64,000 nucleotides of DNA from the NCBI GenBank assembly GCA_027604705.1, contig JADHYV010000013.1, forward strand, positions 124,001-188,000, read 5' to 3'. Under the pieces are notes generated by a model that was not told where the DNA came from, did not search any database, and saw only the letters and a program-made list of their open reading frames with translations. Positions 1-64,000 of this stretch are shown here, in pieces. The DNA is from Allomyces arbusculus. Its lineage: Eukaryota; Blastocladiomycota; Blastocladiomycetes; Blastocladiales; Blastocladiaceae. Position 1 is the stretch's first letter; each line of letters begins with the position of its first letter. The position numbers were made by a program, and so were the translations under genes.

Positions 1-1
1 G

Positions 2-1092
2 GCACCGAACGCGTCCAAGGCGCGGGAACTGCGCGTGGAGTTGGTTGATCCCGGACACCACCGCGCGCCCATGTCGCTGTTGTCCGTGGTCAAGTCGATG
101 GAGCTCATGTGGAAGCCGTGGAACCGGTCCCGGCTCGCGCTTGTCATCTCGTTCTTTATTGTCGACGTACTGGCAATTCTGTGGGCTGGGATGGCGTGCA
201 CGGCATAGAAACTGATTTTCCCGATCGATAGATGGGAATCGCGGGCCAAGGCGCGCTCTTTGTGCCATACACGTACCGCCGGTACGGGTGGACGTCCAAG
301 GAGGACGGCCTGTTCCAGTCGGTCGCATTCTTTGCCAAGGTTCTGGTCATGATCGCATTCCTGCCGATGGCACATAAGGGCAAGGACCGGTGGCGGCCGC
401 AGACGCAGCCGCAACAGCAGGAGCACGTGCGGTCGACCGATCCCGAATTGGGCGAGTCGGAAACGACGCCGCTCTTGGCTTCTTCAAGCGACCGCGCATC
501 ATCATCAGCCTCGGCGTGGCGGTGGTCGCGGCCGTGGAAGGCGTGGACGGCGCGGTACCCGATGGAGGCGAGGCTTGCGCAAATCGGTCTTCTGTCATTC
601 ATCATCACGTATGTGCTCTTTGGCGCGGCGACAGTGGGGTGGTTGTATGCCTTTGGTGCGCTATTTTTTCTCCACCTCTTTCCTTCTCTTCAATCAGTCG
701 CTGACAGTTCGTCCCCTCTCTTCTCAGCGAGCACCGTCGACGCAATCGGCATCTTGAGCCTGCCCGCGATGCGGTCCCTGCTAACGCAAACCGTGCCTGC
801 GTCGCTGGTCGGGACCGTGCTCGCGACCATCTCGGTCACGCGGTCGCTGGCGTTCATTTTGGCGCCCATCCTGTTCAACGCCGTCTACGCGGCGACTGTC
901 GGCGTCGCTGACGGCGCCGTCTACTACATGGGCGCGGGTCTCTGGACGACCGCACTCGCTCTGGCGCTCGCCGTGCAACGCAGGGACCTGGTCCCGCGCG
1001 GACGCGACGTGGTTGCTGATTCGGCGAGCATGGCCGCGGAAATCGAGGCCGAGAATATGATTGAGGAGGCTGCGCCGAATGTGGCGCACTAG
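2..1092 (+). CDS. MFS transporter, copy A (5' end outside the window)
   Basis: This is the C-terminal half of a 12-helix major facilitator closely related to copy B (2182-4503). Exons are <2..166, 232..655 and 728..1092, with joins in the same places and phases as copy B. The ATG at 232 is not a start: it is the first codon after a TAG acceptor, equivalent to an internal exon of copy B. Conserved parts are the VPYTYRRYGWTSKEDG loop, helices in FQSVAFFAKVLVMIAFLP, and the C-terminal ENMIEE tail. The 72-nt intron at 656-727 keeps frame and has no stop, so unspliced RNA would add 24 residues. Nothing seen is broken, but the first half of the gene cannot be judged. The family resembles the tetracycline-resistance/HIAT1/SLC46-like branch of MFS; the substrate is unknown. 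Confidence 0.8.
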
Positions 1093-1469
1093 GGTTGGGG
1101 TGGCCGTGTCGTGTGGTTGGTGTGGCCGTGGATTGCTTTGCGCGCCATTGAAGTCATTGTGCGCGCTGTATATCGTTTTTGCTTTGGTTTGGTCAGTTTG
1201 TGTTGCTATGATTTCGTTGCGGTCGGACGTGCTGGACGCGCTCCTGCAGCGACTGCATTAAATCACGTTTTGCTTTTCTTCTTCATCGCAGCCTTGTCCA
1301 CTGCGCGTATTACTTCCTGTGGTGGGGTAGGAGGCTGGCCGAGAAATTAACGATTGCTGTTGTGAATCCAGACTGGACCAGCGTCAGCTGTTAGCTGTTG
1401 CGCGCGAGTGGTCTGGCATCTCGAGCTAATCAGAACATGATCGTCGTCGCCCCCAGCTCTCCACCACCG
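1093..1469. other. Intergenic spacer, array unit 1
   Basis: Holds the 3' flank of transporter copy A and the upstream flank of the first VMA12 relic. It is similar in pieces to the spacers after copies B and C (the TTTTGCT pyrimidine-rich stretch near 1268). No convincing coding sequence or RNA gene is seen. Confidence 0.5.
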
Positions 1470-2022
1470 TACTGCCACCAATCGTGTATTTCCAGTGGAT
1501 GCCCACTATCCGCGACTTGCTGCACGCCGTATACGCCTGGCCGGACAAACGTCACGCCGCGTCCCTCGACAATGGTCACGACCCACTCACCTACCAATGC
1601 AATGACCTCCGTGCAAGGCCTCGGGCGAGGAGCATTGCTCCACGCCATGACGCGCGCGCATCGGGTCCCCCGTCACCGCTGGCGACAGGAAATTTGCGCA
1701 ACAAATTTCCAAATTCCCAAGTTTCCTCGTGCTGTCGCGTCGCGTCCTTCCAGTTACCGGCGCTCCAACACATCCTCGACGACATTCGCCACGACCAACA
1801 CCGGAAAGAGCACGAGCTCATCGCGTCGGCCATGGTTCGCACCGACACGCAGATCGATGTTGGGCCCTGGCCCTGTGCAGAGCCAAGATCGTCCTTTGCG
1901 CCTTGTCCTCCGGAGCCAATCAATTGTGATTGACAGTAGTTTCAAGTTGCCTGCAGCTGAACGCCGTCATTCACCCGCTCGATCCTCGGCGTGACGGCTG
2001 GCTTGCCTTATGTGATGGATGC
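1470..2022 (+). pseudogene. VMA12/TMEM199-like relic 1
   Basis: Collinear with the intact VMA12 gene at 4804-5541. Recognisable pieces are IRDLLHAVYA (about 1508-1537), the LDN segment near 1565, LPALQHILDDIRHDQHRKEH (about 1756-1815, matching SPALQRILDDIRRDQERKEY of the intact copy), and a final-exon trace near 1978-2020 (CTCGATCCTCGGCG then CTGGCTTGC). Internal deletions and frame changes lie between them: the alanine/leucine-rich middle of exon 1 is largely lost, and the first membrane helix after RKEH is replaced by unrelated sequence. No open frame joins the blocks. It is a host gene duplicate that decayed while the unit 2 copy stayed intact. Confidence 0.75.
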
Positions 2023-2181
2023 TCTGCTTCTGTTCTGCCCTACCTTCCACACACCCGGACGGCCTGGCTCGTGCAACTTCTTATGTCGACATCTATCACG
2101 CCACTCGACGATATTGCAACACGCTCTCGCTCCCTCTCCCGCCAGGCCGATTAGTTCGCACGCTCTGATCAAGGACGCACC

Positions 2182-4503
2182 ATGGACGCCGAAGCCGACG
2201 CGACCAGCAGCAGTAGCGTGTCCAGCAGCTCAGCGGCAATCTCGTCGCTCACGGAGGCCCACGTCAACAGTCCGCACAAGCGCGATTTATCGAGCGCATC
2301 AGCAACGTTGGCCACAGCTGTCTCTGCCGACGCGCCGCTTGCCGGGACTAGACGCAAGCCGTCGATGAACGAGGAGGATACCCGGCCTTTCCGGCCTTTG
2401 CTTCATGACGCTGCTGACGAACTCGCTTCGCCACCGACCAATGATCCTGCTGTCGCGTCCCGCACCGTCCCGGTCGACAATTCGCGCCGCGTCTACGTGT
2501 CCATGTCGATCGTCTTCACGATTGCCGTGGCCTTTTCCATGATCACGGCGCCGCAACAACAGTTTGTGCTCAGGCTCGTGTGTCGCGAAGCGACCGCATC
2601 GTTGGGAATGCACGGTGGAAAACTGGTAATGCCGGGTGCTGGGACGCTCGTGGTGAGTGCAGTCAAGCACGGCAGCACGATTGATCCAATTTGTCAACGA
2701 CCAGACGGTGCGTGTCTTAACGGGTTTATGAACTGGTGGTTTCGGTTCATTGATGTGGTTCCACTGACTGCCAACGATGCGTCACTCTATTGGTAGTGCA
2801 GCGCGTGATAGTCGCGACCACGACTATGCTCTCGCTCGTGCTCGCCATTCCAGCCATGTTCGCAACGTCCTTGTACGGACAGCTATCGGATAACCCACGG
2901 ATTGGTGCGTCGTTAGCGCAGGCTTCGAAGCAACCTATTGGCTCACTCCTGCGTGCTCCATGTGCAGGTCGCCGCCCATTCCTGCTTCTCCCCGTGTTTG
3001 GGTATATTTTCTTCCTCAGCAGCATCTTTGTCGTCGACCGCTTGCAGCTGTCAAGCTGGTTCTTGATCCCCGGTAATTTGGTTCTCGGACTTGCCGGCGA
3101 ACTTTCCACTCTGCTCATGGGTACGCTGTTTAGTTTGTGACCTGTGGTGCCTTGGAATTTCGATTGATACGCGCTCTCTTCATTGCAGCACTGTTTGCAA
3201 TGATGACCGACTTGATCCCGACGCCGAACCGCACCTTCTTTTTCGTGATCATTGAGCTGACCATGATGATTGGGATGATGATTGGGCCGCTGCTCATGTC
3301 GGCAGCCGTCTCATATGCGCCCGAGAGTCCGCTGTTGCCGATCGGCACGGGTATTGCGCTCATGGCGCTCGCATTCGTGCTTATCCTGATCATGGTCCCG
3401 GGCGCATCCAAAGCGCAGGAGCTGCGCGCCGAGACGGTCGATCCTGGCCACCGCGCGCCCATGTCGCTGTGGTCGGTCGTCAAGTCGATGGAGCTCATAT
3501 GGAAGCCGTGGAGCCGATCGCGGCTTGCGCTTGTCGTTGCGTTGTTTATTGCTGACGTACGTGACATATTGCCGATGGGTCTGGACGTGCGTGCACGACA
3601 CTGATCAGCACCTTTTACTGCCAATGAATCAGCTGTGTAGCGCGGGTCAAAGCACCATGCTCGTGCCCTACACGTACCGCCGGTTCGGGTGGACGTCCAA
3701 GGAGGACGGCCTGTTCCAGTCGGTCGCGTTCTTTGCCAAGGTTCTGGTCATGATCGCATTCCTGCCGTTTGCACACAAGGGCAAGGACCGGTGGCGCTCG
3801 ACTTCGCCGTTGGAGCAGCAACCGCGGTCGAGTGATCCCGAGTCGAGCGGGTCGGAAACGACGCCGCTCTTGGCCTCGTCAAACGACCGTGCGGCGCCGT
3901 TGGCATCGACGTGGTGGTGGTCGCAGGCGTGGGCCGCGTGGACAGCGCGGTACCCGATGGAAGCGTGGCTCGGGCAAACCGGTCTCCTGTCGAATGCCAT
4001 CACGTATGTGCTCTATGGCGCAGCGACTGTCGGGTGGTTGTATGCTACGGGTATGCTCTTTGCGCTCTTCTTCGTGTGCCCTACCATCGGCGACTGTTGC
4101 CCAGACGCTAACGCGGTTCATGGCTTTACTATCCCCAGCGAGTACCGTCGACGCCATCGGCATCTTGAGCATGCCCGCCATGCGGTCACTCCTCACGCAA
4201 ACCGTGCCCGCGTCCCTTGTTGGCACCATCCTTGCGACCGTCTCCGTCATGCGGTCGCTCGCATTCATCCTCGCGCCCATTTTGTTCAATGCCGTCTATG
4301 CGGCGACGGTGGGCGTCGCCGATGGCGCCGTCTACTTCATGGCCGCGGGTCTCTGGACGATTACGCTCGCTTTGGCGCTTGCCGTGCAGCGCAAGGATCT
4401 GGTCCCACGCGGACCCTATGCAGTGCCGGACTCGGCGAGCGTGGTCGCGGAAATCGAAGCCGAGAATATGATCGAGGAGGTCGCGCCGAATGCGCCGCAC
4501 TAG
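2182..4503 (+). CDS. MFS transporter, copy B (intact)
   Basis: Six exons: 2182..2707, 2797..2904, 2968..3120, 3189..3556, 3633..4050, 4139..4503, giving 645 aa; every junction keeps phase. The ATG at 2182 has a good context (CACCATGG). An acidic, serine-rich N-terminal tail of about 110 residues precedes the first helix (VYVSMSIVFTIAVAFSMI). The loop 2-3 signature GQLSDNPRIGRRPFLLLP is the classic MFS G-x-LSD-x-GRRP motif and marks helices 2 and 3. DLIPTPNRTFFFVIIE follows in the helix 4-5 region. A long charged loop (about residues 430-480) lies between the two halves, as in the tetracycline-resistance/HIAT1/SLC46-like group. Membrane location, probably vacuolar or plasma membrane, is inferred; the substrate is unknown. 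It lies directly upstream of intact VMA12 and is flanked by copies A and C. Confidence 0.88.
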
Positions 4504-4803
4504 GGAGGGTGGACGCGGTGCGCAGCAGGCGCGGACGTGAATAGTTTCGTGCGGTTTCGGAATTCTGGTGCGCAACGTCTCCGTTTTGTGCTTGCGGGGA
4601 TTGGTTTGGTTTGCTTCGGTTGCATTTGGCCTTGCTGCGCGCGCTCATGCGGCGGCCGCGGCATTTTCGTTTTGCTCTTCATCATCTGCGCACCCTTGTC
4701 CACTGTGTGTCTTTATTTATGGGGTCCTGGGTAATAATATGCTGGAGCAGGCATGACACATCAACGTAAGCGGACCAGCATCGTCCCTCCCGGCTTCATC
4801 ACC

Positions 4804-5541
4804 ATGACCACGGCACCACCGCCAATTGTGCATCTCCAGGCAACACCCGCGACTCGCGACTTGCTGCACGCTGTCTACGCCAGCCCGGCCGCACAAGCGT
4901 CGGGTCTTGCCGGAGAGATCGCCGCGTACCTCGACAATGACCGTGTCCCGCTTGCCCTTTTGCACCGGTGCCACGAGCACGGCATCCAATGCCTCGGGCG
5001 CGACAAGTCGCTCTTCGCTTTGACGCGCGGCACCCGCGTGGCCCTCCCGCCACCACTGACGTCGACGGGCAAGGTGCGCCCATTTCTCACGTTCGTGACT
5101 CGGGAAAAAATTGTGGTGACGCGTCAAAATATGTCGCGTAGTCGCCCGCACTGCAGCGCATCCTCGACGACATTCGCCGCGACCAAGAACGTAAAGAGTA
5201 CGAACGCATGGCTGGGCATACGTTACCCGGTTCGCGCGAGGACAGTGACGCGCCCGTGATCCCGCGCGCGACACGGCGCACGTTTCTCGCCATTACCAAT
5301 GTCTTCTACACGGCCGTGTCCGTGTTTGTCGCCGTGTATTACATTGGCGCGACAGTCGCGGATGATATTGCATGGGTACGTCTGGAAATGCCGTGCTGGA
5401 GGATCATGGCTGAATGTAACTAATGCTTCTTGCCGTGCCATCACTTAGCAAGTCTTGGTCGCGTTCTTGCTCGCCATGCTCGTCCTCGGCGGCGAGGCCT
5501 GGCTTGCATACCGCAGCGGCGATCAACGGAAAATGACATGA
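4804..5541 (+). CDS. VMA12: V-ATPase assembly factor, Vma12/TMEM199 family
   Basis: Exons 4804..5073, 5142..5375 and 5449..5541 give 198 aa; both introns (68 and 73 nt) are phase 0 and the second has a TAACTAAT branch region. The protein has an N-terminal cytosolic domain (TRDLLHAVYASP...), the family motif SPALQRILDDIRRDQERKEY (residues 91-110), and two C-terminal membrane helices: FLAITNVFYTAVSVFVAVYY (138-157) and VLVAFLLAMLVLGGEAWLAY (170-189). This layout of helical pre-membrane segment, TNV, hairpin and acidic residue in the last helix is typical of Vma12p/TMEM199, the ER factors that help assemble the V0 sector of the vacuolar H+-ATPase. An in-frame ATG at 4753 could add 17 residues; 4804 is preferred for its ACCATGA context. 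Degenerate copies lie at 1470-2022 and 9270-9720, so this is probably the only working copy here. Confidence 0.8.
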
Positions 5542-5739
5542 TACTGGACAAAGTCTCTTTTGGTCTTGCTGATGCTCTCGAACTAGAGAAGCGGACCCGC
5601 GGCGAGCAAGGAATTGAATTAGCGGCATGAAGACAGCGATGACAGCATTTTCCCTGCGGCTGAAAAATCTGTCATTCCCACCCATCGTGACTGTGTTGTT
5701 TTTCGAGTTTTCCGTAGGATGACTATTGAAATGCCCACC

Positions 5740-5930
5740 CTGTTCCGCACCGTCGCACCTTCGACCCCCGCCAGTCCCGGCGGCAGCGACGACTCTGCTG
5801 GCAGCGCACCACTCCCGCCCGCCACCTCGTCACACTTGACTTTGCTCGGGTCCGGTCAGAAACGGACGTCTCGTCGACAGATACTCATCCTGCCTGGCAA
5901 GAACGGCCACGTCGGTGTGCGCATTTAACG
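5740..5930 (-). pseudogene. Fossil of the ADA3 3' end
   Basis: On the minus strand this stretch reads AGGSGALPAESSLPPGLAG, which aligns with the C-terminal AGGGVLPAAASLGPVPPLQV... of ADA3 at 9894-10020. At DNA level blocks such as CTGCTGGCAGC, CCCGCC and TTGAC(T/A)TT match in order. The copy is shortened and diverged, has no attached N-terminal part, and stops being recognisable upstream of about 5930. Its order and orientation relative to VMA12 are the same as for the true ADA3 and the third VMA12 relic, so it marks the right edge of an ancestral duplication unit. Confidence 0.65.
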
Positions 5931-6707
5931 GAGGGGGCACGCACACCGCCATAAAGTAAACCGAGCGGGCGATCCACGCAGTCGGTCGTTGACGGTGCTC
6001 CTAGAGGGCGAGGCGAAGCGGAAATGTGCTGCATTTGGGCAGTTGCTCAATTGTTGATTGGCGTGAGTGCCTCACGTGGATATCCCGCGGCCGGTGCGGG
6101 ACGCGCGAGACGCAACTCACGAACGATACCTCGGCGCTGCCGCCACTGCACCACTCTGGCACCTCGGGAGCCTAGTCGAACCGGCGTGCGCAGATGCTTG
6201 GCTGAGTCTGGTTTGCTTCCTACACACTACAACCTTGCTATCTTCTCAAAATCGACGTTGGGTTCGGTTGGTTTCTATTTCTTCCTCTTGATCAGTAAAG
6301 ATCACACTTCTGACGGGCCATCTCTTGTGCGTGGCCCACTTCGATGAGCCCATTTGTGCTCTTCCCTCCCTGTCGTTACCTGCCTAACATACTTGCCTTG
6401 CCGCGCGGGATGTTTCAACTTCCATTTGACTTCCATTCGATGATGGCACGCCTCCCAAGGACCAGGCGGTCTGGTTTGTTCCGCTGTTCCATGCCAACAT
6501 GTTGCCTGCAGCATGGATGATCGGCGGTTGTCGATTTAAGCATCGGAGGATCCCCCCGAAGCACTTCTTCGGTCTGCAGGGACTGCACCAAGCTCTTCGC
6601 GCACACCGATCAACGACACAGCATGCACGACGCGATCACCAGTCACGAAGAACAATGGCGGCAGCGCGGCGTCAAGTACATCGCCAACGGCGATCCACGA
6701 CGATGAT
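5931..6707. other. Non-coding stretch before transporter copy C
   Basis: About 780 bases with no convincing gene. Short open frames here have no family resemblance and no consistent splice pattern. Expected contents are the duplication breakpoint and the old promoter of the third transporter copy. Confidence 0.4.
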
Positions 6708-8895
6708 ATGCAAAATCACGAGAGTTCGAGCGCGTCGACCGGGTCGGTCACAGTAGTCTCTTCTGACGTTCCGCTTGGCGCGACCAGCAAGAATTCGAAC
6801 GTGCTTCGTGATGCGGCCGACGTACATTCGTTGCCGCCCGGTGGCGGCGCTGCTGCTCTCTCACCCGCCAGGCCCAAGAACGCACGCCACGTCTAATTTT
6901 TCATGTCGATCTCTTTACGGTTTCTATGGCGCTCATGATGATCAATGCGCCACAGCGCCAGTTTATACTCCGAATTGTGTGTCGCGAAACGGTCGTCATT
7001 GGGACTGCACAAGTTTGCGCAGGGTGTGGCCAAGCACAGCAGCGCGATTAATCCAGTCTGTCAAAAGCCGGATGGTTCGTCTCGATGGACTTTCGCTGGT
7101 TCCATCCTTCTGGTGTAATGTGACTGACTGACGACAAACCATCACTGTAACACGCACGAAAAAGTGCAGCGCGCGATGCTTCAACTACAACCATTCTCAC
7201 GCTCATGCACGCCATCCCGGCCATGTTTGCTACTTCGTTCTACGGGCAGCTGTCTGATAACCCGCGGATTGGTTCGTCGCTATCTACAGCTGATCATGGT
7301 GTCATTTCGTGCCTCTTGTCTCACTCGTGTGCCCCACTTAGGTCGGCGCCCATTCCTAGTGCTTCCCGCGCTCGGGTATATTTCCTGCCTCAGCAACATT
7401 TACATCGTCGATGGTTTCAACCAGTCGAGCTGGTACTTGATCCCTGGCAACTTGCTTCTCGGCCTTTCGGGCGAACTGTCCACTTTCCTCATGGGTAAGT
7501 ACGCTGAATATGTGGACCGCACGTCATTTGACACTATCTGACACGTAACTGCACCACTCCAGCTATTTTTGCAATGACGGCCGACCTCATCCCGACGCCG
7601 AACCGTATCTTCTTTTTTGTGATCACGGAAATGACATTTATGACGGGGATGAAGGTTGGACCGTTGATCATGTCGGCGATGGTTGCGCGCGCACCTGACA
7701 TGCCGCTGTTGCCAATTGGCGTTGGCATCGGGCTCATGGCTTTCGCGATCGTGTTCACTCTCATCTTCGCCCCGAGCGCGTCCAAGGCACAGGAGCTCCA
7801 CGCCGAGGGCGGCGATCACGGCCAGCAGTGCGTGCGCATGTCGCTGTGGTCGGCCATCAAGGCCATGAAGCTCATGTGGAAACCGTGAACCGGTCGCGGT
7901 TCGCCATCGTCATTTCATTCTTTATCTCTGACGTATGTGGTCTCGCCAATTTTTTGGGCCGCATGGGCTGAACGATTTCTCAGTCTCATTGTGCCTTTGA
8001 TGTGCCTTCGTTGTGCCCTCTAGTTGTGCACTTCGGCCCAAGCGACACTTCTTGTGCCCTATGCGTACCGCCGGTTCGGGTGGACGTCCAAGGAGGACGG
8101 ATATTACCAGGCAGCCGCGTTCTTTGCCAAAGTGCTCGTCATGATCGCGTTTTTGCCCTTCGCGCACAAGGCCAAGAACCGGTGGCGGTCGCAGTCGCAG
8201 GAGCAGTCACAGCCGCAGGAGCAGCAGCCACTGCAGTCGAATGGTGACCCCGAGTCCGGCGAGTCGGAAACGACACCGGTTGGCCACTTCGAGTGATCCT
8301 GCAACGTCGTCGGACTCGACACGAGGTTGGTTGCGGCCATGGACGGCACGGTACTTAATGGAGGCGTTGGTCGCTCAAGTCGGCTTCTTCTCGTTTGTCG
8401 TCGCGTATGCCCTCTCTGGTGTGGCGGAAGTCGGGTGGTTGTATATCTTGGGTACGATCTTCGCCCTCCACCTCGCTCTTCCTTGCTTGATCACCTGCAA
8501 ACAGCCGTCGCTGACGAATCTCACGGTTTTTTAATGGTCACCAGCAAGCACTATCGACGCCGTTGGCTCTTTGAGTACGCCCTCGATCCGGTCGCTGCTC
8601 ACGCAAACCGTGTCCGCGCCCTTGATTGGGACTGTGCTGGCCACCATCTCCGTCATGCATTCTCTGGCGTACTTTTTGGCCCCCTGTCGTGTTCAACGCC
8701 GTCTACGCGGCGACCGTGGGCGCTGTTGACGGCGCAGCCTTCTACATGGGCGCAGCCTTGTGGGCAATCGCGCTCGCCCTGTCGCTCGCCGTGGAGCGCA
8801 AGGACCTGGCCGTGCACGGACCTGACGCGGTGGTGGCAAAGTTCGAAACCGAAAAGTCGATGCAGGACGAGGTGGCGCTGAACGAGGTGCAATAG
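6708..8895 (+). pseudogene. MFS transporter, copy C (decayed)
   Basis: Collinear with copy B through all six exons: remnants at about 6708-7071, 7165-7273, 7342-7494, 7563-7932, 8020-8452 and 8546-8895. Some parts are very well kept, such as GRRPFLVLPALGYI, ADLIPTPNRIFFFVITEM and RRFGWTSKEDG. At least five lesions break it: exon 1 shifts frame around 6890-6930; exon 2 has diverged out of frame near 7180-7210; a one-base loss near 7886 turns the KPW-NR join into KP-stop; a two-base loss near 8280 shifts frame before the central loop and gives a stop; and a shift near 8685 breaks APxxFNAVYAATVG. Most introns keep GT..AG ends. Decay looks recent compared with the VMA12 relics. Confidence 0.8.
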
Positions 8896-9269
8896 AGTGG
8901 AGGTGGCCCACGCTTGACACGCGGGCGGGTTGCTTTACGTTGTGCCCAGGATTTTGATGCGCGCTTGACCTGTCTTTTGTTTGTTAAAATTGTTTTCGGG
9001 CTGTATTGGTTTGCTTTTTTGGTAAACATGTCGGGTGTGCTCTCACGGCAACTGCCACAACTCCGTTTTGCTCTTCATCATTCTCGTAGCCTTGTACACC
9101 GTATTTTGTTTATCTCCTGCCCAGAGCCCAATACAAAATGTCATGTCGCTGATGCATGCCTCTGAATTGGTGTGTCGTGGGTCGAGTGCAGGCTTCTGTG
9201 CAAAGACAAACATTTGTCACAAAGTGACCGAGTCTTCGTTGCCCTCACCTCCAACCGTGCTCACAACAA
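8896..9269. other. Intergenic spacer, array unit 3
   Basis: Related in pieces to the spacers after copies A and B (TTTTGCTCTTCATCATT near 9068, CCTTGTACAC near 9090). No gene is seen. Confidence 0.45.
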
Positions 9270-9720
9270 TCAATCATGTACATCCCGAAATGAGATGCTG
9301 CGCCAATCACTGCGTCCCACTACTCCTCGTGCGTCGGTACCACAAGCACGGTACGGTGATGCCTCGGCCGGGGAAATCACTTTGCGCGAGAGCGCATAGG
9401 CTCCCCACCTGTCATCACCGACCCCTACCAGGCCAATTCTGTCCGCAGCAAACATCCACGAGGTTGAACGTTGTCTCTGCCGCGTCGCGTGGCGTCCGTT
9501 CCGTACCGTTGGCCGCGCTGCATTGCTTCCTTAGTGATCGACTTCGCGCGGCCAAGTGCGGAAAGCGGATCCACACACGGCCATTCCGTGCCCCGGTCAA
9601 ATTAAAATAACTGATGTTTCTTGGCGTGTCGTTCGCATGGCTTGATCGCGCTCCTGTCACTTGCGATGGTATGCCGGCCTGGCGCGCAGACCGTCGTGGT
9701 CACCAGTGAAAATGTGTAGT
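9270..9720 (+). pseudogene. VMA12/TMEM199-like relic 2
   Basis: DNA-level matches to intact VMA12 occur in the right order. CGGTACCACAAGCACGG (about 9333-9349) corresponds to the CHEHG region, followed by CCTCGGCCGGGGAAATCACT. GCCGCGCTGCAT (about 9510) corresponds to the start of exon 2 (CCCGCACTGCAG). The stretch GATCGCGCTCC ... GGTATGCCGGCCTGGC (about 9646-9680) corresponds to the last exon. None of these blocks shares an open frame and the first helix is lost. It is the most decayed of the three VMA12 copies. Confidence 0.6.
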
Positions 9721-9893
9721 TTTGAGTTGATTTAACTAAATGTTGCTGATGATTTCGGTCTTCTCTCGAGTTTGAGTGAAAAAAGACGACCACGATCAGC
9801 ATCCTGGAGGGACCCGGTCCCCCGCCCACCGCAAACTGTCCTGTCTTTCGGGAAAAAAAATATTGACACGCCCGCGCCGACCCCCCACCGCCT

Positions 9894-12406
9894 TCACCCG
9901 ACTTTCCCCGCCGGTCCTGGCGGCGGCACCTGCAACGGCGGCACCGGTCCCAACGACGCGGCTGCTGGCAGCACACCCCCACCCGCCGCTCCCGCCGCCC
10001 CGGTCTCGTCCAGCTTGACATTCCCCGGAATCCCGTCATAAATCGAGCTCCTTGGAATCCGCCACGACTCCTCGTCATGGCCCGCAAACACGGCACCCGC
10101 ATGCGCAATCAAATCGCGGCGTTTCTGCATCAACAAGCCAATCTGGTCCGGGAACGGTTCCGTCGTCGGCCCTTGCGGCGGGGGTGGCTCGGAATCCGCG
10201 CGGCCGGTCCGTTTCTCGTGGTTCTTGACGCCCGCGGTCCCATCGGCAATCGCGGCGGCCGCTGCGGCGGACGCCTTTTTCTTGGACTTTTTGGCCGCCG
10301 GCTTCGCACAGTATCGCGCAATAAATGCCTTTTCCAACTGCTTGTCAATGTCGTCGAGGAGCGCCAGGTACTCCTGGTACGCGAGTCGCATGCGCGCCAT
10401 GTGCGCGAGCCGCGCGCGGCGCGCGGTGTTGATAGCCAGCTGGTCCCGTAAGAGAGATTGCACGGAACGGAGGGATTCGGCGACGGGGTCGTCGTCTTCG
10501 CCGGCGGTCGCGGCGTCCTAGATGACAACGAGAGCATGTATTGGTTCGACGATGCGGAAAGGAGAAAGAGAGGGAAGGGACAGAATGGACGCACCTCTCC
10601 GTCAAGTAGCCCGAGCGCGCGCAATTCGCCACGCAATCGGTCATCGAGCGCCTCCACGTCGGCCGGTGAGAGTGTCGCGACCGACGCCGGATCGACCCAT
10701 GGGCTTGCTACCACGCCGTCGAGCACCGTGCCTTTCGCCGCTGCAACTACTGGCGCCCCACCCGCTTCCGCCATCACCGCGTCCCCGTCCGCACCCACCG
10801 GCTCGCCGCTTTCGTCCCAGTCATCCTCAGACGGCGGGTCGTCCGGGTCCGGCAACAAGCACGCGAGCAGGCGCTGGTGCAGCGGGACGACCTGTGCGCG
10901 TGCAGCATGCGGGTCGGTGACGCGCGTATGCGCGCGGTCAAACACGACATCCAGTGCCGGGTGCGCGTACGGCGGTAAGCCGATTGCAGGGGTCGCGGGG
11001 TCGAGCGGGGACGTACTGGTCCCGACCTGCGGCAAGTGCGGTTTCCCGAGTTTTGGCACGAGAAAGTACCGCGCGAGATCCGTCGGAACAGCCGAGGTGC
11101 CAATCGTCGGGACTGCTGCAGCAGGCGCAGCGGCAGCTGCGGCAGTGGTACCAGGCGCGGGCGAATTTCGGCCAGGCATCGGGGACGGTGCGACGGCGGC
11201 AGCTGCCGCAGCTGCCGCTGCCGCGACGGCACCGGGCGTCGTGGATGCCGAGACAGACGCGTTCTGCTTGGTTAGGAACGCGAGATCGTCTTCGGTCACG
11301 GGCCGTAGCCAGGCGTCAATGTAGCTGTAGAACGTGGGCAACGCCGTTTGCTGTTTGTCGTTGACCTTGACTTTCGAGTAGTCGTCCCCCTGCAACGTCT
11401 CGGTCGCCGGCATTTTCGCAACCGCGTCTTCGCCGAGGAAATTGCGGTAGTAGTACGGCCGGTCGACATACTGCACGACGGTCATCCCCGGGGGCGCCGG
11501 TGGCGGTGGCGGGATCGCGGGCGCGGCGGGAGGCGCGGGAGACGCGCCCGGTTGCGGCGACGCAGAGGATGCAGTGGCGGGTGGTGGTGGCGCCGCTGAC
11601 GTGGAACGGCGCGATCCAGAAGACGACGCGGTCCCGCGGCGCTCGAGTTTGCGCTTACGGTGTGGGTCGACGGGGAGCGCGGGCGCACCGTTGGTGGGCG
11701 GGAGCGAGGAATGCGCGAGAGGATGCCCCGGCGGAATTGGCATGGCGAGCGGCAGCGGCGACGACGCGGTGCGCGTGTCCTCGACCTTGATCTTGATCCT
11801 CGGTGGTGGCGGGACGTCGTCAAGCGCACCAATCGACCGTTTGCGCCTTGCCGCGTCCACGAGCCCTGGTTCCGATTTGATGTCGACCGAGGACGCGGGT
11901 GAGGCTGGTTCCACGGATCGTGACGGCCGGGACCGGTCGGTCTTAGCCCCTGCGGCCGCGACGGCGCCCGGGACAGCAACATTCGTCCACGAATTGCTGC
12001 TGGTCAAATCAATCGGTCCCGTGGGCGGCGTCGACGGCGTGCGCTCGGCCAGCATTCCAGGGGCCGTGACGGGTGTTGCGGGCGGGCGTGCATTTGCTGC
12101 TCGTCGTGCCGTGCTGATCCACTGCTCGATCGCGGCAATTTCGCGCTCGAGGTCGAGTGATCGTGCTGCGGCGGTGCGTGCCAGGCCTTGCAGCTCGTCG
12201 CGCAACGTGCTGAGCTCAGCCGCGTCCGGGACGGGCACGGGGTTCAGCGCTGCGTCGGCGGTGGTCGCCATGTGCACCTGGAATGCATACGCGATGGGCG
12301 TGCTTGGGTGCAGCAGCGACGAGGCCGGCGGCGGTGGGGGCGGTGGCGGCGGGTGCTGTGATGGGCCCGTGACGAGCGCGCCGGGCGCGTAGGGCGGTGG
12401 TGGCAT
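9894..12406 (-). CDS. ADA3: SAGA/ADA transcriptional coactivator subunit Ada3 (Ngg1)
   Basis: Two exons (12406..10595 and 10517..9894) separated by a 77-nt intron give 811 aa. The hallmark of the Ada3 C-terminal domain is clear: PYYYRNFLGEDAV, then GDDYSKVKVNDKQQ, FYSYIDAWLRPVTEDDLAFL and ARYFLVPKLGKPH. These correspond to the conserved DYSKVK...T..YLRP.TEDDL..L...Y.IP.LG signature. The C-terminal exon is helical (RLAYQEYLALLDDIDKQLEK). Ada3 links Ada2-Gcn5 acetyltransferase to the SAGA and ADA complexes in the nucleus. The N-terminal half is long and Pro/Ala/Ser-rich with homopolymer alanine and proline runs, larger than in yeast Ngg1. The ATG at 12406 (MPPPPYAPG) was chosen as the first in-frame ATG downstream of a frame that otherwise extends without support; the ATG at 12271 (MATTADAALN) is the alternative. 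Confidence 0.88.
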
Positions 12407-13335
12407 CGCGATCGCGGTGGTGGTGAGGGGCCGTGGTGGTCGTGGGGAGGAGGACGGATCGAGTGTTGGACTGGTCGTGTGCGGGGTCGCACGGTGATCA
12501 CGCGCGGTGCGCCGCGTGCCGCGTGGGGGTTGAGCCGGACGTGGCCCGTGCGTGCGAAGCGAGAAGCGAGGTGCGGGACAGACGGGCGAGGCGGTCGGCA
12601 GCCCCACCACCACAGCGTCAGGCCGCTCGACACTTTTGCGGGCGCCGTGCTCGCGCTGCGCTGGTCCAATCCACGCCGTCGCTGGCCGTGTCGCGGGGGT
12701 GTCGTGCACAGTGTCGAGTGCGGCAAGTTGCGTTGGGCCGCGACGGCGCGATCACAGCGGAAGCGCGCGCGAAATTCGGTGGTGTCCTGAAGGGGAACCG
12801 TCGCAGAGTCTGCTCAGAAAGCGACAAAAGCGCGAGGCACACCGTCTCGTCACACCCGCCACGTGCAAATTGTGCCACCCGCCGATGGGCCTGGCATGCA
12901 GGGCGCGGTCAGCCCTCCTCCACGTCACACCGAAAATCACTTGGATCTCTGGGCGTTTCCAACGGCTGCGAACCACTGCTCTCGGCCGCGCCCACCAACG
13001 CCGCCCCCACGCGCATTTCGACCCCACCCCGCGTAAATCTCGACCAACCCAAGAGATCGACATGGAACGCATGCCCGCCAATGCTCGCCGTCGTTCAACG
13101 CGCGCTCGTGCAATTTCACGTCCGCGCGGCGCGTCTCTCGCTCCAACGCCTTCAACTTTGGCCCTCCAATCGTGAACGACGCTCTCTCCACGACAATTCG
13201 CGTCAACTCATCACTCTCTGGCTCGTCTGTGCTCGACACCTGCCGCTCGTTGTCTCGACCATCGCACAACGCGTCTCGCGTCACTACCTGGCCCGGCCTG
13301 CTCCATCACGTACTCGCGATATTTATTGCTTGGAA
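12407..13335. promoter_or_regulatory. Divergent intergenic region ADA3 / orphan 13336
   Basis: This 929-base region between two divergent starts should hold both promoters. Plus-strand frames are open through much of it only because G/C-rich DNA has few stops. An upstream in-frame ATG near 13081 could extend the plus-strand gene. No defined element is recognised. Confidence 0.4.
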
Positions 13336-15077
13336 ATGCCGTCGTCTACATCGCGTGTGGCCGAACCGGCGCTCAACAACGCTCGCAAAGTCTCGCCGAG
13401 CACGCCCATCCATCGCTCCACGTCGGCGCCCGCCAAGCGGTCGTCCACGCCGTCGTCGTTCCTGATCCCACCACGCATCACCTCGTCGCAATCACAGCGC
13501 AGTAACGCTACCGCTCGGCCAACCTCATCTCTGAGCGCGTCTTCGCCTTCCCCACCGGTTCGCGCACTCGCGGCACGCTCGCCGACCAACCAGCTGCTGC
13601 TCCACGCGATGTCGGCGCTGACCGTGCTTGTCAGCACGAATCCGACGGGCCGTGCTCTCGTCGTGACCGTCGACCCGTCATTGCACCAGCTGCTCTCGCA
13701 CCTGACGACCGTAACTATTGCACTCAACGAGCTGCTGGCCTTACCCATGGCCCATGAGACGGGCAGCGCGCTCATGGCCAAGATGGCGCGGCTCGCCGAC
13801 ACTCAAGTCACGGTCCTCAGCGCGGCACTGACGCTGCTCTCGCGAAGTCGCGTCGCGTCGAGTGCGGGTGTGGGTGTGGGGTCGGGCAGTTGCGGCGCCA
13901 CCCGGACTTGCATGGACCAGGAAGCGACCAATCGCATGGCGGCACCTGCGCCCACATTGGTTCCGGCCGAGACTGTGCCTGCGCGAACCGCTGCGCCCGC
14001 GACTACGCCGTCAGTGGCACGCGTCTCGTCGGTGCCACCAGACGACGACGGTCTTGATTTACGACACCCGTTGACGACACCTGATGCGGCGCGCATCGTG
14101 TTGGCCTCGCCCGGCGATGGTGGCTCTGATGCGCGACAGCCGTTCACGACGCCCATCGGGCAGCTCACGATGCTCAGCGCAGCGTCGCCTGCTCATCGGT
14201 CGTCGTCGCGGTCGCAGTCGCGGTCCTCGACCGAGCCTGACACGCACTCTCGCGCCAGCTTGCTGTCGACCTCGCGGTCCTCATCGCCGACGCAACTGCC
14301 GCTCCCATCTCGCTTTTCCCATCCCCCGCTGCCGTCAGTTCCAATTCCGGGTCCGAAACTGGAGCATCTGTCCGCACCTCTTCCTCAAAGATCTCCGACG
14401 CTTCCTGGTACTGCCACTGACTTTTACCTCTCTCCAGAAAATCCGACCCGGCTCAAGGGGCAGGAAATGAGCCGAACATGCTCTTGCTTGACGTTGACCT
14501 GACTCAACGTTCTGCCGGCGCCGACCGTGCCCACCACGTTTCGACCACTGCAAATACTTCCAGAATACCACCGGCACCGACTCGTTCTGGCACCACTCGA
14601 TCCACGACCAGCACGGCGCCAGTAGCTTCTCCGCGAACGGTGCCGACACGTAGCAACAGCGTGATACCACGATCCGATTCGACCCGAAGCAGCAGCGTGA
14701 TCTTGACCAGTATTCCCAAACCCATCAGCAGCTCGTCGACCCAACTCCCGTCCGCTTCCACCATCCGTTACCCGCGCTCCAAGTCGACACCGGAACGGGT
14801 CCTGTTGCACCAGTCCTCCGCCATCAACACGGTGCCCATGTTCCCGGAATCGGCTGCCATTGATTGCCGCTCGTCGTCATTCTTGAAGACGCCATGTGCA
14901 CCAAGCCGGCAAGGGGCGGCCTGCAGCCAGCGGTCGTCGATGTTCGGGGGTGCGCCGCCGCTCAAGAGCACGCGGGTCTCAAGCCGGGTGCTGCCGCGCG
15001 TGTCGTGCGCGGCACCATTGTCTTCCAGTGGCCGCAACGCGGCGGGCGGTCGTGGTGTCCAAGTCGTGGCGAGTTGA
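13336..15077 (+). CDS. Orphan Ser/Thr/Pro-rich protein
   Basis: Exons 13336..14407 and 14464..15077 give 561 aa. The 56-nt intron (GTACTG donor, CTGAC branch region, CAG acceptor) restores phase and joins SPTLPG to NEPNMLLLDVDLTQRS. The N-terminal part is basic and Ser/Pro-rich (STSAPAKRSSTPSSF). Residues about 85-180 form an ordered, leucine-rich helical segment (LLHAMSALTVLVST, LHQLLSHLTTVTIALNELLALP). The rest is low complexity with many SR/ST/SS pairs. A 24-residue imperfect repeat is visible around 14041-14160 (DDGLDLRHPLTTP and DGGSDARQPFTTP). I do not recognise a family. The plus-strand reading is preferred over long minus-strand frames because it has a credible intron and an ordered core. 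The start is uncertain. Confidence 0.55.
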
Positions 15078-15507
15078 GCTGAATGAACCGTTGAAGAGCG
15101 CGCATGTGCCAGTCGTGGCACTGTAGTCCTGTTTATCCGTCAATAGACTGCAGCATCCATTTTATGTGCACGACTTGCTCACATTGCTTGCTCTGCAAGG
15201 GCGCGCAACAGCCGCTGATAGTCGCGCCATTTTCATTGTCTTGCCCTGGTTCCGGGCGTTGGCCCTCCGATTGGCCTTGCCCTCGCTCCACCTACCGCCG
15301 ATTTCCGACCGACCCCCTCCGCGATAATTACTTCTCTTGGGAGGCTCGACAACCGCTGCAGAAAAACGTCGCTGCACCTCACTCTCTCGACTGCAACTTC
15401 TCCGACTACCCGCACCAGCACTGCTAACGGGCCCTCGACCCGTTCCGTGCCTTAACGCCCTCCCGACCCGCAACTGGCAACTGACTTAAGAATTACCCAT
15501 CGACGCC
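15078..15507. other. Intergenic region upstream of MCY1
   Basis: 430 bases with no convincing gene. It should contain the 3' end of the orphan transcript and the promoter of the cysteine synthase gene that starts at 15508. Confidence 0.4.
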
Positions 15508-16989
15508 ATGGCAGCATCCGTCAGCTATACTTTGCCGCTCGTGCCCATGTCGTCAAGCCACGCGACCACCATGACGGTCGTCGCGGCCACCGCTGCCGCA
15601 GCCACGCTCGCAGCAGGTCTGACGTTGTTCCAGTTCTGGTCGGCCGCTGGCCGCCGCTCGCCCGCATCGTCCCGGCCAGTCTCGCCTGTTGTCGTGCACG
15701 ACGACGGTGTAGTCGGCATGATTGGCAACACGCCGCTCGTCCGGCTCACGACCCTGTCGGAGCTGACGGGGTGCGACATCTACGTACGCAGTCGGCATGT
15801 GCCACGTTTGTTGAACTTGCTCAGTGGCTCACGCGCTCGCTCACCTCGACCAGGGCAAGGCCGAATTTCTGAACCCCGGCGGCAGCTCGAAAGACCGCGT
15901 CGCCCTGTCCATCATCACCGAAGCCGAACGTCGCGGGGACCTCGAGCCCCATACGGGTGCGACCGTGTTCGAAGGCACCGTCGGCTCCACAGGAATTTCA
16001 CTCGCTCTGCTCTGCCGCGCGCGCGGGTACCGGTGCCACATTGTCATGCCCGACGACGTGGCCTCCGACAAGGTCGCAATGCTCGAGCGATTGGGCGCGA
16101 CGGTGGAGCGCGTGCGGCCCGTAAGTATCATTGACGCGAACCATTTCGTGAATGTGGCGCGGCGGCGTGCCGAGGAGGCGCAGGAAAGGGCGAGGCAGGA
16201 GGGGAAGCCTGGCACGGGCGGCGTGTTTGCAAACCAGTTTGAGACGCTGGATAACTTCAAGGTGCACTATGAGGTGACGGGGCCGGAAGTGTTGGAGCAG
16301 ACGGGGGGCGAGTTAGATGTGTTTGTGATGGGGGCCGGTATGCTCGCTTCTACTCTGATTACCGGGTTGTGTTGCGGGGATTTTAACACCGTGTATCGCT
16401 TTGCTTTTAGGAACCGGCGGCACGCTCGCGGGCGTCGCGCGCTACCTCAAGCCGCGCCTCCCCTCGCTCCGCGTCGTCCTCGCCGACCCGCAAGGGTCCG
16501 GCCTGTTCAACAAGATCAAACACAACGTCTTCTACGCGCCAACCGAAGCCGAAGGCCGCCGGCGGCGACACCAGATCGATACGGTCGTCGAAGGCATTGG
16601 GATCAACCGGCTCACGCGCAATTTCGAGCAGGCGTTGGGGGTGGTTGACGACGCAGTACGCGTGACCGACCAAGAAGCTGTATCGATGGCACGGTACTTG
16701 ATGCGCGAGGAGGGGCTATTTGTGGGCTCGTCGTCGGCGGTCAACGTGGTGGCCGCGGTCAAGGTCGCGAAAAGGAGCCAGCCGGGGACGAGGATTGTGA
16801 CGCTCCTGTGCGATAGCGGCACGCGGCACTTGACCAAGTTCTGGTACGTTTCGTTTCTGAACGGCATGTTGGGCTTCACGCGTTGGCTGACCCTGAGCTA
16901 TCGAACTTTGGTGCAGGTCCGACGACTTCTTGCGACAGCAGGGGCTCGACCCGGCGCCGACGGGCCGTGACTTCATTGCTTCGCTCTGA
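15508..16989 (+). CDS. MCY1: Membrane-anchored cysteine synthase-like PLP enzyme (Mcy1/YGR012W type)
   Basis: Four exons (15508..15783, 15854..16337, 16411..16843, 16917..16989) give 421 aa, and all junctions keep phase. An N-terminal hydrophobic segment (residues about 18-45, AATAAAATLAAGLTLFQFW) suggests a membrane anchor, as in yeast Mcy1 of the mitochondrial outer membrane. The fold-type II PLP core follows: MIGNTPLVRLTTLSELTGCD, then KAEFLNPGGSSKDR with the PLP lysine in SSKDR, EGTVGSTGISLAL, the glycine loop GTGGTLAGV, and VGSSSAVN near the C-terminus. The family makes cysteine from O-acetylserine or related substrates; true activity of the Mcy1 group is unsettled. The last exon (SDDFLRQQGL) is only 73 nt and matches the family C-terminus, which confirms the splice. 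Its start has a GCCATGG context. Confidence 0.9.
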
Positions 16990-17130
16990 TCCGCTCGCGC
17001 CACCCTGCTCGTTCCCAGCCCGTCGTCGACTTCGCGTCTCATTGCGCACCTGCTTTGACATTTTGGTCGTGGCTGTTTATTTACGATTTTCACCAACATT
17101 TTTGCACTTCCACTCTCAACTTCTCATTGG

Positions 17131-17914
17131 CTACAACTCGCCTGTCTCGACCATCCCCACCTTCACCACCCCCACATCCTCGCTCCTCTCTTCCACCGGA
17201 TGCTTGGCCAAGTACCACGACAGGTAGGTATTCCACCCGAGCCCGACCAAATTCATCACCACGATCCGCGCGGTCCCCGTAAACAGCCAGAAATTGAGCG
17301 TGTTCACCCAAGGCCACAGCAGCGACCCCGTTAGGAACATGGGTTTCACTTTGGCCTCGACGCGCGCCACGACGCGGTCACCCAAGTCGGTCTCGCGGTC
17401 CGGTGGAATTGGCGCGCCGAACCGTGTCGATTGCAGGTACTCGACGGCGGTCGTGAAGGTCACAAACAGGACGAGGTACGGTGGGAACGCGAGCGCGTGC
17501 GTGGTCACGGCTTTTTGCAGTGCTTGGGTCAATGGCGCGCGCCAGGCCGGGCCGGTGGTGGGGATGGTGGCGAGTCGTGGCGGATACAGCCGGTCCATGG
17601 CGGCAAACGCCGCCGTGAAGTACGGGCCTGAACGCGTGCGGTCGTCAGCATGCGATGCGTGCACGTATGGCTGGAGGGGTTCATGGCCGCGCACCGTTGA
17701 GCAAGAGGCCCGTGAGCGCCATGCGCGCGGTGCGGTGCGGGTCGTAGGTGGTTCGGAAAAACTCGCTCATTGAAACTGATGCAGGTACGGCCGCTTGGTC
17801 GGCATTATTGGGCACGGCCACGACGCGCTGCGCAACCACGTCGCCGACCGTGAAGAGAACGCCCGCCGTCAGCGAGCCCTTGACGACGATTCGCGCGGTG
17901 GGTGACCGAAACAT
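17131..17914 (-). CDS. Mpv17/PMP22 (Sym1-like) membrane protein
   Basis: Two exons (17914..17695 and 17627..17131) with a 67-nt intron give 238 aa. The joined sequence LTGLLLNGPYFTAAFAAMDRLYP matches the conserved LLNGP motif, which spans the junction. The C-terminal family signature is clear: LLWPWVNTLNFWLFTGTARIV followed by LVGLGWNTYLSWYLAKH. Members are four-helix proteins of the mitochondrial inner membrane or peroxisome; yeast Sym1 is needed for ethanol growth under heat stress. Which organelle this copy serves is not decided by sequence. The start at 17914 (MFRSPTARIVVKG) is the first ATG in frame; the open frame upstream has only a GTG. It is divergent from the gene at 18456. Confidence 0.87.
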
Positions 17915-18455
17915 GGTGCTGGTCCTTCGACGACAAAGGCGAATCACGGCCGGCAGGGGGTGGGCTGGCAGCTTGTGCTTGCAGGCCGGGTATCGACAAC
18001 GGAGCGGGCAACGTGCGACTGGAGCCGGTGGAGAGTGTGCGCACGAGAGTGCCGCTGCTCTTCAACGCCGGCAGACGCCGGCAGCGGCACGGTTGCCACG
18101 GCAGAATCAGGCGCAGCAAAGAAGTCGAAGTGATGGTGGTGAGGACGGCAGGGACCGGATCGGCAACACCATCAGGGGTTCTACAGAACCCCTGACGCCA
18201 TGCACACGCGTTTGACTCACCGGCCAAGTCTGACAACATTGCATGTGACCGCGACACAGGCGTCTGAGCTCTGGGGAAGCGCGTTATCTCGCCCAAGCTC
18301 ATCCTGATCGAGCGTTGCCACAACAGCAGCAGCTACACGACTGCATCAAACGACGAGCCGCTGGCAACTGGCCGCATTCGGCGTTGCCGCCCCGCAAGAC
18401 GCCTGCTCCAGCGCACCCGTGCTCTCCCAGCACGGCGCAGAGCCAGCAACGCACC
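17915..18455. promoter_or_regulatory. Divergent intergenic region Mpv17-like / orphan 18456
   Basis: 541 bases between two divergent ATG codons, expected to contain both promoters. No defined element is recognised. Confidence 0.4.
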
Positions 18456-20366
18456 ATGGAAATCACGCACTATGCGCATGCGGTGGAATTTGTCGCGCTG
18501 GTCGCGACCAGCACCAATTCGATTCTCGGCTACGTGCCGGCCGACAAGCATGACCGCAACTGCATGCTCTCCAATGTCGGCACGTGCGCAGCCATGGCAT
18601 CGCTCGCCGCGCCGTTTCATCCCACTGGGGACGAGTCAGTATCAAGAGTCGCGGAGACGGTGGCCGGACAATCAGCAGATACTGGCCAAGTCGCGGCACC
18701 GTCAAGCGATCACGGTCGCAAGGATGACGACGACGACGAGCTCCACCCGGACCTGGCCGAGCTCATGACCTCGGCAACTCTCGCGCCGCTCCCACCGTCC
18801 CCTGTCGCTGCCGAAGTGCCGCTCTCTGACGACATTGGCGACGATGACGACGACCGCGCGCCCATCACCATGTTCCGCACAAGGCGTCTCGCGACCGTGC
18901 AGTACGCGTCGCCTACCGGGTGGACCTTGATCGTTGCGCTGTTGGCACCGTCAATTGTGCGCCGTTCACTTCATGGGAACGCGGGACCCGCCACGTCCGT
19001 CGAGTACCGAGACGTGTCTGATGATGCGCTAATTGGACTCGTCCGCGCGCTCGCCGAAACGACACTGCTGCAATTGGGCTCGCGAGGACCGCCCGGCCGA
19101 CCCGTGCCGAAATCCGACGAGGAAGAAGTCGTCGAGCTCGATCCAGTGTTCCAGGAGCAGTGTCTTGCTCTTGTGAGTATGGTTCCACAAACCCCCGTCG
19201 CGCTAGACTCGCTTGCGATGCTTGGCGCGCCCGAGATGCCGGTATTGCCGCTGCCGTCCATCCCGGGGTCTCGACCAACGCCGCCAGCCGATCACGCGAC
19301 GCTCGACAACGCGCTCGCACAATTTTTCGAACGTTTACCCGTCCCAGACGTGCGCGGCGCCATACTCGTGCGAACGCACCCGCACCCGGCCAAGGTGGTG
19401 GCAACGCCTGGCCTCAACGTGGCGCTGCAGCGCCGGATCCTGCACGCGATCACACTGCGCTGGATCGAGCACTCGGCGGCTGGCACGGCGTTCCGTATCG
19501 TCGACTCGACATCGGCGCGCGAGCCCTCAGCCGTTCTACGCCCATCGTCGCCCGCGTCGACTTTGGACGGCGCCGCTCCAACACCACCACCGCAGCAACC
19601 TTCCGCGGCCAATGGAGCCACGAGCTCTTCAGCACGCCCAGGAAGCGGGCTCGGACAAGCCGTTTCGTCGTTCATGGCCGCGGCGGCTATGCGCATTCGC
19701 AAGGCGAGTGCACTGGGCGGTGGTAGCCCGTCGCCATCGGCTACTCCACCCCCACCGGCGCAGCCAACCGACGACCCGCTCGGTCCGCCGGCCGTGGCCA
19801 TGGACCACCTCTCGGCGCACGTGCACGGCGCGCGGGTGACCGTGACGCTCGTCTGGTTCGACCAGCGCGGTCCTGCCGCGGGCCCACCCGTCCTGCTCGC
19901 GCTCGTGCACGGCGGCAGTCCCACTGTTCCTGACTCGGATTCGACCGTGCGCGACCAGATCGCTGTTCCGTTGCTCGACCTGATTCGCGCACACGCACCG
20001 CTACCGCTACCGGCGCAGCCGGCGCCGACCCTCCACGGCGCTACGCACGCTCCCTACTCGCTCCCGTCCCCGAGGGTCGCGCACTGGCCCGCGGACGAGA
20101 TGCTGGGAACGGCCGTGCGCGGCATGGCCGTCGTCGAGCGGCACGTGCGCCCGCCCGACGCGACCGCGCGCGGGTGCCATCTTGCCGTCGCGTCGGCGCA
20201 GGCGCCTGGCCGCGGAGCGGGGCGGTACTGGGTCGCGCGGGAGCGTGCGCTCGGAAGAGGGATCGTGGTCTCTATCCCGCCGCCACCGGCGAGCGGCGCC
20301 AGAGACGCAGCGGGCGGCGTGTCGCTGTCGGGAGTCGTTGAGGCGCTGCTTGCGCAAGGTCCATGA
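18456..20366 (+). CDS. Orphan 636-aa protein, possibly longin-like
   Basis: One uninterrupted frame from an ATG in ideal context (CACCATGG at 18456). The N-terminus MEITHYAHAVEFVALVATST reads like the first strand and helix of a small alpha/beta domain. After an acidic linker (DDDDDELHPDLAELM, residues about 90-105) comes a second folded block (TMFRTRRLATVQYASPTGWT, LVRALAETTLLQLGS). A third block reads FFERLPVPDVRGAILVRTHP and LQRRILHAITLRWIEHS. A Ser/Pro/Ala-rich disordered insert (about 350-450) precedes a fourth block (ARVTVTLVWFDQRGP, VLLALVHGG). Repeated beta-rich blocks with linkers recall longin-domain proteins such as Ccz1/Fuzzy, but I see no diagnostic motif. Function unknown. Its stop lies 54 bases from the convergent COQ3 stop. 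Confidence 0.6.
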   Translation: MEITHYAHAVEFVALVATSTNSILGYVPADKHDRNCMLSNVGTCAAMASLAAPFHPTGDESVSRVAETVAGQSADTGQVAAPSSDHGRKDDDDDELHPDLAELMTSATLAPLPPSPVAAEVPLSDDIGDDDDDRAPITMFRTRRLATVQYASPTGWTLIVALLAPSIVRRSLHGNAGPATSVEYRDVSDDALIGLVRALAETTLLQLGSRGPPGRPVPKSDEEEVVELDPVFQEQCLALVSMVPQTPVALDSLAMLGAPEMPVLPLPSIPGSRPTPPADHATLDNALAQFFERLPVPDVRGAILVRTHPHPAKVVATPGLNVALQRRILHAITLRWIEHSAAGTAFRIVDSTSAREPSAVLRPSSPASTLDGAAPTPPPQQPSAANGATSSSARPGSGLGQAVSSFMAAAAMRIRKASALGGGSPSPSATPPPPAQPTDDPLGPPAVAMDHLSAHVHGARVTVTLVWFDQRGPAAGPPVLLALVHGGSPTVPDSDSTVRDQIAVPLLDLIRAHAPLPLPAQPAPTLHGATHAPYSLPSPRVAHWPADEMLGTAVRGMAVVERHVRPPDATARGCHLAVASAQAPGRGAGRYWVARERALGRGIVVSIPPPPASGARDAAGGVSLSGVVEALLAQGP

Positions 20367-20420
20367 AACCGGGCTAAGAAAACATGAAAATATATATATA
20401 AATACACCCTCCGCGCACGA
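20367..20420. terminator. Shared convergent 3' region with a TATATA tract
   Basis: Only 54 bases separate the stop codons of the orphan gene (plus) and COQ3 (minus). An A+T tract, TATATATATAAATA at 20391-20404, stands out in this GC-rich DNA. In yeasts, TATATA elements act as 3'-end efficiency elements and work in both orientations. Use by both transcripts is inferred. Confidence 0.5.
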
Positions 20421-21440
20421 TCACTTTTTGCGCAGGCACGCAATGTAATTGACGAGATGGTCCTCGGACACGCCGTTCATCCCGCGCGACCACGTCTTGG
20501 TGATTGGGTTCAGCCAGAGCGCGTCAATGTCGAGCACTTGTGCGCCGCACCGGTAGGCCATCCCGCGCAGCTCCTTGGGGGTGATGTACTTGTTGGCATC
20601 GTGCGTGCCGCGCGACACGAGCCCGAACACGTCTTCGGCGAGCGTGACGGTCAGGAATTTGGCGAGCGCCGTGCGGTTCATGGTCGAGATAAACACGAGG
20701 CCTGACGAGGACGGGACCATGTCGATGCACGCTTGCAGGAACTGTTCCGGGTGGTCGACGTGCTCGATGATTTCGAGCGCGCAGACGGCGTCGAATTCCT
20801 CGCCGGCGTCGCGCAACGACTCTGTTTGAATCACGACCGAGACATGGTAGTGAGTGACCTGCCCGATCTGCAAGCCTGATCCAGGACTCAAACCCCCTCC
20901 ATTCGTCGTACCAGCCGTGACATTGCGGTACTGCAAGCTTCCGTGCAGCTTGTTGCGCAACATCGGGTCGCGCTCGGCGTGCGCCGTCGCCATCTTCGTG
21001 TTCTCCTCGGCCGCGTCGGCGCCGACGACCACGGCCCCGAGCCGCGCCAACGACTCGCTCAACAGGCCGCCGCCACTTCCGATATCGAGTACGCGCTTGC
21101 CTGCGATCCCGCCGGCAAAGGCGTCGGTAAACTCGCGAATGTACCCGACGCGCACGGGGTTCATGCGGTGCAAGAGGCCGAACTCGCCGTGTGGGTCCCA
21201 CCATTGCGCGGCGAGCGCGTTGAATTTGGCGACTTCCGACGCATTCGCGGTGGAGAGTGATGGGGATGGGTCGTAGCTTGCGTCGATATTCTCGGAGTGT
21301 TGTGCGCGGGTCGTGTGGAGCGCCGAGCGCAGGGCCGCAGTCACAGTTGCAGCCGAGGATCGAGTGGCAGCAGCGCGAGCTGTCGCAGCGGATGCGAGTG
21401 CTGCGAGTACGGGGCGCGTCGTCCTCGCTGGGATCATCAT
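20421..21440 (-). CDS. COQ3: Ubiquinone biosynthesis O-methyltransferase, mitochondrial
   Basis: Two exons (21440..20912 and 20821..20421) give 309 aa. The 90-nt intron keeps frame and is stop-free, but splicing restores the family sequence YRNVTAESLRDAGEEFDAV, so it is a real intron. The N-terminus (MMIPARTTRPVLAAL..., Arg/Ala/Ser-rich, no acids for about 35 residues) looks like a mitochondrial presequence. The UbiG/Coq3 methyltransferase core follows: FNALAAQWWDPHGEFGLLH, the SAM motif VLDIGSGGGLLSESLARLGA, CALEIIEHVDHPEQFL and STMNRTALAKFLTV. The enzyme does both O-methylations of the ubiquinone head group in the matrix-side CoQ synthome. The start is a double ATG (21440, 21437). It is divergent from the exonuclease gene, with about 196 bases between starts. 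Confidence 0.92.
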   Translation of the reverse strand: MMIPARTTRPVLAALASAATARAAATRSSAATVTAALRSALHTTRAQHSENIDASYDPSPSLSTANASEVAKFNALAAQWWDPHGEFGLLHRMNPVRVGYIREFTDAFAGGIAGKRVLDIGSGGGLLSESLARLGAVVVGADAAEENTKMATAHAERDPMLRNKLHGSLQYRNVTAGTTNGGGLSPGSGLQIGQVTHYHVSVVIQTESLRDAGEEFDAVCALEIIEHVDHPEQFLQACIDMVPSSSGLVFISTMNRTALAKFLTVTLAEDVFGLVSRGTHDANKYITPKELRGMAYRCGAQVLDIDALWLNPITKTWSRGMNGVSEDHLVNYIACLRKK

Positions 21441-21636
21441 GGTGGTGGTGGTTGGTGGCAGGCTGGTTGGCAGCCTGCAACACGACGTGATCGAGCGCGA
21501 GCACGTGGTGGAACGAGCGGAGACGTCTCGCACCGGCCAAGGCCACGCCAACCAGCCAGCCATCACCCGCCTCCACCAGGAGCAGCCGCCGCTGCGCGCT
21601 GATCCCCACTCTCCTTCACGTTCACGCCGCGACTGC

Positions 21637-24603
21637 ATGCGTCGGGCCCCGCGACAACTCCGCTCAGCATCCATTGTTGCTCGCGCGCGCCAGCCCTGTG
21701 CTGTCTTGGCGGCCCAGAGCGGCCATCTTGCCACGACCAGCTGCACGCTTGATCGCATCTTGACCGACACCGTCATGCCCAACTTGCGCGCATTCTTGCC
21801 GGCCAACCTGGCGCGGGACCCGTCGCTCGCACGCGCCGCATCGCCATGGCCCTCCTCCACCGGCTCACCCGTCGCTGGCACGCCCGCCACGCTCGCCACG
21901 GACGTCCCATCCCCACCACCCACGGCCATCGAGATCCGACTCCCGACGACCTGGGCCGACGTTGACGCCGGCATCGCCTGGCTTCTTGAGGACCCGCTCC
22001 TCGTGCCCACCCGCATGGCGACCGACGACCCTGACATGCCCGCACGCATCATTCTCGGGTTCGACACGGAAGTTGACATTACGCGCGGCAGCCATACGCT
22101 CACCGACGCCTGGGCGACACGCAACTTCCCATCCACGTTCCAGATCGGTGCTGCGTCGCGCGCGCTGATTGTGCCCTTGTTCGACCTGGTTGTGCGCCAC
22201 CGCGCGCCCATTTCCCAAGCGTTGCGGAGGCTGTTGGCTGCCGACGACCGGATTATTTGGGCGGGCGTCGGGCTGACGCGGGATCTGGGGCCGCTCAAGA
22301 AGTTGGATAGCGCGATCAAAATCATGTGGGCCGCGCACGACCGCGACGAGGATACGGGGGAGCTCATGGACGTGGATGGCGAGGACGAGGACGAGGTGTT
22401 GGAGCATGGGCTCGCACCCCCGCCCGACCGCGTCGTAGATATTGATCGCGTCGTGAAGCCGTGGAATATTCCGAGTAATCTCGAAGACTTGACGTTCCAG
22501 CTCACGAGCGTGCCGCTGCGACATGTTGAGGCGATGGCCACGGCAGCAATACCCGACGCACCGCTCCCGTCCGACTTGCTCCCAACCTGGGAATGGGACA
22601 ACGGGTCGGCGACGCAACCCGTCGCGGGCATTGAGGACGCTGCTCTCGCCGTGGTTCACGGACACGAACCCACGTCGGTCCCCGACAAGACATCCGACTG
22701 TATTCACTGCAGCGCACACGCGGCCGCGCCGCCGCACTACGCGCTCTCCGAAGAAGCCATGCTCGGGCTCGGCTCCGTCGCGTCCGGCACGTACCCGCAC
22801 CTCGGCATCGGATGGAAATGCTTGTCGCTCTCCACGTCCCCTTGGGACCGCGACCCGCGACATTGGTCGCTCGGCATGCTCATCTACGCGGGTCTCGACG
22901 CGGTCGCAAGTCGCGCGATCGCCGTGGCCGTGCAAGCTGACCCAATCACGTACACAATGCCCCGCGTCCCCTTCAAGCGGTACCCAAACGGCCCGTCGGT
23001 GCTCGTGCAACTGCGGCAAATCTTCGCGTACGTCCTGCACACACGCGGCGGGCGTAAGGGAAAACCCGGGATCCCGCTCGACGTGGCCGTGCGGTTCATT
23101 CGCACGATGCATCTGATCAAGGGCGCCGGTGGGCACCGCGCCGCGATCCTCGCACGCGGTACCGAAATCCTCTTGCAAAGCGGGATACTCGTCGTCGAGC
23201 CGCGCGACTCTGCCGAAGAAACGCCCATCCACGTCGTTGACGAGGATACCGGCCGCCCATTGAGCCCCGACTCGTCGATGCAGGTCGAGACTCCCTTTGC
23301 CTCGTGGCGGCTCGTGCACGTCTGCCCCCGCCGCCCATTGCCAGACGTACCAGACCCGACCCCGCCTGCGACCGATTCTGACCTAGTCGCACAACTCGCG
23401 CTGGGCTTACCGCGCGTCCCAGGCCTCGTGCGCACGCCCGATTTGGCCGTGCAGTACCTGGTCGACCACCAAGTCGACCTCGTGTTCCTCCCCGACACCC
23501 GGGCGTTCCCAATCGCTCGGAAATGGTGGGCCGATATCGACCCGGAACTGCGACACCGCGTCTTGACCAACCCGACGACGCTCGTCCCCGCAAAACCGGG
23601 CAAATTCGGTGGGTCCGGCGACGCCAAGGAGCCGAAACGCGCGCGGTACTGGATCGACGCCGACGCGGGCGCGCCCGCGGACGACGCCTTGCCGACACTC
23701 GACTCGGACCAGTGGGTCGCGCACGTGGCCCAGTTCGTGCACGAGTACGCATGGCTCATGCGCGAACTCGAAGCGCGCGTCGCGCGCCGCGACCGATCGC
23801 CGTCGCCCGCGCGCAAGGTGTCACCGGGCCGCGCGCCGACGCCGACGCCGCTGCGCACGCCGTTATTGCTCGACGACGCGATTTGGAATGGCGGCGGGAC
23901 GCCGACCGACGGGTCGAACGAGTGGCTCACGCCCGCCGCGGCCGATGCATCAACGACGCTCCCGACGACGATGAAGTTCTCGGTCGCGCGGCTCGCATCG
24001 ATCGTCGCAACGTGCAGCCCCTGGTCGAAACCGCCCACGTCCGAGCACGCCGCGCATGGCGGGATTGAACGCGCGATCGCGCTGGCCTTTTGCGACCCGG
24101 CGGCCCTCGCGTCCGTTGAATCCACTCCGACCTCGGCGACCCCGCGGCCGGGGAAACACTATGCGCGACTTGTCGCACACGTGCCCGCCGTCCGTCCGCC
24201 CGCGTCGGCGATCCCGCAAATCACCGACGCGCACCCGCGGCTGGCGTCGGCGATCGTGACGGTGTTGGACCGAATGGGCACGCCGGCGATCGCGGCCGAT
24301 ACGTTGTTGCGGAAATTGTTGTTTGTGCCGGTACCCGCGGTCATGGCGGCGGCGCCGGCGTCGTTGGTCGAGCGCGCGGCATTGGTCGTGCATGCGGTGC
24401 GCGAGCTGCAGGAGGCCGGCCAGGTGACTGTCCGCCGCGAGCATATCGGGCACGGGAGTCGCATGCATGCCGAGTGGGTGGTCGTGCGCGTGCATCCAAT
24501 GCTGGATGCGGGGAAGGCGGCGGAAGGGAAGGACGCGGTCGTGTCGGCGGTGGCGGCGGCGGCGGTGCCGGAGCAGGACGCGGTCGTGGTGATGAGCGGT
24601 TGA
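21637..24603 (+). CDS. Large RNase D-like (DEDDy) 3'-5' exonuclease-domain protein
   Basis: A single 2967-base frame encodes 988 aa from the ATG at 21637; the ATG at 21776 (MPNLRAFLPANL) is an alternative. A 3'-5' exonuclease domain lies at about residues 100-430. Exo I is ILGFDTEVD with acidic D and E near residue 141. FQIGAASRALIVPLF corresponds to the vqlgt...liPl strand. Exo II is IIWAGVGLTRDLGPLKKL, and Exo III is LIYAGLDAVASR with the Y..D spacing of the DEDDy group. Acidic and linker insertions lie between Exo II and Exo III. The roughly 550-residue C-terminal part is not recognised; it contains Arg/Ser/Pro-rich linkers and a helical end (LVERAALVVHAVRELQEAGQ). The Arg-rich N-terminus (MRRAPRQLRSASIVARARQ) may be a mitochondrial presequence. 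The domain call is firm; substrate and location are not. Confidence 0.78.
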   Translation: MRRAPRQLRSASIVARARQPCAVLAAQSGHLATTSCTLDRILTDTVMPNLRAFLPANLARDPSLARAASPWPSSTGSPVAGTPATLATDVPSPPPTAIEIRLPTTWADVDAGIAWLLEDPLLVPTRMATDDPDMPARIILGFDTEVDITRGSHTLTDAWATRNFPSTFQIGAASRALIVPLFDLVVRHRAPISQALRRLLAADDRIIWAGVGLTRDLGPLKKLDSAIKIMWAAHDRDEDTGELMDVDGEDEDEVLEHGLAPPPDRVVDIDRVVKPWNIPSNLEDLTFQLTSVPLRHVEAMATAAIPDAPLPSDLLPTWEWDNGSATQPVAGIEDAALAVVHGHEPTSVPDKTSDCIHCSAHAAAPPHYALSEEAMLGLGSVASGTYPHLGIGWKCLSLSTSPWDRDPRHWSLGMLIYAGLDAVASRAIAVAVQADPITYTMPRVPFKRYPNGPSVLVQLRQIFAYVLHTRGGRKGKPGIPLDVAVRFIRTMHLIKGAGGHRAAILARGTEILLQSGILVVEPRDSAEETPIHVVDEDTGRPLSPDSSMQVETPFASWRLVHVCPRRPLPDVPDPTPPATDSDLVAQLALGLPRVPGLVRTPDLAVQYLVDHQVDLVFLPDTRAFPIARKWWADIDPELRHRVLTNPTTLVPAKPGKFGGSGDAKEPKRARYWIDADAGAPADDALPTLDSDQWVAHVAQFVHEYAWLMRELEARVARRDRSPSPARKVSPGRAPTPTPLRTPLLLDDAIWNGGGTPTDGSNEWLTPAAADASTTLPTTMKFSVARLASIVATCSPWSKPPTSEHAAHGGIERAIALAFCDPAALASVESTPTSATPRPGKHYARLVAHVPAVRPPASAIPQITDAHPRLASAIVTVLDRMGTPAIAADTLLRKLLFVPVPAVMAAAPASLVERAALVVHAVRELQEAGQVTVRREHIGHGSRMHAEWVVVRVHPMLDAGKAAEGKDAVVSAVAAAAVPEQDAVVVMSG

Positions 24604-25700
24604 TGCGCGCTGACGAGAATGTGGGACGATGACCAAGAAGACAAGAGAGCCAGATCATAAATAAACTGCGGGACCAAGCGCGCTTACATTGCTCATGAAA
24701 GAAGAGAAAGAACAGGGAAAGAGAGGCTGCCAACCACGAAACGACAACGAACGAAACAACTGCGACGACGACGGACGGAACGAGCAGGGCCATGCAACGC
24801 GGCATGTTTGCGCAACACACACACCGACCAACAACAAAAGAACGCAAACGAAAGGACAGAAAACCAACGCAAGACCAAACTTTTCCCGACGGGTATCCCA
24901 GGGGACGCACGCAAACGCCCACACACAAAAGCACACTCCCAACGGAAAACCAAAACGAACACGGCTTTGGGCGAGGTGGACACAAATCGGACGGGCCGGC
25001 ATTTCGACGGAGAGAGAACGCACGCGCGCACAATTAGGACGAAAATACGACAAGGTGCGCGCAATAGTGGTCCGTCAGAGGGCCGGCCAATCCGGGGGAC
25101 GCGTCCAGCGGCCGTGTGTTGTCCGGGCGGTGGGATGGGAGGGCGCCCGCGATAGTAGTGTGGTGGCACCCGTCCTTGGCATGGTTCTAGATAGCTTGCA
25201 GTTCGCACATGGGTCGGTCGCACAGGCCCGGAAATTCAACAGGCCCGTGAACCGGTGATGCTGGGAATCACGACTTGGCGCGCGCCGCTTGAGCCAAAAC
25301 AAAGCACAAAACTTGAGCGGGCGGCGGCCGGCGCGAGCAAAAATGATTCCAGCGACGAGATACGTGCGAGAGCGCAAGCGAAATGCCGAGGAGGGACGGG
25401 TAACCACACGTGTCTTGCGGGATCAGGCGCCTTGGAGTGCGTGGGGTATTGGAGGCGAGGGGGGACGGGTGATCGGGGGTTTGGCGGGTCGAGCGGTGAT
25501 CAGGGAGAGACAATAGTCGTGGCAGTCGAGGATCGCCGTGAGCGCGAGCGCGGCACGAGGCAGCGACGGCGACGGCAGTGTCGTGGCGGGCAGTTGAAAA
25601 CACGAAACGGCAAAAACGAGACAGACGGGTTGGGCAATGCAAGCAAATTCGAATCGACAACGGCGAGAACAGGCCTGGTCCGGGCGCGTCACGATGCGCC
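24604..25700. other. 1.1-kb non-coding convergent region with strand asymmetry
   Basis: Lies between the stops of the exonuclease gene (plus) and DED1 (minus). I find no supported gene. The plus strand is rich in A and poor in T over about 24640-25640, for example around 24700-24900, so a DED1 3' UTR read from the minus strand would be U-rich. An AATAAA lies at 24660, 57 bases past the exonuclease stop. Confidence 0.5.
24660..24665 (+). terminator. Candidate poly(A) signal AATAAA
   Basis: AATAAA within CATAAATAAACT, 57 bases downstream of the exonuclease stop. It is the expected position and the canonical hexamer; no cleavage-site evidence is available. Confidence 0.5.
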
Positions 25701-27855
25701 TTACCAGCCGCCGCCGTAGCTGCCGCTCGACGGGGGCGGGCCCCACGAGTCGTCGCCCCAGCCGCCGCCGTTGCCGTAGGCCGAGCGCGGTGCCGGCGTG
25801 TAGGTCTTGTAGTCCGCCTCTTGACGGAAATCGCGCGTCGCCGCGTTGCGACCGCCGCGACCGCCACGACCGCCACCACGGCCGCCGAACCCACCGCGAC
25901 CGCCAAATGCGTACTCGTTGGCGGCGCGCTCGAGGAACTCGGGCACCTCTTGGTTGGCGTCGCGCAAGATGCCAATCAGCTCGCGCACAATGTTGCGGTT
26001 CTTGTCGGGCGCAAAGAAGGCCGTGGCCTTGCCCGTGTTACCGGCACGACCGGTACGACCGATGCGGTGGACGTAGTCGTCAATGTCGTTGGGCAGGTCG
26101 TAGTTGATGACGTGCATGACGTTGGGGATATCGAGACCACGGGCAGCGACGGCCGTGGCGACGAGAATCGGCGTGCGCGCCGTGCGGAACGAGTAGAGCG
26201 CGCGCTCACGTTCGCGCTGGTCACGGTCACCGTGAATCGCGGCGGCCGGGAAGTTGGCGTCGTAGAGGTAGTTGGCAAGCATGTCGGCGTTGCGCTTGGT
26301 CTCGACGAAGATGAGCGTCAAGTTATCGGCACCGGCGGGCTCCGTGTTAAGAATGTCGAGCAGCACGTCGTACTTTTCGTTCTCGTAGACCTCGACAATC
26401 TGCTGGGTCACGTTCTCCGAGGCAGCACCGACACGGCCAACCGACAGGAAAATGTAGTCGCCGAGGAAGTCGCGGGCGAGGTACTGGATCTCGCGCGGGA
26501 ACGTGGCCGAGAACATGAGCGTGACGCGCTCCTCGAGCGGGGGCATGTCCATCTGCTCGACAATGCGGCGGATCTGGGGCTCGAAACCCATATCGAGCAT
26601 ACGATCGGCCTCGTCGAGAATCAGGTACTTGACGTGACGCAGCGACACGTAGCCGCGGTCCATCATGTCGACGAGACGGCCGGGCGTGGCCACGAGCAGG
26701 TCGCAGCCGCGCGACAGGTTGTAGGACTGCTCGCGCATCGGCACACCACCGTAGATGACCACGGGCTTGACCCACGACCGGTAGGCAAAGCGCTTCGACT
26801 CGTCGTAAATCTGCGACGTCAGCTCGCGCGTGGGCGACAGAATCAGCGCCATCGGGCACACGACGTTGTTGCGACCGCCCGGGCCGCTGGTCGGGGCCGG
26901 CGGGCCCTTCTTGAACATCTCGTTCAGAATCGGGAACAGGAACCCGGCAGTCTTCCCCGAACCGGTCTGGGCACAGGCCATCAGGTCGCGACCTGCCTCG
27001 ACGATTGGGATCGAGTACTTTTGCACGGGCGTCGGCGTCGCGTAGTTGGCGAGCGCAATGTTCTCAATCAGGAGCGGGTCAAGGTCGGCCTCCTCAAACT
27101 TGGAAATGCCGTTGGGCACGTCGTTACCTAAAATACATCGCGGCACAAGTGGGGGACGGCAACCGGTCAGCTGACGTGCACAACACTCCCGACCGTCCAG
27201 CAACGCAATACACTCACAGGCACAGGCGGGAGAGAAATCCCACACACACCGCGCCGTGAGGGAAAAGCAGGGGAAAAAACGTACCCGACGCCTCGATCGG
27301 GATATCGTCGTACTTGGAAAAGTTGATGCCGGTGGCAACGTGCGCCGACTTGTAGAGCGAGCCCTCGAGCCGCTCGTCGCGCGGAGCCCAGACATGGCCC
27401 TTGACGGGGTCCCAGTAGCCGACACCGGGCGCGGTACGCGGCGCGAACCGGCCACGAGGCGCGCCACCGGCACCGGGCGCGGGGCCACGCGGGGCAGCGG
27501 CGCCAGCAGGCGGGGCCCAGGCGCCGCCGGAGGGGCGCTCGAGCGAAGGGCCACGCGCCGAGTCGGCGGGGCCGCGCGAGGCCGCGGCGGGGGGCGGGCC
27601 CCAGGAGCCGCGGTTGCCACCGGGGGGAGGACCCCACGACCCGCGGTTGCCACCGGGCGCGGGACCACTCCACGACGAGCGGTTGTTGCCGCCGCCGTAC
27701 CCGCCGGGCCCGGGCGCGCCGGACCGGTTGCGCAGGTGCGGCGGCACGTACGAGCGCGCGTCACCGCCGAGGTTCATGCGGTTCATGCCTTGGGCGAGGT
27801 CGGCGACGCCGTTGCCGGCGCCGGGTTGCTGCTGCTGCGAGGAGTTGGACGACAT
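25701..27855 (-). CDS. DED1: DEAD-box RNA helicase Ded1/DDX3
   Basis: Two exons (27855..27285 and 27127..25701) give 665 aa. The N-terminus has the DDX3 features: a short eIF4E/nuclear-export-like region, YVPPHLRN, then a G/R/P/S-rich segment with repeated [10 protein letters not shown], and [16 protein letters not shown]. All helicase motifs are present: Q motif (F...[17 protein letters not shown]), [47 protein letters not shown] and [10 protein letters not shown]. The tail is an RGG box ([18 protein letters not shown]) ending in SYGGGW. Ded1 remodels mRNA 5' UTRs during translation start and sits in stress granules. The single intron (157 nt) splits the GN in ASGNDVP and is about twice the usual length here. 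A 517-base promoter separates it from the RBR ligase 3' end. Confidence 0.96.
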
Positions 27856-28372
27856 GATCGAGCAAGTGGGGGAGAGAGCAGGCGGGGTCGCGGGGGGAGG
27901 CACTGGTTTTATAGCGGCGACAGGCGACGACGTCGTCCGGACACGCGCGCGCGCTGACTTGGAAAAGGCGGCGAGGCACGTCTCCCAGCCGAGCCCTGAT
28001 CCGCCCTGCTGCAAGTTCGCAGCAGGCAGAGCGAAAAAACAACAAGAAACCGCGCCGTTGCGAGCAGTCACACGACCTCACACGGTCTGCTTATCAACCG
28101 CAAAAGTCGTGTTTCGTCCCATGCTTTCCCGACGAATCGCATGGTGTCCCGCGCAACTTCCTGTGTTTCTTTGGTTGAGTCAACAACCTGGCTTTCAGCA
28201 TGCTTCGGGTCTCCGAGTTTCGGGATCACAACCTGGATCAGACCAGGCCAGTTCCATGTCAAGACGCGCATCCCGCTCCCAACTGGCCCGAGTCGGGCCA
28301 GTTGACCATGACTTGCATCTGTCTTGAATTTATTAGGGAATATTTTTTCCTCGTTGCTCCACCATCTCACCT
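27856..28372 (-). promoter_or_regulatory. DED1 upstream region
   Basis: 517 bases between the RBR ligase stop and the DED1 ATG. It contains the 23-base palindrome listed separately. No TATA box is evident close to DED1. Confidence 0.45.
28281..28303. repeat. Perfect 23-bp palindrome upstream of DED1
   Basis: Two 11-base arms, AACTGGCCCGA and its exact reverse complement TCGGGCCAGTT, flank a single G. A partial arm copy (AGGCCAGTT) lies nearby at about 28245-28253. It is about 430 bases upstream of the DED1 start and 70 bases inside the RBR ligase 3' side. It could be a dimeric factor site or a 3'-end hairpin; the sequence does not decide. Confidence 0.8.
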
Positions 28373-31342
28373 TCATCGCTCAATTACGGCCATGGCGCTC
28401 TTGAGCACTGCGTCCGGGATCCGCTCGTGCGGGTGCATCACGCGCCACTCGTCGAGCGCGCGCCGGCCCGCGGCCCGCCGCACCTTGGCCTCGTCCTCGG
28501 TTGCATATAGCTCACAGCGGTCGCACTCTTGGCACTTGCCCGCGACGAGCCGGAAATGCTGGCAAAAGTGTTCTACGTCGAGCCCAATGCGTCAGTCCAT
28601 CCGAACTGCCCAGGGGCTGCAAACAGACGTACGGTATTTCTCGTCGCGAATGCCCTTGCGGCACACGTAGCACATGACGTATCCGCACGAACACTTCATC
28701 AAGTTGCACCCGTCCGACTTGGTAAATGGCAGCGCACATTTCGGACACTATCCAGCACATTGCCGTGAGATGCTGACCGCTTTTCCAGGCCAGGCCAGCC
28801 GCAAAAAATCCACATACCACGCGCTTAATCGCATTCGACATGGCCTGCTCGACCGCATGCACGACCGAGTCCTCGCTCGTCTCACCGCACCGGTGGTGCG
28901 GCAAATACTCGGACCGACACTGCAAACAGGTCGCGCGCAGACACCGCACGTTGCGGCACCGCAACACGCGCACGCGACTCGGCAGCTGCACCATAGCCAA
29001 TCCAGCTTTGGTATCATTCGTCTCCACCATCCCAACTACATCCTCATCGTCGAGTGCCGGCACCTGCTCATCATCATTTCGCGCATCGGCTGCGGCGGCG
29101 GCCGGGCCCACCACGGGGCCGCGCACGTACTCGTCGACAACCGCCATCGACCATCGCGCAAGATGCACGTACGCGGCGAGTTCCGCGCCCGCCGCAATCA
29201 TGTGCGCGGGCCACCACGCGACCACGGGCATGAGCAGGATGCGCACGAGCAACGCGGACCAGAGTACTTGCATCAGCGCCACCGTCTGCCCGAGCGCGCG
29301 CCGTTGCGACGCCGTCGGGAACCACGCGTGCAGACGCGCCGCGACCGGGTCGAATCGGCCGTTGTCATCAACGTCGTCGGCGTCACCTCCGCCAAAACAG
29401 CATGCGGGAACCGCGTCCCGTGCCGCCGTCGGCGAGATCGTGAACACGAGCGCCGGATTCAACCAGTGCGCGACGAATCGGCGCGCGAGCGCAGCAGGTG
29501 CCGAGGTGTCGTTGTGCCCACCCAAAAGCAGGCACCAGAGCGCGCGGTGCGGTCTCGGCGCGTCACGTACTTCAAAGTACGGGCAGAACTGGCACGTATC
29601 GACGACAAACCCAGCGGCAATCGCGTGCCGTTTCGCGCGCAGGTACGTGAAGCGCAGAAACGTGTCGTTGACTGCCGGGTCCGGGTCGTGCACATTCGCG
29701 GCCAACATCGATCCGCCGGTGACCAGCACGACGGGTTCAACCGCCGCCGGTTGCTGCGCTTCAGCTGCAGAGGTAGCCGCGCGCTCGCGACGCTGGTCGC
29801 GCTCGTACGCAGCGACCGCGCGCGCGACGCTCGCGTCATCAAACGTCGCAGTGCACCCGTCCGAGTGAAAGCACGCGACGCCGTCCGCGGCGGGCCCATC
29901 TGTCACGAGCGCGGCCGCCTGTTGTCCAAAGACAGCTTCCTGTACGACGCGTGCCAGGCACGCCGTGCAGAACAGGTGGCCCGCACAGCACGCGACCATG
30001 TCTTCCCATGCAAGATCATTCCAGCAACACGCGCACGTGAGTAAGTCGCCAACTTGCATGTACTCGTCGAGATTGAGTTGTCGCGCAACGTGTTCATCGT
30101 CGGCGGTCGGGTCCAGTGGAGTGGTGGTGGTGGCGGCGCTGAGTTGTAGCCGGTCCACGTCGCGCAAGAGGTCCGGGTCGTACATTTCCTGTGAGTCGAT
30201 GGGGCGGCGTGCGAAGAGGTTGAACAGGAAAAAGGTGGACGGGGCCGGCTGGTCGCGCAGGAACGTGTAGGCGGAGACGTAGTCGAAATTGTGCTCGGCT
30301 AGATGCGATGGAGAAAACTTGCAATAAGTGAACGGAACGCGGACGGGTACGGTGACCCATGGACTGGGCATACCGAGGTAGGCACGAATCGACGACTTCC
30401 AGTGCTTGGGGAACGCGTTGAGCAAGCGGTCGGTCGCGCCGCGAATATACTGTGACAGATGGGAACGTGCTCTGTCAATAACGAGGTGGACAAGCATCAA
30501 GGCAAAGATAGCAACGCAAGGTGGGCAATACCCTCGGCCCGCGGAACAAGTCGGAGGCAAGGACCTGACCCCACCGTTTCCGACGCGGGTACCGGCCATT
30601 CTCGCTCAACAGCCGCTTCGTGACGCGTAGCACCGTGTTCGACGGGTACTCGACAATCAGTGACCGGAGATGCGCCAGGTCGGCGTCCGGGAACAGCTCT
30701 GCGAGGAGCTGCAGGTGCAGGTTGCGCGTCGCCGTCTGGTCCTCGGTATCCAGCGGGTTCAGCGAGTCAGTGCGCGCGCGACCACTGCCGCGGGACGTTG
30801 ATGGCGACGAAGACGACGAGGCTGGGGGCGACGGTGTTGGGGTTGTCGCCACGGTTGGTGGCACAAAGGCGGCGGTTGGCGGCACCACGGACGGGTAGTA
30901 GCCGTGGTTGAGGTCAACGATCTTGTGCGCAATGCGCTCGACGACGTTGGCCGGGTGGTCTTCGTAGTGGCCGACGCACTTGGCCAAGTACATTGGGTCT
31001 GTTAGGTGCAGGTTGGTTGGTGGGTGGGTTGGTTGAGCTCCCTTGCTCTTGCGAAGCTGGCAGCAAGCAGGGCAGCACGGACCACCAACCTGCGTCCGGG
31101 AACAAGTTGAGCAGCTGCGCGACGGCTTCCGCATGCGGATCAGCGCAGAACGAGCTTGCTGATGCGAGTCGAGGGCGGGTGGCAGCAGGTACGTCGAGAC
31201 AGCTGGCGGGTCCAGGAGCCCCCGTTGGTGGGTCCCCATTGAGCTGCACGGCTGGTCCTGGTGCTGCAGCTGGAGCGGCGGCCGGACGGGCCGAGTTCTT
31301 CCGGCTGCGAATCGCGAGGCCAAGTCGCAAGAGGCCGGCCAT
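28373..31342 (-). CDS. RNF216/Triad3-like RBR E3 ubiquitin ligase
   Basis: Five exons (31342..31090, 30998..30532, 30449..28818, 28747..28633, 28572..28373) give 888 aa with phase kept at each join. The N-terminus carries LLNLFPDADPMYLAKCVGHY and later LLAELFPDADLAHLRSLIVE, like the paired helical modules ahead of the RBR in RNF216. RING1 is at about 378-410: CACCWNDLAWEDMVACCAGHLFCTACL. An IBR follows, starting with CFHSDGCTATFDDASV and TCQFCPYFEV and ending with VLRCRNVRCLRATCLQCRSE. RING2 is CPKCALPFTKSDGCNLMKCS then CGYVMCYVCRKGI, with its catalytic cysteine probably the one in GCNLMKC. The tail QHFCQHFRLVAGKCQECDRC matches RNF216. Unusual is an insertion of about 200 residues (about 530-735) between the IBR cysteine pairs with a strongly hydrophobic stretch near 630-655 (MQVLWSALLVRILLMPVVAW). 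Confidence 0.88.
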
Positions 31343-32052
31343 GGTCGTGGTGCTTGCAGTTGCGTGGATGAACAGTGGATGGTTGGTCGGAGGAGCGAGA
31401 AGGTGCCAGCACAGGCAGGCAGGCCAAAGCACAGCAAGTTGCATGACGTGGTGCGGTGGGGCGCTGGGCGGCGCGATCCCACGTTCGACAACAGGCCTGG
31501 CAGGTGTATGCCTCACTGCACATACCGCAAACTCACCACACCGCAATGGCACCTTTTCCCTGATTTCCCTTGGGTCACGCAGGGCATGACTCCATGATCC
31601 GAGTGCCTCCACTCTCTTGCGCGCCTCCAACCGACTTTCAGTTCGAATCCAAACACGTTCGCCACTTCGCCACGGCGCAGCGGTGCCGCGGATCGTCGAT
31701 TATATCAGAGCCGGTTCATGGACACGCGCGCATGTGCCAGCTGGAAGCCTGTGCGCGGCCTGTGCGCGGGGGACGTGACGGCGTGCACGTTTTGAACCGC
31801 AGTGAACCGGAATGGGACCCGGACGTTGACGCTGAATCGTATTTCCACGCCATGAGGCCGTTGGTGATCATCTCTTGGTCACCATAAAGTGTGCCGCGTC
31901 CCCGCCCTGGCTCTGTTCTCTCCTTGTACGACGAGCACGAGCACCAGCACGCAAACCTCTTCCTCTCTCGACACGCGCGCGCCAATCCAACCAACCTCCA
32001 GCAACTCCTTCAGCAACCGCAACCGCCACCAACCACTCGTCCAGCTCCAACC
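31343..32052. promoter_or_regulatory. Divergent intergenic region RBR ligase / HIS1
   Basis: 710 bases between two divergent starts. It contains an ATGACTC heptamer (31586-31592), listed separately. The last 170 bases before HIS1 are C/A-rich and pyrimidine-rich, as expected for a 5' UTR. Confidence 0.45.
31586..31592. promoter_or_regulatory. Possible Gcn4-type site upstream of HIS1
   Basis: ATGACTC, matching seven bases of the fungal Gcn4/CPC1 consensus ATGASTCAT, lies 461 bases upstream of the HIS1 ATG. Gcn4 activates HIS1 in ascomycetes. A chance match is quite possible with one half-perfect site. Confidence 0.3.
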
Positions 32053-32997
32053 ATGACGCTCACCAAGACCGATTTTGTCACGCTCAACGAGGCCAAAGAC
32101 CCGCAGGCGTCGCGCCTGCTGTTTGCGATCCCGAAAAAGGGCCGCCTCTACGAGCACTGCCAAAAGCTGCTGGCGGGCGCCGACATTCAGTACCACCGCA
32201 AAAACCGGCTCGACATTGCGCTCTCAACGAACCAACATGTCTCGCTCGTGTTTTTGCCCGCGTCGGACATTCCGAAATTCGTGGGCGAGGGCATTGTCGA
32301 CCTGGGCATCACGGGCCAGGACATGGTCGCCGAGTCGGGCGCCGACGTGGACGAGGTCATGGAGCTCGGGTTCGGCAAGTGCGACCTGTGCGTGCAGGTC
32401 CCGATTGCGTCGGGCATCACCGACGTCAAGGATCTGGTAGGCAAGAAGATTGTCACGTCGTTTGAAAACCTCGTTACCAAGTACGTCGCGCAGCTCGATG
32501 CCGACGCCAACAAGACGCGCAAAACGGCGGCGTCGCCCGTCAAGACGACCGTCTCGTTTGTGTCTGGGTCAGTTGAGGCGGCGTGCGCGCTCGGGCTCGC
32601 CGACGCGATTGTCGACCTGGTCGAGTCGGGCGAGACGATGCGTGCCGCGGGCCTGACGCCCATTCACACGCTCCTCTCGTCGCAAGCCGTCCTGATTGCC
32701 AACAAGAAGGCGCCGCACCCAGAATTGACGGCCAAGATCACGCGGCGTATTCGCGGCGTCATCTTGGCCGCGCGCTACGTCTACTGCAACTACAATGTCG
32801 CACGCGCCAAACTGGCCGAGGCGATCAAGATCACGCCCGGGCGCAAGGCGCCGACCGTCTCGCCGCTCGAAAACGACCAGTGGGTCGCGATTTCCGTCAT
32901 GGTCGCCAAGGACAAGGTGGCCGAGATCATGGACCAGCTCGAGGCGATTGGTGCGACCGATATTCTCGTGTTCAGCATCAACAACTGTCGCGCCTAG
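32053..32997 (+). CDS. HIS1: ATP phosphoribosyltransferase (long form)
   Basis: Single-exon gene, 314 aa, with its ATG in a strong context (CAACCATGAC). It catalyses the first step of histidine synthesis, joining ATP and PRPP. Visible HisG features are LFAIPKKGRLYEHC, DIPKFVGEGIVDLGITGQDM, VTSFENLVTKY, the PRPP-binding region VSFVSGSVEAACALGLADAI, and DLVESGETMRAAGL. The C-terminal ACT-like regulatory domain (TVSPLENDQWVAISVMVAKD, VAEIMDQLEAIGATDILV) marks the long, histidine-inhibited hexameric form found in fungi, which does not need HisZ. Length matches the family. It is divergent from the RBR ligase; a possible Gcn4-type site lies upstream. Confidence 0.97.
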   Translation: MTLTKTDFVTLNEAKDPQASRLLFAIPKKGRLYEHCQKLLAGADIQYHRKNRLDIALSTNQHVSLVFLPASDIPKFVGEGIVDLGITGQDMVAESGADVDEVMELGFGKCDLCVQVPIASGITDVKDLVGKKIVTSFENLVTKYVAQLDADANKTRKTAASPVKTTVSFVSGSVEAACALGLADAIVDLVESGETMRAAGLTPIHTLLSSQAVLIANKKAPHPELTAKITRRIRGVILAARYVYCNYNVARAKLAEAIKITPGRKAPTVSPLENDQWVAISVMVAKDKVAEIMDQLEAIGATDILVFSINNCRA

Positions 32998-33678
32998 GGA
33001 GGGAGCGCGCCTGTCCTTTTTCTTATCTCGCGAGTTGCCGTCGTGGTCTCGGGCCGTGTTGTTGCGTGTAAAAAACATTCAAAGCCAAAAAGCGCATTCC
33101 CCGCATCCCCATCTTCCTCTCTCTTCTCGGCCACATGGAGAGCCTGCCAGCATGCAAAACGGGTGGAGAGCATCAGCAGCAGCCTCGCGCGCCCCACCAT
33201 GCCATCGACACGGCCTGCTGTTGGCCGCATGAGCTGTGCACAGCGCGGCCGGATGGCCCTGGCCCGGTTCCAGTTTGGAGCCGGCCTCGTGATCCGATCG
33301 ACGGCCAGCCGACAAGCGACGGCACGACGCCCGCCGTCGACGGCGACGGTCGCCCCCATGCCCCGAGCGCGCCGCGCAACTTGCTGCAATCCGCTCGGCG
33401 CCTCGCGACGACTCCTCGCTGCAGCAGGTCGCGTGCCGCCGCCGCTCCACGATCGCCACCGCCCGAGCAGGCCACCAACAGCCGCGGCCGACTGACTCAC
33501 TTGCGCCGCGCCCACATCGACCGCACGCACGCGGTCACGGTGCAGGCGCCGAGCTCAACGGCGCGCCGTTGCCGTCGCCGCCGTATTTTTCCGGCCCGCT
33601 GCAAGTGGGAGCAACGCGAGGCAGCCGATCAATCCGCGTCCGCCCTGGCCGACCTGACCACCAACTCAACTCCGCACC
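32998..33678. other. Intergenic region HIS1 to SR-rich gene
   Basis: 681 bases that should hold the HIS1 3' UTR and the promoter and 5' UTR of the gene at 33679. Open frames cross it because of low stop density. None starts well or resembles a known family. Confidence 0.4.
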
Positions 33679-36600
33679 ATGCTCCCCGCGCCCGCGCAGT
33701 ACCCCGCCGTGGAAACGGCAGCGACGCGCATCCTCGACGCGGCACCCGCCTCTCTCCGTGCCGCCGCCGACGCGACGTGCGCGGTTCCACGCGCGTCCGG
33801 CACGCGACACCTCGCGCCGCTCACGCACGCGGCCGAGGCGCACCGCGGGATCCAGACCAAGTTTTTGATCGCTCGGCACGCACAGTGGCCGAACCACCCG
33901 TTTTTCCGGTCCGAGCCCGCACCGGACGAGCGCGTTTTTCCGTGGCCCGCCGCTTGCCACGCACCCGACCCGGCTGCTCTCCTCGCGCGCGTGCCTGTGC
34001 CGCTGTCAGTCGCGTCGACGCCGGCGGTATTGATGTCCCCGCGCGACCCGCGCTGCCCACGCGCGGGGAGCTTGGCGAGCAGTAGTACTGATACGCTCGC
34101 GATGCCCCCGCCACCAACGGCACCCGCACCGCAGCAGCCGCGACTCGTCCCACCGCTCCTGCCCCCTGTGCACGCGGTCGTACCGGATGCTCGGATGGTC
34201 GCGTCCCCCGCACATATACCCGTCATGTCCCCCGCACATGTGCCAATCATGTCCCCAACCCACATCCAGATCATGTCACCTGCGCACGTTCCGGCGGCGA
34301 TGATCCCGCACGCACGCGTGCCGAGCATCGACCGCGCGACCGTGACCAGTTCCGCGTCGTTGACGAGCAGTCGCGCGAGTGCCGCTGCGCGCGACCGGGC
34401 GAGCTCGGAGACCCTGAAACGGCGCGGCCGGAGCCCGAGCCCGGGCCGTGCGCGTGGCGCGCGTGGGCGGTCGCGCGACGCGTATGACCGCCGGGAACGT
34501 GACCGGAGCCGAGACCGGAGCCGAGAGCGGAGCCGTGACCGGAGCCGTGACCGGAGCCGTGACCGTAGCTGGAACCGGCGCGACGCGCGGGACCGGGCGC
34601 GCGATCGTAGGCGTGACCGGAGTCGCAGCCGCAGCCGAGACCGCGACAGAGACCGCAGGCGGCACCACCGGTCGCCGAGCTGGGACCGCCGCCGCAGTCG
34701 ATCCCCACCGCCGCAACCGCCGCCGCCGGCGCGGTACGCTCGGCGGCAGCGCAGTCCGAGTCGCAGTCGCAGTCGGTCGCCGCCGCCGCCGCGAGGGTAC
34801 GCTCGGCGGTATCGCAGCCGCAGCCGGAGCCGTAGCCGGTCCCCGAGTCCGCGCAACAAGTACCGCAACCATGTTGACCGAGTGCGGCCGGGGCGGAATG
34901 GAATCAATCGCCCGATGTCCTCGTCGGTGAAAAGCACGTCCGCGCGGTCGGCGTCGTCGTCGGCGACCCCGTCCATGTCTAGGACCCGTATGACGTCGCC
35001 CGATCCACCGGATACGTCGCCCCCACCACTGCCACCTCCACCTGCCACCCGGGCGTCGGACAATACGTTCAAGCCTGACATGCCGCCGCCGTCGGTCGCG
35101 CGACGTACGGATGCGGACGCGACACGGACCGAATCGCGGCCACGGACCGCATCGGCCACTTCGGCCGTTCGATCGCCGCCGGCACTTGCCGGGTCCGAAT
35201 CAGCCGCTGCCGGTCCACGCGTCGCCCCGCCGTCGCGCGAGAACTCGGACCCGGGTCCGGCCCGTGCGCGGCTGCCGACCGATCCAATGCGCGAGAATTC
35301 GGTCCCGACCGATCCGCGGCTCGCGTCGCGTGCAGCGGCCACTTTAGGACCGGCAGCCGCCACTTCGGAGTCGCGCAAACGTTCGGCGTCCATGTCGCGC
35401 GAAGATTCGTCCCCGGAGCTGCCGCGGCGGCCATCAATGCGCACGGCCGCCGCGGCCGCAGACAAGACGGCTTCGCGCGGCGCGTCGGTGGATACGCAAC
35501 ACAACCCGGCTGCAGCGCGCGCTGTCGTGCCTGCGGACCCGCGGCGACGGTCGAGCACAAGCGAGCACCCGCCACCCCTTCCTCCACCACGCGATCAGCG
35601 GCAATCGGTGTCCGAATCACGGTCGAGCAACCACTGCGCAGACACCGAGATGCGCGAGTCGCGTGCGAGTTCGTCGACAACGCTCACGTCAAGTCCCGCG
35701 CCAATGCCGATGCCACCACCGCCCCCACCGCCCGCTGTGGCGGCAAATACCAGGCCGCCGGCCGCCAGGCAAGGGTTGATCCGGTTACCGCCCATGCCCA
35801 TGGTCGTGGTCGAAGTGCCGAGAACTACACTTCGGCGTAAAAAGGCGAAGATGGCAGCTAGTACCGCGACGGGTGCGGCGGCCGCGCCGCCTCCACCACC
35901 CTCGCTAGCGCCGAGCCTTACGATCCCCGCGGCGCCGGTGCCGGGTAGTACCAGGGCGCGGCACGCGGCGGCGGTGCAAGCCGACCAGCGACAACGTGGG
36001 CAACGGACGCCGTCTTTGGATGCGCCGCTTCCGAATGGTGACGCGATGCAGGTGGACCACGATCACCAAGAGCGAGTTTCATACGACGAGGCGGTGAAGA
36101 ACGAGTTGGACGAGGACGAGGCCATGGAGCTCGACGTAGACTTGACCCCGAGTTTTGGCTCAAGTGCGCCGCTGCGCGCATCCTTGCTGAGGTGCACCCC
36201 TAACGCCGTGCCGGCCACGCGCGGACCGACTGCGCGCGCGTCCACAGCCACGACCAACGGCACTGATCACTACGATGATGGTGCTGACCACGACGACATG
36301 CTCACGATCCCGGTCGCGCTCGCGGCCGTCATGCCGAGATCGTGCCGCGCCCTCTTTGTCCTGCCCGAGACGGGCCCAAGGCTCAAGAAATGTTCGGTCG
36401 ATTCGGCGATTGACTTGGTGCGCAAAGTGTTTCAGTGCAACAAGCACCCGGTCGCAAATACCGACTCGAACAATTACCGGCTCCACCGCACGACCGCGGA
36501 ATTGGGCAGCAGCCGGCGCGAGCGGTGCTTCCAGTGCACCGAGTGTAAAACGCGGTATACGCCGACGCGCCTCTACGAGGAACTGGTCATGCAGCGGTTG

Positions 36601-37647
36601 GTCGAGCCGTACAACTTGGTGCACCACGCGCCGGCACTGTTTGGCCACTTGCGGGGCGTGCGCATCGAGTACGCGGATGGGACCGTCGGCAGCCGGATTC
36701 CGGGGACCGTTGTGCCGTGGATGCGCGACGCCGCGAGCGCCGTTGCCGCGGGCAAGTTACCGGCCGACGCCGTGCGCGACGCGACCGAACCAGCAGCCGC
36801 GCCTACCGAACCCACGCCTACGACCAGTAAAAAGAACAAGCGCAAGGGGTTCTCCGATGTGGACACGGAGCCCGACGTCAAGCTCCTTCGGTCGGTCACG
36901 CACCCGGGGCCGTGGGACCAGCAGACTGCTGCTGCCAGTGGGACGAGCTCGGCATCCGCGCACGGCCCGCCGCCGTCGCGCACGGCCAGCACGCACTCTC
37001 TGACCCCGACGGGCGGCCAGTCGCGGCGCGCATCTGGGACCAAGGCCTCGGCTGCGCGGCCGACCGCCGATGTGGTAGCGGTCGTTGATGTGGAGGCAGT
37101 GGAAACCCCGTCGCCATCATCACCTGTGGCCGCGACGCAACCACCCGCCGCGTCCGCCGCTGCCCCGCCCGTGCGGTCGCTCAGCAGGGCGGTCGCGCGG
37201 CGGCTCGGTCAGTCGACGCCGGATCTCGCGTGGACCCCGCCCGCCGCAGCTACCACTCCGGCTGCGGCTACTGCCCAGCCTGCCGTTCCAGTCCCGTCGC
37301 CACCTCCCGCCGCAGCGGCGCCGAGCCCACCAACCATGCGTTTGCGCCCGGGCCTGCGTGCGCTCGCGGGCGCGCGGCCCGTGCAGCGCGCGAAACGGTC
37401 GGGTACGCCGGCAGTCTCGTCGAGTGACGAGGACAATGACGACGAGGATGACGAAGACTACGTTGGCGGCTCGGCTCCGTCCAGTTCGGCACGCGGAACG
37501 CCGCTGTCGGTTGTGGCAGCAGCGGCGCCTGGCGCGCAGGCATGCGGCAAGGATACCGATAGCGAGGACGAGATGATTGGGTCGATTGTGAAGCGCGTGT
37601 CGCAGGCGCGCGTGGCCGCGGCAGCGGATGCGCGCGCGCGGCGCTGA
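33679..37647 (+). CDS. 1322-aa protein with an SR/RD-repeat domain and a Cys motif
   Basis: One long frame from an ATG in CACCATGC context. The N-terminal 80 residues look folded (RGIQTKFLIARHAQWPNHPF). Four 8-residue repeats of the type SPAHIPVM follow at residues 176-207. Residues about 255-395 form a dense arginine-serine domain (RDRSRDRSRERSRDRSRDRS, later SRSRSRSPPPPRGYARRYRS), as in splicing regulators. A long disordered Ser/Pro region follows. A second folded block at about 870-1010 contains LTIPVALAAVMPRSCRALFV, KVFQCNKHPVANTD and a paired-cysteine motif CFQCTECKTRYTPTRLYEEL. The tail is acidic (SSDEDNDDEDDEDYVGG). I recognise no family; nuclear RNA-linked work is inferred only from the RS domain. 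Unseen in-frame introns are possible in such a long frame. Confidence 0.65.
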   Translation: MLPAPAQYPAVETAATRILDAAPASLRAAADATCAVPRASGTRHLAPLTHAAEAHRGIQTKFLIARHAQWPNHPFFRSEPAPDERVFPWPAACHAPDPAALLARVPVPLSVASTPAVLMSPRDPRCPRAGSLASSSTDTLAMPPPPTAPAPQQPRLVPPLLPPVHAVVPDARMVASPAHIPVMSPAHVPIMSPTHIQIMSPAHVPAAMIPHARVPSIDRATVTSSASLTSSRASAAARDRASSETLKRRGRSPSPGRARGARGRSRDAYDRRERDRSRDRSRERSRDRSRDRSRDRSWNRRDARDRARDRRRDRSRSRSRDRDRDRRRHHRSPSWDRRRSRSPPPQPPPPARYARRQRSPSRSRSRSPPPPRGYARRYRSRSRSRSRSPSPRNKYRNHVDRVRPGRNGINRPMSSSVKSTSARSASSSATPSMSRTRMTSPDPPDTSPPPLPPPPATRASDNTFKPDMPPPSVARRTDADATRTESRPRTASATSAVRSPPALAGSESAAAGPRVAPPSRENSDPGPARARLPTDPMRENSVPTDPRLASRAAATLGPAAATSESRKRSASMSREDSSPELPRRPSMRTAAAAADKTASRGASVDTQHNPAAARAVVPADPRRRSSTSEHPPPLPPPRDQRQSVSESRSSNHCADTEMRESRASSSTTLTSSPAPMPMPPPPPPPAVAANTRPPAARQGLIRLPPMPMVVVEVPRTTLRRKKAKMAASTATGAAAAPPPPPSLAPSLTIPAAPVPGSTRARHAAAVQADQRQRGQRTPSLDAPLPNGDAMQVDHDHQERVSYDEAVKNELDEDEAMELDVDLTPSFGSSAPLRASLLRCTPNAVPATRGPTARASTATTNGTDHYDDGADHDDMLTIPVALAAVMPRSCRALFVLPETGPRLKKCSVDSAIDLVRKVFQCNKHPVANTDSNNYRLHRTTAELGSSRRERCFQCTECKTRYTPTRLYEELVMQRLVEPYNLVHHAPALFGHLRGVRIEYADGTVGSRIPGTVVPWMRDAASAVAAGKLPADAVRDATEPAAAPTEPTPTTSKKNKRKGFSDVDTEPDVKLLRSVTHPGPWDQQTAAASGTSSASAHGPPPSRTASTHSLTPTGGQSRRASGTKASAARPTADVVAVVDVEAVETPSPSSPVAATQPPAASAAAPPVRSLSRAVARRLGQSTPDLAWTPPAAATTPAAATAQPAVPVPSPPPAAAAPSPPTMRLRPGLRALAGARPVQRAKRSGTPAVSSSDEDNDDEDDEDYVGGSAPSSSARGTPLSVVAAAAPGAQACGKDTDSEDEMIGSIVKRVSQARVAAAADARARR
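34204..34299 (+). repeat. Four 24-nt coding repeats (SPAHIPVM type)
   Basis: Four head-to-tail 24-base units inside the SR-rich gene encode SPAHIPVM, SPAHVPIM, SPTHIQIM and SPAHVPAA. The units differ mostly at single bases, which points to recent expansion in a disordered region. Confidence 0.85.
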
Positions 37648-37947
37648 AGGTAATGGGCACGGATGGGACGGGGTGGGAGGAAAGTTGCTTGGGCGTCGGT
37701 TCGATTCCGGTGTTTGGTTTGATTTAGCTTCGCTCGAGTTCGGGTTCGGTTTGGGAGTGGACGTGAATGTATCATCCGTTTTCGCCAACTTGGGATCCTG
37801 TCGCGGACGCTCTTGCTCACCTCGGTGCAGGACAGGCCGAAACGGGCGCTGAATGGCCGTGTTGCGAACCAAAAGAAAATCACAAAATAAACGATACAAA
37901 ACGAAAAGCTCAACAACAGCGGAAGCGACAGCACACGCCAGCCGTCG
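37648..37947. other. Convergent intergenic region SR-rich gene / POP2
   Basis: 300 bases between two stop codons. No gene is seen. A GGTTCGATTCC-like stretch near 37698 was considered as a tRNA T-arm and rejected. Confidence 0.4.
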
Positions 37948-39033
37948 TCACCGGTCTCCACTCGACCCGGACGCCGACGCGGTCCCCGCCGCGGCCGCCG
38001 CATTCGCGCCCTGTGTTCCCGAGACCCCCGACCAGGACCCGAGTCCAAACAGGCACCCAATCGCCTGGTCATCAATCGCGTCCTCAAAGAACACGCGGCG
38101 GAGCTTGAAAAACGTTTTCGCCGTCAACAGCGCATCCGACCCGGCCTGGTGCTGCGGCCCGATCCGCTCCACGCCCAAATCGTCGGCCACGTCCTGTAAC
38201 CCGCCCTTGAGCGAGGCACACGCCTTCATCAAGTACTTGATGTCGTAAATGCACGGGAAGTAGAGCCGCAGCCACGCAAAGAACTCGTGCTCGTCGGCCG
38301 GGAGCGGCTTGCCCGTGAGGATCTTGAGCAGGTACCCGAAATCGTACCCGGAATGGAATGAGACCCACTTGACGGTCGGGAACAGGACGAGGCCGGAGGT
38401 GATCAGCAGTTCGCCAAAGTGCGCAACGTCGATGCCGTGCTCTTCGTGCCGCGCAAAGTCGAGCCCGGCCTTGACGAGCAGGTCGATCGAGTCTTGCGCG
38501 TACATGTCCTCGCTTGCGAGTTCAGGCCAGGTGGGCGTGAGTGGCATGCATCAGTCGCGGGTACGGAAGAGAGAAGAGCGTGCATACGTCAGACTGAACT
38601 TGAAGTTGAACTGGAACGCGCACGCATTGGGCGGAATGTTGCCGTGCTCGTCGGCAAACGTGATCCCGAGCTGGATCAGCTTGAGCAGGTCGACGTTGCA
38701 CCGCAGCGTCTGGTAGTGGTAGTCGGCCGACGTCTTGAAGTTGCCAATCGGTCGCGCCACGATGCCGGGGAACTCGGTATCCTTGTTGGCGGTGGAACGG
38801 ACGCACTGTCAGCGCGTGTCTCGCTCCGAAACACCGACGGGGTCGCATACCATGGCAAGATACGGCCACTTGTCGACCAACGACCGCAACAGCGCCATTT
38901 CCTGCTCGAGGTTGTCGGCCCATACTTCGCGGATCATGGTCGTGGCCGATGTTCCGTTGGCCGTGCCGTTGGTGCCGTGCAGTCCTGGGTCGTGGCCTGG
39001 GCCCACGCCGGGTGGGGGTGCGATGCCGGCCAT
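37948..39033 (-). CDS. POP2: CCR4-NOT deadenylase subunit Caf1/Pop2
   Basis: Three exons (39033..38851, 38781..38588, 38512..37948) give 313 aa. The first junction creates YLAMDTEFPG, with the DTEF acidic pair of the DEDDh exonuclease. The second creates [20 protein letters not shown]. Further family blocks are [72 protein letters not shown] and [10 protein letters not shown], so all four acidic positions are present. The protein shortens mRNA poly(A) tails within CCR4-NOT. The Gly/Asn/Thr-rich N-terminal 30 residues and the Ala/Ser/Gly tail are lineage-specific. Introns are 69 and 75 nt. Confidence 0.96.
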
Positions 39034-40034
39034 GATGGTCGGCGCGGCGAGCAGGGCCGGAACCGTAGCCCGCGACGCACGTGTGCAATAGTCGCCGTCG
39101 GTGCGGGAGAGCGAGCGGTGGATGAGCGGAGCTCACGACGTTCCGTAACGTGCACTCGCGAACTTGACCAGGGGGACACGGCGGGCGCCAGCCAGAGTTG
39201 GTTGGGCGCGTGTCGGGCCAGAGCTCTACTCGAACTCGAAATCCCGTGCGTGCGTGGTAGGAGCCCACGAGTTGGCTGGTGCACTGGTGGACCAAAGGTG
39301 GCCGCGGATAACTTGCACGGTGCTATCGAGGATCCAAAGCGGGTGGCCAAGTCGCGCAGGACCTCGGTCGAGAGGGTGTCTGGATTGGATTGCAGCAAGT
39401 GTCGAGTGTCGGGACGGGTCGCAGCGGCTGTTTGTCAATAATCGATGCAGAAGAGGACATCGACGCAGAAGAGGACATCGACGGCCAAGGTTGACTGGTG
39501 CGTGGTTGACTGTTGACTGTAGACAACCGAGACCAACGACGCGACTTGGAGTCAGGCTGTGGTCGTGTTGACTGGTGCGCCATCCACAATCAGACGCGGA
39601 AAATCGCTTCTGTCGGCCCTGGACCTGGAAGGCCGACGCAAACACGATTCTGACTGGCACGTCGACGCGTTGAGAAGGGCCGAGGAACAGAAGCGTGCAC
39701 GTTGATTTGCGGCCGTGGTCACCAAATGCAGCGCGAACCAGAGCGAATGACCAACCAAGAAAACGACAAACAACGACACCGAGCGAGACGACGGCGACGA
39801 CGAAGTGCGCACGGACACGAAGCCAACCCACCCAGCCTTGTTCCACCCAGGACGACGTGGCGACCCGACCCGGCCGCGCGACCTCCGCGCCAATTCAAAC
39901 CGAGAAACGCAGTAACAACCAAACCGAAGAGAAGACACAATCAAATCAGACGCAGGCACGACCGACGCGACGCGAGCCCCCACTCCGCCCCATCCCACCC
40001 GAACCCCCCCCGACGCGGCACGGCGAGAGCACGC
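39034..40034. other. 1-kb region upstream of POP2
   Basis: Between the POP2 start and the PP1 stop, both on the minus strand. It should hold the POP2 promoter and the PP1 3' UTR. An 18-base tandem repeat lies at 39441-39484. Several short direct repeats of GTTGACTG occur at about 39490-39525. No supported gene is found. Confidence 0.45.
39441..39484. repeat. 18-bp tandem repeat, about 2.4 copies
   Basis: Units ATCGATGCAGAAGAGGAC and ATCGACGCAGAAGAGGAC are followed by a partial ATCGACGG. It lies about 400 bases upstream of the POP2 start, in presumed promoter or 5' UTR. Confidence 0.8.
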
Positions 40035-41495
40035 TTATGCAAACTTGGACCGGTTCCCCGCGCCGTAATTGTGCTTTTGCTTCTTTTCCGCGGGCTTGAG
40101 GATCTGGAACGAGCACATGAGCGTTTCATCGACCGACATCATGGCGCCAGCGTTATCAAACTCGCCGCAGTAGTTGGGCGCCGAAAACAGCGTGACGAGC
40201 TGCCGCTTGGCAAAGAACTCGTAGCCGTCCTCGACGACCTGGTGCGCGCGGCAAATCAAGTCCATGTCGTGCTTTTGCAGGAACCGCGTGACCACGTCGG
40301 GCCCAAACGTAAACGACACACCACGGTCGTTCTCGGACCAGCCCGTAATGTCCTTGTCCGGGTCTGACCACAACAGGTCGCAGAGCAGGCCCGTATCGGG
40401 CACGTCGGTCGGCCGCATCACGCGCCGAATCTGCTCCATCGACTGCAGGTCCGGCGAAAGACCGCCGTGCATCGTGAAGATCTTCTCGTCAATGATCGCG
40501 GCAATCGGAAGGCAGTTGAAGCAGTCGGTGAACGTCTTCCACAGCTTGATGTTGTACCGGCGCTTGCCTAGTTTTCAAGGTGGATGAAGAAGCGACACAA
40601 GTGAGCTGCACTATTCGGCCTCGATCCGCCGCGGCACGAAAAACCAGCCGTAAACGCACATTCGTCGTAGAAGCCGTAAATGCGGTTGATACTCGCGCAC
40701 TCGTGGTTGCCGCGCAGAATGAAAAAGTTTTCCGGGTACTTGATCTTGTAGGCGAGCAGCAGGCAAATCGTCTCGAGCGACTGCTTGCCGCGGTCCACGT
40801 AATCGCCCAAAAACAGGTAGTTGGCCTCAGGCGGGAACCCGCCGTACTCGAACAGCCGGAGCAGGTCGTAGTACTGGCCATGAATGTCACCTATTGGGTG
40901 AGGAAAGCCGCGGACGTCAGTCAGGGTCCAAGTTGGCGCAAGAGATTCCGGGACGGGACGTCATGGGCAGGTAAGCACAAGCACGCACCGCAAATCTTTA
41001 TCGGGGCCTCGAGCTCGAGCAAAATGGGCTGCGAAATGAACACCTCGCGCGACTTGGTGCAGAGCCACTTGATTTCGTGCTCAGCAAGCTGCACTTGCTT
41101 GCCCGGTCGGCTACCGCGCACTGGTAGGTTCGAATGGGGGCAAAGAGAGAAGGGGAAGAGCGGTTAGATGCGGGATTGGAGCAGTACAACAGGACGGGGT
41201 TACGTGGAGTGTGGGGGGGCAGGAGGATGCTTCCAGAGAGCCAGTGTCCCTGGACTGCGTGTCGTCCGGCACCGACGGCGGGGCCGAGCAGCCGCGCCGT
41301 CGCGGTCATGGACACACGCAGGCACACGGTGGAGACAAAATGGGGGAGAGATGCGGGGCCACAGTGCAAGAAGGAGACTCGACGCGGGTCGACGCGCGCG
41401 CGTCACGGAACGTCACGGCACGGCACGGCACGGCACGCACCTTCGAGGAGGCGCTCAATGATCGAGTCGACGTCGACGTCCTGGTTGTCGGCCAT
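40035..41495 (-). CDS. GLC7: Protein phosphatase 1 catalytic subunit
   Basis: Four exons (41495..41441, 41120..40989, 40890..40660, 40567..40035) give 316 aa. Metal-site and catalytic motifs are complete: [18 protein letters not shown] (starting at residue 63), [61 protein letters not shown] and the beta12-beta13 loop [18 protein letters not shown]. The motif KIKYPENFF and the C-terminal [13 protein letters not shown] identify PP1 rather than PP2A or PP2B. PP1 acts in glycogen metabolism, mitosis and many other pathways through docking subunits. The first intron is 320 nt, by far the longest here, and contains CACGG tandem repeats; the other introns are 98 and 92 nt. The N-terminal exon codes only [18 protein letters not shown]. 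Confidence 0.97.
41414..41437. repeat. CACGG pentamer repeat in PP1 intron 1
   Basis: Four perfect CACGG units plus a partial one, beginning 23-26 bases downstream of the donor site of the long first PP1 intron (minus strand). Confidence 0.8.
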
Positions 41496-42081
41496 GGCGG
41501 ATCGCGGCGGATCGGGGTCGTTGGGCGCGCGGGACCGGAGTAGCGGCGGTGGTGGTGGTGGATGTGCGTGCTGCGGCGGAGGTGCGGCGCCGAGCTTGCT
41601 GCAGGGAGCGGGGGGAGGGGCTGGAACGCGGCGGCGACAAGTGGCGGCAGCGGCGACGCGGAGCAGCAGGAGCGCGAGCGGGGCCGCAGCAAGTGACGGC
41701 AGGGAGTAGGCGGCCGTGGCGGACGCGAGAGCAGCAGCAGCAGCAGCGACGGCGTGGAGGGCGAGCAGAGCACCGCGGGCAGCGTGCGCAAGTGGTGCTG
41801 GTCGGAGTGCTCCCAGCTTGCCGAGTGCACAGCTGCCGCACTGGCTTCGTGCAGCGGCCGCCCGCCTGCACGCGCCCAAAGTCGAAGTTCGCTCGCTGCC
41901 TTGCGCGCCCTGCACCTGACGTGCTCACGTGACGCCTCGGCACCTTTCATTGACCCGACTTCTAGTTCTGCTCTGTCGTTTGCTTTGACCCAAAACGTGA
42001 TACTTTTATACAAGGCACCGTCCTCGCTGGCGGCTGACGGTTTGAAGACACACCCGAGGTCACAGCGCGCGCCGCGACTAC
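41496..42081. promoter_or_regulatory. PP1 upstream region
   Basis: 586 bases between the PP1 start and the DBP8 stop, both on the minus strand. It has alanine/proline-type GC-rich open frames but no credible gene, and should contain the PP1 promoter and the DBP8 3' UTR. Confidence 0.4.
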
Positions 42082-43830
42082 CTATACCCGCCTGCCCTTG
42101 CCCGCCTTCGTGCCGCGTGTCCTCGACGCGCCCGCCGCCGCGGCCTCGGCCTTTCGCCGCTTGGCGCCGGCGCTGGTGGCCTGTGCTGGTGCGGCTGTCG
42201 TCTTGGGCGCGCGCTCGCCCTGGTCGTCCACCTCAGCCTCCTCCATGACCGCGTCCGTGCCCTGGTCGGCGTCACCCTTGGGCTCACTGTCGCCAGCATC
42301 GAGCATGCGCCGCTTCTTCATGTTGATCTCCTTCTTGGTGCCGAACCCGGTCTCCTCGAGGTGCTACATTAATGGCACACCGGTGATCAGTCCTAGCCCG
42401 CACTCGCTCCAAGATCCTTACCACCACCGCCACCACCCACCTCCCACGAACGTACCATCAACGCCTCGCGCTTGGCAATGTTCACCTCATTCAAGAACTC
42501 GAGCTTGGCCACCTCATCGTCATCGACATCGTACTTGGCCAACTTGGCGCCCATCTTGGCCTCGATATTGAGAATTACGTCCACGTCGCGCTCGCACACG
42601 ACCGAGAGCGCCATGCCGCCGCGGCCCGCACGAGCCGTACGCCCGACGCGGTGAATGTAGTCGGTCGCGCACGCCGGTACGTCAAAGTTGATGACGAGCT
42701 GCACTTTCGGGATATCGAGTCCGCGCGACCCAACATCGGTCGCGAGCAAGATGTCGACCACGTTCGACTTGAATTTGGCGAGCGATGCGACGCGCTCGGC
42801 CTGCGTCATGAACGAGTGCAGCGCGGTCGCGCGGATGCCAAAATTTTGGATTAGCGCGAGCATGAGTGCGCAAGTTCTACAGTGGTGGGAATCGAGCGTG
42901 AGCGGGGTCCACCCGTCGTGCGTCAAAACCGAGACACATGATCGAAGCATACCGGCACCGTGACGTAAAAATGATGATGCTCTTGTCCTTGAAGTCGTTG
43001 CGCAGCAAGTGCACCAGGTACGCCTCCTTGACGCTGCTCGGCACAAACACAAACTTTTGCTCGAGCTTATCGGCGGCCTCGTACTTTTCGCTGCTGCGAT
43101 GCACAAAAAGGTTCTGCAATGCGCCCGAGTTGCACGTTGCGTTACCCTCGGCATCGACGCTCGTCGCGTCGCCAATCAGTGCCTCAATACTCTTGGTCAT
43201 GGTCGCGGAAAACAGCAGCGTTTGCCGCTTCTTGGGCAAGTGCTCAAAAATGGCCTCGAGGTCGGCGGAAAACGTCGGGTGCAGCAACCGGTCGGCCTCG
43301 TCAAGCACGAGAAACTTGATGCGGTTCAGCTTGAGCGCGGTGCCGGAATTTAAGTGGTCGACGATGCGTCCGGGCGTGCCGATCAGGATGTGCGGCCTCT
43401 TTTCGAGCTCAAGTCCCTGCGCCATCATATCTGTCGAGAAATCCATCGTCAGTACTGTGCCCTCGTACGAGATCGAAGTAGTCCTGCGCGTACCCATCCC
43501 ACCCACCACAACGGCCTCACGCAAATTGATCCCCGTGCCGAGCGCGCGGAACTGCTCGGCGATCTGGAACGCCAACTCCCGCGTCGGCGTCAAGACGAGC
43601 GCAAACGGGCCATACGGATCCTCGGAGAGCTTTTGAATGATGGGCAGCGCAAACGCTGCCGTCTTGCCGCTACCCGTCTTGGCATTGCCAATCACGTTCT
43701 TGCCCTCTAGAATCGGCCGAATGCACGCGCGCTGGATTTGCGTTGGTTCGTGGATCGAGAGTGTTTGCAGCACGTCGATGAGCCACGGCGAGATGCCGAG
43801 CTCCTTGAAGGTCACATTGCTGCTGGTCAT
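42082..43830 (-). CDS. DBP8: DEAD-box ATP-dependent RNA helicase Dbp8/DDX49
   Basis: Four exons (43830..43494, 43430..42953, 42876..42456, 42363..42082) give 505 aa. The first intron is 63 nt, in frame and stop-free. Removing it restores VVGGMDMMAQGLELEKRPHI, the exact Dbp8 family sequence, so splicing is well supported. LPIIQKLSEDPYGPFALVLT is a hallmark of Dbp8/DDX49. Helicase motifs: Q motif (LGISPWL...PTQIQ), AKTGSGKT, PTRELA, TPGRIVDH, DEAD, SAT, IIIFTSRCRTCAL (spanning the second junction), TDVGSRGLDIP and HRVGRTARAGRG. The tail is basic with an acidic patch. The family works in small-subunit rRNA processing in the nucleolus. Confidence 0.95.
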
Positions 43831-44268
43831 GATGACTAGCCGTTTGGTGATGAAACGATGGTCGTCGTGCTGCGTGTGCACGCCGCGGCGAGCGCGATGC
43901 GGCGTGGAAGCGCGAGTGTCTCGCAGAGCGTCCCTGTCAGGCCTCGACACGTGATGAGTTGTCTGAGAGACGCGCCGTTGTTAACAGTCCTTGATGCTCA
44001 TCCAGCACTTCGGCAGCCAACAGCGGTACTCGGCCGGGCGGCCTGCCTGGTCATCTCGGCACGTCTCAGCAGTCGGCCTTTCTTCTCAGTAGTCCCCAAA
44101 CAGATTGAACCTCCTGTTGCCCTTCATTGTGTTCACTCCCACCAGAGCTGGCACGCACTTGAGCCCTCCACAGTTTCATTTCCAAAACCAATACCAAAAT
44201 TAACAAAATCCTCTGTCCCTCTCCGGCGCCGACGCGGCGCCGCACCCAAACCTCACCCCTCGCACCAA
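43831..44268. promoter_or_regulatory. DBP8 upstream region
   Basis: 438 bases between the DBP8 start and the CCC1-like stop on the same strand. No gene or clear element is recognised. Confidence 0.4.
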
Positions 44269-45465
44269 TTACTTCTCCTGCACCAAAGTCGCAACCCCCC
44301 ACGCGACTGCCGCCGCCATAATCCCAATCAGCGCCGTTTCGAGCGCGCTAGCGTAGGCGTTCTTGACGCCCAGGACACGCGCCTTGATGAACCCAAAGAT
44401 CAGCAGCACAAACACGGTGAGCCCCGCTGAGACAAACAGCGCAACCCGAATATTGTCACGGATGAAAAAGTAGGGAATCAAGGGCACGAGACCGCCGGCT
44501 AGAGCGAGAGGAGATGGGTGAGAATGGGAGAGCGCGGCGAAGCACGAAGCGAGGAGAACGAACCGAGGTACGAGAGACCAATGGTCAGCGCAGAAATCCA
44601 AGACCGGCGTGAGGAGGGGCGCTCCAGGTTGACTGTCAAGTTGGGTCGATCCCGTCCAGTCAGCGGGTTCCGCGCCTGCACGACACGGTGGAGAGCAGCA
44701 CAGCGTACGCTCAAACTTCATCATGAAGTCGACAAACTGTTCCTCATTGGCTTGGAGCTGCGAGATCAGCGGCGCCACTAGCGGGTCGTAACAAATCCGT
44801 GAGCCCAATTGCCGACCACCGTCTGCGCGCCACGCAGATCAAGCAAACAACGTACGCGCGTCGCGCGAGATCCCGTACGGCTCGAAAATGTCGACGATTT
44901 CCTGCACCTCGGCCTGGGGCATTTCGCGCACTACCACCAAGGCAGACACGGTCAGAACCCGCACTACGGCGCCGTCGACCGCGCTCCGATCGTGCGCACC
45001 TTCTTTCAATTCCCGCCGGCGCTCCGCATCGTAATGGTTGATTTCCGACCGGCCCGCGAGCCATCTGGCAGTGCACACGACCATCTCCATCAGTCACAGT
45101 CTCCTCTTGCGTGCGGTCGGTCTCACCCCTGCACACGCACCCTCCAAGCCCCATCGAAATCGCGCCGGCCACAATCTCGGCGAGCCCAGCGGTCACAACA
45201 AGCGCCGGGTTCTGCAGTGCCGACAAACCTGTATCGCCACGGTCGGTCAGCTTTAGTCTGCATGTGCGTGTTGGGCGAGCGCGCGTAAAATACCGGCAGA
45301 GAGCGCAAACGGGACCGTGAGCCCATCGCTCAGCCCGACGCACAGGTCGCGCACGACAGCGGCCGAATCAAAGTGCGTTTCGGAGTGCGGCGGGCTGGTC
45401 GCGTCAGGATTGACGAGGACGGGGGTGTAGGGCGCGGTGCTGGTTGCAGCGGTGGTCGAGGGCAT
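44269..45465 (-). CDS. CCC1: Vacuolar iron/manganese transporter, CCC1/VIT family
   Basis: Seven exons (45465..45294, 45228..45141, 45064..45000, 44930..44856, 44777..44709, 44632..44564, 44498..44269) give 255 aa; all six introns are 65-78 nt and every phase fits. Joins recreate the family signatures: VRDLCVGLSDGLTVPFALSA-GLSALQNPALVV, MGLGGWLAGRSEINHY, RRELKEVREMPQAEVQEIVD, FVDFMMKFELNLERP and SALTIGLSYLAGGLVPLIPY. VIT proteins are five-helix H+ antiporters that load Fe2+ or Mn2+ into the vacuole. Acidic metal-binding residues of the cytosolic helix region (E in VREMPQAEV, FMMKFE) are present. This is the most intron-dense gene in the window; without splicing its coding sequence looks like unrelated fragments. 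Confidence 0.93.
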
Positions 45466-45860
45466 GGTATGGTTCGTTCAGGCTTGAAAGTCGTTACTTT
45501 GGCGTGCCCGGAGAGAAAGCGCGTCCACGGTGTGTGTTGGCGTGGGAGCGTGCGTGCAGACGGAGGCACACATGGATATCCTCGAGCTCGGCGCTGGCCG
45601 CAATGCTCTTGCACGTGTGTGTTTGCGAACTATCGGGCCGGCGGGCAGGGAATAAAGTGTTGTAGCTGCAAGAGCACCATCGGCTCGAGAATGGTGGTGC
45701 GGATGTCGCAGTTGCCGAGCCTCACCAAGCACCTTGCTGTCTGACTCATCGATGGCTCCAAAGAACACAGCCGCGCGATCGACGCCATCACAGCGAAGCG
45801 AAATGGACGCAAGCAACGCAAAAATGGTATTTTTTCCACACGATCCGCTACACAAACTCC
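45466..45860. promoter_or_regulatory. CCC1-like upstream region
   Basis: 395 bases between the CCC1-like start and the ARG4 stop on the same strand. No gene is recognised. Confidence 0.4.
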
Positions 45861-47443
45861 CTACGCGCTCGCCTTCTCGCCGCGCTTGGCCACAAACGCG
45901 CGCACGAGAGCGATCTGGTCGATGACACGCGCGCGCGCCGTGCCGCCAATCGACGTGCGGCGGTCGACACTCGCTTCAAAATTAAACACGTCCACGACAT
46001 CGGCCTCAAACTCGGCATGCAGCGACTTGAAGTCGGCGAGCGTCAAGTCGGCCATGGAACACCCGCGGTCCTCGGCGAGTTTCACGGCTTCACCAGCGAC
46101 ATGGTGCGTCGCGCGGAACGGCACGCCCTTGCGGACGAGGTAGTCGGCAAGATCGGTCGCGAGCATATCGGCCGTCAAAGCGGCGCGCATGCGTTGCGGG
46201 TGGATCTTAAGCGTGGCGACTACGGCCGTCAGGATCCGGATGGAGCCGTGCAGCGTGTCGTAGGCGTCGAACATGGGTTCCTTGTCCTCTTGCAGGTCCT
46301 TATTGTAGGTCGACGGCAGGCCCTTGTAGGTCATCATAAACCCGGCCATCCCGCCAAACACGCGCCCGCATTTCCCGCGCAGCAGTTCAAGCGAGTCTGG
46401 GTTCTTCTTTTGCGGCATGAGCGAGGATCCCGTCGAGTAGGCGTCGGCGAGCGTCACGAACCCGTACTCGGCCGACGAGTAGATGATCAGGTCCTCGGCG
46501 AGCCGCGAAATATGCGTCATGATCGTCGATGCGACAAACATGAACTCGGCGACAAAGTCGCGGTCAGAGACGCCGTAGAGCGAGTTGGGGATCACGCGGT
46601 CAAAACCGAGCGCTTGCGCCAGGAATTCGCGGTCGACGTTGAAGGGGTTGCCGGCAAGCGCGCCAGAGCCGAGCGGGAGTTGGTTTACATGGTGCCGCAG
46701 CGCATCGAGACGCTCGAGGTCGGCCTGGAACGCGAACACGTAGGAGAGGAGGAAGTGCGACCACCGGATGGGTTGCGCGCGCTATCATGGTTGAATGGGG
46801 TGCTGGTCAGTCGCATGCCCAGCGCGAATCGACTGTTTTCTTTTCCTCGACCACCGCCACCACAAATGAGCGTACCTGCAGATGCGTGTAACCGGGCAAA
46901 ATCACGTCAATCTCGGCCTCGGCGCGGTCCGAGGCGACAGCCATGTAATCCACGAGCAGCGCGCGCAGCTCGTCGATCGCGCCGCGCAGCCACAGTCGCA
47001 TGTCCGTTGCGACCTGGTCGTTGCGCGACCGGCCCGTGTGCAGCTTGCCCGCGACGGCGGACCCAATAATTTCCGAGAGTCGGCGCTCGTTGGCCGTGTG
47101 AATGTCCTCGTCGGCCGGCAGCTTGAGCTCAAACGTGCCCGTCTCCCACTCCTTGAGCACGGCGTCGAGCCCCTTGGCCATGGTGGCCGCCTCGTCGGCG
47201 GTGAGCAGGCCCGACCGCTCGAGTGCCTGCGCGTAGGCCTTGGACCCTTGGATGTCGACGGCACACAGCCGCTTGTCGAAATGGATCGACGCGTTGAATT
47301 GCTCCATGAGCGGGTCCGTCGCGCCTATCCAATAGGTTTGCGTCGTGCGCGCGCGTCAGGTCGGTGATCATGGTGGTTGGGTGGTTGAGCATGGCGCGCG
47401 TTCAGAACGGACCCTGGAAGCGGCCTCCCCAAAGCTTGCTCAT
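45861..47443 (-). CDS. ARG4: Argininosuccinate lyase
   Basis: Three exons (47443..47413, 47324..46876, 46781..45861) give 466 aa. The first exon is only 31 nt ([10 protein letters not shown]) and joins to [20 protein letters not shown], the family N-terminus. The second junction gives [20 protein letters not shown]. The signature [20 protein letters not shown] is present, with the catalytic serine loop, as are [13 protein letters not shown] and [20 protein letters not shown]. The enzyme splits argininosuccinate to arginine and fumarate in the last step of arginine synthesis. Length agrees with the family. It is divergent from the small orphan at 47910; an ATGACTC heptamer lies in the shared upstream region. 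Confidence 0.97.
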
Positions 47444-47909
47444 GATGGTTGGTTGGTGGGTGGTGGTGGTGGGTGGGAGTTGGTCGCTGCAAGAGAGCGA
47501 TGAGCCAGGCAGGGAGAGCGGGCGCCTAGAGTGTCGAACGAGTCCGTTGATGTTGATTCGTTGAGAGCGAGGGCGTGCCGCGACTTTATGGAGCGGGCAA
47601 CTGCCACCGGGTCAACCAGTGCGGTGGACCCCATGACATCGGCGGCGGCGGCGGCAGCACATCCATCGTTCTCGAGGAAGGCGGCGCACCGGACAAGCAC
47701 GGCGCGGCGGCGAGTGTGGGGCCCAAGATCACGACCGTGGCACTCTCCCGCGGTTGGGAAATGAAAAATGCAAGATGGGCCGAGTCATCGCGCGGTGGAC
47801 TCGCTCGGCACGTGACGAGCGCGGTTGGTCGTTGCTTCTCTTCACGCTTTCTCGGCTGAACCATCAAACCATCAACGACAACGACCTGATCAACCACCAC
47901 CTGCCCACG
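47444..47909. promoter_or_regulatory. Divergent intergenic region ARG4 / orphan 47910
   Basis: 466 bases between two divergent starts. It contains a GT-rich run near 47455-47480 and the ATGACTC (minus strand) at 47782-47788, listed separately. Confidence 0.45.
47782..47788. promoter_or_regulatory. Possible Gcn4-type site upstream of ARG4
   Basis: GAGTCAT, reading ATGACTC on the ARG4 strand, lies about 339 bases upstream of the ARG4 ATG. It is the same heptamer as upstream of HIS1. In ascomycetes both genes are under general amino acid control. Confidence 0.3.
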
Positions 47910-48476
47910 ATGGCATCTCCGGCTCCTGGACGTGCACCAGCGCCCTCAGCTGCCAGCGGTGATGCTACCGCAACCGCCATGGACCCGTGGGCCGCCATGC
48001 TCGCGGCCGACCCGCCACTGACCCTGACCTCGCCCGCTTGGACTGCGCACGTCGCACATGTGCACGCCAACCGCGTCAAGCCAACCATCAAGAATTTCCG
48101 CGACGCGACTTATTGGACCGACACGGCTGCCGGCATCGAGTACTGTTTTGACGCATTACCTAGATCCGGAACCCACGCCTTGGCGGCAATCCACATTTCC
48201 AACCCGCCACACACCGTTCTGGGCCTCGTTCCGGGCCGCGCCACGGGTCGTGACGTTGTGGCGATGCTGGGCGAGCCGACGCGGAAAGGGGGTGGCGGAC
48301 GCATGGATATCTTTGTCGTCTATGAGCCGGTCCCGGCGAGTAAAGTGGCGAGTGCGGTGTTGCCGGATGCGGTTGCGAGCAAGTTGGGCCTGCAGGTCGA
48401 CTTTGACGCGCGCGTTTGGGATTCGGGCGACGTTGTGCCTGTGGTCACGACGATAGTGCTGTACACGATGCGCTAA
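47910..48476 (+). CDS. Small orphan protein (188 aa)
   Basis: Single frame from ATG 47910. After an Ala/Pro-rich N-terminus there is a folded-looking domain: VKPTIKNFRDATYWTDTAAG, IEYCFD, TVLGLVPGRATGRDVVAMLG, EPTRKGGGGRMDIFVVYEPV, KLGLQVDFDARVWDSGDVVP, VVTTIVLYT. The pattern of TG-DV--LGEPT, then GLQVDFD and V--IVLY resembles small alpha/beta domains that compare a scaled parameter with a ligand, as in PHAF1-type or SmpA-like repeats, but the likeness is weak and I assign no function. The stop lies 71 bases from the convergent IBA57 stop. Confidence 0.6.
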   Translation: MASPAPGRAPAPSAASGDATATAMDPWAAMLAADPPLTLTSPAWTAHVAHVHANRVKPTIKNFRDATYWTDTAAGIEYCFDALPRSGTHALAAIHISNPPHTVLGLVPGRATGRDVVAMLGEPTRKGGGGRMDIFVVYEPVPASKVASAVLPDAVASKLGLQVDFDARVWDSGDVVPVVTTIVLYTMR

Positions 48477-48547
48477 TGGGTGGAGAGTCAAGAGCTCAAG
48501 TCGATCGACGTCAATACAAACATTTGGTCTTGGATTCGAACACACGT

Positions 48548-49634
48548 TCACGGTCGACCGTGGTCTTTGAGTGGCGGCCACCATGCTAAGACATTCCTTA
48601 TCGTCAGCGCTACGCAGACGCGGAGACCAAGGACAACAAAACGCACCCGGCCAAAACGGCTTCACAGTCCACCCCGGCTCGCCCGCAACCGTGAGCGTCT
48701 CCCCCTTGCGCACTGCATCCAATCGGACCAGCGCGAGCCCGACATTGAACTTGCCCACCGCAAACTTGCCTGCCGACTTGCCATTGGCACCGACCAGTTC
48801 GGCCTGCGTCGGCGGCACCGGCCAGTCCACCGTCCGGTCCACCCACTGATCTGGCACGTCCTTGCCACTCGGCGCGACCACGACCGGCACGATCCGCTTA
48901 CGCACGACGCCCGTATGGTAGGTACGAATCGTCAACTCCTGGCCGACATAGCACCCTTTCCGGAAATCGATCCCGTGCAGCAGGTCCATATTGGACTCGA
49001 GCGGCAGCGACGTGCCCGACGCGAAATCCGAGCCCTCGGCAATCCCGTGCTGGTACCGGTACAGCACGTACTCGAGCTCGGGCGCTGTCGCGGGGACGGG
49101 TGGCGCCTGTGCGGCGGGAAGGATCGCGCGCGCACCGAGCCCGGACCACCGCGGATCAGTAAATCCAACACCACCGAGATTCGGCATATCCGCAGCAGCA
49201 GCACCCGCACCGGCGGCAGCGGACCACTGCGCAAACACGCGGTACGCGTCGGTAACGTCTTTGAGCGCCAGCTTGGACCGCAGCAAGTACCGGCGCAAAT
49301 GCGATTGCAGCGCCGCAACGTGCGCACGGTCGGCATCAATCAAAAACGCGTCGGGCAAGTCCTTGTGCGGGACAATCAGCGCGTCGTAGAGAAGGCGGCC
49401 CTGCGCTGTCAGGAAACCCGTATACGCTGGCGAGCTGAGCGCGGCCATGTTGTTGGTTGTCAGGCCCTGCAGGAACGCGGCGGCGCCAGTGCCTGACAGA
49501 GCCAGCACGCCGCGCGAGGCCAGGTGCGTGACACGAGGTGCGGCCGTGGGGTCGGTGCTCAACGCGCGAGTGCAGACGCGGGGTGCAAGTCTGGCAGGGA
49601 CGGCACGCAGCTGCAGCATGGCCGATTGGAACAT
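48548..49634 (-). CDS. IBA57: Iron-sulfur cluster assembly factor Iba57, mitochondrial
   Basis: Two exons (49634..48647 and 48585..48548) give 341 aa. The last exon codes only the end of PFWPAWWPPLKDHGRP; the join makes the characteristic WP-WWPP tail of the family, so the 61-nt intron is firmly placed. The N-terminus MFQSAMLQLRAVPARLAPRV is a mitochondrial presequence. Conserved blocks are GVLALSGTGAAAFLQGLTTN, GFLTAQGRLLYDALIV, the folate-binding family signature KGCYVGQELTIRTYHTGVVR, and GWTVKPFWP. Iba57 works with Isa1/Isa2 to build 4Fe-4S clusters for aconitase, lipoate synthase and other matrix proteins. Unspliced, the frame would run far into the neighbouring gene, which is an artefact. 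Confidence 0.94.
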
Positions 49635-50624
49635 GACGGTGGGTTGGCGCGTTGCGTGCGTGCAGTGGATCGATGGCGGGCGCGCTTGAAGCGGACTGGC
49701 AGGGGACGGGCCGAAGGAAGCGCACACTAGCAGGGGTGGGTGGGGCCGGTTGCAGGAATGCGGGCAATGCGACAGGAGCGAGTGGTGTCGGTGGTATTGA
49801 CCGAACTTGCTTCGTGAGAAGGCGCGACGGCGCTGCGGGTGCGATGCGACAAGTGCGGGCGAGGAGAGCGGCACGCGGGGTCGGTGGTGAAGTTGGCGCC
49901 GTCGTTGTTGTGACTGGTGTCGTTGTTGATGGGACGTGTTTGTGTCGTGGGCGGAGAAGTAGACGGTGGCAGGAGGCCACGTCAGCCAGACGTCCTGCCA
50001 CCTGCGCCCCGGGAGCGCGCTCTGGATCGATCGCCGGTGGCTGATCGGGAGGGCCTGGCCACGTCAAGGACCCTCGGAACACAGGCCGACGGTTCCCGAC
50101 GCGATGCAGACAGGTGGCCGCGGCCCGGGCCCTGTTCTGCGCTCGCACGAGGGCAGGGACCGGCAGGGATCGGCAGGGACAGCGACGATCGCACAAAGGG
50201 TTGCAAAGGGTTGAGCTTCACGTGAGGTCATGCAAGAGGCGTCCTGCGCCTGCGGCCGTGCCGGCGGTGCGGATCGGCGCACGGTGTGATGGCGACGCGC
50301 AGAAGGCCGATCAAGCGGCTGCCCAGCGGGGCCGCGAGCAAAAGCTCGCTTCAAAAGCACGCACCGCCCCCGCTGCCAACACTGGCCTGTCCGTCTGCCC
50401 TGCCCTGCCCTGCCCACGAGCCTCGACTCTGACGACGACGACCGACGACCCGCGCACCTGCCGGCAAATCGACTGACCGACTCCGCGCCCGAGCTCGCGC
50501 CCTTCCCGCGCACCTTGCTGGCTACGCATCCGCCATACGCGGCCCAGTTTGCACGCGCGCACGCTTCCTTGCCCCCCAGTCCCGCCGGCTGCCCCGCCAG
50601 CCCACCGCGTGCAACCAACCAACC
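49635..50624. promoter_or_regulatory. Divergent intergenic region IBA57 / F-box gene
   Basis: 990 bases between divergent starts. It is GC-rich with no convincing gene; it has CTGCCCTGCCCTGCCC at about 50396-50411 and repeated GGCAGGGA at 50150-50180. Promoter and 5' UTR function is inferred from position. Confidence 0.4.
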
Positions 50625-53600
50625 ATGGCTGCGTCGCCGTACAAGGACCGCGAGCGCGCGCGGTCCGACGACAGCTACCGCGGCAACGACGACCACGATC
50701 AGCGCGCCGGCAGCAGCACCGCCTGCAACCCGTATGGTGATGACCCGCACAACTCCAACTCTAGCAGCGGCCAAGCATGGGCCGACGACGTGGACGCTGC
50801 GATCGCCGGGCCGGGGCCCGCACGACCACCAGCGCGCACACGCGCCCCGCGCAGCGGCACGACGGCCGCCCACGACGACGACGCGCTTGAACGTCCTGGT
50901 TCTATCCCTGCCAACATCATCCACGCTCCGGCTTCCGCATCTGCGGCCGCCGCGCGCACGCGCCGACCCTCGGCGGGAGGCAGCCACCACGCACCTCCGA
51001 CCACCTCCACCAACACCACCACCACCGCAGCCGCCAGCAGCAGCAGCCCTCGCACTTCTGCTCGCCTCGCCGACGCGGCGCCGCTCCCGCCGACCACGCG
51101 CCGCCGCACTTCCACGGCCCAGGACGTGGCCACTGCTGCCAGCGCATCGACCCCAGACATGATGGCGACCACTACGAGTGACACGAGCCCGCGGGTGCGT
51201 GCCCGTGCACGGCCCTCGGCTTCGCCCGCGACCGCACCGCGCACCGGACCCGCGGCCGTGCCGCGCATGCCGATGCCCATTGTTTCCGCGGCGGCAGCAG
51301 CAGCGGCAGCAGCGGTCGCCGGGACCACCTCGCCCGTGCATGCGGCGCTCGGCATGCCCGAAGTGCTGCAAGCCGTGCTCGAGTACCTCGACGACAAGCG
51401 GGCGCTGCTGAGAGCATTGACCGTCTCGCGGTCGTTTGCGCGCACGGCCGTGCGGGTTCTCTGGCGGTCGCTCGCTTTTACCAACTTTCATGGTTACCTT
51501 GGGCTCGTCGAGGTGGCCGGCATCCTCACGCCCCCACCATCGGCTGCCGCGCCCGCGCCTTTCTTCGCCTACGGCGACCATGTGCGCCGGCTTGCCATCA
51601 CCTACTCGGCCAGCCAGCGCGGGCTGCGCCACGACATTTCGTTTGCCGCGCCGCTCGCGCGCGTCGTTGCCAACACGCCCAAGCTGCACACGCTCGTGCT
51701 CGATATTCGCGACCCGTCCAAGTTGCCGGCGCCCGCGCTCTGGGCAGTGCTTGCTGCACTGCCCACACTCGAGTCGCTCACGCTGCGGTGGGCTCCTGGA
51801 GTCATCGTTCTGCCGGCCTCGGCGCTCGACCAGACGCCGATCCTGCAGCGGCCCGCACTCGCTCACTTGTCGGCTCTGTCGCTGTCCGGGTCCGGGCTCG
51901 ACGACGACGCGCTCGCGGCCGTCGCACGGCGTGCGTCGCACCTGGCCGTCCTCGATCTGGACGGGGCGCTCGACATTACTGCTAATGGGCTCGTAACGGC
52001 GTTGCGCATCATTGGACCCACGCTGCGCACGCTGCGCATTCATGGGTGTCCGCGGATCCAACTCGATGACTCGGCACTAGTCCGCGCGACCCGGGGACCC
52101 GCGGCGCTCTCGCTGCCGGCACTCACGAGCTTGTCGCTGCGCGCCCGACCGACCGCGAAAGCCGTGGTCCTGAACACCGGCGCTCCAAACGACGACGCCC
52201 TGCCGTTCCTGTCAGACCGAGCCGTCGTGGTCCTCGCCAGCGCGGGTCACCGACACCTGTGGCGACTGACCATGGTCGGGTGCCCAGCGTCGGCGCTGCG
52301 CAGTATCGCGCCGTACCTGCACAATGTGCGGTACCTGTGGATTCGCGAGTGCCCGGATATCGATGCTGAGACGTGCAGTGCAATTGCCGTTGGCGCACAG
52401 CAGCTGTTCTCGTTCCACTTGCATTGCCCGACGCTCGACGATGCCGCGCTCGCTCAGCTCGCCATGGACGTGCCCGTGGCGCCCGGTAACGTGCGCCGCG
52501 GCGGGTGTCTTGCGAGTGTCTGGGATCTCGACATTGAGGGCGCCGAACGGCTCTCGGACGCGGGTATTCGCACCGCTTGCGACGCGCTTGGCAACTTGCG
52601 CTGGATTCGACTCGTCGGTGCGTTTTCAATTTCCTCAACCGTACTGCTCTTCTTTTATTTCGTCTCACTCACCATCTTCTCTTGCCAGACTGTCCATGGC
52701 TCACCGACATGTCCGTCCTCGCTGTGTGCCGCGTTGCGCCGCGTTGCGAGACCGTGCACGTGCGCGGCCCGCTCTTCACGCGTGAGCTCGTCTGGCAATG
52801 CATGCCGCTGCTTGAAATCTCCAAGTGGGTCGTCGTCGACGACGTGCCGCCCATGGACGCGCACGAAATGCATCAGCTGCAATCGCGGCACCCGACGACG
52901 GCACGCGCCGTCCGCCAAGGGATTCATCTTGTGAATGGCCGCCGCGTCCACGCGCTCTGGCGGCCTGCGCCGGGGAACTCACCCACGTCGCCTAGGGCGA
53001 TCGCGATTGCCACGGCTGCGGCCGGGAGCAGTGCTGGTGCCGCCGGACCGGCGGCGCTCGCGCAGCAGCAGCAGCAGCAGCAGGTGGCGCCCCCACCGCC
53101 TGCGGCCGCGCCGACGCAGCAAACGCCCGGGCTGGGCCCATCCCCCGCTGGACCGCAGGGTGCGTTTGCAGCAGCCGCATCGGCGGTCGCTGCGGCCGTT
53201 GCTGCCGCGGCACATTCGTCACAACACCCGTCGTACCCGCCGCCGCCGCCGCAACAGCAACAGTCGCAGTCGCAGCACCACCATCATCCGCCGCCGCACC
53301 AGCATCAACATCAGCACCAGCCCCAGCAGCACCACGCGCCGAGTCCCTACGGGTACCCGCCGACGGCCTACCCGCCACCGCCGCCCCCCGGTCCGCCGAG
53401 CAACCAAGCCTACGGCAATTCCGGCCCACCCAGCAACCCGGCCTACGTGCCACCATCCGGCACCGCGTCGGTCTCGTCGTCGCAGTACCCCGTGCAGCGG
53501 CCCACGCCCCCCTCGGCGCACCCGAGACAGACCAGCTACCAAGGCCCGCCGCCGCCCAGTGATTACTACGGCCCGAGTGAGTTCGACCATGGCCCACCTC

Positions 53601-54151
53601 CACCCCCACCACCCGCACAGCAACAAGGGTACGCGTCGTCCAGCCCTTACGGGTACGGTGCCCCGCCCTACGGCCCGCCTGGGTACGCCCCCCCGCCGCC
53701 TCACGGTGGTGGGAGACGGTCGGCATCGCAGTACTCGCCACCCCCGCCTCCACCACCGCCATCTGGGCCGTACGGACGGTACGTGCCGCCCGGTGCGCCA
53801 GTGCCGCCGCCGCCGCCGCAGGGCAGTGGGTACCCGCCGCGCTCCCCACCACCGCCGCCAGGACCCGCGGGCCCGTCGCGCCGGCATGCGGGTCCGTCAA
53901 GTTATGCGGGCTACCCGCCGCCGCCGCCACCGCACGCGTACTACGGCACGTCGTCGAGCTCGGCGTACCCGCCGCCACCGCAGGACGCGTACGGCGATGA
54001 GTCGGTGCACCCGCCGCCACCGGGGCATTCCCCGCCGCCACCGCCCCCGGGACAGCCGAGGACCGATGACGACAGTGCCCGGCCGCATCGCGCGTACGGA
54101 GTGCCAGCCGTCCCGCAGGTGCCGATGGGGCAGTACCCGTGGGCGCCGTGA
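50625..54151 (+). CDS. F-box/LRR protein with a long Pro/Gln/His-rich tail
   Basis: Exons 50625..52617 and 52689..54151 give 1151 aa. The 71-nt intron (GTGCGT...CCAG) joins LRWIRLV-DCPWLTDMSVLAVC across a leucine-rich repeat, which supports it. Residues 1-235 are disordered. An F-box-like segment follows at about 238-290 (ALGMPEVLQAVLEYLDDKRA, LRALTVSRSFARTAVRVLWRSL). Leucine-rich repeats then run to about 740, with typical cysteine/leucine units (LRTLRIHGCPRIQLDD, VRYLWIRECPDIDAET, VWDLDIEGAERLSDAG). From about 790 the chain is a proline-rich, glutamine/histidine/tyrosine-rich tail with QQQQQQQ and repeated PPPPPP and YGPP blocks. The front part suggests an SCF ubiquitin-ligase substrate receptor of the Grr1/FBXL kind. 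The tail is unusual for that class. Confidence 0.8.
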
Positions 54152-55036
54152 TCGATCGGCATGGTGTGGGTTGTGTGTCCGATTTGCGCGGCCGGCTACG
54201 CCAAGGGGCTGCGTGATGCGGTGCTTGGCGTGACGCGCGATGCCCGCAGCCAAGCAAGAGCACACGCACGAGTCGTGTGGGGCGCGCGCGATGGCAGGGG
54301 CGCGGACTAGAGGCGCGCGATCGCGCTTGGTCGGAATCATTAGGGAACGGATTGGATGTTGTTTGGGGGACGTTTTTTGGGTCGTGACCATGTCGTCAGC
54401 GGTCGTGCAAGTGCGCACCGCCGCCCGCGCCGTTCGGCCGAGGTTGTGCCTCCGTCAGCACGTTCTCGTGTACGCTTTCAGTACGCCGATCGCTCGCTCA
54501 CGCTGGCTCACCGCGGCCCAGCGCACGATTCCGGCACTGTGCGCAGGCATCGAGCGATGTCGCTGCCCGGGAATCGCGAGCACGAAGCGTACCCTGCCTG
54601 CGGGACTGGGACTGTTTCGCGCTACTGGTGCCTGCGCCCACCGTCTACCCTGCCAGATTAGTTGGAACCGACCCTCATTCTCGCACCCGACAGGTCCCAC
54701 CCGATAGGCACGATTTGCTCCCAACCGTGGCGCCGGAGAGCGCGATTGGACGGTCAGAACGCGATTTAGCGGCCCATCACGACGAACGGGAGGACAAAGT
54801 AGCCCGTGCCTGGATCTTTCGCCAACCTAACCCTCACAAAATGCACCAGATGGATGTCGCCGAAGTGGCCCTGCTTCTCCACCGGACCAGTTGGCGCCAG
54901 CTATTTCGAGCGTGGCGGGCGGGAAGTGACCATGTTTCCATGGCGCTCGCTTTCAAACACACCAGCGCCGACGAAGAACACGGTCATTTTTGAAATGTCC
55001 ACACAAAACACGAAACAGAAACCGACCACGTCTATT
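54152..55036. other. 885-bp convergent region with an unresolved small-gene candidate
   Basis: Lies between the F-box stop (plus) and the orphan stop at 55037 (minus). A plus-strand frame from ATG 54390 begins MSSAVVQVRTAARAVRPRLC and reaches VYAFSTPIARSRW, which has the Arg-rich, acid-free look and FST site of a mitochondrial presequence. Further on, another plus frame (about 54866-54990) reads GPVGASYFERGGREVTMFPW then NTPAPTKNTVIFE, which also looks protein-like. I could not link them with a confident splice or name a family, so no gene is called. Confidence 0.35.
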
Positions 55037-55539
55037 TTACTGCTTACGCGCTCCCTCGGTAGTTGAGGTCGGGATCTCCGGCGCAAAGCTCACGCGAGGC
55101 AACCCCATCTTGGCAAACGTCACGTCGATTCCGTCGTCGGCGCGCCGCGGTTTCGGTTCCGGCGAGGTCGGTTGGAACGTGATGGGCTGCTGCCGCACGT
55201 ACCGCGGCGGAGCGGGCTCACTACACGCTCACGTCCATTCACCAGTCAATGTTTGTCCAAACCAAACCAACGCGCACTGCCGACCGACCAGACGTACTTC
55301 TTGTCGGCGAAATGGCACTTCCAGAGTGCCGACCACGGACCGCGCACTTCCAGCGGCCACGTTTGCAGGGAGGCAATGAAATCATCGAGATGTTCGTGGC
55401 ACCGGTGCGGCTGTGGCTTCACTTGCTGGATCCAGTCGTCGTTGGCGAACCGCGAGGTCGCAGGCGCGCGGAACCGGCCGCCCTCGGTCGACGTGGAACT
55501 GGGGTTGGATGCGGGTGGATTGCTGCTAGTGTCGGCCAT
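55037..55539 (-). CDS. Small orphan protein (141 aa)
   Basis: Exons 55539..55298 and 55220..55037 with a 77-nt intron (GTACGT donor) keep phase and give 141 aa from ATG 55539. The sequence begins with a Ser/Asn/Pro-rich tail, then FANDDWIQQVKPQPHRCHEH, LDDFIASLQTWPLEVRGPWS, ALWKCHFADKK; the second exon is proline-rich (EPAPPRYVRQQPITFQPTSP, VTFAKMGLPRVSFAPEIPTS). A His/Cys pair (RCHEH...WKCHF) could bind metal or form a disulfide. No family is recognised. Confidence 0.6.
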
Positions 55540-55911
55540 GGTGCATGGGTTGTAGAGGGAATTTACTGTGGGCAATGGATGGACGTTAGCATGCCGACAT
55601 GCGGTTTGGAAATTATTCATCAAGTTGATTGCTGCTGACGAGACGCTGGCTTGTGCGATCCTCTCAGATGATATCCATGTTCTCTCGTTGGTGATGACTT
55701 TGTCTTGAAGACGGTGCTTTTGATGATGTTTGAGCGACGCGCAAACTGACGATTTGGAAATATGAGAAAAACGAAAACTCAGCAAGCCATATATTCCAAC
55801 CCGCTCGAGGCGAAAAGGGTGGTCACAAACGGCAGGACGAGAGAAGCGCAGCGCGCACGACCGGGATCGCATGCACTTGACGACCTTGAGCGATCAAGCA
55901 AGCTAAACAGC
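55540..55911. promoter_or_regulatory. Region upstream of orphan 55539 and downstream of UBI3
   Basis: 372 bases between the orphan start and the UBI3 stop, both on the minus strand. It is more A+T-rich than its surroundings (about 55600-55790), which fits a promoter plus a 3' UTR. No gene is seen. Confidence 0.45.
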
Positions 55912-56588
<677 letters not shown>

Positions 56589-56952
56589 CTTCAAAGATTT
56601 GAGGGGGACAGGCTCGTCTTTCCGGGAACGAAGAGACTTCCTAGTCTGTCAAGGAGAGGGAGCACTTCCGGCTGGGCAGCGGATTGTCTTTGTGCGCGGC
56701 CAAGCGCGGGCCAGGTCCGTGTTTGTTCACGTGCGCGGTTGTCATGGCGTGTAATGCCCGTCATAGCTATCACTTGGTAATCGAAGCGTCCGGCGCCTTG
56801 TTTGACGTGGAGCCATCTTCAGGTTGCTCGGTCTGTTCGATGCAAGCTCCTCCAAAGACTAAAGACAGTTGCACGGTGGGCGCCAGCACCATTCCGAGAC
56901 TCAACGCAAGTTATCAGCTCGAAACGAGGCGACACGCTATTTAGCGGCCGTC
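56589..56952. promoter_or_regulatory. Divergent intergenic region UBI3 / ALG12
   Basis: 364 bases between two divergent ATG codons, expected to hold the strong UBI3 promoter and that of ALG12. No consensus element is recognised with confidence. Confidence 0.45.
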
Positions 56953-58767
56953 ATGGAACAAAAAGGATCGTCGATAAGGATGGCAAGCAATCTTGGAGCG
57001 CGCAAGACCGTAATCGTGAATGGTCAGCGACACCAACCAGTGACCATAGCGTATCGTGCTGCGATGGCGTTCCTGGCCGTCATCATGACGCTCTACGTCG
57101 TGGCCGCGCCGTTTACCAAGGTGGAAGAGTCGTTCAACGTGCAGGCCATGCACGACATGCTGTTTCACGGCCTCAGCGTGAGTCAAGTATGTCGTGAACC
57201 GGACTCTACACGTAACAAATCGATGGTGTTTGCTGATCCTTGCCGCGGTTTGCTAGTAGTACGACCATTTCGAGTTTCCAGGCGTCGTGCCGCGCACGTT
57301 TGTTGGCGCGCTCGCGATTTCGACCCTCTGCTCACCGTTCCTGGTCATGGCCAAGGCGGTGGGGCTGCCTCTTGTCGTCCAAAAGTGGATGATGCTGCAC
57401 GTTGGTGGGTCTGCCTCGATTGCCTCAAGAGAGCTTTCTGAAATTGACCTGGAATCGGCACCGTAGTTCGAATCGTTCTCGGTGCGCTCATCGCGTGGTC
57501 GTATCACCGATTCGCGACTGCCGTGGCCAACCTGACGCGCCGTCCGCTCGTCGGCACCCTCTTCCTCGCGTTCACGGCCGTCCAATTCCACGCGACCTTC
57601 TGGACCTCACGCCCGCTGCCCAACACGTTTGCCCTCGTCTTAACGAACGCCGGGCTTGCAAGCTACCTAGATCACTTGCGCATGCGCTCCACCGCATTTC
57701 CACGCGCAACCACTGCATGGCTGACGATCGCGCTGATCGTGCTGCGCTTCGAGCTGGTCCTGCTCGCCGCATCCCTGTTCGTCGTCGAAGTTGTTGTTTC
57801 ACGCCGCACACCGCTTCGTGCGATACCGTCATGGATTTCATTTGCTCTCGTCTCGGCCATCGGCCCGCTCGCACTCACGCTCGCCGTTGATTCATTTTTC
57901 TGGCATGCGCCATGGATGTGGCCAGAGTTGCACGTGCTCTTGTTCAACACGGTCGCTAACCAGTCGCATCGGTGGGGCACGTCGCCGTGGTATGCCTACT
58001 TTGCCGCGCATCTTCCGAAACTGCTCCTCGGTGCTCTGCCGTGGACGCTCGTCGGTAACGTCACCGGCCGACGCAATGATCACGCGCGATCCCTCGCGCT
58101 CGTCGCGGTCGTGTACGTTGGCCTGTACAGTGCCTTGCCGCACAAGGAGACGCGCTTCATAATCTACGTTGTCCCGCTGCTCAATGCGGTCGCGGCCATG
58201 GGCGCCGGGCGTGCCTATGATGCTGCGCAGGCGTGGCGCCGCGCTGTCGCCGTGAGCATCGCGCTCTCGCTCGCGGCCTCGCTGGCCGTTTCGCTCGCGT
58301 TCGCCGCCATCTCGGCATGGAATTACCCGGGCGGCGACCTGATGCGGTGCCTCGCCGCGCCCGACTCTCGTCCCGCGTGCGCATGGGCCGCGCGCGTTTC
58401 CCACGGCTCCACGGTCCATGTCGACGTGCCCGTTGCGCAGACCGGGTTTTCGCGATTCCTGGAGAGCCCCACGGTCCGGTACTCGAAGCAGGAGAACTTG
58501 ACCGTGGCCGAGCGGCACGTGAAATTTGAGTACCTGGCCGTCGTGCACGACATTTGGTTGCGTGAAGGGGAGCGCGGGGAGCTTGTCGGATGCGTGCCGT
58601 GTTACAAGGGTGTCGTCCGGCCGTGGACGCGGCAGAAGCAGCAGGATGGTGGAGAGACGACGCTGGGCGGGTGGATCAAGGTCGCGCCGTGCGCGTGCAT
58701 CGTGCGCGCGGATTCGAAGAGGCTCGACGCGTTTGCTGGGGTTCATGATGGAGTGGGGACGGGGTGA
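56953..58767 (+). CDS. ALG12: Dolichyl-P-Man alpha-1,6-mannosyltransferase Alg12 (GT22)
   Basis: Exons 56953..57186, 57260..57404 and 57467..58767 give 559 aa. The first junction makes [20 protein letters not shown] then [10 protein letters not shown], the family hallmark; the donor GTATGT at 57187 keeps the usual spacing. The second junction makes [16 protein letters not shown]. The ER-lumen loop [17 protein letters not shown] carries the acidic residues expected to be catalytic in GT22 enzymes. Many hydrophobic helices follow, with [15 protein letters not shown] and [20 protein letters not shown]. Alg12 adds the eighth mannose to the lipid-linked oligosaccharide for N-glycosylation. A second in-frame ATG ten codons downstream (MASNLGARK) is possible. 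Confidence 0.92.
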
Positions 58768-59213
58768 TGGTCATTGGATGCAGTCGTCGCCCAGGACCGG
58801 ATGGGCGCGGTGGAACGTCCGATTTTGGCTAGTCCTCGTCGCGAAGGGGGCCGCCTTCTTATTTTTTGGACCTTTAACATGTTTGCGTCGCAGCAACAGA
58901 AAGCAGATGCAATCTTGGCACAGTGGCCGTGATCTTCTGTAAACAGTGCACGTGACCGCGACAAGGCTGGAAAGCGGACCTCTCGGCGCCGTTGTTGCCA
59001 ACAACCGCTCCACCGTTGTCGATCGCAACTTGGACCCGTCTCTTTCAGGTCGAGCACCAGCAGAACTCGTTGCAAAAGACCACGACGAGCTCCCGACGCC
59101 GTATCAAGGGCAGCACGTTGCTTGTGCCCGTTGCCACTGCAAGCCCCGATTCAGCCAGCAGGGCAGCCGACGCGATCACCAATTGCACCCAATTTTGGAC
59201 CCACGCATCAAGA
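58768..59213. other. Intergenic region ALG12 to VPS51
   Basis: 446 bases between the ALG12 stop and the VPS51 start on the same strand. It should contain the ALG12 3' UTR and the VPS51 promoter. No gene is seen. Confidence 0.4.
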
Positions 59214-61986
59214 ATGGCTGCAGCAACTGCATCGGTGGACTCGCTCCGCCGCGCCGAGTCGGCGAGTCCCGCCGGCAGCGACGGGTCCGGCACCGTACCA
59301 CGGCGTGCGAACCGTTTGCTACGCGACTATTACCAGCTCGGCGCGACAAGCGGCAGCGTGTCGCCAGGCGAGAGCGGTGGTGACTCTGCGCTCGTGCAGA
59401 TTGCGAGCCGGAGCACGCCGGCGCTCAATCAGGCCAAGCGGAACGACGCGACCGACCTAGGTGAGCAGAGCTCGACCCAAACGCACTTCAGGATCACGAG
59501 CCTGTGGACGGCGCTAACGGTCGCGGTGACGTGCACAATACCAATGTAGCGTCCGAGACGTTTGACGTTGAAAAAACGTTCAAGATCTTGATCAACGAAA
59601 AAAGCTTGCCGGGGCTGCTCAAGCGGGACAATGAGCTGATCACGGGTATGGCGCGCAATATACTCGGGGTTCTTATTCAGTGAAGGAAGCTCATTACTTT
59701 CCTGTTTTGGCCAGAAATGAAGCAAATCGACGGTGAACGCAAGACGCTCGTCTACGAAAACTACACCAAGCTGATCGACGCGTCGTCGACAATTCGCCGC
59801 ATGCGCGAGAACGTCGAAAACATTGAGCAGGAGATGGCCAAGCTCAGCCAGCAGGTGCAGGACATTACGGGGCTCGCTACCGACCTGCACGGCACGTTCA
59901 CGCACCGCAAATCGCAAGTGCACCGGCTCAAGGCCAAGACTGCGCTCTTGCGGCGCCTGCAAGTGCTCTATGCTTTGCCGACACGTCTTGCGCAGTCGGT
60001 CAAAGACGGGTCTTATCTGCGTGCTGTCCAGTTTTATTGGTCGACGAAACCAATTCTCGACCGTCTGCGTGGGACACCGATCGTGGACCAGATTGCGACC
60101 GAAGCTCAGGCGGCCGTTGACCAGATTCGCACGACTATGATTGCTAAGGTTAGCGCCAAGGATGTAACGTACCCGCAGCTCGTCGAGTACGTCAAGGTAC
60201 TGGTCGCGATTAGCGAGGACAGCGCGAGCATCCTCGACATGTTCTTTGCAGGGTATATTTTTTTGTTGCTGTGATCATCCGCTTTAATGCTTGTTCACGC
60301 TATTCTCGCTGGCAAATCAATAGCGCCGAGCAAATGATTTCCGTTGCGCTGCGCGAGCACGGTGACTGGCTTCCAATGGCTTCCGCCGTCTGGAACGACT
60401 TCAACCGCCTTTGCCCCGTCGAGCCGGACCCCACGACGCCCTTCGCGCTCGCCTTGACTGCTGAACAGCACGCCGCAGCGACACGACGTCTGCACAGCGC
60501 GATCACGCAAAGTTTCCGGCGGTGGGAGACGACGGCGCTGCTGCCGCTGCCGACCGTGACCGAACAGATTGCGGCGCACAGCGAGTTCCAGCAACGGCTT
60601 GCCACGGCACCCGCGCTTGCGCCGCTTCTGACCCCGCTCACGGCGCGGTCGCTGACGGACCGTCTGCTCGCACACTTTCGTGCGCAGGCACAGCACGGCG
60701 TCGATGCTGTGCACGACGCGCTCACCGATCCGGACCGCGCCGCGACGGCTGCCGCGCACGGCATGCAGTCGCTCCTCGACGAGTATGCGGCGGTCGCACA
60801 CGCCGTCGGTGCCGTTGGCCAGGCCACGCACGACTTGCACGCCGTGTTCCCGAACTACGTTGACCAGCTGCTCGCGGCCCCGCCCGTCACGCCGGCCGCC
60901 AACGTCACGACGCTCGCCGCGCTCCCGCCACTCGTCTCGGGTGCCGACTTGCCCGCCCTCGTGCAAATTCATGTCGCCCGCATCATCGCCAACGGCGAAC
61001 TCACGCCGCTGCTCCTCGCGGCCCTCGGTACGCCTGCAGCCGATACCATCGCGCACGCTGTCGCCGACTCGGCCGCGGCCGCACAAGACCGGCTCCTGCA
61101 ACACTGGGTCGTCTCCACTGCGCGCCGGCTCGCGGGGCACGTGCGGCGGCACATGGCCGTGACCGCGTGGATGGCGCACGCGCATCCGAAAACCGTCGCC
61201 AAGCACTGGATCGACTGGGTGGCCGCGGTCATTCGCGTCGACCACGACTTGGCGCGCGCCATCCCGCCATCCCAGCAGGATGGGATGAGCACGCCGCGGT
61301 CCGCGTCAGTCGAGTCCGGGTCGGTGCGGTCTATTCCGCGGGCGCCGCGCGGATCGCACCGGCACAACTATTCGGGGTCGTCGGCAGCGTCGCTCGTTGG
61401 GGCGGGCGAACACCGTCGGTCGTACTCGAACGCGTCGGCGTTTGCGGCCGCGGCCGCGGGTGGACAAGGGTCGTTGTCGGCGGCCGGGTCGCATGCGGGG
61501 AGTACGTCCGGTGGGTTGCCCAATTTGACCCCGGCAGAGCGTGCGCAATTGATGGGGGTCGGGAAATTGTTTGCGGAACGCACGCAGTACTATGCGCCGT
61601 TGCCGCCGGACTTGGACCGCGCGTGTATTTTGGTCGCGGTTGTGCGGATCGCCGTGAAGGCGTGGGTCGAGGCCGTGCGCGAATTGACGCTCGGCAAGTT
61701 TGGGTTCCAGCAGGTGCTGATTGACGTCGAGTATGTCCGGCAGCGGCTCATGAAGGGAATCGTCAAGGATTTGCACGTCTCGGAGTTACTCGACGAGGTG
61801 GTCACGTCGGCTTACCGCCGGTGCGTCGACCCGGTGTTCTTGTCGCGCGAGGTACGTGCATTTCTTGGGTATTGCGCATGCTTGTGAACCAGGTCCGAGA
61901 CTGATGCGAATTGTGCGAATTAGGCGATCTCGGGCATTTTGGGCGCGGTCGACACGATCGAAGACGATGCGATCAGCCCGTCGTAG
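59214..61986 (+). CDS. VPS51: GARP/EARP tethering complex subunit Vps51
   Basis: Five exons (59214..59460, 59550..59645, 59715..60252, 60324..61851, 61924..61986) give 823 aa with all phases kept. The N-terminal family region is plain: RRANRLLRDYYQLG, then ASETFDVEKTFKILINEKSL, PGLLKRDNELITEMKQIDGE, RKTLVYENYTKLIDASSTIR and RMRENVENIEQEMAKLSQQV, a coiled coil that in Vps51 binds partner subunits and the Tlg1 SNARE. The C-terminal helical rods follow, interrupted by a Ser/Gly/Ala-rich loop (about residues 610-680). The short last exon codes AISGILGAVDTIEDDAISPS. The complex tethers endosome-derived vesicles at the trans-Golgi. The third intron, with a GGGTATAT donor region, is the least certain join. 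Confidence 0.9.
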
Positions 61987-62349
61987 AGCAGAGATATCCG
62001 GCTCATTCGGAGCGCTCAATTCCGACGATCTCGGGATCATCGATAATACACCTTTCACATCGAGTTTGTGCTCCCTTTCGACCAATGAAAGCAAGGGTGA
62101 GACACCGACAGTACATTCCTCCCTTTCAGTATTACAAGACCACTATCCTCCTCGTCATCCCGCAGTCTCTCTCGTCTCCGTCAGCTGCTCTGCTTGGCTA
62201 AATGATGACGGCAGCCTTCGCGGCGGCACAGGCACTCGCTCTTGCTGCTGGGTTGGTGCGGCTAGCTGGGACACGCCAGATACCGACTCAGCGAGATTCG
62301 CCGACGTCCCGAAAACGCTCTACACACATCAAAGTCTAGTCAGTCAGCA
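61987..62349. other. Convergent intergenic region VPS51 / membrane protein
   Basis: 363 bases between two stop codons. It is more A+T-rich than the genes around it and has no supported gene. Confidence 0.4.
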
Positions 62350-63690
62350 TTATCTCCACCTTCTCCACCTAATCTCTCCCCTCTCACGTACCGGCCTCAC
62401 TGTCTTGCCTGCACCGCCTCGTACGCTCATCCCAGATGTGGCGACTGGATGCCGCGCGGCGCGCTGCGCCATCAAAATTCGCTTGAGACCCGTCATGGCG
62501 AGCATATCTCCGACAGCGAATAGTTTCAGACACGCGGTCGTGACCGTATTGAGCAAGACGGCCGGAATCGCGTCGGCCAGCGCTGACGAGGCAATGAAGA
62601 CGAGCAGCATTCCGACACATAGCGCGAGCCGTAGCTGCAGTTGTCGCACGAGTTGCGCGAGTCGCACGCGTGTCGCGGATGCAGTCGCCGAAGGGTCAGC
62701 ATACGGCGTCGCACGCCGCGAGGATGCAGGGGATGAGCCGGATGGAGCAGCGGGTGCCGTGGTCTGGATCTCGGCCGGCAGGTCTCCAGTTGTTGGTGCG
62801 CGTCGCGTACGTGCGGACAACAGCAGCGGCGCGGCGGGTTTTTCGACGGTCACGGACGCGCCCGAGGTCGAGCCGGGTGTCGATCCTCTTGTACTGCTGC
62901 TAATGCGACGTAACCGCTTCGTCGTCGCCTTGAGCGACGCGAGCCGCGGGACGGGGATCCATAGTCCTTTCTGCCTGTTTGGCGGCGCGGCAATGTCGGC
63001 CTGGATCTCAGCTCTGAGCCGAAAAATGTACCGCGCGCCCATGCCGAGGCAAATGAGGTCGAGCATGCCGTAGACCAAGTAGGCCGCGTTCATCGACGCG
63101 ACGTCCACGTCGAGGACCGTCTGCACGGTCGCCGGGTCGACACTGTGGTCCTCGACGTCGACGACGTATTGCTTCGCGGCAATGATGACGGCGCGAATTG
63201 CACACACGGTCGTGGCCGTCGCGACAAGCACACGCGCGAGCCGCGCCCTTCGTCGTGCGCTCGTCGCGGCAAACACGTGCGCGAACCGCAGCGTCGTGGC
63301 CACGACTATCAGACACGCGCCGAGATTCTGCAGCTGGTCGGTCGCCTGGAAGTAGTACGCGGCACGGCACGCACCGAGTGCCGGACTGAGAGGTGGGGTC
63401 GCGTTGTAGTACGGGACCGTGCACGCATCGAACGAGGCTGCGTAAGCGATAATAAACCCTTCATCGACGGTCATGACGGTCCACATGGCCAGTGCGACGA
63501 GTGCGAGTGAGGACCGCGGGTGCGACGTGCGCCACCACGTCCAGGTGAAGCGCAACCAGTAGAAACAAACGGGCAGAAGTACCGCGCCGAGAATCGTGGC
63601 GAGGATGGGTTCGATTTGGCCCCGTGGCAGGAGCCGTGGAGTCGTGGCATCCGCGGCGGGGTCGCGGGCAGCGACATGCGGGGACATCAT
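62350..63690 (-). CDS. Multi-pass membrane protein of unknown family (446 aa)
   Basis: A single frame from a double ATG (63690, 63687). Hydrophobic helices are seen at about residues 27-48 (ILATILGAVLLPVCFYWLRF), 62-85 (ALVALAMWTVMTVDEGFIIA), 118-140 (LQNLGACLIVVATTLRFAHV), 152-172 (RVLVATATTVCAIRAVIIAA) and 200-222 (AAYLVYGMLDLICLGMGARY). A basic Ser/Thr/Pro-rich cytosolic loop follows at about 235-345, then two more helices (LALCVGMLLVFIASSALADA, VTTACLKLFAVGDMLAMTGL). Seven helices with an extracellular-looking first part containing NATPPLSP and Cys pairs, and a long loop before the last two helices, recall seven-helix receptors, but I see no diagnostic motif. The Arg-rich C-terminus suggests a cytosolic tail. 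Confidence 0.65.
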   Translation of the reverse strand: MMSPHVAARDPAADATTPRLLPRGQIEPILATILGAVLLPVCFYWLRFTWTWWRTSHPRSSLALVALAMWTVMTVDEGFIIAYAASFDACTVPYYNATPPLSPALGACRAAYYFQATDQLQNLGACLIVVATTLRFAHVFAATSARRRARLARVLVATATTVCAIRAVIIAAKQYVVDVEDHSVDPATVQTVLDVDVASMNAAYLVYGMLDLICLGMGARYIFRLRAEIQADIAAPPNRQKGLWIPVPRLASLKATTKRLRRISSSTRGSTPGSTSGASVTVEKPAAPLLLSARTRRAPTTGDLPAEIQTTAPAAPSGSSPASSRRATPYADPSATASATRVRLAQLVRQLQLRLALCVGMLLVFIASSALADAIPAVLLNTVTTACLKLFAVGDMLAMTGLKRILMAQRAARHPVATSGMSVRGGAGKTVRPVRERGEIRWRRWR

Positions 63691-64000
63691 GATCGGATCG
63701 GTCGTATCCTGGCCGCGGTTGCCATTGGCCGCTGTGGTGCGGTCCAGGTCGCGGCTGGCGGATCGTGTGTTGGCACACTCTCGGCGCAGGTTGCAGTGAC
63801 TGCGGGTACTTGAAAACGATGCTGCGTCTCTTTTTCGTGTAGACGGACTGGGGCCGGCGGTTGTGACAGCGTCGAATGCCGCATTGTGTCGACGACAGGA
63901 ACGCCGATCGGACGATGTATTGGCGATTCAAAGCCCGCATCGTATCACCCATGTCTGCGACCACAAAACACAAGCAAGCCAGTGAACCTGCACCGACACC
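63691..64000 (-). promoter_or_regulatory. Upstream region of the membrane protein gene
   Basis: 310 bases to the window edge, upstream of the minus-strand gene starting at 63690. It has no supported gene and ends in sequence of unknown content. Confidence 0.35.

Follow-up and report, generated by a model that had tools for sequence, protein, structure and literature searches.

What becomes of two linked genes that are copied together more than once at a single locus? A 64,000-nucleotide stretch of an Allomyces arbusculus contig (C13:124001-188000, hereafter the window) raises this question. In the textbook duplication-and-loss model, a block is duplicated in tandem and one of its linked genes then becomes nonfunctional. 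Within positions 1-9720 of the window lie three linked units, A, B and C, each running from a transporter gene through its 3′ flank to VMA12, which encodes a V-ATPase assembly factor (animal counterpart TMEM199). The original prediction was of a three-unit array, copied as a block, in which different members survive. Units A to C are real. The count of three was incomplete: a search upstream, which the prediction had proposed, found a fourth, earlier transporter copy (D, intact, C13:119918-122270) directly upstream, so that the array extends beyond the window and at least three duplications of the transporter took place.

Four transporters and three copies of VMA12

The members of units A to C are as follows (window numbering; numbers below 1 lie upstream of the window).

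-1201..1092 (C13:122799-125092), plus strand: transporter A, an intact six-exon SLC46/PCFT-like MFS gene with a stop-free spliced frame; inside the window, the rest of exon 4 (1-166) and exons 232-655 and 728-1092
1414..2080, plus strand: VMA12 relic of unit A, with a significant local match at 1414-1824
2182..4503, plus strand: transporter B, intact, 645 aa (spliced model, MFS_1 profile); exons 2182-2707, 2797-2904, 2968-3120, 3189-3556, 3633-4050, 4139-4503
4753-5073, 5142-5375, 5449-5541 (exons), plus strand: the surviving VMA12, 215 aa, PF11712
6623..8895, plus strand: transporter C, a pseudogene with a recognisable six-exon layout, its start taken at the aligned ATG
9301..9656, plus strand: VMA12 relic of unit C, with a significant local match at 9301-9597

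The six-exon frame is complete in transporters D, A and B. Transporter A, with GT..AG introns, starts upstream of the window (-1201) and has its 3′ part at 1..1092. Where at least one good transporter copy, and perhaps two, had been expected, both A and B are intact in spliced models, and D is a further intact one. The third copy had been described as carrying a handful of lesions. Indeed, C has one nonsense mutation and seven frameshifts in an otherwise homologous gene and is a pseudogene; the count omits one gap at the start codon that is not a multiple of three, taken as an alignment edge effect, and leaves out nine in-frame gaps.

Transporters B and D match the Pfam MFS_1 profile (E 1e-16 and 2.6e-15). 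With these two as queries, the closest solved relative, and the only significant one, is PCFT 7bc6 (E 3.5e-15 with B and 3e-15 with D), which places B and D among SLC46/PCFT-like MFS proteins. Judged by sequence, the transporters of the array are predicted to be SLC46/PCFT-like, with putative proton-coupled folate transport. Like 7bc6, transporter D aligns the GRRP motif, the GDY and the following acidic D and E; unlike it, the array transporter has an extended N-terminal tail and a loop rich in Q. According to a 2025 paper (PMC12687453), fungi make folate and its transport across the plasma membrane is tied to OPT proteins.

Searching the organism's own genome with exon 4 of B gave no transporter copy beyond this locus among the matches listed, and for an open frame of A that takes in exon 5, exon 6 and the intervening intron the listed matches were likewise all at this locus; these match counts are lower bounds, the best candidates having been scored. 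In-register repeats run across units A to C, at spacings of ~3.4 and 4.4 kb. A self-comparison that took in 28 kb of upstream sequence plus 14 kb from the window shows no additional unit; outside the array it shows two pairs of ~90-bp repeats.

For VMA12, one working copy and two relics had been proposed, and this is what we find. The spliced 215-aa model in unit B covers profile positions 2-125 of the 137 in PF11712 (E 1.6e-15; 57.7 bits against a gathering score of 25.5), and it is the sole PF11712 match in the genome by profile search. An alternative start at 4804 would give 198 aa, and other splice choices also keep the frame open; two hydrophobic stretches are visible by eye near the C terminus. 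The protein is unremarkable for its family and is set apart by its two linked relics. Relic A has a Smith-Waterman score of 106, which was reached by none of 200 dinucleotide shuffles (maximum 19.5) and none of 604 genomic controls (other segments from the same contig stretch; maximum 23.5). Its last part, to ~2080, takes in the end of exon 2 plus exon 3; it aligns poorly and was placed from the multiple alignment. Relic C scores 38 (0/200 shuffles, maximum 20; 0/604 controls, maximum 23.5), with a weak match (E 0.27) at 9608-9656 spanning the junction between intron 2 and exon 3. Beside transporter D no VMA12 was detected: in the D-A spacer the best score, 13.5, was reached by 88 of 200 shuffles, and upstream of D by 190 of 200.

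The genes were copied as blocks

The claim that the MFS gene and VMA12 were copied together twice would have fallen had the units had unrelated flanks or the linked genes very different Ks. The flanks match. A and B align in one piece from the transporter start through the 3′ flank (-1198..1311 against 2191..4713), and the 3′ flanks of A and C match with a score of 33.5 (0/200 shuffles). The units are contiguous, with homologous intergenic flanks and identical order and strand, as in a tandem block duplication. One further flank resembles its counterpart:

6391..6483, plus strand: upstream flank of unit C, weakly resembling that of transporter A (-1578..-1483)

Its score of 19 lies just above the shuffle maxima (18 and 17.5) and the maximum of 604 genomic segments (16). 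No match was found between the flanks upstream of A and of B (67/200 shuffles), the D-A and A-B spacers (also 67/200), 6001-6600 and the end of the A-B spacer (57/200), or the 3′ flanks of D and B (31/200). Nor does the upstream flank of D match that of A (185/200 shuffles), B (36/200) or C (299/604 genomic segments).

The linked genes have diverged to compatible extents. Transporter dS (NG86, 95% bootstrap interval) is 0.55 (0.47-0.64) for A-B and 0.77 (0.64-0.94) for B-C; for the VMA12 cores, on 61-101 codons picked for alignability, it is 0.71 (0.41-1.06) and 0.93 (0.51-1.64). The intervals overlap for both pairs, those for VMA12 being wide, and the A-C comparison (VMA12 dS 1.26) has an unusable interval because the estimator saturates in some resamples. 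The transporters branch as (D,(C,(A,B))), with the topology (D,C),(A,B) ahead by 8.9 and 13.6 lnL units; D is the most divergent copy (dS 0.99-1.05 to the other three). The VMA12 distances, drawn from too few codons for a firm order, lean towards the same branching.

Could the transporter and VMA12 copies instead have arisen independently, for instance by later insertion of VMA12? Unit D, a transporter lacking a detectable VMA12, speaks for it. Against it stand the 3′ flanks between transporter and VMA12, common to A, B and C in the same order and on the same strand, and the compatible dS. Moreover, the spacing of the exon 1 and exon 2 matches of VMA12 is preserved in relic A (~95 bp, against 110 bp), which places the copying at the DNA level. 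Already disfavoured by the matching flanks, an independent origin is very improbable.

A neighbour's tail marks the probable original site

The gene next to the array has left a trace inside it.

9894..12751, minus strand: ADA3 (histone acetyltransferase subunit 3), neighbour gene, its 3′ end facing the array
5677..5928, minus strand: decayed copy of the ADA3 3′ end and 3′ flank, matching 9821-10112

The frame at 9894-10517 matches PF10198 (E 4.1e-19); the frame at 10130-12751 has no Pfam match and is linked to it solely through position and reading. The score of the decayed tail, 42, was reached by none of 200 shuffles, for two overlapping cuts alike, and by none of 604 genomic segments (maximum 24.5). 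As a DNA query against the genome it retrieved only itself, so the match rests on the local alignment with its controls. Because this tail lies behind the surviving VMA12, we take unit C, next to the intact ADA3, as the probable original site and the survivor as a copy. The locus thus shares with the duplication-and-loss model its contiguous multi-gene units, common flanks, compatible divergence, and one gene with a single survivor beside another with several, but differs in that the VMA12 survivor probably sits in the derived middle unit. By indicating which unit probably holds the original site, the ADA3 tail makes the locus a neat, small-scale case of gene displacement through duplication and loss.

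The locus would have arisen by three or more successive tandem duplications at the DNA level. A transporter-only copy, D, would have split off first, or else its adjacent VMA12 was wholly lost. A block of transporter, VMA12 and the tail of the adjacent ADA3 would then have been duplicated, giving unit C beside the intact ADA3 and an A/B ancestor followed by the truncated tail. Duplication of the ancestor's transporter and VMA12 would have produced A and B. Afterwards units A and C would have lost their redundant VMA12 to decay, with a single copy left in B, while three transporters were kept by purifying selection, transporter C died late and short tracts passed between A and B by gene conversion. 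We give this history a probability of roughly 85%. The homologies, the intact and broken states, the transporter tree, the dS and omega values and the single genomic VMA12 match are shown by the analysis; where exactly the breakpoints lie, which way each duplication went and that the decay was neutral we infer.

Signs of exchange between transporters A and B

One tract stands out in the A-B alignment.

3111..3190, plus strand: 80-bp tract spanning intron 3 (3121-3188); A is identical at -282..-203

It comprises 10 nt of exon 3, the 68 of the intron and 2 of exon 4, and is the longest identical run between A and B, beyond the maximum of 55 in column permutations (0/2000). This test is lenient, ignoring uneven conservation: a 37-bp B-C run and a 26-bp D-A run also exceed all 2000. 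Intron 3 is identical at 68 of 68 positions, against 116 of 200 in introns 2, 4 and 5 (intron 1, 73 of 86, was excluded from the Fisher test). Inside tracts selected after inspection of A-B identity, and so chosen post hoc, dS is 0.27 for A-B, 0.75 for B-C and 0.79 for A-C; the closeness is limited to A-B. Gene conversion appears to have homogenised A and B in patches, the 80-bp tract included.

Both ends of the tract lie near borders of the intron, something not expected from plain gene conversion. That the identical tract almost coincides with the intron would suit a conserved functional intron element, yet the introns 3 of C and D share just 31 of 67 and 31 of 68 aligned positions with it, positions 1-13000 of the window have no Rfam match at the gathering threshold, and two exon tracts are likewise close in A-B only; we regard such an element as unlikely. 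A repeated intron element was also considered and rejected, there being only two genomic matches, A and B. More speculatively, a single-copy housekeeping gene might have been shifted by one unit through duplication and loss, with the neighbour's tail as its footprint, together with an intron-limited, perhaps RNA-templated, transfer between A and B. If so, the intron-sized tract would not stem from ordinary gene conversion; we consider this combination a long shot.

Unequal fate and its explanation

Unequal fate within one block is borne out in unit C, where VMA12 is nearly gone and the adjacent transporter was constrained through most of its history. VMA12-C is gapped at 187 of 648 exonic positions, with 240 of the remaining 461 identical. 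Transporter C retains 604 codons alignable to B. Its branch omega is 0.34 against 0.20 for the rest (2ΔlnL 6.8), and omega = 1 is rejected (2ΔlnL 24.3): transporter C remained constrained over most of its branch. When each branch takes its own omega, the value for the internal branch (0.36) is no lower than that for C (0.31), and the three extra parameters improve the fit by only 1.45 lnL units, so relaxation specific to C is modest. The VMA12 relics have an omega of 0.56, inseparable from the survivor's (2ΔlnL 1.1), and omega = 1 is marginally rejected (2ΔlnL 4.5), which suggests that they may have functioned for part of their lifetime.

The original prediction held that VMA12 dosage may be selected against while extra transporter copies were kept longer. 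In such a dosage model, surplus VMA12, an excess of V-ATPase assembly factor, would be harmful and actively removed, and extra transporter useful. The single VMA12 match in the genome and the far greater decay of VMA12-C than of transporter C in the same unit agree with this, and our genome searches placed VMA21 and V-ATPase subunit a at one locus each, which fits dosage balance without testing it. But neutral loss of redundant copies makes the same prediction, the relics keep recognisable cores and were never deleted, and their omega is statistically indistinguishable from that of the survivor. Selection against extra VMA12 is therefore not supported, and we think it improbable; loss of redundant copies suffices for the VMA12 pattern. 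The outcome is ordinary in kind for gene duplication and brings no new principle, though it is unusually legible and well resolved here, and linked genes of the same age provide an internal control for the death rate of redundant copies.

A tRNA scan of the window, at the tool's bacterial setting, returned none. Elsewhere in the genome, rhodopsin matches on C7 and C15 are each followed by guanylate-cyclase matches on the same strand, an arrangement characteristic of Blastocladiomycota. For one of the rhodopsin matches, the nearest solved sequence is remote and labelled phosphodiesterase (E 5.9e-20).

The array and its members

The transporter encoded by this array belongs to the MFS proteins, and its nearest relative among solved structures is the proton-coupled folate transporter (7bc6). 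That likeness does not imply a folate substrate: fungi, according to PMC12687453, make folate themselves. The original prediction, that the transporter and the V-ATPase assembly factor gene VMA12 were duplicated together twice, is right about the array, which is somewhat richer than foreseen yet of a known kind. In the genome we analysed (25.9 Mb in 197 contigs; the window is C13:124001-188000), the order along the + strand is transporter D, transporter A, a VMA12 relic, transporter B, VMA12, a decayed tail of the histone acetyltransferase subunit gene ADA3, a broken transporter C, a second VMA12 relic and ADA3.

Features of the array (negative window positions lie upstream; L010 is the upstream stretch in its own numbering)
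C13:119918-122270 (window -4082 to -1730; L010 5418-7770), + strand: transporter D, intact, the most divergent copy; six-exon frame, 639 aa
C13:122799-125092, + strand: transporter A, intact; six-exon frame, 644 aa
Window 2182-4503, + strand: transporter B, intact; six-exon frame, 645 aa
Window 4753-5541, + strand: surviving VMA12
Window 5677-5928, behind the surviving VMA12: decayed copy of the ADA3 3' end, aligning with 9821-10112
Window 6623-8895, + strand: transporter C, broken by 1 nonsense codon and 7 frameshifts
After the VMA12 relic of unit C, - strand: ADA3, intact

All introns of D, A and B are GT..AG, and none of the three spliced frames contains an internal stop; the spliced VMA12 model also has short GT..AG introns. 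The window starts within exon 4 of A, and D lies wholly outside it, with no detectable VMA12 trace in its adjoining sequence. An AFG1-like ATPase gene lies upstream of the array (L010 2659-3813, - strand). Together with ADA3, VMA12 and the short introns, it is in keeping with a fungal genome.

Duplication as a block

Both VMA12 relics are real: the alignment score of each was reached by 0 of 200 shuffles and by 0 of 604 other genomic segments. Eight of 15 pairs compared exceeded all 200 shuffles. Three of them match VMA12 sequences (either relic against the survivor, and one relic against the other), two set overlapping cuts of the ADA3 tail against ADA3, one joins the 3' flanks of A and C, and two are overlapping comparisons between the sequence upstream of C and the D-A spacer. 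The remaining seven pairs fell short; D or the D-A spacer takes part in six of these, and in the last the sequence upstream of C was set against the end of the A-B spacer. The intergenic flank joining transporter and VMA12 is also homologous between units.

Divergence of the linked genes is compatible with joint duplication. Transporter dS (NG86) is 0.55 for A-B, 0.77 for B-C and A-C, and 0.99-1.05 for pairs with D. VMA12 core dS is 0.71 for A-B (101 codons) and 0.93 for B-C (70 codons), with wide intervals that both include the transporter values, so the very different Ks that would speak against a block was not found; for A-C (1.26, 61 codons) saturation of the estimator in part of the resamples leaves no usable interval. 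A codon model of the transporter tree (586 of 666 alignment columns) prefers the topology (D,C),(A,B) over its two alternatives by 8.9 and 13.6 lnL units.

The ADA3 tail bears on where VMA12 originally lay. It matches the ADA3 3' end and flank with a score of 42, against a maximum of 24.5 among 604 genomic controls; a genome-wide DNA search with it recovered only the relic itself, the match being weak enough that it takes a local comparison to bring it out. Unit C directly adjoins intact ADA3. On the simplest reading, the copied block would have had its end within ADA3, which would place unit C at the old site and put the surviving VMA12 in a copied unit, a direction of copying that we infer. 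A weak match between the C and A upstream flanks (score 19; shuffle maxima 18 and 17.5, maximum of 604 genomic segments 16) fits C as the old site.

Probable gene conversion between A and B

Although their coding sequences differ by ~20% overall, A and B share an identical 80-bp run spanning intron 3 (window -282 to -203 and 3111-3190). No permutation of 2000 reached this length (maximum 55), in a test that is lenient, since the B-C (37 bp) and D-A (26 bp) runs likewise exceeded all 2000; the longest D-B, D-C and A-C runs were reached by 39, 17 and 9 of 2000. Intron 3 is identical at 68/68 positions, against 116/200 for introns 2, 4 and 5 together and 73/86 for intron 1. Within three tracts picked by eye from the identity profile, A-B dS is 0.27, against 0.64 outside them. 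With dS to C unchanged within the tracts (B-C 0.75, A-C 0.79), the low A-B value speaks for exchange of sequence between A and B rather than for constraint. Four-fold sites alone lend weak support to two tracts (p 0.029 and 0.031, uncorrected).

Unequal fates

A two-omega model gives 0.34 for transporter C and 0.20 for the other branches (2dlnL 6.8 over a single omega), and fixing C at 1 costs 24.3 in 2dlnL. If neutral omega is 1 and working omega 0.20, then by arithmetic about one-sixth of the C branch was neutral. Freeing every branch (D 0.20, C 0.31, A 0.15, B 0.23, internal 0.36) gains just 1.45 lnL units and leaves the internal branch no slower than C. For VMA12, where only alignable cores enter, omega is 0.56 in the relics and 0.28 in the survivor, a difference that is not significant (2dlnL 1.1), and omega 1 for the relics is marginally rejected (2dlnL 4.5).

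Of all 648 exonic positions of VMA12, 84 are gapped and 342 identical in relic A, against 187 and 240 in relic C. In unit A the decayed VMA12 contrasts with an intact transporter. In unit C, decay has gone much further in VMA12 than in the transporter beside it, in support of an earlier loss of VMA12. Selection against extra VMA12 dosage, as originally proposed, would be one possible explanation.

Elsewhere in the genome, the rhodopsin matches at C7:515350-516708 (locus L022) and C15:369892-371226 (locus L023) each have guanylate-cyclase matches behind them on the same strand. Such a pairing is typical of Blastocladiomycota and may point to that group; these two loci are probably rhodopsin-cyclase fusion genes.
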